Below are positions 1 through 64,000 of a DNA stretch of 64,000 nt, one piece after another. The position numbers and the translations under genes are program-made. A model generated the notes under the pieces. It saw only the letters and a list, made by a program, of their open reading frames with translations. It did no database searches and had not been told where the DNA came from. The stretch is from Antedon mediterranea (taxonomy: Eukaryota; Echinodermata; Crinoidea; Comatulida; Antedonidae): positions 19,190,101-19,254,100 of the forward strand of contig NC_092677.1 in assembly GCF_964355755.1 (NCBI RefSeq). Direction: 5' to 3'. The stretch's first letter is position 1. Each line of letters begins with the position of its first letter.

Positions 1-750
1 TCAAAAACAAAATCAGAGACCGACTAGAAGTAAATAAACCAAGATATAAGGCTTCATACAGTACCATCTTATACAGTTTGTCAATCAACTAAAATAAAAA
101 TGAAATGAATATCACCAAATCTTTGATTTAGAGATTATCAGAAAGAATTTGACTCAATAAAACAGGCATTACCATATTAGAGGGAATTATTATACCAATA
201 CCAAACCAATATTGATTACGATCGCTCAAAGAGAGAAGTTAAGGAAGATTAGTAAGACAAGGAGACACTAAGATCTTCACTGCATTGGAAGAGGTGTTTA
301 ATCAAAGAGCTAATCTAAAAAATAGAGAAAATATCACTTATAAAAAGACAAAATAAACAATTAATTTAACCACAACCACGTTGACTTCCAGTCTATTTTT
401 TGCTTTAAATTACAGTTTTTTGCGTATGCACTATATCATTTTTTTTAATCCAAATGTTGGTGAAATAGTGAATAACTATTATGTGACATTAAAATTGCAT
501 ATTCAACAAAAATATTTACAAAAATGACTTTGTCAGGGGGACAATAAATATATATTCAATAGCATGTGATATTATTAGCAAATATTTAAAATGTAGTTTT
601 ATTTTGAAACTTTCCCATTACAAACAATGCCAAAATTCTGATAACATTACAATACACCCATCCTCTGGGACTTATTTTCAAATGTAGCTAAAAACTTTCC
701 AGTACAATTCCAGCCATTTTGATGTGTATAGATGCATGCAGTAACATTGG
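1..750. other. AT-rich non-coding flank
   Basis: No convincing coding region, RNA gene or tandem repeat is visible. A stretch around 480-560 (a 'tgacattaaaa' block followed by a 'ggacaata' block) resembles 45,026-45,090, so at least part of it is a dispersed repeat. Confidence 0.5.
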
Positions 751-1016
751 AAAAGCGAGAGAGGGGAGGTGGTTGGGGTGGATAGAGAGACACATATTTT
801 TTACATGTTTGTCTACACTATCAAACTAGTTTAACAAAAAAGGTGTGATGTGCCCAAATATGGTAGTGATATGATGTCATCGTGTCCATATATGGGCACA
901 TCAAATGTTGTTGTCACATAAAGTTTTATAGTGTAGACAGTGTTTAACATTTGTGTAAAATGTAAAAAATATGTCTCTCCATCCACCCAAACCACCTCCC
1001 CTCTCTCACTCTCTTT
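751..1016. repeat. Foldback (inverted-repeat) element, about 265 bp
   Basis: The left arm (about 757-812, 'gagaggggaggtggtt...' then 'agagagacacatatttttta') is repeated as its reverse complement at about 955-1012, with a loop containing tgtgcccaaata/tatatgggcaca. This looks like a MITE or foldback. No certain target-site duplication was found. Confidence 0.7.
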
Positions 1017-1089
1017 TTATAGATTATTATTAGTTGCTAAATATATGCAAAACGATGGGTCAAAGCTCAAATTGACATTTCCAATTCAA

Positions 1090-1560
1090 TTCAGACAAAA
1101 TATTGTGTTAGAACAAATATAAATGTGTGTATTCTGAACAATTTGACACCAAACTGAACTTTTTAGGACAAAATAGTTACCGAGATATCGAAATATTCAA
1201 ACATTAGAGGTCAAAAAAGCTTAATTTATGGTAATTTTTTGAAAAAAAGTTTCTATTAGACCAAATATTAGATTTATTTTCTTAACATTTTGAGCGCATT
1301 CTCAAATCTCTATTGCTTTATTGAGCGTTATTGAGATATTAGGCAATCAAGGTCAAAGGTCAAACTGAAAAATAAAGACTTTGCGGCCATTTTTGTTCAA
1401 TTTTTTTCCATTGCAGCAAATATAAATGTATATCTTCTAAGCATTTTGACAAAAAAATTAATGTAAAATGTCCATGCGTTGTCAAGTTATGGCAATTTTT
1501 AGTTATATAATAGAAAAATATAAAAATTGAGGTCAGAGGTCACAGAGGTCAAATCAGATT
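1090..1560 (-). repeat. Diverged relative of the long arms at 26-29 kb
   Basis: Short blocks such as 'aacaatttgacaccaaa', 'gagatat' and 'aggtcaaa' occur in the same order as in the right arm of the 3-kb foldback (28,430-28,900). The copy is degraded. From 1561 to 1975 nothing was recognised. Confidence 0.4.
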
Positions 1561-1975
1561 TCCAGTAACTTTGTTTTGGCATCTCCACATTATACTCTAC
1601 CAAACTGCTATATTGAATAATCTGTATCCAGTCTGGTAACATCCCATCCCTTTTTCTCCCCTTAGGGACTGGACTATAAAGACATAATTAGAACATTGGG
1701 TGCCGTTCATTGTGGGTTTGTTTATTAACTTGCTACTTGTCGTAGGCTAAAATAGTGGGGATTTGTTTGGAGTTCCTTGTTTAATTTTCCAATTCCATCG
1801 CTGTAACTGTCTATGACAATATTACCCCGTATCATGGCAAATTCCGTAATATAGGATATCATGTGAATCACATATGAAGCATGTATCATAGAATTTACCA
1901 ATGGTACTGGCTAATTGTATGCTTATGATGTAGTTTCAATCGTTAGTCATTATATTCCACTGCGGACATAGTACA

Positions 1976-2243
1976 TCGCACCCCGCCCATCATACATCCC
2001 ACCCCGCCCATCATACATCACACCCGCCCATCATACATCACACCCCGCCCATCATACATCGCACCCCGCCCATCATACAACGCACCCCGCCCATCATCCA
2101 TCGCACCCGCCCATCATACATCGCACCCCGCCCATCATCCATCCCACCCCGCCCACCATACATTGCACCCCGCCCATCATACATCGCCCCCGCCCATCAT
2201 ACATCGCACCCCGCCCATCATACATCGCACCCCGCCCATCATC
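1976..2243. repeat. Minisatellite, 19-21 bp unit
   Basis: About 13 tandem copies of a unit reading roughly catacatcgcaccccgcccat, with single-base indels. It is C-rich on the + strand, in contrast with its AT-rich surroundings. The following 2244-2970 is AT-rich with no recognisable feature. Confidence 0.9.
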
Positions 2244-2970
2244 TAGTTCCGTTTAATCTGGTGGTACCTGTTGCGTATGTCACTTTCACTTCATATTACC
2301 CGACGTCAAGTATATTTAATAATTAATTAATAAGATAGAGTTCATAAATTATAAACCATTAGGAATTGTACGTGTTTTTGTAAAAACAGTTGTGTCTAAT
2401 AATTTGTATTTGTGTACGCATAGGCCTACGTCAATCATAAAAAATACATTTTTTATATTATAATTTGCATTCGAATCACGTATTTGTCAGTTATGGGTAT
2501 ATAAAATGTGTTATGAATTATTCAATTTTCGTAACTTTTGTCTCGACTTGAGTAAACAACAGAAATTTGGATACAAATAAAATATTAATTATGCAGTCTT
2601 CTTATAGAGTAAAAATATTTCCATTAAAAATACGCTTAAAAACTGGATTTATTTTCACAGTTCGTTTTCAAAACGATACATTGCCGTTATAGTCGGTAAA
2701 ACTGTTCCTGAATCATCAACATGCAAGATCATGATAATAACGTTTACGCCTATGACTATTTTTACGCTTGTTACTTCTCTTGTAGTTAACGCTCGGTGTT
2801 TGCATTGCAAACCCAAATTTCTTTTGTATTAATTACATCTCAGATATGTAGGTCCAATTCTTCCCTTACACCATCTAAATAATAAGTTATTATAGCGTTC
2901 CCATTGAACTGAGCTAGTGAGGGCGCTAGGCTGATCTCTATATCTAAACCACTAGTATATACATAGTGGC

Positions 2971-3184
2971 CAAATCTGGCATAATTATGCCGTCTGGCAT
3001 AATTTTGACCCATCTGGCATTTATGCTAGGCATAATTTTAGGAAATCTGGCATAATCTGGCATAATTTGAAAAACGCAAACATACAACATATTCACCACG
3101 ATTTAGCATATTATCTGGCATAATTGCGAAAAAATCTGGCATAATTTGTACACAATCTAGCATAATTTGGCTGAAAACCCGAAG

Positions 3185-3218
<34 letters not shown>

Positions 3219-3360
3219 GCTTCCCACCTTTGTGGTACATAAAACATACACATAAACCGCCCTCTTATTCACTGTTTTGGTGCACTTTTAGCCTTAATTA
3301 ATTGTGTCTGGCATAATCTGGCATAATTTTGTGCTGCCACCTAGCATAATTTCATTTCGC
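2971..3360. repeat. Irregular tctggcataattt repeats with an internal poly-T
   Basis: The 11-13 bp motif (t)ctggcataatt recurs roughly fifteen times with irregular spacing. A run of more than 30 T interrupts it near 3187-3217. No coding content. Confidence 0.8.
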
Positions 3361-3391
3361 TCGCTGGCCACACTGAGTATATATCAGTCTT

Positions 3392-4197
3392 AATCATAGC
3401 CCCTTTCTCACAGAGCTGAGTGCCAGTGCCAGGAATATTGCGGGAATATACCATTACCATGCCGGTATGGTTTTCTGTGAGAACGGGTCGTCTTGGCATC
3501 ATGCCGGCATCGACATGACCTGCTTTAGACCTAGTAGTAATATTCTAGGGATATTCCCCGCAATGCCAGACGGGCATTCTGTGAGAACGTAACGCCGTTA
3601 TATTCCGGGGTTCCCTGTCGAGGCTTCAGACACCTTGCGCGGTCAAGTGTATCACTTTGGCGCCGATTCAATTCAATTAACAATAATAATGTCGAACTGG
3701 AGGGATAATGAGATAAGAGAGCTGCTTAAAATAAGGGGACAAGAAGAAATTTGTAGCATAATCTATAGCAGGCCTAGGCCATATAGGCCTAGCTCTTTGT
3801 TGGTGCCTAACTAGCCTGACCCTTCGTCGCCTTGTAAATTGTACAGCCTTCTAAGGTGTTTTACAGATTGCCGATGACGGCTAATTAATTGCTGTACCTG
3901 TATAATATATGCACAATATACTGTACATAGCATGTATTGCATATATAAATATGCTATAAAGGAAGATAATAATCTGTAATCTAACATTCGCCGACATATA
4001 TCCCTAGACAAAAATTTTGTCAGAGACTTTTTATTGGCCGAATATGCCCGACTCCTTTCTCACAGAAAGCCGGTATATACCGGTTATATTTCCGGCACGA
4101 TAGTCCGATGAGAATGGGTATATGCCGGTAACGATACCGGCACGACGCCAGCACTGTACCGGTATATTGCAGACACATCTGTGAGAAAGGGGCTTAT
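3392..4197 (+). mobile_element. Non-autonomous Harbinger-like element, copy 1
   Basis: It is bounded by agcccctttctcacag on the left and ctgtgagaaaggggct on the right, a perfect terminal inverted repeat. Sub-terminal blocks rich in 'ccggtat' recur in both arms. It carries a truncated Myb/SANT-type reading frame at 3689-3814, as in PIF/Harbinger elements that encode a Myb-like accessory protein. A second copy lies inverted at 5928-6597. No clean 3-bp target duplication could be read, so the family assignment rests on the Myb-like frame and the terminal repeats. Confidence 0.6.
3689..3814 (+). pseudogene. Truncated Myb/SANT-like accessory protein of a Harbinger-type element
   Basis: The frame starts at an ATG and gives 41 residues beginning MSNWRDNEIRELLKIRG, followed by EEI. 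This resembles the first helix of the Myb-like DNA-binding domain encoded by Harbinger elements (a W, acidic residues, then RELL). The domain is cut off after about 23 residues by 'taggcct'-rich sequence and a TAG stop. The inverted copy starts at 6294 on the minus strand with W-E-D-N-E and stops within 14 codons. Both are remnants with no expected function. Confidence 0.5.
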
Positions 4198-5390
4198 AGA
4201 TATGACCAATATTGCGCCTTCCTCCGTGGTTGTGCCTTTTCCTTTTATATTAGTTTCAAGTTTTTTAAAGATTTATCTAGAAATTGTAGATTCGTAAAGT
4301 TTTCTATTGAGCCACAAAACTTCGGTGAGCTTTGTAATTATAATTATATTATCCTGTTCTAGAATGTGAATGTTATTGTTAATTAATTGATGTTGCTAAA
4401 GCACGGGTGCTGCCCAAATTTTCATTGATTGATGTTTAATTATCGTTTTCTCATTTAGAGAATCTCTCGATACGAAGTGGCACTGTATGCATGTTAAGAG
4501 CAAGATAATCAGGATTAAAGTTATATTTTGTTTCTCTCAACCAAGTTTGTCCTGTTTGTTTGTATCATACTTGCGATTGATTCCGTTGGTGGCCCTCTAT
4601 AGTTTTCAGAAATTACGAACTCTACAGTTATTTATAAGTTAGTTATTTGGTGTAACTTAACCGGAACATGAACAAGTAGGATTATAGAAACGAGATCCAG
4701 AGATTCTCTTTTTATTAACCCTACCTAGACATATATTTCAAGCAAGAATTTTATAAAAAAAAAAGAATAAAATATCTCATTATATCACAGGTGCTGTTTG
4801 TCCGGATCTGTGGCACGATTTAACGAAATCACGTTTGTAATCATATCTTCACAACCATGAATCACAATTAAATAAAATTTGGTACTCATAAATTTCAGGG
4901 CACACATCATCATATGGCAATACAATTACGTGCGTAGCGCATGTAACGCATGCGTACGCGCGCTTAAAATTTTCAAAATTTATTTTCGATGAAATAAGAG
5001 TACGTTTCAGGCAATTTTAAGCGTTTACAAAATTGCCATGAGTGCGCAGATGTTTGCGCGCGCACTGCGCGTTAAATGTTATTGCGCACTCTTTTTGCCC
5101 AATTTCTGTTTTCTTGACTTACTTTTCAACTCGAAATTACGTTATACGAGCACGTCAAAAGTGACAGGCTACGCACGTGTAAATTAAAAAAATATAAATG
5201 TTTTTAAACATTTCAACATTTTTAAACATGTTCAGTAATTTCGGTCAGTTGGTAGGTTGGTCGGTCGGTTGGTAAACACTAATGAGCACGCGACTGCAGC
5301 CATATATGGCCTTGTTTAAAGTGTATCCGTCAAAAATGGAACGCCGTGGTTACCTACAGATCATCTTCAGCATAGAGGATATGTTAATAA
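4198..5390. other. Intergenic, with a dispersed-repeat block
   Basis: No gene seen. 4918-5110 is rich in short alternating purine-pyrimidine runs (gcgcgc, acgcatgcgtacgcgcgc). 5190-5330 holds a block ('aaatataaatgtttttaaacat', the 'ggtcggt' motif, then 'gcacgcgactgcagccat') also present three times inside the foldback at 26.9-27.24 kb. Confidence 0.5.
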
Positions 5391-5909
5391 TTAGGGAGGT
5401 TTCGCAACCTTACGAATACGATAACGAAAACGGATACGTCACACATTTGCGAAACTTTTGAGCTGATCCCCATTTCATATTCGTAAAGCGTATTCGTGTT
5501 GACGAATATCACCAGTCATATTCGTGACTACAAAACGAGTATAGTTTTTGATCTATTTTGCACATTTTGCATTTGAATCAGGAATGATTCATGATTATAA
5601 TATAATTATACTTTTATTGAAAGTAGTTTACTAAAGTAATTTACTAAAATGCCAGGTCAATTTTGATAAATAGCAGTTTTTAAAGTCCCCACTCGCTTTG
5701 ATGTTACGCTAGGCCTAGGCAGCCAAGCACCAAGCAACACGTACCTGCGCTTCGCTCAAATTTACCGCAGTCATATTTTGGACGGCGCCCTCAATATTTC
5801 GTTGCCATGCGAAACATGCAGATTTTTACTGGCTTACGAAAAACGAATACGTTTGCGTGACGTATCCGTTTTCGTTAAGGTATTCGTAAAATTGCGAAAA
5901 CTCCCTAAT
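5391..5909. mobile_element. MITE, about 515 bp
   Basis: The terminal inverted repeats begin ttagggag.tttcgcaa and end ttgcgaaa.ctccctaa. Longer complementarity (cgaatacg..aacgaaaacggatacgtca against its reverse complement near 5845-5885) continues inward. A TA at each edge would suit a Tc1/mariner-type target site, but this is not decisive. Confidence 0.65.
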
Positions 5910-5927
5910 AGTACACAAAAGCCCCTT

Positions 5928-6597
5928 TCTCACAGATGTGTCTGCAATATACCGGTATTATGCTGGCGTCGTGCCGGTATCGTTACCGATATATACCCAT
6001 TCTTATCGGACTATCGTGCCGGAAATATAACCGGCTTTCTGTGAGAAAGGAATAATATTTATGCAATACATGCTATGTACAGTATATTGTGCATATATTA
6101 TACAGGTACAGCAATTAATTAGCCGTCATCGGAAATATGTAAAACACCTTTAAAGGTTGTACAATTTACACGGCGACGAAGGGTCAGGCACCAGCAAAAG
6201 AGCTATGGCCTAGGCCTATAGATTATGCTACAAATTTCTTCTTGTCCCCTTATTTAAGCAGCTCTCTTATCTCATTATCCTCCCAGTTCGACATTATTAT
6301 TGTTAATTGAATTGAATCGGGGCCAAAGTGATATACTTTACCGCGCAAGGTGTCAAAGCCTCGACGGCGAATTAAATAATATAACCCCGGAATATAACGG
6401 CGTTACGTTCTCACAGAATGCCCGTCTGGCATAGCGGGGAATATCCCTAGAATATTACAAGGTCTAAATCAGGTCATGTCGATGCCGGCATGATGCCAAG
6501 ACGACCCGTTCTCACAGAAAACCATACCGGCATGGTAATGGTATATTCCCGCAATATTCATGGCACACAGCCGCTCTGTGTGAGAAAGGGGCTTAAC
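5928..6597 (-). mobile_element. Non-autonomous Harbinger-like element, copy 2 (inverted)
   Basis: Starts agcccctttctcacag and ends gtgagaaaggggct. Its interior is the reverse complement of 3392-4197, including the Myb-like start at 6294-6292 and the 'tacagcaattaattagccgtcat' block. About 140 bp shorter than copy 1. Confidence 0.6.
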
Positions 6598-7349
6598 TGT
6601 GGTAACTGTGTGCTGTAGTATACATTATAGCAACCGATTTTTTTCTAGGCCACCCACCCAACTCTATCAATACCTATTATATATTTATTTTCTTCAAAAA
6701 ATTGATGTAAATAAATATTTAGCTATAACAAGCATTAAATTTTGCGTTTTTTCGGGGCTTCCCCTAGACGTACGGTACGTTCGCATTGAACTGAACGCAA
6801 CTAAACTAAATAAATGAAATCGGCAACAAAATGTTATATCGTCCTGTAATTAGTCACGTGATTGGAGGGAAAAAGTATGATCGTTTTGCTCATTGGTAGC
6901 ATGCTACATTATGAGAGGTTTTTCCTGCAAATTAGAGGTGCCATTTATCATGAATTTTATGTGTGAGAGTACCATTTCCAGGGCGTCATTTAACAAAGTT
7001 CGCTTCGCCACAGGTCATGTCGACGGCCCTGGACAAGCACCTTTTTCCGCCATCTGCAAACGCTCACATCTTGCGCGAAGCGCCCTGTTGTGACGCTTTC
7101 ACTCAAAATAGGCGGCCTATGGGGAAAATGTCACCCTTATATAGGCTAGTACTTCAGTTTTCATATTTAAAATATTGTTAATACATTAATAATAACGTGA
7201 GAGTGCCATTTCCGACCATCTAGAGGTGTTATATTTTCAAAATTGCCTCAACTCAGCCCCAACCATGGTGGGGCTCAGTTTGTTTGGACTCCCTACAGTT
7301 GCGCTCCCCCCCCCCCCCACCCCCTTCGCAAAATCCTGGATACGCCCCT
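6598..7349. other. Remnants of the ggctacgggcc-type element family
   Basis: Fragments at 6895-7045 and 7195-7350 match parts of the elements at 25.3-25.4 kb and 42.05-42.18 kb ('accatttcc..ccatctag..gtgt.att' blocks, 'cctggatacgcccctg' at the right edge). A run of C lies at 7308-7320. No host gene seen. Confidence 0.45.
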
Positions 7350-7590
7350 GAAATGCTACAGATTATTTGAGAACCCTCTCAACTGGTTTGATTCTCTTGA
7401 AGTATGCAAGGACAACCTGGTACGTTTAGCGACTGTGAATACAGTAAAAAACACAAGTTCATAGTTGAGATGCAGCAGCAATAGTAGTAGTAGTGGTCCT
7501 TGTGAGCGATGGATTGGATTCAACGACATAGACGTTGAGGGTGTTGGCAGTGGGCATCCGGCGCCAAGAATGACGGTTTTAATAGTAAGA
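7350..7590 (+). pseudogene. Fragment of a C-type lectin-like domain (broken)
   Basis: From 7352 the + strand reads KCYRLF, then NW.DSLEVCKDNLVRLATV, followed by an in-frame TAG (7462-7464). After the stop, C-E-R-WIGFNDIDVEG is readable in the same frame. The order Cys-Tyr-x-x-Phe, W..A/S..C, LATV, then WIG.ND is the N-terminal half of a C-type lectin fold. The C-terminal half with the WND and final cysteines is missing, and there is no signal peptide or clear splice border. It directly abuts the right edge of a transposon remnant, so it is probably a stranded exon. Confidence 0.5.
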
Positions 7591-9600
7591 TTTTTAGTTA
7601 ATGCATGTTGGAGCAATAGGCCTAAAACCCTTTTCACATTAACCAAAACATTACCAAAACTCCGGAGAAACTTCGTAGATGTTGAACTCCGGTGTCCGAG
7701 ACGAAATCCGGAGACACGATCAATGTGAAGGGTAAAGGTCAAAGGTCGCACAATGAATTGTTGTATTCAATTGAGTCGACTTTTACCGTTGAGTAGGCCT
7801 ATAGTTTTTCCGTTGATTACTTATTTAACCGAGTATTTTGAGCGTTGCGATTGTTCTTAACGAAAAAGCTTATGCGTTGTCAACGTTTTCTATTCGAATG
7901 ACTTTCTGTTGAGCACAAATTTACAATTCGAGTACAAAAAGTACTCAACGAAGTTACGTTGACAACGAAAGTTCCCAATCGAATACGACAAATGAATACA
8001 AAATGTACTTAACGAATGTTGACAACGAAAGTTCCAATACGAAAAATCATTGTTTTAGTAAAAACTACAGTGTAGGAGTTCAGTGATCCTGATGAGTGAG
8101 TGAACCATATACGAACCATGGAGATTGTGCCGCGCTGTTTCGAAGAGGATGATCAGATCGTAACTGTTTTGCTCAATTGAACGAGTATATTTGTGAAAAA
8201 GGTACAAACTACTTTACATGTAATTAAAATTAATCAGGCCCGTAGCCAGGGGTTTTTTGGTTGGGGGTTCGGGCGAGCCCCCTTGAAAAACAAAGGCCCC
8301 ACAATCGTGCAATGAATTATCAATTATAGAATACTGTAGTGTACTATATAATTTAACTGCATAAAGGTAAAAAATGTCTCTGTAAGCTGATTAAAACAAC
8401 AGAAATTGCTCTGAGATCTAAAGCTTTCAGGGCCCCCTGGCCCCAGCCTCGCAAAATAATTGGTGTCAAGAAAACCCCCCTCTGATGCATTCTGGCTATA
8501 GACGGCCGGGCCTGTATTATATAATATCTGTCGACGAAAACAGATACAACAGACAACAGATACGGGGAGTTGTAATGAATTCCGATGATTTTATAATTTA
8601 TTTTGTTGCTCTTGTTACTCCAAATAAATTATTATTCTTCTGACCTCACTTTTGTTTTTGCTGCGCATGCGTCGCTTAAAAGCTATATCCATTGTAGAAT
8701 AGGATCAACCATTTATGGTGCCTTTGATCACGGATTAATGAATATTAATTAATCCATGCTTTGATGAAAATAATATTTTCAAATCTAATCATATTACGTC
8801 ATGAGCCATCGTGTCGATACAACGGTTGTTTGTTCTATTGTGATCATGACGTCATTTGTTTGGATTGAAACAATTTTCATTATTTTTATATATTTTTTTT
8901 ATTAGGGATCAGGACCCCTATGACCCACAAGCTGCGCCCTGCCGTAAAATGTATACGGGACTTATGATATTATAATATGGGCTTATAATTTTAGAACGTA
9001 GAGGCGGAAATGTGAGAAAGCCTACAAAGAGAATGTGACCCGTGAATGGCCTTAGCTACCATAATGTAAAAAAAGACCGACTACCTTCAGAGATTCGCTT
9101 TTTTAGGCTGAACTCAAAGTTTAAAAAAATGAGATTTGAAAAATGACGGTGATTTTGCTGTGCTGCAGATTAGGCTCATGATGGTGATACCATTTTCAAA
9201 AACTGGCATGTCCAGGTAATAATGGAACACACCATGAACACACTAAGGCAGCCTGCCGTGCATGTATAATAATTGCGGAGATATATTATATACGTTTACT
9301 TTCTTTGGCCCAAGCAGTATTAGTATATTTAAAATGCATCCATTAAGCATGCTAGCTATATCACTGTCGATTCACACAGTGGAGTTGCCTCAGCGTGTGG
9401 TAAGCGCTAGAAGCACGTATTAGAACGCACGACGGGATGCCTATTTGGTCCGGCCTTGGTCGATCCAGCTGTGAACACCTATACATCGAATAACTTTTAT
9501 TGACAAATGCTATTTTGTCATCTTCGTTAGTTATAATGAAAGACCCTCCTAGAGCGAGGAACCCTAGTGCGCCCACTATTTCCTTCCGTGGTTTGGCGAT
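7591..9600. other. Upstream intergenic region of the zinc-finger gene
   Basis: No gene recognised. 7,845-8,050 has loose repeats of 'gttgacaacgaaagtt' and 'cgaatac'. 8,238-8,470 has a remnant beginning ggcccgtagccagggg, the terminal motif of the family at 25.2 and 36.1 kb. The rest is AT-rich. Confidence 0.45.
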
Positions 9601-9778
9601 TCAAAGCCAGCTCACGTCCACCCCTGGAGGCCTAGTAAATTAGCGAAAGCTTGTCCGTTATGCTTGCTTACACATTTCATTTAGCATTCAAGAGCTTAAC
9701 AACGCACATTGGATTTTGATTCAAAATCTTTCCTGCATTCGTCGAATTCTACAATCAGTAGCCGAAGATTCCATCAAT

Positions 9779-9830
9779 ATGTCTCGGCGAAAACAAGCCC
9801 GACCCAAGGCTCTTAAACGACTTTCACAAG
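9779..9830 (+). CDS. ZNF423: ZNF423/521 ortholog, exon 1 (MSRRKQ repressor motif)
   Basis: Encodes M-S-R-R-K-Q-A-R-P-K-A-L-K-R-L-S-Q plus one base, then a strong donor g|gtgagt at 9831. This is the N-terminal motif shared by the FOG, SALL, BCL11 and ZNF423/521 families. The upstream 9,600-9,778 is taken as 5' UTR and promoter-proximal sequence; no TATA box is evident. The exon is too short to appear as an open frame on its own and was found by motif. Confidence 0.88.
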
Positions 9831-12800
9831 GTGAGTTAGTGGTGGTAGTATAAGGGGTTGACGTTAGACCTATTTAAATAGCAGGCCTATATAATAATAT
9901 ATAATCGTTACAGCTACATTTTTACCGAAATAGGCCTATAAATAAGGTAATCAATTTTATGACTCAAAACACAGTGTCCCGCACTGTGGCCAAGTATCCA
10001 ACGACGTTATCTCTTCGTTCTACAGTATAGGATACTACTATTGCTACTACAGACGGTACTTAGCAATCATCCAATCTGCCTGTTTTTGTGTCAAAATGTA
10101 AGAAATATTTGGTGTAGGCTAAATTCAGGTTGAATTACACTGGTTTGTGCTCACTTGGCATGGCGTAGTGAACATTTGGATCTGTATAAAGTGAGCAACT
10201 TGGGGATTGAAAATGATCAGAATTTGCTACTTTATAGGCATACAATTCTTTTTTATTATGGTAAATTTATGTATATCATATTAAAAAATGTTAGACAGGG
10301 CCATGTTGTGCGTGTTTACAATTCGTAAAAGTTTTAAAAACTTATAAATAAAAAACATGTGTTGTGTTTGTGCTGGTACTAACATTGTTATCCAATATAT
10401 GGAGAAATGTAATGGAATTGAACGATCTTTCTATTTAAATACAATTTCAGATTACATTGAAAGTAGCAATGTATACCTAATTAAATTCCCCTCGCTGAGA
10501 GACGAGTATCTATATAGTTGAAAGTGTACACACAGCGTGCATGAGTGCAATGTTGCATTGAAATAAAAGTGGAAGTATGAATGTGCGAATGTGAAGCATC
10601 AAAATATCAAAACTTAGCATTAAAGTGATCATTTTACGAAATTGAAAAACGTTGAGTTGGTCTCGTGGGACAAAAACCCATGCGTCATTGTGGTTCGTGA
10701 TGAGGGCTTTCTTTCGGTTTTACACCAAATTACACTTGTAGGCTTTCCATTTTCAATATTATTGGTACCTTGGAGGGATGATGACATTTTCTTTCTTATA
10801 AATACTTCTTGAAATCCATCAGCAACAGACCAGACTTAGTCAAAATCTTCTCTGGGGTATAAAGTGAATGCTCATGGGTTTCTCAAAGGGAAAGTACGTT
10901 AGGTTTAGTTGAGTCGCTTCTTATGTAGCTTAGTGATATGACGCTCCCTCGTTGATTTGAACGAAATAATAAATTCGCATAAATTAAATGCCTAATTTTT
11001 ATGTTTCAAAGGACCATATCATGTGATTGTGATGGAAATTCTTTCCGTGGCATGTATCGGTGCATAATAATGTATACAATCTTTGTAGTTAGGAGCATTA
11101 ACACTTTTCTGTTTCTTGGCCTTTGATTAAATGCGTATTGTCTTATTTAACTTGACATCATTTGTATAAGAAATGTTCTAATACTTTTTGTCCCTTTGTC
11201 GCAAATATTTTTTCATATTTTCTAATTGCAATATTTTGTTTATTTCTATATATTGTCTATTACAGTAGTATTATAATAAGACATCCGGGTATAAAGCGTC
11301 TCACATACACAGAACCAAAATGGCATATTGGACTCGCACAGTGTATAACTGTTTTAAATGTAATTATCATTCCACGCTATCATCATAATTATCTAATTTT
11401 TAAACTTTTGCATTCCTCTTTTTTCATTTCTACTTTTAACACTGTAAATATCTTAGTAAAGAAAAAATGTGCATACAAATATTTAATTGTTACAGATACA
11501 TAAAAAGCAGAGAATTATAATAAAAGTGGGACGAACCCACACAAGACACAAACAATAAGGTGTGTCGGTCGTCTATGGATTTTAATATATACTGTATATA
11601 CTGATCGCATCTAGATCGATGGCATCTATTATTACAAACATACTGGTATACAATTGCCTGGTGTCGGGTTTGGGGTGGTGTAAGCTCTAGGCGGAGACGT
11701 TCTCAAAAAAGTGTTAAGATGAGAAAAAATAGTTAAAATATTGTACGTCTTATCTCAAGCTGTAAATCTAACGATCTCCGGGGTTGACTTGTTTTTTAAT
11801 TCTGCTTCCTGTTCGATTTCGATCCCTTTTCTCTCTTTGAAAAAATATATTTTCGCCAACAATAAAAAACAATTTAAAAAAACATGCTCGATGTTTTGAG
11901 ATAAGATACATAAATGAAATAATTAATATGTCTTTGTAAACGTTGATCGACAAGATTGTAGGCCCATATAACTTACACTACATATGCCTACTGTAAATGA
12001 ATCTACGTCTTATTCATTTTATTTAGTACTGTTGCTAACATACGCTTTTAACATCGCATAATAATATTACCTATCCTAATCTGCCTAAACCGAATATACA
12101 TATTATAAATCATATAATAGACGACGGCGAAGGCGATGAGAAGCGATAGCTATGTATTTCCCAAATCCCCCATTGAATCGGCAATCTTCAGACAAAAATT
12201 ATGTGAACTATGCCTCCTGAGACCCAGTGTTTTACGAAATGGTATTTGCGATGATTTAGATTTGGGCCTTACTTCTCCCATCGGCCGCGAGCAAAATCCT
12301 TGACAAAATCCCAGGATACCGATGTAATATTAAAAGCACTCATTCAAGCAGCCAATAACATTTGCTTGCGCGTACGACGTAAATCCCGGAGGATATACTG
12401 GTTCCCATAGGAGGTGGAACAGAGCTTTCTCAACAATCGCATGGTGATAGCGACGTCAATTTGGAGACAAGTGGGACACCAGGGAATTGAAATGGCTTTA
12501 ATTGGAAGCGCTGCCAAGCCCAAGAGAGTGCTGAACAAGCTAGTGTATACGAGCAAATCAAGCAAACAACCTGAAGTAAGGAAGGTCTTAGACACTAACT
12601 CTTTATAGATGTGTCTTTAAACGCGATATATTATTATAAAATGTTAGTGTATTCGAATATACACACACTCACACACACATTTAATTCGTATTACCTAAAA
12701 AAACCATACAATATTTCATAATATTTAAATTATTTAAATTATTAAAACATAATTATTTCACCAACATTAACAATAATACTAGTTGAACTCGTCACATAGC

Positions 12801-15800
12801 ATGAGTTAGTTATAGGTTATACGTAACCGCATCATACACGTACGTACGTAGAATATTCACGCATAATTCGATTATGCCATGCCATCATAATGTGATGTGT
12901 GTTTGTTTGTTGCGCTGGATTATGTATATTCTGTCTCATACAGTAGTATAGGCCTATACTAGGCCTACTTACTGTACTTATACTGTATCATAGATGAAAT
13001 TACAGGATCAACAACCACAAATAAACAAGATATATTTTTACAAAAACCGCCGCTCGACTTTTTGACGTAACAGTTTTAATTAAAATGTTCTTTCTTCATT
13101 AAATTATGCTTTTTTATACATTATTTATTTAATAATTTAAGAAATAATAATTTATTATCAATTATTTTAGTTTAATCAGTAGTACCGTAAACATTACATT
13201 TGTGTAACGTAAAATAGTCTGAAAACTCTATTTAATCATAAAACAACAGGGCTTATCGGCTATATACCTGTTTTGAGGATGTATATTATTATTGGATTCA
13301 GTTTTCCTTCTGTTGTAGCTTATCAGTGAATTAATTAAATCCGTAGGCCTACTGATGTACAGACCAAAAATAGGCCTAAACTAAACTATAATAGGCCTAC
13401 TGTTCATATTCGGGGATAGGGGCGTTACTCAAGGTCGTAGTGACCCACATACCCCAACATTCCAGTAAGCAACATTTATAATTTCCCAGAACCTTCGTCG
13501 TACAGCCACCGACAACGTAGGCCTACAGACTATCAAACAATTCTTCATCTATGCACACCCAGGGAAGCGTCCCTGTACACCATTCGCCAAAACATTTCGT
13601 CCTCTTGAATATAACTGCCTAAAGGCGCGAAAATAAATTACCTGAGCAAAAAAAAATTTTTGCTTTTTTAAATGTGATTCTATGTCGAAATAGATGAAAA
13701 TCCGACATTTTGAATTCAGCCGCCCATTTAATATGATGACGTCAGTCACAACATCCGATAGTCAAAATCCTTAAATCAATAGTTTCCCTATAAATAATAA
13801 TATAAACACGAGGGTCCTTTCATTCTTTAAAAGTTATTCAAATTTGTAGGCATGATGAATTTGAGAAATCTGGCACGGCTTAGCGAGATGCGCTCTATTA
13901 AATCATAGTCAATATAACGAAGTATAAATTTATAACACTCATCACAGCTTCCATAATACGTTTTAAAAATGGTCGGTCACCTTTCATTCTGAGTAAGGTG
14001 ATTTAATACATTTCAAGTGCAACACTTTATCTTTTTATACGTTGCATAAAGTGAATTAAAATGCTCGAAATGTCCTGAAACATTCGTTAGGAAATTATTT
14101 GGTGAACGCCATTTTTATGACACAGCAGGAAGATAACACTTCATATTTAGTATACTTTTGTCAAGTTTCTTTGTCTATTATTAGTTATAAATTTATGATA
14201 ATTGCGTTACTTTTAGTGTAATAGCGCCCTCTGTTCATAGCGGAAAAACGAACACTTGCAAATAATATAAACAAGAGTTGTGTTGTTTTTATCGTACTAG
14301 CATACATCTATTTTTAAAATTCTTCTCTCTATTATGACATAGACCTACGTGTATTCACCACCAATTCATGTGCATACACAAATATTGCATCGTAAACATG
14401 AACAGGGACCACATTTGAATTTTATTTGTTTTATTATAATTATAAACCACTCGTGTATTACACCGTGATCCCTTGACTTAATAGGCCTATCCCGCCATTT
14501 TGTAAATGAATATTTGTTAATGTTGAAGATGTATATATATATATATTTTTATTTATTTATATTGATGATAATTTATGTGTATTGAAAAAATGTGCACAGT
14601 TAATACCGGGGGTAGTAGCCTATGACCGATAATTGTGGTTTGATGACTGCACACTTTTGTTTTTATTTTCTTTTTTGTATATGGCCAATTGTTTTTATTA
14701 TTCTTCATTTGCATACTTCCTTGTTATGATTCTCTGCCTGTGGAATTATTTATAGATCCAATAAAGATCGAAACGGTTTAATTTGATTTTCCTCTCATTA
14801 TTTGATTTCATATTATGTTATTTAAACAAAATCAGTGCATGTAGGCCTATGGTTATCAGCCCAAATTGACTTAAAAACCATATACTGCTTTTTCCTAAAA
14901 CTTGTCAGAAATTACCACAGTATATAAATTTTGTAATGCAAATTTAATCATATGCATGTGTTTTACAAATTAAATGGAGTATAATACAAGTAAAAATAGT
15001 ATGATGTAATTTTGTTTACTACGGTAGATATGTGGGAGGATGGAAAAACAAATGCTCAGATTTGTGAAGAAACCAATTCTATGTTTACTACTCAAGACAA
15101 TGACAAAAGTTGTGAAGGTAATGATTCAAGCACATCTTGGTCTATAGCTATATTAGCAATATTCATTTACAAACAATTAGGAAACCGTATCACATGGAAG
15201 CTTATAGTTTACTAAGGCTGAAAAATGGGAATTTATAAACTCGGAATGGCCATACGCAAACCGTAAAGCACGTCTAGGAGAAGAGAGGCATGAGAGTCTG
15301 TAAGACCTGTTCAATAAACGATGTTTTCGTGTTTGTCTTCAACGTACAGTAGGCCGTGGATTAATAGCATTCATTTGAATTTATCATTGAATAATGATCA
15401 AAACAATCCTTCCCCTATGGTAAAGATATTTGGCGAATGGTGTGTATGAAGATTGTTTGACTAGTGTGTACGTTTGTCGGCGGTTGGGATATTAGAAATT
15501 TTGTTTACTGATATGCCTCCCCGGAATAACAGTATTAGTTTAGTTTATGATTGTTTTTGTTCTGTACAGGCCAAGAACTTTGTTCATTTCAGATTAGGCC
15601 TATATTTACGTTACACAATTCAAAATGTTTACTGCTGATTGTTAAACAAAAATAATTGGTAATAAATCATTATTTCTTAAATTAATAATATAATATCAAT
15701 AAAAAAACATCATTTAATGAAGAAAGAACAATAACTAAAACTGTTACTAATGCTCTAATAATTATTATCGGGTATTAAATACATAAATGTACAGTTACTG

Positions 15801-18800
15801 TATAGAACAAAAATATAATCCTGTAACTAAAGTAGATTAGTAGCCTATGACCGTTAATTGTGGTTTGAGAGAATCGAATCGTTGGCTTTGATTTTCTTTT
15901 TGGCCCAGGATTGACCACTATTCAATGATTATAATATGACGGTATTTATATCCGACCTACGTTTACAACCAAAACGAAATAATTGTTTTTTTTTTAATAT
16001 AGGTCTTACACACTACTGTCTACACACATCATTCTCATACTCTGAGCGCTTACTTGCAGTTTACAAATAACCATTTTCAACCTTATATTAGTAATCTAGT
16101 ATTATATTATTCAACTATAAGCTCTCGCATGGTAACTGTTTCCTAATGCTTCCGTTCTCTTTACTTAACTTTATAAAGGCGCGGTTCGAAAAAGGGTACG
16201 AAGGAATACTTTAGAAAAATGATGGGAAAAGCCTCGAAATAAGTGTTTATAACCGATTTTGAACGTCTCTCGTATTCGTTTTTCACTCGGGGGCCGTGCT
16301 CTTGCGAAGTTTCGTGTTGTCTTTTTGAACGAGAAACGTAAAATGATACTTCAGCCTTCCCGGGAATTAGAAAGATGACATCAGAGGCTGACGGTTGAAT
16401 AACTAAATTATCACAACGACGGCCGTGTATGCTAGTCGTGAGATAAATCTTAATTTCCTTACATTGGACAGTTTTTCTAATTGGACACAGTTAAGAACCA
16501 CTCTTGCTAGTCTGGACACAATTTTCACATATTGGACAAATCCGAACATTGGACAGTTGCGCACTTTTGAACACGATATGACGCCACCTATTGTCGTTAT
16601 TCCAGCCTCATTTTAGAAAAATGTTGTATATTTTGGACAAGACTCACTACACTCAATACTATCCACACTCAATACTATATTGCAGATTACATGCGAGCGA
16701 GCAGAAACCAATTATATTAGCCTATAGTCGGTTCATGACGAACACAAAATGTAATCGATTAACGTAGGGTATCGTTTTTTAATAGAATGAACATTTAGTT
16801 CGAATTTATTTTGTTGTTCATTTAAATTTGAATTGCGAGACACGAAAAGAGAACCACCAAGATATCTTACCGACAATCCCGAACGACGAGGCATGTCATA
16901 GTAGTAGTATAATACGTACGACCAATAGTTGAATAGAACGCATGGTCTTCCTAGGACTAGATTTGATCAGGCGCCATATAAATGGTTTGTGTATGTATGT
17001 ACGTTTACAATCGGTTATTATATGTTCAATTTTAAATTTTCAATTTAGGAATACTTCAGTTAAATATGAAGCAGAACGTAAAACAAGCTTTATCAGATGA
17101 CGAGATGGAAGTTGAAAATGTGTTCTTAGAGGAGGAGGACGAGCAAGAAATGTATAATTGCGGTACATGTGGTAGTATCTTTGCTGGTATTTCAAGATTC
17201 ATGGATCATCATAACACAATTTGTTCAGCATCAATAAATGCATGTATGTAATAACCAGTTTTAATGTTTCTGTATACAATTTGTATGATTTAAATATAAC
17301 CAATAAGTTAAACTAGAAAGCACTCCGAGAGGAATCAATGCAGATTGATAGTTGACAAACCTTTGTGTAGTATAAATTATTTAATATTGACGTTTTCTTT
17401 TCATTGAAAACTATTATTTTTTTTGACATTTGACTAAAAATACGAAGTTTTTCATTGAGCTTGATTTTGATTCTTGACCACCTTTTTAATATTATTTATT
17501 TGCAGATCAGCACGTAGATAGTGATGACTCGCCAATAAACACAGAAGGGGGTGCTTACCAATGTCAGTTTTGTTACAAAACCTTCTGTCGACTAAGTTAC
17601 TTAAAACGCCATGAACAGATACATAGTGACAAAATGCCATTCCGATGCGAATATTGTAGCCGATTGTTTAAGCATAAAAGGAGTAGGGACAGGCATACTA
17701 AATTACATACGGGTGACAAGAGATATCAATGTTCACAGTGTAACACTTGTTTTGCCCGCAGTGACCATCTGAAAATTCATATTAGAACTCATGAAACTAC
17801 AAAAAATTTTCAATGTACAGTATGCAATTATATGTTTGATACATTAGCTTTACTAACTTCACACTATCAAATATGCCATAACCTTGCCCCATCTGTTGAT
17901 GATGCAAAGGACACTGCGACTGAAAGTAGACAACAAAATACATGTGAAAACGATTTGTCTAACCAGGGTTATTCATTGAAAGATTTGAAAGGAAAATGTA
18001 TTAATGATGAGCAAAGATCAGCAAGCGTACCGAAAGATGGTATTAGTTTAGAAGGACGACTTGAGTTCAAGTGCCCTATATGTCCTCAAATGATTTTTGA
18101 GAACGAACAAGCATTACTAAAACATCAAAAAAGTGACCACCAGTCTGGTTACATGCATGTCTATTCATGTTTACACTGTGGCAATGAATATCACAGTTTG
18201 TACAATTTAAGAGAGCACTTGTCTTCAATGCATCCTGATGGTAGCACGACGATAGCTACAGATGTAGGGAATCTGTCACACAATACGTGCATCTTCTGTC
18301 GAATTACATTTGTAAGCAGTGACGCTTTGCAAGCTCACATGAGCAGTAATCATCCCTCACAGGAAAGTGTATTGCAATGGAATGCCAGTGGCCGGTTTAT
18401 GTGCCCTCATTGTCGAATAGAATTTTCTTCTGATCATGCACTTAAAGAACATTCATCAATCACGCATGGTATTGATAGATCTGATATATCCGAACAAAAA
18501 ACTATTGTCTGTCCTCATTGCACAAAAGCCTACCAAAACGAAGAGGTTTTACGCACACACATTAATCACACACATAGAGATCATCACTTAAATATAATGC
18601 GCTATCCATGCCCTTACTGTATAAAGCAAAATTTATTTGATTCCATAGAACAACTTCAGCTGCACATAGAAGTGTACCACAAGAGTAGCCGGATACCTAT
18701 GCATCTCTGCCCTGAAGTTGATTGTAAATTATATTTCAACACACAAGGCGACCTAACAAATCATTTAAAAAATGATCATAAGGTAATGGATACTGAGGCC

Positions 18801-21776
18801 CATACGCCTGATATATCACCGAAGCCATCGCCCGCTATCGGAACTAATAATGAAAGTTATTTCTCGTGTCCTAGTTGTCGAAATGAATTTCAAAGTGAAT
18901 CGCAGCTTATGATCCACGCAGTTAATCACTTCAAAGCTGTAAGTTCGGAATATGTCTGTCGAGATTGCGGAAAATCATTTAAAAAGCCAGATGAACTTCA
19001 AAAACATCTTTTTGAGATTCATGCTCACCATCTATATAAATGTGCTCTTTGCAAAGAAGTATTCGATTCAAAGGTTAGTGTACAAGTTCACTTTGCCGTT
19101 AAACACAGCAACGAGTGTAAATTGTACAGTTGTACTCAGTGTGGCGTTGTATACCAACGTGAAGAAGACTTTATTATGCACGTCAGAATGCAGCACGTAA
19201 AGGTTGACCAACGTTGCAATATATGTGGACTTATTTTCAGTTCAAATGTTCAATTACAAACTCACCTAAGTTCACACACCCTCGTATATCGTTGTTCTCA
19301 ATGCAATACAACTTACGGGGACACAAGAAGTTATGATGCCCATATGAAATCGGTACATAAAATTGTCCCGAGTCCAACCGTCTCTCTGAATGGTAATTCC
19401 ACCAAGTCACCACATGAACACACACAACCAACAATTAACAAACCTGTTATCTCTTTAACATTAGACCAGACAAAAATTAAGAATTCTCCACATAGCAGTG
19501 AGGACGGTGAGGAAGGCTGTTTTATCTGCCAAATATGTGATGTTAAGTTTCCACTAAAATCACTTCTCGACCGACATCACTCTAAAGAACATAACATTAA
19601 ATCCAGGCGATTGACACCAGATGTCTACTTACCAACCGTATCATCTGGTGTTCGTTGTTGCGAAAATAGTCAAGGAATGCCAGTATCAAATTACAATGTC
19701 AAACGTTTTAAAGCATCCTCTGAAAATTCAGATGGCCTTATCTGTATGTTCTGTCACAATTCGATTCTCGGAGAAAACGATTTGGTGTTCCATTCAAAAA
19801 AACATAAAAACAGAGAAAATGAATCCGATACAACGTTTTATTGTGTAGTCTGTATGATGCAACTAACATCTATACGAAATCTTCGAATTCACGCTCATTT
19901 TCACTTTCAAACGTCTTCTTCAAATGATTCCAGGCCGCAAAATTGCGTAATGTGTGGTGACAATTTTAGGCCAGCAAACAACGATGAATCTCCTGTCTGC
20001 ATACGATGTATTTCTGTAGATACTAGAAATCAGAAGCAATTGTTTTCAAAACCTGCAGAAAGCGTAGATATCCTAACGAAACCAGGTAGTTATCGATGTA
20101 GTCACTGTACTGTCAAATTTGAAAGCGATGTAGAATTGGCAAAACATGAATTACTACATAATGAGGTTAAGAAAAAAACTTACCAATGCATAAAATGTCA
20201 AAAAACATTCACATCGGAAGATGAGATACACGCGCACGTGACGTCACACATGCTAGCAGAGGGCATTTATCATGAGTGTAAACTCTGTAAAGAAGTGTTT
20301 GATTCTCCTGCTAAGTTACAGTGTCACTTAATTGATCATACATTTCCGGATAAGAACTATGAGTGTCCGAAATGCGATGCTAAGTTCATTTTTGCTATGG
20401 ACATCCAAGCACATGTAATTGAACACGGTATTGACGCACGTGAACACAAATGTGACTTATGTAATCAGACATTTTTCTTTTCAGCCGAACTAATGAACCA
20501 TGTAGCAAGTTACCATCACTTTGAAAACGGAAGACTACGCGAGGAATATCGGTGTTATGAATGTGGCCGACAATTTATTTCTAGATCTAACCTTTACAGT
20601 CATATGAAAACACATACGGCCAAGGAACGAGTATGTAGATGTCCGTTATGCCCTGAGGTTTTCCGTAATACGCTAGCAATGCAGCAACACTATTTTCAGT
20701 CTCACACGGATGTTGAACTTGTTCGTAACAAAAAGTCATTAAAATGTCCTAAGTGCGACAAAACATTTATATGTGCTTCTGCCCTACAAACGCACGTGCG
20801 CCAACATAATCATTTGAGTCCGTATTCATGCAATGATTGTGGAAAAACGTTTGAACTGGTTCGAAATCTAACGGTCCATATGGCAATTCATAGTAATGTA
20901 AACCCATTCCAATGTCCGCTATGCGATAAAAGATTCTCCAAAAATGAGCAAAGAAAAATGCATTTAAAGTCTCACTTCAATGGAATGACTGAATTTTCCT
21001 GTCCTAATTGTACTCAGACTTTTTCAAAGCAAACCGATATCCAAAACCATATGTTGAATCATGTGAAAAAAACTAATTCACAATATAAGTGTTATGTATG
21101 TAGAGCAGCCTTCACTGATGAATCTACTTACAGACAACATATGCAACTTATGCACGGAGTCCAATACGACCAAGTACATGAAGATTTAACTGTTACCTCA
21201 TTTGAGTTAGATAGCCGGAAAACTGAGACACATAGACCTACAAAAAAGGGATCATATACTAAAATTCCTGAAAACTGCTGTGCTATGTGTAATGCCATGT
21301 TTCCAGATGATGTAGCTCTATATGGACATTTACATACCTTCCATCGTATCCAGTTTTCATCTGAAGAACAGATGTGTTATCTCAGTGATGCTACGAAACC
21401 ATGTAGTAAGACTGAGTCAGAGGCATCTCAAGTACATTTGAATGTACACAATCCCTATAATGATTCTATTCTGACTGATAAAACTACTATTTTAAAGGAC
21501 AGTCTCGATAATCGCATATATAAAGAAAAATTGCAAAAAACAGCTGATGAAAAGTTATCGTGTCCACTTTGTGACGATTACTTTTCAACTCCAGAGTCCG
21601 TACGACATCATCTGACACAAATACATTGTGCTACGACAAGTAAGCGAAAGAGAACGGAAGAAAGTCTTGGTGTTAATAACAAATCAAAGGAGATTTTAAC
21701 AAAAACCTCTTCCAGAATGGATACCGGTAACTTAGAATTTTCGTCGGACGGTGAACCCAATGTGTATAATAATTAG
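9779..21776 (+). CDS. ZNF423: ZNF423/ZNF521 (Oaz/Ebfaz) ortholog, multi-C2H2 zinc-finger transcription cofactor
   Basis: Nuclear DNA-binding cofactor. In vertebrates this family partners EBF and BMP-SMAD factors and recruits NuRD through its N-terminus. Exons: 9779-9830, 15028-15117 (probable cassette), 17049-17243, 17506-21776. All junctions are phase 1 with GT/AG borders and the joined frame is open: 1505 residues without the cassette, 1535 with it. It begins MSRRKQARPK, the NuRD/RBBP4-binding motif. About 35 C2H2 fingers follow in clusters. Diagnostic stretches match the family closely: RLSYLKRHEQIHSDK, CSRLFKHKRSRDRH, EVFDSKVS.Q.H.AVKHSNE, HECKLC..VFDSPAKLQCHL. One atypical C4-type motif lies near 19,940-20,010. 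Vertebrate orthologs have 30 fingers and stop after the ...FFF.AEL.NH... finger; here about nine more follow. It appears to be a single pro-ortholog of the two vertebrate paralogs, so the 423/521 choice is arbitrary. Confidence 0.92.
9831..15027 (+). other. Intron 1 of the zinc-finger gene
   Basis: AT-rich, about 5.2 kb. Apart from a possible LINE remnant at 12,290-12,608 and an (AT)n run at 14,531-14,548, no coding or RNA feature was recognised. The next intron, 15,118-17,048, likewise shows nothing beyond AT-rich sequence. Confidence 0.6.
12290..12608 (+). pseudogene. Possible LINE ORF2 fragment (endonuclease-RT linker)
   Basis: The + strand gives VRRKSRR.YWF, a break, then EVEQSFLNNRMV with a downstream K-rich AAKPKRVLNKL and SSKQPEVRKVL. 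The pattern (basic patch, W-F-..E, then a helical Lys/Arg-rich linker) is like the region between endonuclease and RT in jockey/CR1-like LINEs. It contains a stop and has no flanking RT motifs, so the call is tentative. Confidence 0.3.
15028..15117 (+). CDS. ZNF423: ZNF423/521 ortholog, probable 90-nt cassette exon 2
   Basis: The acceptor is ttactacggtag| and the donor is gaag|gtaatg. Both ends are phase 1, so exon 1 joins it as GAT (Asp) and it joins exon 3 as GGA (Gly) with no stop. It adds 30 residues, DMWEDGKTNAQICEETNSMF then TTQDNDKSCE, acidic and polar like the linker after MSRRKQ in vertebrate homologs. Because it is a multiple of three with matched phases, skipping also keeps the frame. 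Confirmation needs a transcript. Confidence 0.65.
17049..17243 (+). CDS. ZNF423: ZNF423/521 ortholog, exon 3 (acidic linker and first finger)
   Basis: The acceptor caatttag| is followed by codons for ILQLN and MKQNVKQ, an acidic run (VFLEEEDEQE), and a degenerate first finger YNC..C...F...SRFMDHHNTIC with C as the last ligand, as in finger 1 of ZNF423/521. The donor is cat|gtatgt at 17,244. The leftover T joins AT of the next exon to give Tyr. Confidence 0.85.
17506..21776 (+). CDS. ZNF423: ZNF423/521 ortholog, large terminal exon with fingers 2-35
   Basis: The acceptor is tatttgcag| and the exon runs open for 4.27 kb to TAG. Fingers 2-5 form the N-terminal DNA-binding cluster (SDH.KIH.RTH in finger 4). 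The middle clusters correspond to the SMAD-interacting block of the family. The segment EVFDSKVSVQVHFAVKHSNE is near-identical to the vertebrate finger. The last shared finger is at about 20,452-20,520; everything after it, from REEYRCYECG, is extra C2H2 sequence to the end. The C-terminus is polar and contains a KRKR patch at about 21,640, a possible nuclear signal. Confidence 0.92.
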
Positions 21777-21905
21777 GCCTAATTCGAATTATAAAAAAAA
21801 CAAAATCTATTAACATATAATTAATTTACAACAAATAAGGTTTATTAGGTAGGCCTATATACATACCTGTATTTTAAAAAGCTATACTGTATGTATGATG
21901 TTTAC

Positions 21906-21911
21906 AATAAA
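21906..21911 (+). terminator. Poly(A) signal of the zinc-finger gene
   Basis: AATAAA lies about 130 nt after the stop codon, inside 'tttacaataaagtgtt'. The short 3' UTR implied (21,777 to about 21,930) is an inference. Confidence 0.55.
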
Positions 21912-21929
21912 GTGTTAAAAAACACAACA

Positions 21930-22800
21930 TCTATAAAGCTATTTTATTCATTCCGATTTAATCCAAGTAAAATAATATTTATTGTCATGACCACAAACAT
22001 GTTTGTTTCCAGATGACAAATACATAGCAAATTAAACATGAAACGTACGTTTCTTTATCTATTATTTATTATATGAAGAGTTTGAAACATAGATAAATGA
22101 CTTCCTATAATCAGATTTTGTAACTACTTATTTATAATTTAAAGGGTGATAATTGAGTAAAAGTAATTGTTTATAACCATATGAGTGTATAAAAATGATA
22201 TGAACTTGTTTAGACAGCTATTTCTGGAAAAGAAACAACAGAAGATATACTTTTATTTTTCATGCTGTGTAATTCTGCATGTATATGTATAAAGGTTAAA
22301 AATAGAGAAGTTTAAAAATCAGTAAATAACGAAAAAGGTAGAAAACTGAAATGTAACGTACGAAAATGACTAATATGACTAATACTTATTAAAGATTGAA
22401 TAAATAAAGGTGATGGTTAACCACAAAAGAAAAGTCACGTTTTGTCTCTGAAAACATGCAAATTATTAATATTATTATATTATCAGTAAGTAGATTAAAA
22501 TTTGAATTTCATTTCATTTCATGGTCAAACAGAGTATATAATATAGTAAATGCTTTGAAATTATTTTGTTTGTTCAAAAGTTCATATAAAATATGTGTGT
22601 ATAAAATGAGCACAAAATGATGAACGTTTCAATGAATAGTATTAATTATACTTTGTTACATGAGTTACCCCCTCCATTTACAGTTCATAAAAGTGAGCTA
22701 CCGTAAATCTTCTAATTTGTAACCGTGGGTTTTTATTTTTTGATTGTTTTTTAGGGTGGGTTACTATTAGAGTAGTGGGTGACTATTACTAATCTTAAAT
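21930..22800. other. AT-rich intergenic sequence
   Basis: No gene, RNA or tandem repeat recognised. 22,730-22,790 (gggttactatta..) has a partial inverted match at 22,930-22,950 and 23,100-23,125, suggesting a small degraded foldback that includes the SINE fragment below. Confidence 0.5.
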
Positions 22801-22802
22801 TT

Positions 22803-22925
22803 TAGTAGGCGCTGCACTGCTGGCTGCCGTGGGTCCGTGGAGGGCCTAATCCGAATTTCCTCACTGAGGACAAATATTAATACAAAATACAAATACAAAA
22901 TAAATACAAATAAATTAGACACCTG
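22803..22925 (+). mobile_element. SINE 3' fragment
   Basis: The block from ggcgctgcactgctggctgc through ctcactgaggacaaatatt and an (acaaat)-rich tail matches the reverse complement of 30,305-30,410. It lacks the tRNA-like head present in the 30-kb copy. Confidence 0.6.
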
Positions 22926-23923
22926 AAAATAGTAACCCACCCTCAACTTTTCCGATAATAAAACCCCAATAAAACAGTAGGCCTACGAATAAACATTTTA
23001 TAAACTCAAAAACACTCAATCCTCCCCCAGTCCCGAGATCATCAACATGCATTATCTTCTATTTTCAAAATACGGCTGCATCATAGGTTTTTGTGAATCT
23101 AATAGTAACCCCCATGGGTTACTATGTAAATATACCTGTATTTTAACTACTTTAAACACTGACTTTTAATTGTCACAAATGTACTTATATGTATATAATA
23201 TATTCACTAATGAGAATTTAAATAAACGTGAGATGAACTCACACATGATAAAAAAAAACCACACACGCTCCCCCTTTGTGAAACGAACTATTATTCTCCG
23301 TCCACATGCACCTTCATATGCAGATATTCATCGCGTTGCGAAAAAAGAACGGTGACGTCTTGAGCGTAGGTGGATAAAATCTAAATTAGAGCATGGATTA
23401 AAGAATAAATCCATGATTAGAGATAGATAAACAAATCTACTTAGCACAATGCAATAAATATAGATTGCTACTAATCGGAGCAAAAACTGATTATCACAGT
23501 ATAACGAGTTCAGACCAGAGAAATCTATTCCGTGTTATAGACAAACTTACATCAATATCATCTCACCCTCTTCCTAGTCATGACAACTCTAACATAACTT
23601 CCTGCTCACAAGATCCTCTACCACTTGCCATTTACCATTCCTGCATCCAAACGCTCCTACCAGCCATAACAAAGATAGTGAACGCATCTTTAAATTTTGG
23701 CGTCTTTCCATCATCTCTCAAACATGCTTGCATTATTCCATTGTTGAAGGGTCAATCCCTTAGCACCGAAGAGCTATCAAGCTATCGTCTAATATCAAAC
23801 CTCCCTTTCCTGGGAAAGATCATTGAGAGGGTCGTCACTAAACAGATGCAATCGTATTTCGAGGAATATGACCAATTCGCTCCTAGACAGTCAGCTTACC
23901 GTCGAGGCCATAGTGTAGAATCT

Positions 23924-24863
23924 GGGTGTCACGAAACCTAAGACCAGGAAAGCTAAGACCCCCTAAGACCTAAGATCACGAAAGCTAAGACCCAAGACCT
24001 AAGATTACAAATTCTAAGATATACTACAGCTTAAAAACAATACTTGTTTATCCATACATAATTTTAAACACAGTAGGTTTCATTTATTACCATAAATATA
24101 ATTAAATACTAGGCCTACCGCAAAACATAGATAAACTCACATTATTTTCGCCCGTTGAGTAAATGTATATTTTTTTCTTTACAACAAACAAACTTGACGG
24201 GTTGTTTGTTGGTATATGTTTACTCCATTGTGTTGGTTCAGAGGATGTTTTTCTTACGCACCTGCCTTTCTTGTATTTTGACTCCAAATTTGTTGACTAA
24301 CTTTATCCTGAATACCACACTTTAAAATTAGGATTTATAAGTACTTTCAGACGGAGAAACACATAAAAACAAATAAATAAATCCTTTAAATTGATGATTT
24401 TACAGACATGTTTCTTTGTATACTGTAACTCCTTGAGCTCCCCCCCCCCCCCCTGCTCAATGTTTTTGTTTCTATGGAGCGCCAAAAGAGCAACAATAAT
24501 AGTACAAGTATAAAAACAGAAAGAAAACGAAACAAATCATGATTTTTAAATTAAAATTTATTTGCCAGTATTTATTTCTTCGTACTTGCATGATTATACT
24601 ATTATCATTACAATTTTGTGTGCGAGAAAAATGTCTGTAAAATCATCAATTTAAAAATGTATTTGTTACTTTTTATGTGATTCTTTTTCATAAAAGTGCC
24701 AATTCTAAGGCGTGGTATTCAGAATAAATGTTGGGAGTTAAAATACAATTACAAGGCAGGTGCGAAAGATAAATATTTGTAATCTTAGGTCTTGGGTCTT
24801 AGCTTTCGTGATCTTAGGTCTTATGGGGTCTTAGCTTCCGTGGTCTTAGGTTTCGTGACACCC
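23924..24863. mobile_element. MULE-like non-autonomous DNA transposon, 940 bp
   Basis: The terminal inverted repeats, about 88 bp, begin gggtgtcacgaaacctaaga and end as the complement (...tttcgtgacaccc). They are built of repeated 'cctaaga' units. Flanks are tgtagaatct (23,914-23,923) and tgtagaagct (24,864-24,873), a 10-bp target duplication with one mismatch, which fits Mutator-like elements. No transposase frame is present. It interrupts the LINE reverse transcriptase. Confidence 0.75.
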
Positions 24864-26737
24864 TGTAGAAGCTGCATTACTGCGAGTACAGAATGACACT
24901 TTGACTGCTTGTCCTCCTCGATTTCAGTGCTGCATTTGATACTATAGACCATTCACAGCTCCTACATCGCCTTTCCTCTCACGTAACGGTATTAGCGGTA
25001 CTGCTATAAATTGGTTTTCATTTTACCTTAATGACAGAACTCAACTCTATCATGTCTGATCCAGTTCCAATTGATTTAGGCGTCCCTCAAGACTCTGTCA
25101 TCGGCCCAATTATGTTCATCCTGTTCACCGCCCCATTACAAGACATCATTGCCGCACATGGTGTGCAGTTCATGGTCTATGCTGACGACATCCAGCTCTA
25201 TATTCAGGGCCGTAGCCAGGATCTGTCAAGGTGGGGTTCGCACACTAAGTATTTGGGTCACCCTCACTCCCATACCTACCCCCCCCCCCCCTGGGGTGGG
25301 GCCTGAGGCGAAGCCAATTTTGTTAAATGACACCCCTAGATGGCCGGAAAAGACACTCTCATGCAGCATGCTACCAATGAGCAAAATAAACGTACTTGGA
25401 CTATTTAAACAATAACATTTGTTGCCGTATGTTAGATGCGCGTGCTCTGTGCGGAACCGCCGATTGTTTGATCATTTACTCGATATTTTGTTTTGCGTTC
25501 AAGTTCAATGCGAACGTACGTCTAGGAGAAGCCCCGAAAAAAGCACACTGGGTGAAGGCAAATGCAATTTTTATTATAGCTCTATCTATAATATTTATTT
25601 ACAGCAATTTGTTGAGGAAATTAAATATGCCAATGTAAATAGGTGATATTGATACATTTGAGTACGTATCGGCTGGTGGTCTAGAAAAAAATAATCGGAT
25701 GCCATAATGTGAACTACAGTACATGATACCATAGATATTATAGTGTAAAATATTAATATTCACTATAATTAATCCTATAAGCCACACATAAACACTGATG
25801 TATGTCGGAAGGCTATATACTTTATGCATGCTGCCTGACTGCCAGTGATCTAAACAATTGGTACGCAGTTGTCTGGCGGTGTCCTTTGTACGAATCGTTC
25901 GTCCCCCAGCTCGCTGTGAGACGCGTCAATATCATGTTACATGCAGGGACCAAACATTTATTTTTCAGGTTAATAGTCCAAGAGCATTAGGGTTTGACCC
26001 GGAAATTTCTGGTAACAAGCTAATTTTTTCAGGAAAGGTCGAGAACTATGATTGGAACATCATACTAAAAGTCCTGAAAAATCCTCCTTGTGCTCTCCGA
26101 GAAATCCAAGATGGCGTCCAAAATGGCTGCCATTTTAAATTGGTCTATAACTTTGTAACCGCTTGTCTTAGAGTATCGATTTTGGTGTCAAATAGTTCAC
26201 AATGTATACATTCCTATTTGCTCTAACAGAAAATTTTGTCAAAAAATGGCCGCTACTACAGTTTCTGGCAGTTTGACCTTTGACCTGGTCTTATCATATC
26301 TCGGTAATGGCTTGTCATAGAGAATTAAGATTAGGCCCAAATTGTTCAGAACATGCATATTTTTATTTGCTTTAATGAAATATTTTATCCCAAAATGACC
26401 GGAAGTGAGGTTATTGACCTCTTATTGACCTATTCATATCTCTTTACCGTATCTCAAGAAATATTTGTCGTAGAGCATTACTTTTGGTGTCAAATTGTTT
26501 GGAACATATACATTTCTATTTAGTCTAATACAACAGTTTACCCTAAAATGCTCGGAAGTAAGTTAATTTATTGAAAACTTAAAAAATCAAAGAGCTGCAT
26601 AGGCAGAGGATATGAATAATGTAGGTAAAATAAAAATTTAAGTTTTAACTCTGCCTTAAAACATGTTTTGGGCATAGCACATCATCAGGTAAAGTGAATT
26701 GTTACAAAAAGAAAATATAAAGTCAATAAATTACAAA

Positions 26738-26767
26738 GAATAACTGTCAGTGGCACTGACAGTTATT
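26738..26767. repeat. Short perfect palindrome
   Basis: aataactgtcagtg followed by its complement cactgacagttatt around a central GC. It could be the joined ends of a lost element or a hairpin within the foldback. Confidence 0.6.
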
Positions 26768-26892
26768 GTGTGGCTAATCAAAGTTGGTTAAGTAAACAAA
26801 AGACAATTGGCAAATACCTATGTACACAGCACATATCCGACAATTTATATGCAACTTTGAGTTGCGTGCAAACGCGACTCTATTGCTCACTA

Positions 26893-27190
26893 TGTCGGTC
26901 GGTAAACACTAACTCATATTCATATTTTTTCGTTATTTTAACACTGGATATTAATACTTGTAGGCAAATATAAATGTTTTTAAACATTTTTCAACATTTT
27001 AAAACTTTTTCAGCAATTTCGGTCGGTTGGTCAGTCGGTATTAAAACACTAACTCATATTCATATTTTTTCGTTATTTTTTTTGACACTGGATATTATTT
27101 AATACTTGGAGGAAAATATAAATGTTTTTAAAAATGTTAACATTTTTAAAAATTTTCAGCAATTTCGGTCAGTTGGTCGGTCAGTAAACA
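26893..27190. repeat. Tandem block, about 138-bp unit, two to three copies
   Basis: A unit running from ggtcggtaaacactaactca through aatataaatgtttttaaa to ttcagcaatttcggtc is repeated with small indels. A single related unit is at 5,190-5,300. Confidence 0.7.
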
Positions 27191-29690
27191 ATAACTCAAA
27201 TTTACGCACGCGACTGCAGCCATGTATATGGCCTTGTTGACTTTGTAAAAATAACGCATTTTGAAACATTCCTTGCTTTAAATGTTCGTTGTATGGCTTA
27301 TTTATGATAAAAAGAGAATATACCCTAGGTATTTCACGTCAAACGCTCTTTACTCGGCATGCATAGACTTTCTTTTCCAGATTCAGATTTTATTTGGTCC
27401 TTGCTGAAATCTATGAAAAATAGATTGGAATACCCGGGCAAAGATCCCGGTACCTCTAACATGCTAATTGAGAGCTCTACCATTTGAACTAGTCCCCCAG
27501 TTACATATTTAACTGTTTAAAGATGAAAAAAGTATCGCCATATGCCCTATATATGATTTATTAAATATTAAAAATATGCAAAATAAAGGGTCTTTAAATC
27601 ACTTCAACATTGATCAGCAGCATTCTGTTAGTCATTCATCATCTGATGTTGCACCTTCAACATCTTGGTGTTTGTTGCTTCTTTCACATCATTATCATCA
27701 TGTTCATCTGTATGGGTGTTGTTGCATGTTTGCCCAAAAGTTATGACGTTATGAGGTTAGAGAACAATCAAGAGTGCACTCTCTTTTAAAACAAGGAATG
27801 ACCTGGTTTCATGTTTCAAAATGCATTATTTTTACAAATAAAATGGTCTTTAACATTAGGTTTTTGACAATCTGGAGTATAATATATGCCATGTACATAG
27901 TGTTCCCTGCCAATTGAGCATTTCCATGCGAAATGTATATGACCTGAACATTTCATTCTCACACTCACAGTATCATAAAGTCTATACATTTCCTAAATTA
28001 CATAAAATTTCTACTTCTCTGAACAAAAATAATTATCATAATTTCTATAATAAATAATAAAAATAATAACGTGATTTCAACAAAAGCACTAATTCGCGTA
28101 TGTACTGTAATGCGAGTTACAGACGAATAACGCATTTAAAATGTATTCATGACATCTACATATAGGTTTTGTAGCAATAACTTTTCAACCATAACTAGTA
28201 TGAGAATTTCAATTAACGTGTCCCATGATATTCTTTGTTCTATCGAAGTTAAATAAATGATTATTTTGATTTTTTCTTGTATAGTTCATACCCTTACAAG
28301 AAAATTTACCCTCAAGGTTACCTGATGATGTGCTATGCCCAAAACATGTTTTAAGGCAGAGTTAAAATTTAGATTTTTTCTACAGTATTCATATCCTCTG
28401 CCTATGTAGCTCTTTAATTTTTAAAGTTTTCAATAAATTAACTTACTTCCGAGCATTTTATGGCAAACTGTTGTATTAGACTAAATAGAAATGTACAGTA
28501 TATGTTCCAAACAATTTGACACCAAAAGTAATGCTCTACGACAAATATTTCTTGAAATACGGTAAAGAGATATGAATAGGTCAATAAGGGGTCAATAACC
28601 TCACTTCCGGTCATTTTGGGATAAAATATTTCATTAAAGCAAATAAAAATATGCATGTTCTGAACAATTTGGGCCTAATCTTAATTCTCTATGACAAGCC
28701 ATTACCGAGATATGATAAGACCAGGTCAAAAGTCAAACTGCCAGAAACTGTAGTAGCGGCCATTTTTTGACAAAATTTTCTGTTAGAGCAAATAGGAATG
28801 TATATATTGTGAACTATTTGACAACAAAATCGATACTCTAAGACAAGCGGTTACAAAGTTATAGACCAATTTAAAATGGCAGCCATTTTGGACGCCATCT
28901 TGGATTTCTCGGAGAGCACAAGGAGGATTTTTCGGGACTTTTAGTATGATGTTCCAATCATAGTTCTCGACCTTTCCTGAAAAAATTAGCTTGTTACCAG
29001 AAATTTCCGGGTCTGCCTATACTTATGAACTAATGCTCTTGGACTATAAAATTGGCAATTCATTTGCAACTCTTTACAGACTATATCGCTCGAAGTACGC
29101 TCATACAGGGAAGAAGGTACTGTATGAGTTATTCCGAACGAGTTTACAAATTTTTTAATTTACGAACAACTTTTTGTAGGCCTACTGTGGGGCACGTATT
29201 TGGACAATTTTCGGAGATGAAGGTGAGGTATTGGGCATGTCGGGGATGGGGGTTCGCAGTCGGTTAAGGGGGTTCGCTGTAAAGGGGGTTCGCCCGAACC
29301 ATAAAAACCCCCCTTGGCTACGGGCCTGTATATTGCATTCCAGCCCAAAGATAGTGAAGGGGCTGTAAAAAAGCTTGAAACTTGCTTCGCCGAAATCAAA
29401 ATATGGTGTACACATGCTTGTACTCAACGATGACAAGTCTGAATTGATTCATTTCACTTCTCGCTATAGACCTTTAGACTGGATACCCTCTGTTAAAATC
29501 GGTAACTCTTTGATTACCCCATTACCTACCGCTCTAAACACTGGAGTTATTACATAGATTCCGTCTTCAACTTGTCTGCTCATGTTGACAAAATGTGCAA
29601 ATCTGCAATGAATTCCATACGCAAGATTGGACATGTTCGAAAGTATTTAGACCCTAAATCGACAGAAATATTGGTCCATGCATAAAACTG

Positions 29691-30304
29691 TCAACAAGCG
29701 AGCAGCGTTTTTTGTAAGAAAAATATTTCTTGTTTATTTTGTTTTCGGGTTATTTTCGGTTGTTTATGATCGTTTTCGGTAATTAGACTGATCGGATTGT
29801 TACGTTTGTGGGTGATACAGGGGACATGATCAGAAAATGTTGCTAATATTACTATTTAATATAGGATGATTTTGAGATCATCTTACTTTAAAAATCAATG
29901 CAGCTGCTGACGATGTTTCTTAAACAGCCATAACAATCGGTTAAATAATAACCTCCCTAAAATGGCTGTTTTTCTGTGATGTCGCGCCGTTCAGCGGAAA
30001 TCGCCGCTCGGGATTTTTTTTGTACATAAACAGAAAGAAATGGGACCAATTTAAAATACTAATATTTATAATGTAAACCAGTTTGTGAAAAACAGTATTC
30101 GGGAAAAATCATTTTTGTAGAAGTAGATAGGTAAATGCGAATTGTGTGCGGGTATGTTTCAGCATGGACAGTGTAGGCTACACCACATTCGAAAAACATC
30201 CCTTTTCAGGGCAAATCATATTAACCTAAATTCGTTTTAATCCTCTATAACTAATTATCTATACCCCGAGTAAAAATTCCAAAAATTCGGCGCGATTTAC
30301 TTTG
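29691..30304. repeat. Dispersed repeat (gcgagcagcgttttttgtaag family)
   Basis: The start gagcagcgttttttgtaagaa recurs at 61,154. The later part (about 30,120-30,265: ataggtaaatgcgaa, ggacagtgta, cctaaattcgttttaatc, taactaattatcta) recurs at 63,425-63,577. No coding content. Confidence 0.6.
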
Positions 30305-30498
30305 TATTTGTATTTTTTTTGTATTTTGTATTAATATTTGTCCTCAGTGAGGAAATTAGGATTAGGCCCTCCACGGACCCACGGCAGCCAGCAGTGCAGC
30401 GCCTACCAGATTAGGCAATGAGAGTAAAGCATCTTGCCTAAGGATGCAATTAGTATGGTACAGATAACCTCGAACCCATGCCTATCACATGCTAGTCC
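30305..30498 (-). mobile_element. tRNA-derived SINE
   Basis: Read on the minus strand it starts near 30,498, has a B-box-like gggttcgaggttatc, a body ending ctcactgaggacaaat, and an (acaaatac)-rich tail. The 3' part is duplicated at 22,803-22,925. Confidence 0.6.
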
Positions 30499-30925
30499 AG
30501 AGTTTTAGGGATGATGTCTGTTTCCAACTTCTGCCATCCCAGGGAATTTGCAATAGTCTCCTAGTTTTGGTTTCATCAACTTTTCTCAAATTGATGTTTG
30601 CTTTTCATATTTATTTGAAAAGGTTACAACAAGATGGTGAGAGATACAAGCAACACCTTGATGGCAAGTCTAGACTGCTGTTTGATATAGGTCTAGTAGA
30701 AAATCAACAAATTGGCTTAGTGAGTTTTCTAATAGAAAATTAATGCATTTCCAATGGGCAGATGCATTTCTAGGATTTGTTGATCTATTTGGCAATTTAT
30801 TTCCTCTGTTGTTTTGTGAACTCGTCAATAGCAGGATGGTAGTTATCATTATAGAGGAAAATGATTTTAAAAATACACAAACAACAATCAACACAAAGAA
30901 CACATTTTTTTTGGAATATTTTACA
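30499..30925. other. Intergenic region between SINE and RPL14 3' end
   Basis: No feature recognised beyond AT-rich sequence. Confidence 0.5.
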
Positions 30926-30928
30926 TAT

Positions 30929-30934
30929 TTTAAT
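30929..30934 (-). terminator. Candidate poly(A) signal of RPL14
   Basis: ATTAAA on the minus strand, about 45 nt downstream of the RPL14 stop codon. Confidence 0.4.
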
Positions 30935-30977
30935 TCTTTACCAAATTTACATTCAACAAATGTAAATCTCTAGAAAA

Positions 30978-33900
30978 TTACTTGGCAGCTCCAGCAGATT
31001 TCTTTAGTTTGTTAAATTCACGGTTGATGATGCGAGATCGCTATAGAAAAAAAAAAATGTATAAATTAGCTTTAGTATTCAAATTCTTTACTGCAACATG
31101 GTAAGCATTGTTAAATTTACAATATTTAAAATACAAGTTCACAAAATATAAAAATTACATTAAAATATAAACAAAGTCATCTTAAATATAATTATTATGT
31201 TATTTTAAAATATAAATATGCGCTGTGAATCATGTGTTTAAGTTATTAACAAGTATTAAAAATTATCTGTTGATTATTTTGTTTTTATATTTGATTAATT
31301 TTCATATACTGTATAGAACAATTACCATGAGTCGGTCCCCAAATGGGAGGAAGGGTTCCTCAGCCCACCCCAAAATAAAGTCACGGAAATGAAAAAACTG
31401 TCATGACAAAACAGGTGAGGGGGCACCGACCGCATCGCCATTCATGCAATACTCCGTAGTTGATAAGATCTATTGGTTGGAGTAAAAGGTATAGAGAGTG
31501 ATTGTGTCTGAGGTTATATTTATGTTTGACTTTAGCATCATTCACACAATGCACAAAAGTCAATGGTGACGTTTATTAGCAACCAAGGTGAAGGACTAAT
31601 TTGTGGTGGTTAACCCATAAACTGAATCGGTTCTACAGCAATTAATTTGAGAGACAATAATGATTGAAAACATTTCTACAGTACAGTAGCCCTATAAGCA
31701 AAACATTCTTACAGTTTGTTTAGCTTTCATCAACTTGAACCTTTCAAAGTCTGTCAGCTCTGTTCGGCGTTTCTTTGCTGCAATTTTCTGTGCCCAAACT
31801 GTAGCTTCCCATTTCTTCTGAACCTAAAATATGCAATAAATGTTTGTAATACCTCTATACTTAGTGCAAAGTAATATTAAAATAATGTAACATATAGGTT
31901 CCTTTAGGAACGAGCATGTGCATGCTCTATGGGCCAATCTACATGAACACACAGTTTTTACTCATATTTATTCCAATACAGAGCCTGTATGTACCGTAGA
32001 GTTCATTCAAACCAATCCATATGTTTTTAAAGGATTGAGGACCATTTATATGGGACCCACATTTTGTCACATAAATTTTCGATATGGGTCTTATAAAAAT
32101 TATACATAATAAGTGTTACCTTGCACACCTGATATTTGTTCATGCGGACCTATTTGTATTGGTGCAAGATTAGCTTGCACAATTGTTTTCTTATGGAATG
32201 ATCAAACATTTTTCTGTAAAGTGATTCCCCAGTCGTTGGCGAATGACAGCGCAAGCCTAGCTATGCATACCTCTTCTTTGTTCCACACCTTCTTGACGGT
32301 TCCTGTCCTTGCTGAATGTGGTAACTTGACGACAATGTCAGTCAGTCGTAGCAATTTAAAGCTGATGGCCTGACGTTTCACATCTGAACATGGACCATCA
32401 ACAAGAGCCTGAACAGTTATTTTAAAAATAAAATTTATTGTACAAGGCAGTGGTGTTAATTTTGAGTGTATAACTGGACCAGTAGGCATGGTAACAAATC
32501 CTGGTCGTTTTTTATACTGTATATTTTGAAAATATTAATAATATTGTTCCCAAAAACAATGTTATTTCACTGAGTTTTTATACTGTAGTATTCAACACAT
32601 TTCTTAGGCCTTTGTTAACACGAATTAGCAGCCTTTTATCAACTGCTAAGCCAAGCACACATAATAGCATGCATAATAGTGTCACCAAAATGTGGATAAA
32701 ACAGATTAGATCTTGTCTAGGAAAGTGCATGGCATTCCCATTCAAAAAATAATATTTCAACTACTTACTCTAGCTCCGTCGATTACATCAACAATAACAC
32801 ACAGCTTGCCACCTTCTACTCCATGGTTGATGAAGGCCACACGGCCGATCTCTACAAATCGATTGTACACCTGCAAGTCAAAATTGTAATTGCAAATATT
32901 TTTAAATCCCACTTTTTCCAATGTTATTGAAATAAAGTGGTTCAGAATAGTACAGGACGACTAGGTTAGTCCTGAAGTGAAACAAACAAAAATCAGGCTT
33001 TTTATAAACAAAAAGTTTATCATTAGAAAAAAACAATTAAATAACAGAAAATAATCATTAAAAGAATATCGGTGGCATTTTGGGGCTCGATTTGTAATAG
33101 CCCAGCTAGGAAATCTCTTCCAGGCTACACAAAGTATCTTCCTTTATTAATATTAGGCTAGGCCTAGTATGGATGATTATTTAATAGTGATTTGTTTAGG
33201 ACCACAATGAAAATAAATTTGCCCTCTCGGTACTTTATTGTGTTTTTATCCTATGATTTTATGTTCGAATAAAGAAATAAAATTCTTAAACCTTAATAAT
33301 AAATATTATAATTAATTGTCTTGTTTGAAGCTTGGCATGATGGCGAAATCAATAATGTTGATCGCCATTTCCGAAAAGAAGAATGGAATGGCTAGCGTGA
33401 GCAACAATAGACTCCATCTAACCTAGGCCTTACCTCTAGTTAGCAGGTACTAGGTCGAGGCTAGGACCTACGGGCTACGTACACAAACTCACACTTCTAA
33501 ACTACCGGTCACGGCAATCAAATAAAATGGACGTGATAGGCCTACTAGCTACGACCTACCTAGGCCGGCGCTAATGCAGTTTCGTACCCACCCCTTAAAA
33601 TTACTCAAAATCTTCATCCAACCTACTCACGAGTTGTCTACAACATTCTGCAATCATAAAATTGTAAAAATCGATACTTTTTTATTTAAAACTATTTTTA
33701 ATCAATTAATACTGAGCACCCTTCGGAAATACATCGCCAGCTTAGCTTCGCGAAAATCATCGCTAGGCCTGCCGATAAAAGTACGGAGGCCTCACAGGAC
33801 ATTAACTCTATAGAGTAAACAGTTGCGTTCTTTAGAGGGCGTAGTTACTAACGTTTAAAGCACGCACCAAATAATTATAATTTTCATTATTTCCGACATG

Positions 33901-35211
33901 CGTTTCGTATTTTTAATAAAGAAAAGAAATACTATACAATTGCTGTATTCATCATTGTGGGTATCATCATAATTATGTTATGTTTTTAATTTGTTCTTTC
34001 ATTTTACTAGTAGAATTTCACACAGAAAAGAAGATAAATATGGAACTGCTGACTCTTGAAGATATAAGTACTGACCAATTTTCCTCTGTTTTAGTTTATT
34101 TTACATTATGGTTTGTAGGTCAAATAAATAAATGAAATGAATAAAAAGAATTACAGTACTTCATTCCTGAGTTACATTGTTAATGTTATAACACAATAAT
34201 CAAGCTATGACGAATTAATTGTTTTAGTATTTGTTATCACTAGCTATACTAGAAACGCTAATGGTTTCCCTTTTTTAAGATTTTATAGAAGTATATTATT
34301 ATTAATTAACATTTTTTATTCACCTATGAAAGACCTCTTCAAATACATGGAAATAGGAAATGCAACAAAAACAGAAAGATATAATTTATTGAAATGTAAT
34401 GTACAGTAATACAATAATTATAATAAAAATGTTTTCCATCAATTACTAGAATTTATTTTACTTCTGCTGACACTGAATACATCATTTCATGTCTATTCAT
34501 TAATTTATTTCAACAATATTTTATGAGGGTGGTCCATCCAGCCGAAGCTGATCATTAGGGACCCTTACAAAAAATATAATTTGACAAGACAATAACACAC
34601 AACATTCAAAATAAATAGAATTTCTAAAAATTAACAACATAATTAAACACAAAATATTTCTTTATGAAAAAAACTTAAAATCCGTTTCACGAGGAACATG
34701 TAAAAAATATTTTATTATCGCCATAATATGATCATAACAGCGTCCTCTATCGATCGATGCCCTATGAGGCCTCCGTACTTTCATTGGCAGGCCTAGCGAT
34801 GATTTTCGCGAAGCTAAGCTGGCGATGGATTTCTGAAGGGTGCTCAATTATTAATTGATTAAAAATAGTTATAAATAAGAAATTATCGATATTTTACCAT
34901 TTTATGCTTGCTGAATGCTGTAGACAACTCATGAGTAGGCTAGATGAAGTATTGAAATAATTTTGAGTAATTTTAAGGGGTGGGTACGAAACTGCATTAG
35001 CGCCCCTAGGCCTAGCTAGCCTAGGAGGAGTAGGAGTATTTTGTTTTACCTTAATTAACTGTTAAAAATGTAATCAATTGAGTACTACAAATCCTAATAC
35101 AATCAAGCTGATGTTAAAATATAATATAAATGATAATAAAACATTTATTCTTAAGTACAATTGTACGTTTTTTATTCATTAAATTGTGTTTCAATTTTCC
35201 GAACCTACCAT
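30978..35211 (-). CDS. RPL14: 60S ribosomal protein eL14 (RPL14)
   Basis: Structural protein of the cytosolic large ribosomal subunit. Exons on the minus strand: 35,209-35,211 (the ATG only), 32,769-32,870, 32,271-32,408, 31,713-31,823, 30,978-31,040. All borders are GT/AG and every intron lies between codons. The joined frame gives 138 residues: an N-terminal KOW/SH3-like barrel ([32 protein letters not shown]), then [38 protein letters not shown] and [13 protein letters not shown], and a basic tail ending KKSAGAAK. The Ala/Lys-rich C-terminal extension of mammalian eL14 is absent, as is usual outside vertebrates. The ATG-only first exon was chosen because exon 2 starts with V-Y-N-R-F, where homologs have M-V-F-R-R-F, and ATG|gtaggt follows a TOP-like start. 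Confidence 0.93.
33567..35004. mobile_element. hAT-like foldback, 1438 bp, in RPL14 intron 1
   Basis: Arms of about 245 bp (33,567-33,812 and 34,757-35,004) are reverse complements, starting ggcgctaatgcagtttcgta and ending tacgaaactgcattagcgcc. An exact 8-bp duplication cctaggcc flanks it (33,559-33,566 and 35,005-35,012). The 8-bp size suits hAT (or P) elements. The core is AT-rich with no transposase. The duplication is undamaged and the arms differ at few positions, so the insertion is fairly young. Confidence 0.8.
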
Positions 35212-35250
35212 GCTTGACGTCTTTAGGTTAAAAAGGCTGGTTTCCGGTAA
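35212..35250 (-). promoter_or_regulatory. RPL14 TOP promoter and start region
   Basis: On the minus strand: ttaccggaaaccagcctttt, then taacc, about 24 nt before the ATG. The CCTTTTT pyrimidine tract is a typical ribosomal-protein TOP start, and ccggaa is an ETS-type site. The start point near 35,235 is inferred. Confidence 0.6.
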
Positions 35251-35916
35251 AAACGATTCATGGGATTGATCGTGTTCTGTGGCTCATGTTTGCTCCCCTC
35301 AACGTCTGTATTTTGAATGTGACGCTGTTTAATTGTAAACATGTGTACCTTACAATCAAATCCGTACATTTAGTGGCACCCGGAGCTATAAATTAGTTTC
35401 ATTCATTTAGTGGCACCTAAGAAAAAGTCTTTTCGTCGGTACCACTCAGAACAATGACGGTGCATACGATGAAAATATAGTATAGAGAAAAAAAAATCAC
35501 ATTAAAAATTACAAAGCTATAATAGTCTATAAAATCAACACTGTCTAGATTTGTTTAAAGTGGTCTATTTCCTAAAATAGAAAACACAAAGGAAGTAACC
35601 GTTGTAATATTGTAGCACGCTGAGATCCATTGGAAATTAAAGAAAGAACAAAAGTAAAATATATCGATCTAAGAATGAAACGAATAGGCCTACTAGCGCG
35701 TAACATGCATATGATGGTGAATATTGATGATAAGAAGATATGTAAATTGTCACAATTCAGAGTTGCTGGCCATACGAAAGTGTACGGTGAAAATTATCGA
35801 GATTGTGGACTTCTTGCCAAATAACGCTATTACGACCATTCATTCCGTCTGTAAGCAATTTGGCTGCATGGATATTTAACCGACATGACACTCTCAACCG
35901 GTTCGCCGACAACTAG
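35251..35916. other. Upstream region of RPL14
   Basis: A short duplicated motif 'catttagtggcacc' occurs near 35,367 and 35,404. No gene recognised. Confidence 0.45.
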
Positions 35917-37520
35917 CAGGGGCGGTCGCAGGACTATTTTAAGGGGGTTGCCCAAGAATCCTCAGGTAGTGAGTATTTTCGTCATAGTCGCACCCCCCCC
36001 CCCCACCCCCCATGGTCGCAAATAATACTCTTGCACGTAAAATTCACGATTAGTAGAAATGAAACTCTATATCGCAGGGCCGTAGCCAGGATCTGTCAAG
36101 GGGGGGTTCGGACACTAAATATTTGGGTCAACCCCCCCCCCCCCTCCCTGATGCGAAGCGAATTTTGTTAAATGACACCCCTAGATGGCCGGAAAAGACA
36201 CTCTCGTGCAGCATGCTATATAACCAATGAGCAAAAAGATCGTACTTTTTTCCTCCTCCTCAAACACGTCGATAATTTAAATGACGATAACTATTTGTTG
36301 CCGTATGTTAGATGCGCGTGCTCTGTGCGGAACCGCCGATTGTTTGATCATTTACTCCGTATTTTGTTTTGCGTTCAAGTTCAATGCGAACGTATATCTA
36401 GGAGCAGCCCCGAAAAAAGCACACTGGGCGAAGGCAAATGCTATTTGCTAGTTCTATCTATAATATTTATTTACAGAAATTTGTTGAAGAATATAAATAT
36501 GTAAATAGGTGATATTGATACATTTTAGTACGTATCGGCTGGTGGTCTAGAAAAAAATAATCGGATGCCATAATGTGAACTACAGTACTTGATACCATAG
36601 ATATTATAGTGTAAAATATTAATATTCACTATAATCCTCTATGATACATTATACTTCATAGTCACACATAAATACTGATGTACGTCGGAAGGCTATATAC
36701 TTTATGCATGCTGCCTGACTGCCAGTGATCTAAACAATTATAGGTACGCAGTTTGTCTGGCGGTGTCCTTTGTACGAATCGTTCGTGCGCCAGCTCGCTA
36801 TGAGACGCGTCAATATCATGCTACATGCAGGGACCAAACATTTATTTTTCAGGTTAAAATCGGCAATTCATTTGCAGCTTTTAGAAATTTACAGACACGT
36901 ATCACTAGTTGACGCTCATACAGAGAAGAAGGTTCACGAACAAGTTTACGAATTTTTCAATTTACAAACAACTTTTTGTACTGTGGGGCACGTATTTGGA
37001 GGATTTTTGGAGATGAGGGTGAGGTATTGGACATGTCGGGGATGGGGGTTCGCAGTTGGTTAAGGGGGGTTCGCTGTAAAGGGGGGGTTCGCCCGAACCA
37101 TAAAAACCCCCCCTGGCTACGGGCCTGTATCGGGCTACAGTACCAAAATAGATTGTATAAACGCCTGTTTTTTCCGCCGGTAAAACACAAGCGACAAACA
37201 ATAGGATAAACTTATTTGCGTTCAATGCGAAAGTTTAGAGGAGGTCCCCGACGAAGGTACTTCCGGTAATGTAATAAATTCTAGCAATTAACATCACTTA
37301 ATATAAATTGAATTATTATCAATTACTGTATGAATTATTTTGAAATAAATGCTAAATAAGTCAGTAAAACCAAAATTTCCACTGTACAACGACACTCCAG
37401 AAAAGAAAATATGAAAAAGAAGCAACACTTATTTCAAAGTCCGTAACGTCCGTAATTATTACGGAAATTCGCCCAAATTTTACGGACGTAGGGAAATGAA
37501 GATAAATAGGGTACTACGGA
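35917..37520 (+). mobile_element. Repeat X, left copy, split by another insertion
   Basis: It begins caggggcggtcgcaggacta and, after removal of the insert at 36,075-37,127, continues through accggcggaaaa-type, tacttccggtaatg-type and 'acggacgtagggaaatgaag' blocks. The reverse complement of the same order of blocks lies at 41,600-42,204. The end sequence caggggcg/cgcccctg is hAT-like. No matching 8-bp duplication joins the two copies. Confidence 0.55.
36075..37127. mobile_element. cagggccgtagccagg-type DNA element, copy 2 (1053 bp)
   Basis: Starts cagggccgtagccagg and ends ccctggctacgggcctg, with exact 5-bp flanks tatcg (36,070-36,074 and 37,128-37,132). It is the uninterrupted sister of the element at 25,205-29,328 and allows the insertion point of the 3-kb foldback to be read exactly. 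No transposase. Confidence 0.8.
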
Positions 37521-37553
37521 AATACTTTTAAGTATTTCCGTAGTACCCTATTT
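37504..37553. repeat. Perfect 50-bp palindrome
   Basis: aaatagggtactacggaaat, then actt, is followed after a TT centre by its exact complement. It marks the inner edge of repeat X and could form a 24-bp hairpin. Confidence 0.8.
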
Positions 37554-39534
37554 ATTTAAAAATGATGGGGAATCCCCGGCAAAATGCAATGATTATGGAG
37601 AAATCAACGACCCATATGACGGGGTTTACCACGAACACAATTTGTAGTCCTCTTTCGTATCTTCCCACCCACACAAGCAATCCAAACAGTCAACAAAACA
37701 AAAATGCTGACCGCCGGTAAATTATGCACGGTATTTTGTACTGCTGGTTAATGTTACACTGCAGTCTGTTCAGACCCTGGACTTTTATAACGTTAATGGT
37801 TAATATCTATATTATAAGTGAGAGAGTTTGTCTGTCTGTTTGTTTGTTTGTTCGTTATACAAAATTTTGTTACTGCACATAATCTCACATATGGGGTATC
37901 AAAATGACCGCAATTGTACCGGGAATGTTCTAAGCTATATTTCAACATCATCCGCCACCTAGGATCCAAGTTAGGGACCAAAATGTGGTCAAACCCCCCA
38001 CTTTCGATGTTTGTTCGTTATAAAAATTTCTGTTTCTGCACGTAACCATACGTATGGGGTATTAAAATGATGGCAATTGTACCCGGAAGGTTTTAAACTA
38101 CATTTAAAAAAATTCCCCTGACTCCTGGGGTTTTTGTGGGAGGGGTGGGAGGGGTGGGCGGGGGTGGTGTGGTGCTTTGTGATGTCATTTTTTGCTAGGG
38201 CTCGGGGTTGTAGGCTATTGAATTGTAAAATTATACTACAAAAGTTTTACAGTATTTTAATTATCCTCAGCAAGGCGTATATAGATATACATATTTTATT
38301 CATTAACCAATATGACACCTATTCATTTACACATTTAGCAAAGTACTTTAACCATATCCAGCTATGTATCGTCTCTTGGATTGTCTCAGTACAAACATCC
38401 ATTCCTGTGTGAACATACAAACGTTGTTTACTGTTACTGTGTTCAACTACACCACCAATCCTCCAAGGGAAAAACGCCCATTGTGGGAGAGTGGGGTTGG
38501 GAGATAGGGTTTGGGTTCAGGGGATAGTGGGGATTTTGCTTACACCAGAATTGTGGTTGGAAAATGTTAAAGTATTTAATCATCCCTGGGAAGCGGATGG
38601 GAGGTTGGGGTGGGGATGTAGGCCTATAGCACCATGACCGAAACTGTATTTGACAACTGCCACTGAGGAATTATGGGTTGGGAGTGATAATAACATAATT
38701 TGTACTGGGGTGTAGTGTAGTAGGGGGAGGAGGAGCGAAAATACTAGCTTAGTGAAGTAGCCTATATGATTGGATTGTACTAAGGAAAGTTACTAAATTT
38801 GAACTGTCCAGGGGAGGAGTCAAGGTTTGTTGGTGGCTGGGGTGGTGAAAGGAGAAAGAAGGCTGGGGGACCGCAGTATCTAAATTACATATTTTAATTA
38901 TCAGCCAATATGACACCTATTCATTTACACAATTTACAACGTACCATTTAACCATTATTAGACCCATCGTAGCTATGCATACTCCTCTCAATTCGAAGCT
39001 TAGGTTGAATTGAATTTGTCCATCACTGGGAAGAATTTGTTTTTAAGAAAGAGTATGGGGTGTTATTGAAGAGGGGTGGAGGTTGGCGAGTATAGACAGA
39101 TACTCATGGCGTCGGGTGTTATGTACTGAGAAGGCTGTAAACTAATTTTGAAACCCGCCCTGGGGCGGGTATAATTGCTAGTATTATAATATGAGTGAGT
39201 TTAAGGGTGGGGAGTTGGGTCGAATAAATAATTGGTATACCATGTTCATGTAACAGAACCTCGATCCCCGCATAGTATTGTTTTCAGAAACAAGATATTG
39301 CGAGGGCCGAGGTTCTTTGGAGTCGCTGGCTATCTATAAAATTACAGTAGACTGTTTTGTCGAAATAGGTGTTTGTTTACGTTGAGGAAAAAGTGAGGAA
39401 ATGTTAAGCTTTTGATTTTGGAATTATTTCCAGCTTCTTGTGTGTGGACAATAATACTTAAAACTCGTTTTGCTATGAAATCTTGTCTAATTCACATTCT
39501 GAAATACAAATATCATGAAAGTAAAAAAAAAACA
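37554..39534. other. Repetitive, G-rich intergenic region
   Basis: 37,850-37,945 and 38,010-38,105 are two diverged copies of one block ('gttcgttata', 'tatggggtat.aaaatga', 'aattgtacc.gga'). A 'gtctgtttgtttgttt' run lies at 37,829-37,851. 38,100-39,130 is full of ggggtggg and gggttggg tracts. 'cccgccctggggcgggtata' at 39,152-39,171 is a short palindrome. No gene seen. Confidence 0.5.
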
Positions 39535-39778
39535 CTATTGGTTGTCTGCTGCAGCATCCGGGATAGTTCTGCTGTTTCGCCGTCGATGCTTGCGTGCCCA
39601 TCGCCAGATCCGCGTCGAAGCCACGGCACACGAATTCGCCAACGGTTGGGAAGTAGTACCTTCCTGTTGATTACTGCCTACTGTTGCGTTATCACCATCA
39701 ATGGCTGGCGTCGTGGTCTCGTCACGACGTGCCACTACATCTCCTTGGTGTTGGTTCGTAGCACTATGATCCATTGCT

Positions 39779-40532
39779 CTATTTATCTTCGCTCTCAACT
39801 AACTGTCGTCTAGTCAGTAACGCATGTGACTCCTCATTTGAGCGGGAATGTCCAACTTCTTGAACATCGGCTACACCATTAGCACGATTAAATTTGCGTT
39901 GCCTGATTTCAACTATGTATTCGCATAGCTGTGCAAATTCTTCCTCTGCTTCGCGTTTCATTTCCATCCTCATTTCTTTTCTCAGAAAATATCTCTTTCT
40001 AAAACCGTCATCTGGATCTGGGAAAATCTGTAAATTATTCGCATTTTCATCACGATTTCTTGATTTCAAACTCATTTCGTATGCGTGTGCACACATCCGA
40101 CGTCTGTTTTCATAATATTGTATTTTTTCATCTGTCGTTCCTCCGGAGAAAGCACCAGCAGGTGGTTCTTGTAAATTTTTATATCGGCTAAGTCGACGTA
40201 ATCGGACATCAGATCAGTAAACCGTTGAATCTCAGAACGGGCACTTGCTAGCAAGTTTCTGATTGTTCCAGCATCACAATCATTTGTTGAATTTACTGGA
40301 ACTTGTTTAGGTCTTCTAAACGATGACGGTAATTCGAGAGAGCGCTCTCGGTTGTTCGGTTCATGTCTACGACGGATCCCAGACTTATGCACAGGACCTT
40401 AATAACAAAAGAAATGAAACTGAATTTTTGTACAGTATATAGGCCTAAATCAATTTAATAATTCATGCAATTACAGTATTATATAATAAAAATACTACAT
40501 AAGTAAATTATCTTACCATTTGGCATATCCAT
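39779..40532 (-). pseudogene. Unrecognised basic, coiled-coil-like protein with a frameshift
   Basis: On the minus strand: exon 40,517-40,532 (M-D-M-P-N plus one base, donor g|gtaaga), then an exon from 40,397 (acceptor ttaag|). The joined frame reads through RNLLASARSEIQRFTDLMSD but stops at 40,072. A second frame opens at about 40,220 and continues with EPPAGAFSGGTTDEKIQYYE, RRRMCAHAYEMSLKSRN, then a charged helix EMRMEMKREAEEEFAQLCEY and QRKFN, to a TAA/TAG region at 39,779. One indel between about 40,080 and 40,220 would join the two. The start and intron look real. Whether the indel is a mutation, an assembly error or allelic is unknown, and I do not recognise the family. Confidence 0.42.
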
Positions 40533-40719
40533 TTAAAAATTCTCTTAGATTTCTAGTTAATAATAGCAGATGTGGTCAGTATAAAACGATCTTCTTCGTT
40601 TTAGCTGTTCAATTGAATGTTTATTATTGCCGTTTCCATAGTACAATTTGACCCGCATTCACTAGTAAAACGCGCGCGTACCAACACACGGAAATGATGA
40701 GCGCGCGTGTCTCAGTGCA

Positions 40720-40878
40720 ATGTGCAATTCGGAAATGGTTGAAATGGAGCGAACTCTAAATGCGCAGACAGAAAGTGGGGAAACACCGATGGAATACGTC
40801 TTGCTGAAGTTGCAAAGCTTCTTCAATAACGATTTGGAAGCCATGGACAGCATGTGTAGCGAGAATTGCGGATTCTGA
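40720..40878 (+). CDS. Small frame divergent from the unknown minus-strand gene
   Basis: 52 residues from ATG: MCNSEMVEMERTL, then ETPMEYVLLKLQSFFNNDLE and a Cys-containing end, stopping at TGA. It starts about 190 bp from the start of the minus-strand gene, and the gap contains cgcgcgcg, so a shared promoter is possible. It may be the first part of the SOCS-box gene that follows in another frame. Not recognised by itself. Confidence 0.3.
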   Translation: MCNSEMVEMERTLNAQTESGETPMEYVLLKLQSFFNNDLEAMDSMCSENCGF

Positions 40879-40882
40879 TTAA

Positions 40883-41119
40883 CAGCGAGTGTTGTTATTG
40901 AAGGATCAGATATATTTTGTCTTTATGACAGCAATGGCAACATTCGAGAGGCTGCAAGAGCCTCTAAGATCACACCTGATTACAATGAACGATACTCCCC
41001 GGTCTTTGAAACATCTCTCCAGATTGTTTATTCGCGACTATTTTGGCCGAAATGACTTATCAAAGTTAAGTTCGCTTCCACTACTAAAGCGAATCATCTT
41101 ATGTACGAATAATGCCTAG
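40883..41119 (+). pseudogene. SOCS-box fragment (ASB-like)
   Basis: After an acceptor-like gattaacag| at 40,882 the frame reads ...ATFERLQEPLRSHL, then PRSLKHLSRLFIRDYFGR and LSSLPLLKRIIL, to TAG at 41,119. SLKHLSRLFI fits the BC box that binds elongin B/C, and LSSLPLLKR resembles the Cul5 box (its final Pro is replaced by Leu). Such boxes end ASB and related E3-ligase adaptors. No ankyrin or other substrate domain is visible upstream, so this is either the last exon of a gene whose other exons are missing or a retained fragment. Confidence 0.4.
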
Positions 41120-41442
41120 TGTGAGACAATACAAAAGAGACAGAGGAAATAAATTGCTTAATTTAGAATGAACAGAGTACCTGTTCAATTTGAAAGGACC
41201 CCCTTTCCCGGTTTATTTTTGCCGGTTGCATTCAGCAACAACTGTTGTTTTTGTTTCTTGATATTTTCGCAATAATGTTAACATAAAACTATCCTATTAA
41301 TTTAATGTGAATAGCTTACATTATCAACTTCGACAAAACAATTTTTTCCTACATTAATGGACAAAAGTGCAATCAACAAGTTCCTTGCTATAAAAATAAT
41401 TGATAGTTTATATAGTATATGGGTATCGCGTTCGTTTCAGTG

Positions 41443-42304
41443 CAGTGGCGGACGTAGGGAGGTGTTTCCCCAGTTGCCCGGGCAACACCCTTAATTTCAT
41501 ACCTAAATGGTTTTTTTTTCTGCCAATAAACTAAAATTTAGATCCCATTTCATCATATTATAGATTAACTATTAACGTTATAGAAGTCAAGGGTTGGAAA
41601 AGACTATATTTATCTTCATTTCCCTACTTCCGTAATATTTGGGCGAATTTCCGTAATAATGACGGACGTTCCGAACTTTGAAAAACATTGTTTAATTGCT
41701 TCTTTCAGAGAATTTCGATGGTGGTTGTACAGTTGTTTATAGTGGATAAATGAAAATGAATTTAGGAAATTGTGGTTTTACTGACTTATTTAGCATTTAT
41801 TTCAAAATAATAAAATTTAACGTTTTGCTCAATATATTTATAGCAGCAGCTTCACATTTTTTTTCTGAATTATTTTAATTATTAATTGATAATAATTGAT
41901 TTGTATTTATTGATTTTAATTGCTAGAATTCATTAAATTACCGGAAGTACCTACCAAACAATGTTATCCTATTGTTTTTCGTTTGTGTTTTACCGGCGGA
42001 AAAAAACAGGCGTGATACGATCTGGTTGCTACTGTGTAGCCCGATATAGAGTATCATTTCTATTTATCGTGAATTTTACGTGCGAGCGTACCATTTCCGG
42101 CCATCTAGGGGTGTCATTTAACAAAAATTCGCAAATACTTAGTGTCTACGGTCCTCTGAGGACTCTTGGGCAACCCCCTTAAAATAATTCTGCGATCGCC
42201 CCTGATATGATGAAATGGGATCTCAATTTTTATTTAGTGGCAGAAAAAAACATTTAGTATGAAATTAAGGGTGTTGCCCGGCAACACCCGTGCGTCCGCC
42301 CCTG
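41443..42304. mobile_element. Foldback (cagtggcggacg type) holding a copy of repeat X
   Basis: Left arm 41,443-41,561 (cagtggcggacgtaggga..., gggcaacacccttaatttca, ...atcccatttcatcatat) and right arm 42,205-42,304 (its complement, ending cgtccgcccctg) form an inverted repeat. The centre would read catcatatgatg. The segment 41,562-42,204 is inserted there with 'atat' at both edges and is the reverse complement of parts of 35,917-37,520. Confidence 0.65.
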
Positions 42305-43034
42305 ACTATCGTAATTCGCCGATAGACAACAACTCTAGTCTCAGAATGATTTTCTTCATTTCGTCAGGTATCAATAATTCAGTTTACAAAAATAACAAAT
42401 TTCTTCACATTTCTGAAGATTTCGAATCCTTTTAAGGTGCATCATCAACTTTAATATGATTCTTTATCATCCCTGTACAGTCACTCCCTGATATTAATAA
42501 ACTAGTGTAAATTAATAAGCATACTCATCCTAACAAGGCTTCGTGAGACCAGATAGTATTATAATAATTGCAAAAAAAAAACGTCACAAGAGTCATTGGT
42601 ACCCGGCCGTAAACAAACCAACAAAAATGTTACTTTCGTCTGACAAAGCTTACCTGGATTTGTGATAGGTGCCTAATTGCCATTCGAATTTGGAATGATA
42701 TCCAGAACAAAATCAAATCAAAATCTCGTTGTTAAATATTAACTGATGCATTGTGATGAAAGGTGAAAAATCCGGGTACTCCTTCTTGATTAGGCCTACA
42801 AAAAAAGCATGACATTATTGACCACAAGTATTCTTTTTTCTTCGAAAGTTGGAGGTCAAACTGGCCAGTTTGATTGAGAATTTCTTAAAATCCAAAATCA
42901 TGAAAAATAAAGATTTATAAAATCAGACTTTTAATAGCACATTTTGCAGTATTAATGAAGTTATTCACTTCCATAGAAAAAAATGATTTCATTTATTAAA
43001 AGAAATTAAAATTTAACCAAAAACCCATGGACTT
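42305..43034. other. AT-rich intergenic sequence
   Basis: No recognisable gene, RNA or repeat. Confidence 0.45.
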
Positions 43035-43350
43035 GCCTTACGAGAGTCGGTGGTTCTTTAAAAGAGGTGGTCACTTACGAGAGGTGTGGTCATTAAGAAA
43101 GGTGGTCGCTTACGAGAGGTGATCGATTATGAGAGGCGGTCCCTTATGAGAGGTGTGGTCGTTAAAAAAGGTGGTCAGACGCTTACGAGAGATGATCGAT
43201 TATTAGAAGCGATCCCTTATGAGAGGGGGGTGATCACTTACGAGAGGTGTTCGATTTTGAGAAGTGGTCTCTTAACAGAGAGATGGTGGTCGTTCAATAG
43301 AGGTGGTCGTTACTGGATTTGGTCGATTATGAAAAGTGGTCCCTCGTTTA
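43035..43350. repeat. Degenerate tandem repeat (about 21 bp, tacgagaggtggtc)
   Basis: Irregular copies of 'cttacgagaggtggtc' and 'gattatgagaggcggtcc' alternate for about 300 bp. The open frame across it is a by-product of the repeat. Confidence 0.75.
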
Positions 43351-43448
43351 CGAGATAGCTAAGTAAAGAGATGCATTTGCACATGATTTAGACCAGGGAA
43401 GAGTTAAATTACATGTAATTTAACTCTTCCCTGTTTACACATAGGTTT

Positions 43449-43737
43449 GTAAAATATATATTTTCTACATTAGCTGGCGATAGTAACTACATTAGCTGTT
43501 GACCGTTTCTACATCAGCTGGCGATAGTACCAACAGTAGCTGTTGACCGTTTCTACATCAGCTGGCGATAGTAACTACAGTAGCTGTTGACCGTTTCTAC
43601 ATCAGGGCGATAGTAACTACAGTAGCTGTTGACCGTTTCTACATCAGCTGGCGATAGTAACTACATTAGCTGTTAACCGTTTCTACATCAGCTGGCGATA
43701 GTAACTACAGTAGCTGTTGACTGTTTCTACATTAGCT
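43449..43737. repeat. Minisatellite, 44-bp unit, about 6.5 copies
   Basis: The unit runs tttctacatcagctggcgat, agtaactacagtagctgttg, accg. One unit has lost 'gctg' and some vary at single bases (cagtagc/cattagc). Confidence 0.9.
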
Positions 43738-43805
43738 GGTGTTGATTTTTATTTACAAAAACAATGATCACCTCCATATATACTCTTTTGCTGAAAATAA
43801 ACCTA

Positions 43806-43988
43806 AAGCGTGGTTCCCACTAGCGACGCAACACAAGGACGTAACCTAACGCAAGTGAATTGACCAATCACAAGCGATGGCATTATTCGCTTGTGATTGC
43901 TAACTGTCTATAACTTCGCTTGTCATTGGTTAAAACGCTTGCGTTGCGTTTATGTCCTTGCGTTACGTTCTAGTGGGAACCAAGCTTA
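43806..43988. mobile_element. MITE, about 180 bp
   Basis: aagcgtggttcccactagcg at the left and ctagtgggaaccaagctt at the right are inverted, with inner complementary blocks (caaggacgtaac..cgcaag; ccaatcacaagcgatgg against its complement near 43,880-43,930). This is a compact hairpin-type MITE. Confidence 0.75.
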
Positions 43989-45246
43989 AATAGCATGCAT
44001 AGGCCTACACCAATATTCGTAGTAACAAGAGTATGTTGTTCAACTTCAATCAATATAATAAATAAAGATATTAGTTAATAATAATTCATCATCATTCAAA
44101 ATGGCAATGATAATTTTTTTTTAAATCAATTACTATAGATATAGAAGGAATAATATGAAAAATGTTTGATACTGTCATTAACACATATTGACTGAGACTC
44201 TCAGATATATTAAGTATATATATTCTGCAATATATTTTATAAGTCAAATATAATACTTTTTTTTTTCTACGGAAGTAAACAAGGATGTTTATCGTTCAAC
44301 ATAGTGACCAGATTACTGAAAATAAAGACAATTATGGAAACTATAATTTATTACTCTTTATTATGAATATACAATAAACCCAAAGTGATATAAAAATAAT
44401 ACATTTCATGATTTGAGAAAACCAAATAATTTGTTTTCTTTCCTACATTTATTTTCAATTTACAGTACTGTATTCATATTCATAAATGGATTATAATTAG
44501 TTTTGATCTAACTTTTTCTTAGTATGATTATGAATATTTTAAAACCATAAATTAAATTCTATTCAGTAGTTCATTTAAATATAATAACAATTAATTCAGC
44601 ACTATTAACACCCCATATACCAGTCACCCCAATTATAGCCCAAAAAATGTGCTTTTTGTGCAATTAGTGTGCTTATTGAATAATATTGGACATAATAGAC
44701 AGAATCCTTAAAAAAATGGCAAGCATAAAATGTGTATGGCACAGGGTTTGTGATATTGAAATTTGAAAATGACAACCAAACAGGCTCAATTTAAATAAAA
44801 ATTGCAGCAAAAAAGAGATAGAAATGTACATGACTGATTTACGATTTGGCCTCGCTTAGGGCCAACCCTGATTTAGCATTCAATAAGTGTATAAACTCTA
44901 AGAAGTAAGTCAAATCCTGTGCCATACACATTTGGGTCATCTCTCAAGCTCAAAATGACAGAACAAAAGGTTAAATTCAACAAAAAATCCATTGGTTTAA
45001 ATTGCATTTAAAAAAAATTTAATTTGTGACATTAAAATGGCATATTCAATTAAAGTTTAAAAAAATGTTTTTCAAGTGGACAATATATCTTTAAAAGTTT
45101 GTTCATAATTAAGGAGTAGTCACTCAAGTTTACTTATTTATCATTCTGTTTGCCTTAATTATAGAAATGATTTTAGCCATAACGTTCGGTTTTCAGGTAA
45201 TGATGATCTGATTGAAAATTGTAATCCTACATCTTAATGCAGTTCA
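43989..45246. other. AT-rich region downstream of LDHD
   Basis: 44,727-44,765 (aaatgtgtatggcacagggt...) has an inverted match at 44,903-44,935 (aaatcctgtgccatacacat), so an old foldback or repeat covers about 44,620-45,090. No gene. Confidence 0.45.
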
Positions 45247-45252
45247 TTTATT
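45247..45252 (-). terminator. Candidate poly(A) signal of LDHD
   Basis: AATAAA on the minus strand, about 137 nt after the LDHD stop codon. Confidence 0.45.
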
Positions 45253-45388
45253 GGAGAATTTGTATTATATATTTGTTACGATAGAATGTTTGTTTATAGA
45301 TCAGACTCAATCTAGGTCATAAATATGTCGATCCAAGATATGTTTTTTTCAAACCCGTGAAATCTACAGTAATTTAAAGCTGGAATAT

Positions 45389-48300
45389 CTATTTAAAAAC
45401 CTTTCCGGGGTTCATTAGCCCCTTAGGATCCAGGGTATTCTTCAATTGCTTCATCACTGTCATTGCTCCATCACCTACTTCTTTAACCAAAAGATCTCTC
45501 TTACCAAGACCAATTCCATGCTCACCAGTACATGTTCCACCTACTGCAATAGCCCGCCTATAGATTAAAACAGACCCACAAAACATTTACGTCAATTCCA
45601 AAGTTGGTAATTTTGTTGTAACTGAAACCCTGGGTTTTGTTAGGAAAATAGGATGGTACTGTCATTTGGTAAATGAATTGAAGGATCCCAATGGAAATAA
45701 GCTAATAAGGTTTTTGGGCTATCCTAGAAAATCTTTTATAAATGTATTTATCATGTCAGTAATTTTTGTATGATGATTTTCCTAATAAACTCAATTCAAT
45801 TCATCATTCACCTCATGCCATTATTTGTACCCATTCCACTCATAACATTCATTATTCACCTCATGCCATTATTTTGTACCCATTCCACTCATAACATTCA
45901 TCATTCACCTCATGCCATTATTTGTACCCATTCCACTCATAACATTCATCATTCACCTCATGCCATTATTTGTACCCATTCCACTCATAACATTCATCAT
46001 TCACCTCATGCCATTATTTGTACCCATTCCACTCATAACATTCATCATTCACCTCATGCCATTATTTGTACCCATTCCACTCATAACATTCATCATTCAC
46101 CTCATGCCATTATTGGTACCCATTCCACTCATAACATTCATCATTCACCTCATGCCATTATTTGTACCCATTCCACTCATAACATTCATCATTCACCTCA
46201 TGCCATTATTTGTACCCATTCCACTCATAACATTCATCATTCACCTCATGCCATTATTTGTACCCATTCCACTCATAACATTCATTATTCACCTCATGCC
46301 ATTATTTGTACCCATTCCACTCATAACATTCATCATTCACCTCATGCCATTATTTGTACCCATTCCACTCATAACATTCATCATTCACCTCATGCCATTA
46401 TTTGTACCCATTCCACTCATAACATTCATCATTCACCTCATGCCATTATTTGTACCCATTCCACTCATAACATTCATTATTCACCTCATGCCATTATTTG
46501 TACCCATTCCACTCATAACATTCATTATTCACCTCATGCCATTATTTGTACCCATTCCACTCATAACATTCATTATTCACCTCATGCCATTATTTGTACC
46601 CATTCCACTCATAACATTCATCATTCACCTCATGCCATTATTTGTACCCATTCCACTCATAACATTCATCATCACCTCATGCCATTATTTGTACCCATTC
46701 CACTCATAACATTCATCATTCACCTCATAACATTCATCATTCACCTCATGCCATTATTTGTACCCATTCCACTCATAACATTCATCATTCACCTCATGCC
46801 ATTATTTGTACCCATTCCACTCATAACATTCATCATTCACCTCATGCCATTATTTGTACCCATTCCACTCATAACATTCATCATTCACCTCATGCCATTT
46901 TGTACCCATTCCACTCATAACATTCATCATTCACCTCATGCCATTATTTGTACCCATTCCACTCATAACATTCATCATTCACCTCATGCCATTATTTGTA
47001 CCCATTCCACTCATTATTCACCTCATGCCATTATTTGTACCCATTCCACTCATAACATTCATCATTCACCTCATGCCATTATTTGTACCCATTCCACTCA
47101 TAACATTCATCATTCACCTCATGCCATTATTTGTACCCATTCCACTCATAACATTCATCATTCACCTCATGCCATTATTTGTACCCATTCCACTCATAAC
47201 ATTCATCATTCACCTCATGCCATTATTTGTACCCATTCCACTCATAACATTCATCATTCACCTCATGCCATTATTTGTACCCATTCCACTCATAACATTC
47301 ATCATTCACCTCATGCCATTATTTGTACCCATTCCACTCATAACATTCATTATTCACCTCATGCCATTATTTGTACCCATTCCACTCATAACATTCATCA
47401 TTCACCTCATGCCATTATTTGTACCCATGCCACTCATAACATTCACCTCATGCCATTATTTGTACCCATTCCACTCATAACATTCATCATTCACCTCATG
47501 CCATTATTTGTACCCATTCCACTAATAACATTCATCATTCACCTCATGCCATTATTTGTACCCATTCCACTCATAACATTCATCATTCACCTCATGCCAT
47601 TATTTGTACCCATGCCACTCATAACATTCATCATTCACCTCATGCCATTATTTGTACCCATTCCACTCATAACATTCATCATTCACCTCATGCCATTATT
47701 TGTACCCATTCCACTCATAACATTCATCATTCACCTCATGCCATTATTTGTACCCATTCCACTCATAACATTCATCATTCACCTCATGCCATTATTTGTA
47801 CCCATTCCACTCATAACATTCATCATTCACCTCATGCCATTTTGTACCCATTCCACTCATCATTCACCTCATGCCATTATTTGTACCCATTCCACTCATA
47901 ACATTCATTATTCACCTCATGCCATTATTTGTACCCATTCCACTCATAACATTCATCATTCACCTCATGCCATTATTTGTACCCATTCCACTCATAACAT
48001 TCATCATTCACCTCATGCCATTTTGTACCCATTCCACTCATAACATTCATCATTCACCTCATGCCATTATTTGTACCCATTCCACTCATAACATTCATCA
48101 TTCACATACTACTGTAAAGTAAAATAGTTTTAAAATTCTTTGCTGGAACTGATGTGATTCTACTGTTTTTGTTCTGAAAACCCTGAATTGAAGTCTGATA
48201 AGAAATGTGATTACAGTTGGCTGATGTATTTATACTGAATGTTCGTCATTTATACTGCTTTATTTATGATGTTCATAAATGTTACATATCTAGTGAAGTA

Positions 48301-51300
48301 ATTTATGAGATACTTTATTGAAATGATGATTAAATGATTTTGTCAAAAAAACTAAAAAATGCATGCTTGCTACTAAAAATAGGAGGCAACAAAGTTAAGT
48401 TGTTAATATGATGTTCGCAACGAACCTGTTCACATTTGTTGAAATAACTTGAACTTGTTTAAATTCCTCAGGGAGACTAGGGTCAAAGAGCAATGCAGTA
48501 TGGAAATTTCCATCACCCACATGACCTATCATTGTACCTAAATATAAAAATTGCTTATACAGTAACTAATATTAAACTGACTAAAGTATCACATGATCTG
48601 ACTTTGGTAAACAAACATAGAGCAAGCAATGACACATAGATTTCATTCATTTAAAACAAATTCAAAATTAACAAAGCCATGATTTTAACAATTTAAGTCT
48701 GATTTTATTATGGAAATAATGTTATGTTCTTAACTTGCTCAATATGTATTGGATACACAAGTTAGTCATATCATGAAACTAATTGGGTGTCAGACTACCT
48801 GGCCATTCTTTCTGCCACTTCTTTTATTACTGGCAACTCTTCGGGGTTGTCTGGGTCAACTGTGATAAAGCAATGGAAGTTGCCATCACCAACATGACCA
48901 ACAATAGTACCTTGATTCAAATCAACAAATTCATTATTAATACAATTTGTCCAAAATATTATTTACTGTATACTCTTTCAATTTTTTCTTATAACAAAAG
49001 TATACCAAGTATTGGTACAAGTTATTTTCGATTTAACGATTACAAACAAATCAAACAGTCTGGAATTGTTCAACCAAGTGTTTCCTCACACTCAGCTATC
49101 CATTTTTTGTAAAGCACCTTACTGTTGAAAACATTCACTTCTTTCTGTGTGCTAATCTTCAAATTAATTTAAACTCATTTAAATCTTATTTTTTTCACAA
49201 ACCCTGTTTCTGCACGTCATCATCTGACATAATATCATTATCATAATTATTAATACTGAAGAAATTCTATTATTTACTTATGGCAATAGAATGAAATCTA
49301 TAGAGGTTTGTTTGACTATAGTGCAAATTCAAGTTTTTGTAAACGTTTTGAAATGTTTGTATGACACGCTGAATGCACAACTGACAATAAAACTGTAGTG
49401 TGTCGCAATTTTACATGGCCTAGGCTTTGATATTCAATTGAAGTGGCAGATTAATTGAATAAAAGTTTACTTAAGAACAATAGGTTTTAAAGCCATCTAT
49501 TTAAAGTCTGACTGTTGACTCCGTCTTGTTAAATGGAACAGTCAATCTTTCAATAAGATATTCTCCACATTCAATAAACATCCATTATTTGGTACTAATA
49601 GTAGTACAATTACTGTATATTAATCATGTGGATTTATGAAAATTGGGGACATCAGACTAAATATAAATGTTGCTTTGCAAATTAATTAGTTGTATGCTTA
49701 CCCACAATTGATGATTTCAGAATATCTTCTTTAGTTGCAACTATAATCTCTGGAAGTTTCGATATTGGGACACACACATCAGTAGCATAACCCTACCATC
49801 AAAACAAGAACATTTATAAAGTACTCAGTATAAAACAAAACATTTAATGTGGATTTCGCCAACTGCTATGATTAACATAAAAGAGCCAAATAGAGAATTC
49901 TTAGTAACTTTTTCATTCAGCAGTTTATCTTTGGATGTTTTTTCTTTCAGGCATTGCTTCTGTGTTGTACATTCAACATTTAAATTAGCATATGGGTCAT
50001 GATGCAAAATAAAGATTGATTGACAACTGCACAAATAAAAATAGTGTGATAGCCTGTAGGGATTATACAATTAAAGACACTAGGCTAGAAATAAATGCAG
50101 CCAAAATAACTGCACAGTGGCTTGCTAGTTCAGTTTTACCTTGGTTCCAGGTCGTAGAGCAAGAGTAGCGTACCAACAGTTATGCCTGGCCTTCCACAAC
50201 TTATTGCGGTCTTCTTGCTTTTCAGCCCAATAAAAATCTGATCCACCATTCATTTGAGCTAGCTCCTCTAAAAATAGCAAGAAACATTTAAATATACTTA
50301 GTTCAGTATATACCTATATAATTATTTAAGGAGTTTTCAACCTAGAATGCCTTACCTACAAGTTCCACTTGAGCTTTGATAGCATCTTGAGCCCCATGGA
50401 ATTCAAGAAACAGTGTTGGTGACACCTTATGTGAAAGATTGCTGAATCTGTTGCAGGCATCAATCATAACATCATCTAAAAATTCTACAAACAATGCAAA
50501 GGATATAGATTTCACAAAAAAACTCAGAATTGGACACATCATAATTTGTTATTATTAGCCTGGGTGCAGAACAGTTTATATACACATTTGTGGGAAAAAA
50601 ATAAAGGGATTTTTTTTGGTTTTTCTGATAGAGTATACCATATAGAATCTCAGAAAAAAAAAATCCCCATCTTGGGCAAATTTTGTTACAGCACATTTAA
50701 ATTTTGGCCTATACACAAACAATTTGCTCTCATGAATTCTGGCATAAGACTACGTGCACTTAATACCAAAACAAAACGGTTTAGGTGCTCGTTTGTACCT
50801 AATGCTATACACTTATATAACTCCAGAGTACAAAGGTAAAATGTAACTGATAATTTTTATCTAATTTTAACAATTTTTAGCCTCTTAACTTTTTGTGTGT
50901 GTTCTTGTAAATTGTATTTTATATTTTTGTATTTTGCCAGTTTTCAAATCACATTTCTGTTTTTTAAATGGACAATAAAGTATATATGACTATGACTATG
51001 ACTACACACGCAAATACTGTACCTATAACACACACAAATACCTATATATTAGAGGGAAAACCAATTCACGTTTTGTGTCAATTGGAATTGTGTTATAATG
51101 ATTAAAATTAAAACCAAAAATAAATTTTCCTTTACTTATTTTGCGCAAAATGTGTACTGCATCCTGGCTATATGTATGTGTACTAAAAACAAAATGTTTA
51201 GAATTAAAGTTGTAAATAAGGCTCTTTTACTTTTTATTAGTAGTTGCTTCTTTAAATAAAGAATAAAATGTTAAATCACAGAGGTTGTATTAAATAGTGA

Positions 51301-54300
51301 TAATGTAATGTTACCAATCCTAGCCATAGGTATCCCACACTGCATCACCTGCATCACAGTGTCCACTGCTGATTTGACGGTTTCAAAAGAACACACTGCG
51401 GACATCATCTGATAAAATGGAGTATAATAATAATAATATAAAAATACCTATATTATTAAAGAGAATTTAGCACATTTTTTTGTTTTCTTATTTTCACATA
51501 AATACATTTTGTATGGATTATCAACATAACCAGAATTTGTACTGAGAAGGCTTATACTAAATTTGAAAATTATGCTTCATTAACTCCCTAAGCCTGTAAA
51601 ATTGTCCTGGACCAACCTGCTTTACATTCTGCTATTAAAACTACGGCTGCAATAAATTTGTTTATGAATACTTATCATCATGAGAAAAAATTGTTTTTTT
51701 TTATATTAACTGAATGAGTCCTTGTATTATACACAGCATGTGGGCACTGTATGACATGAAAAGAATGAAAAGAATAAATTAACAATAGAAACAGTTTTAC
51801 ATGTGATGTCACTTGTAATGAACGCAAAAAAAAGATTAAAATATTATTTAAATTTATTATTTAAGATCTAAAACATAGTAGTTTTTTAAGAGAATATGGT
51901 CATTTCTGTGGTCCAAAATCACCTTGTATGACTCTTGGGAAAATATTGAAGGATAGGATGGATCAAGTACTGCCTAATATAAATTTAGTATAAATTTAAA
52001 GTTTATAAACCAAAATATAATAGTGTATATGAAAAAAATAATACAATTATAATAGCATCTGGTTGTACTTTATAATACGAGCACTTACACTTTCTGGAAT
52101 GCCATACAGACGAACTGTTGCCTGGGTAATAATTCCCAGCGTTCCTTCTGAACCAACAAACAAATTGGTGAGGTTATAGCCTGCTGAGGTTTTTCTAAAA
52201 AAAATGAATGGTTTATTTTACAATCATGCAAAAATGATCTGGCTATCTAGTTTGGCCTCATGCATGAAATGTACATGAACTGATTGATTGAAATATATAT
52301 TTATACTGGGTAACCTCTTCAGTCAAAGACTGGTCTCCCAGAGGGCCCAGTTATGATCAGTGGCTGTGATGTACTAGTACACCGGGGTAACCCCCTACTC
52401 ATCTCGAAAGATGTACTAGGTTCTTTAAAGTGCACACGAGCTAGATGTGTACACTGGACCTACGGTTTATAATCCTTATCCGAGAAGACTTGTTCTACCA
52501 CCAGAACCATGGAGTGAGTGAGCCTCGAACACCTGCCGATGTTATGGCTACGTAATTACGGTTCCACTGTCTTAACCGCTCGGCCACTCACTCATGAAAA
52601 CAACAGTTATTTTTAAATTGAGATCCAACAGAAGATACAAAACTTTTAAAATGAATAAAGGTCTTATACAATATATTAACAGTGTCATCATCATTTCTCA
52701 ACATTTTCCTAGAGGGATGTTTTTTTTATGGATTTCGAGAGTCGGAGGCCTGATCGTCTCAATAGGCGTAGATATAGCATGTGGCTTGCACCTACGCCTA
52801 GGTGTAGACATAGCCACTGCGTAATAGTAAAGGTAAGTATTATTTAATACCCCTTTTACAATTCCTGCAAAAATGCATAGATGATCCCAATTGTGTACCC
52901 CGAGTTGTACAGGGGTTGCAGAAATCGGGTTCATGTAGACCAGTGTAAATGACGCAAAAAGTTATCTGGGTCACTGAACAACCCGGGTAAGTAAGTGGAA
53001 TGTATTCAGCATCAAGCCAACCAAGGACGAACTGTGTACTTGCCTGTTCGCGGTGTAAACAGTTGTGGTTGGTTGCTGTATTCGCTCACTATAGTATTAA
53101 ATTACATCCAATGAGAAAAATACTTATTTTGTTTGTTCACTTATTATAAAATAAAACGTATGGTTATTATTTGTTATTCATTTTAATTCAAGTAGACTTA
53201 GTTATTGCCATTAAAATAATTGCACGTGGTATAATGAGCAGACTGTTACTAATGCGTCTCTCGATGTGCGAGAGAGCAGTATTTTAATTAATCTAGAACA
53301 TTTTTACAGGTTGGTATTTTTCAGTGTAAATGCACGCAACCCATGTCATTCTTTGGTTAATAAAATGGGTATGAAAAGAAAATTTTTACGGACACTACAC
53401 AAGTTTGTTTTAAGCTCGGCGGTGTTACTCTGCTACATACTGTATACAGTATTATTATTGAAATTTTGGAAATACTACCTGAATACTGAATACTGAAATG
53501 CTTTATTTGTCCATCATCATCATAAAATAACAACAGAAATTCTTCTTGAAGATTGACAATTATTAGTACAATAATAAATAGATATACAATATAATATATT
53601 ATATACACACACATAATTGCACAAAAAGTTATGAAACACGGTGTAAAAATGACTAGGTATTAAAATTGAGAAGGATTTAGGAGATTAAAATAGTTTAAAA
53701 CCAGGGATGTGGTTATCAGGGGGGCAGATATCAGGGGTGCAGTTATCAGAGGTGCGGTTATCAGGGGTGCGGTTATCAGTTCTTTTACCTGGATCTTTTA
53801 CCAGGACCAGCTGTATGCAGAATACTACCATCTGCTAACACAACCTCAAGGTTCATGACATTTTCACGCATTGTACCATATCTTACTGCGTTGGTCCCTG
53901 ATGCGCTTGTTGCACACATTCCACATACAGAAGCATGTGCACCAGGATCTAAAAAATGAAAATAGACAAAGCCAGAAAGTACATGAGCATAGTGTGGTAA
54001 CCAGGGATGCGGTTATCAGGGGTGCAGTTATCAGGGGTGCAGTTATCAGGGGTGCATTTATCAGGGGTGTAGTTATCAGGGATGCGGTTATCAGGGACGT
54101 GGTTATCAGCGATGTGGTTATCAGGGATGTGGTTATCAGGGGTACAGTTATCATTTCATTTACATTAAAAGAGCATTCTAGTACTAGGTGAAATGAAATG
54201 AAAATGAAATGAAAACATACCAATTGGAAACCAAAGACCTTGATCTTTTATATAGTTGTTGAGAGTTTCACGAGTTACACCTGGCCGAACAGTAACATCA

Positions 54301-57300
54301 AAATCATCCACATTCAGCTCAACAATTTCATCCATCTTGGTCAAATCTATTGTCACACCACCCTGTGCAGGGAACAATCATTTTGTATCATTCCCAATGG
54401 TTCTGACCAGTGGTTTTGATGCACACTATAGTTATTGTATGGAAATTTCAAAGACGTCGGATTATTCTAGACTAGAGATGCATACATACAAGGTATTCAA
54501 GACTCTTCTATTTAGAATATCAAAAAGAATCAATCAACTTTGCTGCCGAGTGTATATATGAAGGTCATGAAGAAGGTTGATGCAATGTTTACTCATTTAT
54601 TGTAAAGCAACCGTTATAAGACAAATGACTTCTTAAATAGTGACATTTATCATGTATTTATGAGTACATCATACAATTGTATTCATACTTTATGAGAAAA
54701 TGTGATTTAAAAATAAGGTACTTGATCAAGTTTAAAGCCAGCAAGCTTTGTGTGGGTACAAACATTAAGTTACTTTGTTTGAATTGAAGGAATTGAGTTG
54801 AGAGATATTCATTTATAAGTATATTTATATTAAATATATCTTTAAATATCTTTACTAGTAAAAAATGTAGGTTCATGGTGACCTTCCCGCAGGCATAATG
54901 GGTAAAATCTCAAATTTGAACAGAAATAATTTTCAGTGTCTTTTAAATTCTAAAAAGATGATTTGTTTAAATAGTTTGGTATAGTCTATATTAAAGGCTA
55001 CATATGTAAGTAAAATAATTTAATTCCACCAATATTGGATCATAAAAATAAGGTTCCTGTATTATGATACCAGCTGCTAAACATAATTTTAAGTTTGCTA
55101 GAATTACAAAATGTAAAGTACTGTAGCTTTTATATTCTGTAGATTCTAAATGTAAATTATTGTATTGTTGCGTCTGGCTCGGACAAACATTTTTCGGAAG
55201 AAAAGTTTGGTTCTGGGAGGTTTAATAACTTAATACAATTATGTTACATACTTTGTAACCAACAGCACCACCTTCCAGTCCAGTACCTGTGCCAAATGGA
55301 ATCATTGGAATGTTGTTGTCATAACAAACCTTAGCAATCTGACTGACTTGCTCTGTAGATTCTGGCCATACAACAACATCTGGTGGTGTACAACTAGAAC
55401 ATAAACACAATATTATATTAATTATAGAAAAACAAACTTTTCTAAAAATTATACTATAGTCGCCAAATAATTATATATATAATATATAGACACCCCCTAT
55501 TAAGCGGACAATGTGTTGGGTCTTGAAGGTGCCCCCCTAATAGGGGTTCTACTGTTGTTTATAATATACTGTACTAACACATGATGTGATTCACTACTGT
55601 TGTTTATAATATACTGTACTAACACATGATGTGATTCACTACTGTTGTTTATAATATACTGTACTAACACATGATGTGATTCACTACTGTTGTTTATAAT
55701 ATACTGTACTAACACATGATATGATTCACTACTGTTGTTTATAATATACTGTACTAACACATGATGTGATTCACTACTGTTGTTTATAATATACTGTACT
55801 AACACATGATGTGATTCACTACTGTTGTTTATAATATACTGTACTAACACATGATGTAATTCACTACTGTTGTTTATAATATACTGTACTAACACATGAT
55901 GTGATTCACTACTGTTGTTTATAATATACTGTACTAACACATGATGTAATTCACTACTGTTGTTTATAATATACTGTACTAACACATGATGTGATTCACT
56001 ACTGTTGTTTATAATATACTGTACTAACACATGATGTAATTCACTACTGTTGTTTATAATTATACTGTACTAACACATGATGTGATTCACTACTGTTGTT
56101 TATAATATACTGTACTAACACATGATGTGATTCACTACTGTTGTTTATAATATACTGTACTATTCACATGATGTGATTCACTACTGTTGTTTATAATATA
56201 CTGTACTAACATATGATGTGATTCACTACTGTTGTTTATAATATACTGTACTAACACATGATGTGATTCACTACTGTTGTTTATAATATACTGTACTATT
56301 CACATGATGTGATTCACTACTGTTGTTTATAATATACTGTACTAACACATGATGTGATTCACTACTGTTGTTTATAATATACTGTACTATTCACATGATG
56401 TGATTCACTACTGTTGTTTATAATATACTGTACTAACACATGATGTGATTCACTACTGTTGTTTATAATATACTGTACTAACACATGATGTGATTCACTA
56501 CTGTTGTTTATAATATACTGTACTATTCACATGATGTGATTCACTACTGTTGTTTATAATATACTGTACTAACACATGATGTGATTCACTACTGTTGTTT
56601 ATAATATACTGTACTAACACATGATGTGATTCACTACTGTTGTTTATAATATACTGTACTAACACATGATGTGATTCACTACTGTTGTTTATAATATACT
56701 GTACTAACACATGATGTGATTCACTGTTGTTTATAATATACTGTACTAACACATGATGTGATTCACTACTGTTGTTTATAATATACTGTACTAACACATG
56801 ATGTGATTCACTACTGTTGTTTATAATATACTGTACTAACACATGATGTGATTCACTACTGTTGTTTATAATATACTGTACTAACACATGATGTGATTCA
56901 CTACTGTTGTTTATAATATACTGTACTAACACATGATGTGATTCACTACTGTTGTTTATAATATACTGTACTAACACATGATGTGATTCACTACTGTTGT
57001 TTATAATATACTGTACTAACACATGATGTGATTCACTACTGTTGTTTATAATATACTGTACTAACACATGATGTGATTCACTACTGTTGTTTATAATATA
57101 CTGTACTAACACATGATGTGATTCACTACTGTTGTTTATAATATACTGTACTAACACATGATGTGATTCACTACTGTTGTTTATAATATACTGTACTAAC
57201 ACATGATGTGATTCACTACTGTTGTTTATAATATACTGTACTAACACATGATGTGATTCACTACTGTTGTGTATAATATACTGTACTAACACATGATGTG

Positions 57301-59677
57301 ATTCACTACTGTTGTTTATAATATACTGTACTAACACATGATGTGATTCACTACTGTTGTTTATAATATACTGTACTAACACATGATGTGATTCACTGTT
57401 GTTTATAATATACTGTACTAACACATGATGTGATTCACTACTGTTGTATATAATATACTGTACTAACACATGATGTGATTCACTACTGTTGTTTATAATA
57501 TACTGTACTAACACATGATGTGATTCACTACTGTTGTTTATAATATACTGTACTAACACATGATGTAATTCACTACTGTTGTTTATAATATACTGTACTA
57601 AAACATGATGTGATTCACTACTGTTGTTTATAATATACTGTACTAACACATGATGTGATTCACTACTGTTGTTTATAATATACTGTACTAACACATGATG
57701 TGATTCACTACTGTTGTTTATAATATACTGTACTAACACATGATGTGATTCACTACTGTTGTTTATAATATACTGTACTAACACATGATGTGATTCACTA
57801 CTGTTGTTTATAATATACTGTACTAACACATGATGTGATTCACTATACTGTTGTTTATAATATACTGTACTAACACATGATGTGATTCACTACTGTTGTG
57901 TATAATATACTGTACTAACACATGATGTGATTCACTACTGTTGTTTATAATATACTGTACTAACACATGATGTGATTCACTACTGTTGTTTATAATATAC
58001 TGTACTAACACATGATGTAATTCACTACTGTTGTTTATAATATACTGTACTAACACATGATGTGATTCACTATACTGTTGTTTATAATATACTGTACTAA
58101 CACATGATGTGATTCACTACTGTTGTGTATAATATACTGTACTAACACATGATGTGATTCACTACTGTTGTTTATAATATACTGTACTAACACATGATGT
58201 GATTCACTACTGTTGTTTATAATATACTGTACTAACACATGATGTAATTCACTACTGTTGTTTATAATATACTGTACTAACACATGATGTGATTCACTAC
58301 TGTTGTTTATAATATACTGTACTAACACATGATGTGATTCACTACTGTTGTGTATAATATACTGTACTAACACATGATGTGATTCACTACTGTTGTTTAT
58401 AATATACTGTACTATAACACATGATGTGATTCACTACTGTTGTGTATAATATACTGTACTAACACATGATGTGATTCACTACTGTTGTTTATAATATACT
58501 GTACTATAACACATGATGTGATTCACTACTGTTGTTTATAATATACTGTACTAACACATGATGTGATTCACTACTGTTGTGTATAATATACTGTACTAAC
58601 ACATGATGTGATTCACTACTGTTGTGTATAATATACTGTACTAACACATGATGTGATTCACTACTGTTGTGTATAATATACTGTACTAACACATGATGTG
58701 ATTCACTACTGTTGTGTATAATATACTGTACTAACACATGATGTGATTCACTACTGTTGTTTATAATATACTGTACTAACACATGATGTGATTCACTACT
58801 GTTGTTTATAATATACTGTACTAACACATGATGTGATTCACTACTGTTGTTTATAATATACTGTACTAACACATGATGTGATTCACTACTGTTGTTTATA
58901 ATATACTGTACTAACACATGATGTGATTCACTACTGTTGTTTATAATATACTGTACTAACACATGATGTGATTCACTACTGTTGTTTATAATATACTGTA
59001 CTAACACATGATGTGATTCACTACTGTTGTTTATAATATACTGTACTAACACATGATGTGATTCATCTCGTCCATGTTGCTCCCTAACAGGTAGCGATGT
59101 GCTAATGTTCTGTGTACCAACTACAGTTTCCAATGTTCCTACTACAAAATCTGGAATCTAGAGGAAAGCAACATTTTATGATGTAATAGATGATTTCAAT
59201 GTTAGGTTTGCTATTCAATGAATCTTACTTACTGCCTTTCCCAGCCTGGTCCCTGACCTGCAGCCAAACCTTTGGTCTACCTTTTGTTCCACTCTTTACC
59301 ATTTAAGTTGTTGTTTGAATTATTGTTGTTGATATTGCTCATTCGTGGTAGCTTGTCTGCAACCAAACTTCCAGGACGTTGTGAACTTTCTTTAGATCAC
59401 CTGTTCTCTGAACCCAAGTGGGGAATGTTTGGCCTAAATAGGGATGTAAACCCCCTAATAAAAAAAGCTGGTGACGTCCCTGGTGGATTTATTTATAACT
59501 CACCTTTTGATATAAATTTCTATAATACATTTAATGATTAAAACTGCTATTTACCTCTCTTTCAAGTGTAAAAGTGCTTTTTAGTTGCTTGGAATAGATT
59601 ATGGATGCTGCACGATTAATAAAAGGTGATGAAGTCTGTCTCCATAAGGATTTGCTTAGGACATTCAGGAGACTCAT
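45389..59677 (-). CDS. LDHD: D-lactate dehydrogenase, mitochondrial, FAD-dependent
   Basis: Oxidises D-lactate (from methylglyoxal detoxification) to pyruvate in mitochondria, passing electrons to cytochrome c; VAO/PCMH flavoprotein family. Exons (minus): 59,555-59,677; 59,051-59,157; 55,252-55,393; 54,221-54,362; 53,789-53,948; 52,089-52,194; 51,315-51,408; 50,356-50,484; 50,140-50,267; 49,702-49,792; then 48,799-48,910 or 48,426-48,537; 45,389-45,557. With one of the two alternatives the total is 1503 nt, 500 residues, close to the human protein. Residues 1-41 form an Arg/Lys/Ser-rich mitochondrial presequence ([14 protein letters not shown]). [10 protein letters not shown] is at about 65-75, FAD-domain motifs [11 protein letters not shown] and [10 protein letters not shown] at about 105-160, [15 protein letters not shown] and [14 protein letters not shown] at 190-250, GHVGDGNFH at 412-420, and TCTGEHGIG at 453-460. 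His413, His420 and Glu457 match the metal-binding residues of the family, and His458 the catalytic base (family knowledge). No stops or frameshifts. Confidence 0.95.
45797..48108. repeat. Minisatellite, 48-bp unit, about 48 copies, LDHD intron 11
   Basis: The unit runs atttgtacccattccactca, taacattcatcattcacctc, atgccatt. Most copies differ only at cattattcac/catcattcac or by small deletions (24 bp lost near 46,720 and 47,010). 48 is a multiple of three and the unit has no stop in two frames, giving spurious frames of up to 757 codons. On the transcribed minus strand each unit contains GAG|GTGAAT, a donor-like sequence. Confidence 0.97.
48426..48537 (-). CDS. LDHD: LDHD alternative exon 11b
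   Basis: Also exactly 112 nt with the same phases. Encodes [13 protein letters not shown] followed by [20 protein letters not shown] and TNVN. Acceptor ttatatttag|, donor acag|gttcgt. Including both 11a and 11b would shift the frame, so they should be mutually exclusive. The core metal/catalytic motif is unchanged, while nearly all of the following 24 residues differ. Confidence 0.85.
48799..48910 (-). CDS. LDHD: LDHD alternative exon 11a
   Basis: 112 nt, entered in phase 1 and left in phase 2. Encodes [12 protein letters not shown] followed by [20 protein letters not shown]. The acceptor is atcaag| with a weak pyrimidine tract and the donor is ccag|gtagtc. The residues after NFH (Cys, then hydrophobic, EEL, K..AE) resemble human LDHD more than exon 11b does, so this is probably the ancestral version. 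Confidence 0.88.
50720..51005 (+). mobile_element. LINE 3' end, antisense in LDHD intron 7
   Basis: A terminal ORF2-like frame reads [20 protein letters not shown] then NS to TAA, typical of the C-terminus of non-LTR elements. An AT-rich 3' UTR with 'aataaag' follows, and a simple tail (tatgac)n closes it at 50,985-51,003. 5'-truncated. Confidence 0.65.
52278..52594 (-). mobile_element. tRNA-derived SINE in LDHD intron 5
   Basis: On the minus strand the head reads gagtgagtggccgagcggtt aag (A box of a Leu/Ser-type tRNA) and ggtgttcgaggc (B box). A conserved body follows (gtgcacttta, agtacatctttcgaga, gagtagggggttaccccggt, ctgggagaccagtctttgac) and then a short tgattgattga tail. The body is of the kind conserved in many marine-invertebrate SINEs. 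Confidence 0.75.
53702..53781. repeat. 15-bp minisatellite, LDHD intron 5 side
   Basis: About five copies of ggttatcaggggtgc with substitutions, ending 7 bp from the donor of LDHD exon 5. The same repeat lies on the other side of that exon. Confidence 0.85.
53998..54152. repeat. 15-bp minisatellite, LDHD intron 4 side
   Basis: About ten copies of ggttatcaggggtgc with variants gggatgc, gggacgt and gcgatgt. It begins about 50 bp upstream of the exon 5 acceptor on the minus strand. Confidence 0.88.
55548..59065. repeat. 45-bp minisatellite copying the exon 2/intron 2 junction of LDHD, about 78 copies
   Basis: The minus-strand unit is GAATCACATCATGTGTTAGT, ACAGTATATTATAAACAACA, GTAGT. The first 14 nt equal the last 14 nt of LDHD exon 2, and the next GTTAGT is its 5' splice site, so the exon end is the first unit of the array. 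Variants: ttcac/gtaattcac changes, 42-bp units (3 bp lost), and units with +1 or +2 bp that break the frame. From the exon to about 58,504 the frame is open across roughly 12 units. Confidence 0.97.
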
Positions 59678-60165
59678 TTTGACTGAAAAACAATTGTGTA
59701 ATTGTTAATTTTTTCATATAAAATGTGAAGCAAAAATTAGGGATTATGGGTCATTCCATGCTAAATCAAATGTGCTATCTTCTCTGATTTTGCTAAAACT
59801 TTGAAGTATCTTAACCATAGTGAAAACTGGATGTGTGTTCCCACATTTTACTTGAATGACTAGTGTATGGGTATTTAAGGCAATATGAAACAAATATCTA
59901 ATTTATTTTTGAGGAATACTACTAACTAGGCTAGACCGTAAAGTTATTTTATTTTATTGTCGCCAAAACGGAAAACCCCTATTTGGTATCGGCTGCCATA
60001 AACCAGCTTATTAAATTTCTTTGGTACATTTCTATCTAACAAACATTGCATTCTTGCTTTTCTGCTTGATAAATTCTTGTTCAATTGACGTTTAAAATAA
60101 GATATTCTACCATAAATGACACAAACTGTAAGTTTAATTTTCCGACTCTCTACTCCTCGTGTATA
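59678..60165. other. LDHD upstream region
   Basis: Contains the presumed 5' UTR and promoter of LDHD (minus strand). No TATA box or other element could be assigned with confidence. Confidence 0.4.
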
Positions 60166-60167
60166 TG

Positions 60168-60862
60168 CGAGGCAACAATGTACACGTCGCAACACACATC
60201 GTATGGCTCGTGTGGTGGTGGTGCGCAACAATGTACACGTCGCAACACACATCGTAAGGCTCGTGTGGTGGTGGTGCGCAACAATGTACACGTCGCAACA
60301 CAAATCGTAAGGCTCGTGTGGTGGTGGTGCGCAACAATGTACACGTCGCAACACACATCGTAAGGCTCGTGTGGTGGTGGTGCGCAACAATGTACACGTC
60401 GCAACACACATCGTAAGGCTCGTGTGGTGGTGGTGCGCAACAATGTACACGTCGCAACACACATCGTAAGGCTCGTGTGGTGGTGGTGCGCAACAATGTA
60501 CACGTCGCAACACACATCGTAAGGCTCGTGTGGTGGTGGTGCGCAACAATGTACACGTCGCAACACACATCGTAAGGCTCGTGTGGTGGTGGTGCGCAAC
60601 AATGTACACGTCGCAACACACATCGTAAGGCTCGTGTGGTGGTGGTGCGCAACAATGTACACGTCGCAACACACATCGTAAGGCTCGTGTGGTGGTGGTG
60701 CGCAACAATGTACACGTCGCAACACACATCGTAAGGCTCGTGTGGTGGTGGTGCGCAACAATGTACACGTCGCAACACACATCGTATGGCTCGTGTGGTG
60801 GTGGTGCGCAACAATGTACACGTCGCAACACACATCGTATGGCTCGTGTGGTGGTGGTGGTA
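60168..60862. repeat. Minisatellite, 53-bp unit, about 13 copies
   Basis: The unit runs cgtaaggctcgtgtggtggt, ggtgcgcaacaatgtacacg, tcgcaacacacat, with very little divergence (aagg/atgg at the array edges). 53 is not a multiple of three, yet all minus-strand frames stay open, producing spurious frames of up to 350 codons. The GC content is higher than in the surroundings. Confidence 0.95.
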
Positions 60863-61306
60863 AAAACCAACGTACCGAAAATGGTAAAGTCCGCTGTTTT
60901 TGACGATCTGCATTTTTGGATCCTCGGGTGTAAGTCCACCCCCAAACTTGATGTGATTTCATGTTTGCATGCGTTGAGGTCACACACACAGAACATTAAA
61001 GTTCAAAATTGACCATTTTTAAATGGGCATGTGATTCATAATTAAAGAACTATCTTTGATTTGTATGTATTTTTGGGATTAAAGGACATCTTTTTATTAA
61101 TTTATCATAAATATATCTGAAGAAAGAATTAATTTTAATTAATTTTAAAATGTCGAGCAGCGTTTTTTGTAAGAAATATTTTTTATTTTACAGGTCTAGG
61201 CCTTCAGAAATGACAATTTGTAAACATAGTTCAAGATAATAATATTATTCGGCATATGTCATTTAACAGTACAGATACATTTAAATTAAAATAAATTAGA
61301 ATTATA
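60863..61306. other. AT-rich intergenic sequence
   Basis: A copy of the dispersed gagcagcgttttttgtaag repeat starts at 61,154. Otherwise nothing recognised. Confidence 0.45.
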
Positions 61307-61598
61307 GGCGCCTTAAAATTAAAACAAACCAGTCGGTGTGTTTCAAGCAACAAGACAAAACATCTGCTCACAATTTATGATGTGATGTGAACACAAACAC
61401 TTGAACATTCCCTAACAACACCTGTGAGAACCCAAGAAGAGGCAGATATACTAATGATCCCTCATGGCATCTACACCAGGAAATGAAGTTGACGCAAGGT
61501 ACCCACTGGTTTGTTTTAAGTCACTTAAAACAAACCAGTCGGTACCTTGCGTCAACTTCATTTCCTGGTGTAGATGCCATGAGGGATCTTAAGGCGCC
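61307..61598. mobile_element. Foldback element with a 133-bp near-perfect palindrome
   Basis: Outer ends ggcgccttaa and ttaaggcgcc are flanked by TA on each side. Inside, 61,456-61,588 is almost perfectly self-complementary (gatccctcatggcatctaca ... tgtagatgccatgagggatc) around aagtcactt. The TA flanks suit a Tc1/mariner-type MITE. Confidence 0.75.
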
Positions 61599-61635
61599 TA
61601 CAACAGTTATGGGAAAATACTGTAATTTTAACAGG

Positions 61636-62385
61636 CACAGCTGAAACAAGAAAAAGAATTGCTCTTCAACCAATATACTATCACCTTGGACCAGAAAAGG
61701 CAGCCGGACTACCAGGTTTCCATGCTATCACTGGATATGATATTATGGGTCACAGGGAAAAAAAACAGCTTTTAAGATGTACAGTATATGAAGTCACCTC
61801 CTCACATCATAGATTAGTCTGGGTTCCAGACGGAGTTTTGTCTTAATATTAGTAAAAAGATAAATATTTTGGCACATATGGCGTTTCATACGTATACTAC
61901 TTGATATTTTCAGACAAAAATCGCAGTCGAAATAAAAACAAATAAATAAAAAAAAAAAGATAATACAGACTTGGGGCAAGTCTAATCCTAGATAGAAGCT
62001 TTAATAGTCAAACTTTCAATGTGAAGGTTTCTGTTTCTGTGCAGTCTTCTAGGAACTAAAAGATTCATCAACCCTGAGATGGAAACGGTTCAAAACACTG
62101 CCAAATAATGTGGAAAGGTGTGGAAAAGTGCCACCTAGAATCAAGATGTCACTATTGACCCAATAAGTCCCGGTCCATGCCAATTAGGCTGGTTTATAGA
62201 GAACGGCAAACTAAGACCAGTATTATCCGAGAAGCGGGTTGCTCCAGAAGCAGCTGTGGAGCTAATACGGTGTTCATGTTTAATAAATACACGTTCCCAT
62301 AATGCATACACGTGCAAGAAAAACAATCTACAATATACCGAGATGTGTAACTGCGAAACAGACGAGAATAACTGTAACAACATAC
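61636..62385 (+). pseudogene. Remnant of a transposon-type gene (FHAITG / cysteine-rich tail family)
   Basis: 61,636-61,755 reads RIALQPIYYHLGPEKAAGLP then GFHAITGYD. After a gap with stops, 62,170-62,385 reads LGWFIENGKLRPVLSEKRVA, PEAAVELIRCSC, and C..NNLQYTEMCNCETDENNC. A segment like 'LPAFHALTGCD', then a W.E.G.W.P......P....EL..C.C block and a Cys-rich end, recurs in uncharacterised mobile-element proteins of many marine invertebrates. The reading is broken by stops and a frame change, so it is not functional. Confidence 0.55.
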
Positions 62386-62519
62386 GACCATGTTGTCTAA
62401 ATCCAATTCAAACAGTGATAGTGATGACGAAAGTGACGACAAATAAGTAACATAATTAAACACAAATATTATTATGTTGTTATGTTGATACTAGTGTTAT
62501 ATGAATTTAATCAAGAAGA

Positions 62520-63060
62520 AAAGCCAAAACCATTTCAGATAATAATGGTGGCCATATTGGATAAAATGGTGGCCATTTTGGTTGAAATGTCAGCCATTTT
62601 GGCCTGTTCTGTTACACAAATGATGTGCAATATTATTTGAACATTTATTGTTACTTAAATAATTGAATTTCTATCTCCATAGTATCTTTTTTAAAAAATT
62701 GTCAAAAATGGTGGCCATTTTGAAATATCTGCCAACCCCCCCTTGCCTATGAAAAAAAAATGGAGCAAATATACTTTTTAGATTCAGTGATATCTATTCT
62801 ACAACATATCACATTTTTACAAAATATATGTAAATAAAAGTTTAAAAAAAGATTGAAAAAAAAATGTGATTGTTATGTGACCATTTTAGATAAAATATAG
62901 AATAAAATGGCAACCATTTTGGGCATAATGGCAGCCATTTTAGCTTGTTTAGTTGCACAAATGATGTGAAATATTATTAGAACATTTATTGGTACTTTTA
63001 ATATTATTTGTAAAACATGAAAACAATTAAAATTTCGTTACTAAATGGATAAAGAATATA
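62520..63060. repeat. Dispersed repeat with aaaatggtggccattttgg motifs, copy 1
   Basis: Repeated 'atggtggccatttt', 'gttacacaaatgatgtg.aatattatttgaacatttattgttact'. Two tandem versions are present here (62,540-62,670 and 62,870-63,000), and a third copy starts near 63,600. Confidence 0.75.
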
Positions 63061-63360
63061 TTTAAAAAATTGTTCTTCTTTGCACCTATCCTCTTCCCCA
63101 TCCCTCAACCCTAATGTTACATACAAAACACAAATTAAGTTTGTTTAAATTTGACTTAAACAATGTGTCTCATTTTGTGACAAGTTTCTCTTTCGGAAGT
63201 AATTCCCAGGGTGCTAATTTTAGTTGAGTACATAAATCACAGTGTCTATTTATTCGTTCCTGTAAACGACATGTATTATTGTCTTGCGGTACGTACATTT
63301 GAAATCGCCAGTTCTTTAACGCTGAAATTATTATGTATTCGAGAACCATCTGTGGGCACG
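63061..63360. other. Intergenic sequence between repeat copies
   Basis: An open frame of about 79 codons exists on the minus strand but has no recognisable motif. Confidence 0.35.
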
Positions 63361-63364
63361 ACCT

Positions 63365-63402
63365 AGATGGTACGCGAGCGAAGCGAGCGTACCATCTAGT
63401 TA
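63365..63402. repeat. Hairpin palindrome agatggtacgcgagcg/cgctcgcgtaccatct-type
   Basis: tagatggtacgcgagcgaag is followed by cgagcgtaccatcta, a 15-bp stem with a short loop, standing out as GC-rich in AT-rich sequence. Confidence 0.7.
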
Positions 63403-63420
63403 AAAACAATTATCGTAGGA

Positions 63421-63590
63421 GGAGATAGGAAAATGCGAAGCCTCCTTGCATTTTTGTGGCGGGTATTTTTCAAGATGGACATCCATTAGACAGTGTATAC
63501 CACGATCGGAAAACACCCCTATTTGCGGCAAATCGTTGAACCTAAATTCGTTTTAATCGCCAATAACTAATTATCTAACTTAAATTAATT
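63421..63590. repeat. Dispersed repeat, second copy of 30,120-30,265
   Basis: Shares gatagg.aaatgcgaa, ggacagt or cagtgta, cctaaattcgttttaatc and taactaattatcta in the same order. Confidence 0.6.
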
Positions 63591-64000
63591 AGTAAACAGG
63601 GTTACATCAGGTGGTTAAAATCAGTACCGAAAGTATGATTCAATTTCTATCTCGATAACATCTTTTAAGTCTTATAAACTTACAATATTTTAAACCATTT
63701 TATCCAAAATGGCGGCCATTTTTAAATGACTGCCAACCCCCTTTGAGTATGAAAAAAAAACATGGAGCAAATACTTTTTGGATTCAGTGATGTCTATTCT
63801 ACAACATATCACATTTTTACCAAATATATGTAAATAAATTTTTTTTTAAATATTTGATTGATATATGTGGCCATTTCAGATAAAATGGTGGCCATATTGG
63901 ATAAAATGGCAGCCATTTTAGGCATAATAGCGGCCATTTTGGCTTGTTCAGTTGCAAAAATAATCTGAAATATTATTTGAATATTTATTGTTACTTTTAT
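63591..64000. repeat. Dispersed repeat with aaaatggcagccatttt motifs, copy 2 (runs off the window)
   Basis: Matches 62,640-63,010 in direct orientation, including 'caaccccc.ttg..tatgaaaaaaaa', 'ggagcaaatac..tttttggattcagtga' and 'cattttggcttgttcagttgca'. Confidence 0.75.

Follow-up and report, generated by a model that had tools for sequence, protein, structure and literature searches.

The minus-strand gene studied here, within a 64-kb stretch of DNA (the window), is, judging from its predicted protein, LDHD, the gene for mitochondrial D-lactate dehydrogenase; both domains and the closest solved structures agree on this identity. Exons 1–6, 10, two versions of exon 11, and exon 12 were placed by script, exons 8 and 9 were recognised by eye, and exon 7 was not located. 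Exon 1 (59555–59677) runs from an ATG at 59677 to the donor GAG/GTAAAT, and the N-terminus that it encodes looks like a putative mitochondrial leader. Exon 2 (59051–59157, 107 nt) closes with GACGAGATGAATCACATCATGT, and the donor TGT/GTTAGT (59045–59050), called donor 1 below, comes directly after it. Exon 3 (55252–55393) follows the acceptor TTCTAG and begins with TTGTACACCACCAGATG; together with the remainder of the gene it occupies 45395–55393, where exons 3–6 and 10–12 were joined by script. All of these features lie on the minus strand. The joined exons 1–6 gave a Pfam match to FAD_binding_4 (134.5 bits) that begins at residue 81 of the joined protein, and the joined exons 10–12 matched FAD-oxidase_C (138.4 bits). 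The best PDB matches of exons 2–3 and 10–12 were 8jdb and 8jdc, labelled "Probable D-lactate dehydrogenase, mitochondrial", which we take to be mouse structures. Every exon examined (1–6 and 10–12) is open and matches the family.

Exon 11 occurs in two tandem versions on the minus strand, at 48799–48910 and 48426–48537, each of 112 nt and with AG and GT borders. Both encode the peptide GHVGDGNFH, and either one, placed between exons 10 and 12, yields a FAD-oxidase_C match (138.4 and 135.0 bits, respectively). With both included, the frame shifts and stops appear, which makes the two predicted versions look mutually exclusive. In the literature searched, the only paper to mention both LDHD and mutually exclusive exons was a pig transcriptome study.

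The most prominent feature of the gene is a minisatellite that starts inside exon 2 and fills most of intron 2. TRF described it as a single array on the minus strand at 55549–59065, with a period of 45 bp, 78.0 copies and 97% matches, in keeping with the claim of an earlier sequence-only reading that about 78 units continue exon 2 into the intron. That reading had placed the end of the array at 59157, which is in fact the first base of exon 2, and had counted 14 nt shared between the exon and the unit, one fewer than the 15 nt found here (TGAATCACATCATGT); its position for the exon 2 donor, 59,050, is the first base of donor 1. The 45-bp unit consists of these 15 exon nucleotides, the donor GTTAGT and 24 further nucleotides, and copy 1 has the final 15 nt of exon 2 as its exon part, so that the array spans the exon–intron boundary. 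By script, 78 unit starts and 77 complete units were counted, the latter measuring 45 bp (66 units), 46 bp (five), 47 bp (four) or 42 bp (two).

The donor has been retained along nearly the whole array. GTTAGT stands at the exon edge in 71 of the 78 copies and GT in 73, the full set of variants being TGT/GTTAGT (70 copies), TAT/GTTAGT (1), TGT/GTTATA (2), TGT/GAATAG (4) and TGT/TTTAGT (1). The 20-nt block of exon end plus donor, GAATCACATCATGTGTTAGT, occurs exactly 63 times in the window and not once in 100 shuffles. Because nearly every copy has a donor in its exon context, LDHD intron 2 now holds some 70 predicted decoy donors.

A search of the animal's own genome with exon 2 plus the beginning of the array placed all 76 of the 76 matches at the LDHD locus, although this search skips very common words and is no proof of absence elsewhere. 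On these matches, the idea that the repeat forms part of a dispersed satellite was rejected. Another doubt concerns the assembly, in which the array, or its length, might not be real. Assemblers can err in copy number where units are identical, as are the 47 of 77 that equal the consensus, and one of the comparable arrays of amphioxus was misassembled in a genome draft (PMC3087553). Against this, 12 unit types are interspersed in a definite order, and each flank matches fully at one place, inside a 28.6-Mb contig, so an artefact of this kind is highly improbable.

The far border of the array touches a second kind of repeat. A fragment of a dispersed element at 55489–55555 on the minus strand reads ACAGTAG followed by AACCCCTATTAGGGGG, and the 7 nt at its start double as the end of the repeat unit; the fragment begins ACAGTAGAACCCCTATTA. 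The 155 bases beyond the array match in full only at the LDHD locus in the animal's own genome, and the first 64 of them have partial matches at 12 other places, with 80–94% identity. In six of these 12 places CARTAG stands directly before AAC, as it does in the repeat unit, and in the other six it is absent. A query that reached back into the unit gave six matches outside the LDHD locus. Four of them have ACAGTAG, 7 nt inside the unit, as their start; the other two begin 4 and 13 nt further in. The unit thus looks like a chimera, to judge by its parts: 15 nt come from exon 2, about 23 nt, with the donor included, from intron 2, and 7 nt resemble the start of the element. These final 7 nt are the one stretch of the unit that resembles part of a dispersed element.

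Two of the element matches, L007 and L010, soon go on with GGGGTTGG...TAGTGTTA, which could be the imperfect inverted end of a small DNA transposon.

The simplest origin for the array would be one 45-bp tandem duplication across the exon 2/intron 2 boundary of LDHD. That duplication would have captured 15 coding nucleotides of the exon, the donor within about 23 nt of intron, and 7 nt from the start of the adjoining dispersed element; growth to about 78 copies could then have proceeded by unequal exchange or slippage.

What the array could do to the protein depends on which copy is spliced. The frame from exon 2 stays open up to a stop at 58506–58504. When each donor position was joined in turn to exon 3, only the first 13 of the 78 (minus strand, 58510–59050, with first bases from 59050 to 58510) kept the frame without a stop; the remaining 65, positions 14–78, lie behind the in-frame stop, and 60 of these keep GT. 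Read from the sequence, donors 2–13 would lengthen the LDHD protein in frame and positions 14–78 would not. Exon 2 would measure 107, 152, 197 or 242 nt with donors 1–4, respectively. The open frame ends where the sequence-only reading had put its end, at 58,504, but its count of about 12 open units becomes 13 donor positions in frame. Translation bore out the 15-residue insert that it had given for each added unit; this repeat peptide has no Pfam family match at E 0.001.

There is no sign in the sequence that the array is kept for coding, because frame-breaking indels occur in it and mutation types are no scarcer over the donor. Of the 11 units that are not 45 bp long, nine shift the frame and two do not, on which grounds selection for frame along the array was rejected. 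Counted from the unit list, the exon end with its donor (20 nt) shows six mutation types, against five in the remaining 25 nt. Neither these counts nor the indels point to conservation of donors or frame over the length of the array, and nothing in what was found suggests a used, length-variable protein region.

One way that the array might nevertheless be put to use is as a series of graded splice sites, with a substantial share of mRNAs ending exon 2 at donors 2–13 and thereby gaining 15n residues before the FAD-binding domain, in lengths that vary between individuals. The frame is kept at 13 of the 78 donor positions and 66 of the 77 units measure 45 bp, human IFI6 is said to yield three mRNAs by such donors (PMC4526556), and comparable amphioxus arrays are unstable in length (PMC3087553), all of which would accord with this. 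However, the insert would fall between DES and HHVC, where the alignment with solved LDHD is gapless, and just before the start of the FAD_binding_4 match; the repeat peptide lacks a Pfam match; nine of the 77 units are frameshifted by indels; and the amphioxus arrays seem not to disturb splicing (PMC3087553). Such regular use of donors 2–13 is unlikely. The sequence-only reading had offered either a field of decoy donors or a length-variable insert. Its field of decoys is real in the sequence, as are its 15-residue steps for donors 1–13, but 65 of 78 positions lie behind the stop and nine of 77 units have frameshifting indels.

It is also conceivable that the array is regulatory and under selection, for example as a U1-binding field or as an RNA structure masking the decoys. 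About 70 repeated donors could in principle bind U1. Mutation types are, however, no scarcer in the exon–donor part, and RNA folding was no better than that of dinucleotide shuffles, either for exon 2 with the first copies (z −0.10) or for the array alone (z −0.62). The concealment of decoy donors by RNA structure was rejected on the folding result, and little credence can be given to a selected regulatory array as a whole.

The choice among donors can be approached through homology. The junction made with donor 1 aligns to solved LDHD without a gap at the junction (98.5 bits, with one gap near the query start), whereas the donor 2 form is forced into a 15-residue gap and scores 79.2 bits, which upholds the earlier view that homology favours the first donor. 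As a comparison of sequences, the gapless alignment reveals which junction is ancestral; it does not show which one present-day splicing uses. A spliced retrocopy recording the donor in use was not found in the animal's own genome, where the DNA of exon 2 matched in full once and the protein of exon 3 likewise, with one further weak match (33%, E 0.08).

The choice rests on position and context, since 70 of the 78 positions have the same nine bases as donor 1, TGT/GTTAGT. Donor 1 itself looks weak against the donor consensus, with T at −1 and +3. With donor 1 in use, the introns flanking exon 2 measure 397 and 3657 nt, and donors 76–78 lie 275, 230 and 185 nt from the exon 3 acceptor. This nearness was counted against donor 1, as intron definition could favour donors so placed. 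The human data on donor competition, applied here to another animal, speak to such layouts: among donors of near-equal score, exon-definition layouts favour the upstream one, and in minigenes with two equal strong donors 52 nt apart, the upstream donor was used exclusively (PMC9225289). When both donors were weakened, the S and M constructs retained the upstream preference, and exon skipping resulted in the L and XL constructs; before strength matching, the downstream donor was mostly the preferred one in each of the four architecture classes, a bias that was stronger next to short introns (PMC9225289).

Taken to its end, intron definition would have the donors near the exon 3 acceptor in use, giving an exon 2 of about 3.5 kb with in-frame stops and a gene silenced or tuned by nonsense-mediated decay. 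An internal exon of 3.5 kb is disfavoured under exon definition, and exons 1–6 and 10–12 are open and family-like, with exon 3 matched in full once in the genome and once weakly, so that this sole copy, were it silenced, would have decayed little. The short introns left by donors 76–78 speak for this outcome, as does the human finding that the downstream donor gains from having a short intron behind it (PMC9225289). On balance it is very unlikely.

Exon definition would instead select the donor nearest the upstream acceptor, which is donor 1, and give the 107-nt exon. Because the junction that it makes aligns gaplessly with known LDHD, donor 1 is most likely the main site, and the next few donors may leak. 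Occasional use of donors 2–4 would add 15, 30 or 45 residues, and use of positions 14–78 would bring premature stops. The array would be mostly removed as intron if exon definition picks donor 1, and most likely it is tolerated because exon definition keeps to the first donor. Taken together, the locus is probably the product of a mirage-type 45-bp duplication (named for the amphioxus arrays described below) that expanded to about 78 copies, with donor 1 mostly used and its neighbours leaking occasionally.

A more elaborate possibility is a splicing rheostat that depends on copy number. Leak to the first dozen in-frame donors would then produce an LDHD ladder in steps of 15n residues, leak beyond them would produce decayed mRNA, and the balance would shift between individuals or cells with copy number. 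Somatic instability, as reported for the amphioxus Adh3 mirage (PMC3087553), would be in line with such shifts between cells; all the same, a rheostat is quite improbable.

The sequence-only reading knew of no described case of this form, and that claim fails, as both the amphioxus mirages (PMC3087553) and human IFI6, also called G1P3 or 6-16 (PMC4526556), are known. Mirages, named after the amphioxus Adh3 case, are minisatellite-like tandem repeats across exon–intron boundaries, described in Adh3 and in the globin genes BflGb6 and BflGb9, with units of 10–72 bp, 150–160 bp and 157 bp, respectively (PMC3087553). The BflGb9 mirage duplicates the 3′ boundary of exon 2, AG and GT splice signals occur in many but not all repeats, and the Adh3 data and RT-PCR of the globins suggest no interference with regular splicing (PMC3087553). 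Like them, the LDHD array has a unit made of exon end, splice signal and intron, with splice signals in many units. Mirages occur at 5′ or 3′ boundaries, and the LDHD array sits at a donor; it differs from them in the gene and in its copy number, about 78 against the six and three units of two BflGb6 haplotypes (PMC3087553). Length instability has been demonstrated for mirages, such as these haplotypes, whereas the LDHD array is known from one assembly. The start of an element inside the unit is a feature of the LDHD array that is not mentioned for mirages in the available text of PMC3087553. The array is best filed as a boundary minisatellite of known kind, namely a mirage at a splice donor.

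Human IFI6 resembles LDHD in its donors, for in both genes the repeat units carry them. The IFI6 minisatellite has a unit of about 12 bp, and a 1995 paper by Turri, Cuin and Porter reportedly concerns, by its title, a 6-16 minisatellite with multiple splice donors. Two downstream repeat units serve as splice donor sites and give rise to three mRNA species (PMC4526556, citing Turri et al. 1995; the 1995 work is also mentioned in PMC2915984, PMC3618361 and PMC2572611). Besides being another gene, LDHD differs in that it is known from genomic sequence, whereas in IFI6 several donors are reported to be used and downstream units give different isoforms, and in that no donor beyond the 13th keeps the LDHD frame. 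Internal tandem repeats, with units averaging 30 bp in four copies, have also been described for human genes in segmental duplications, where they sit at exon–intron boundaries (PMC2812944). Those too are minisatellite expansions at a boundary that alter gene structure, sometimes by activation of cryptic splice sites, but they may form new introns (PMC2812944), whereas in LDHD an old intron has grown. In Drosophila, introns have been gained by tandem duplication, which likewise involves a splice or proto-splice site, but it created new intron positions (PMC2891723), and none is evident in LDHD. In the open-licence literature searched, no case was found with this many donor copies, nor one in LDHD.

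If the animal is not a cephalochordate, the array would extend the mirage form beyond amphioxus. Moreover, about 70 copies of one donor make a natural ruler for how the spliceosome chooses among nearly equal donors: along the array, the distance from the upstream acceptor grows from 107 to 3579 nt and that to the downstream acceptor shrinks from 3657 to 185 nt, and exon definition predicts the first donor and intron definition the last.

The window contains other arrays as well. Array load was compared with a sample of 11 stretches of 10 kb, one from each large contig of a genome made up of 11 contigs of 22–41 Mb and seven of at most 567 kb. With arrays counted at no fewer than 4 copies and 150 bp, the sample held one (382 of 110,000 bp) and the 64-kb window five, in a comparison made with a small sample and a window that was not randomly picked. 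A sixth window array, at 1972–2242, falls outside the rule, with 3.3 copies in its best TRF row. A high genome-wide array load was rejected as the whole explanation on the basis of this one array against five.

A 48-bp minisatellite of 48.3 copies occupies 45799–48105 in the last LDHD intron, between the second version of exon 11 and exon 12, and a 53-bp unit is repeated 13 times with a 99% match at 60172–60859, beginning some 500 bp upstream of the LDHD start codon. The two introns that flank LDHD exon 5 each carry an array of 15-bp units, at 53712–53779 and 54002–54153, in the same orientation. Their units, GTTATCAGGGGTGCA and CAGGGATGCAGTTAT, are nearly the same motif in a different phase, and such direct repeats around exon 5 could promote loss of the exon.
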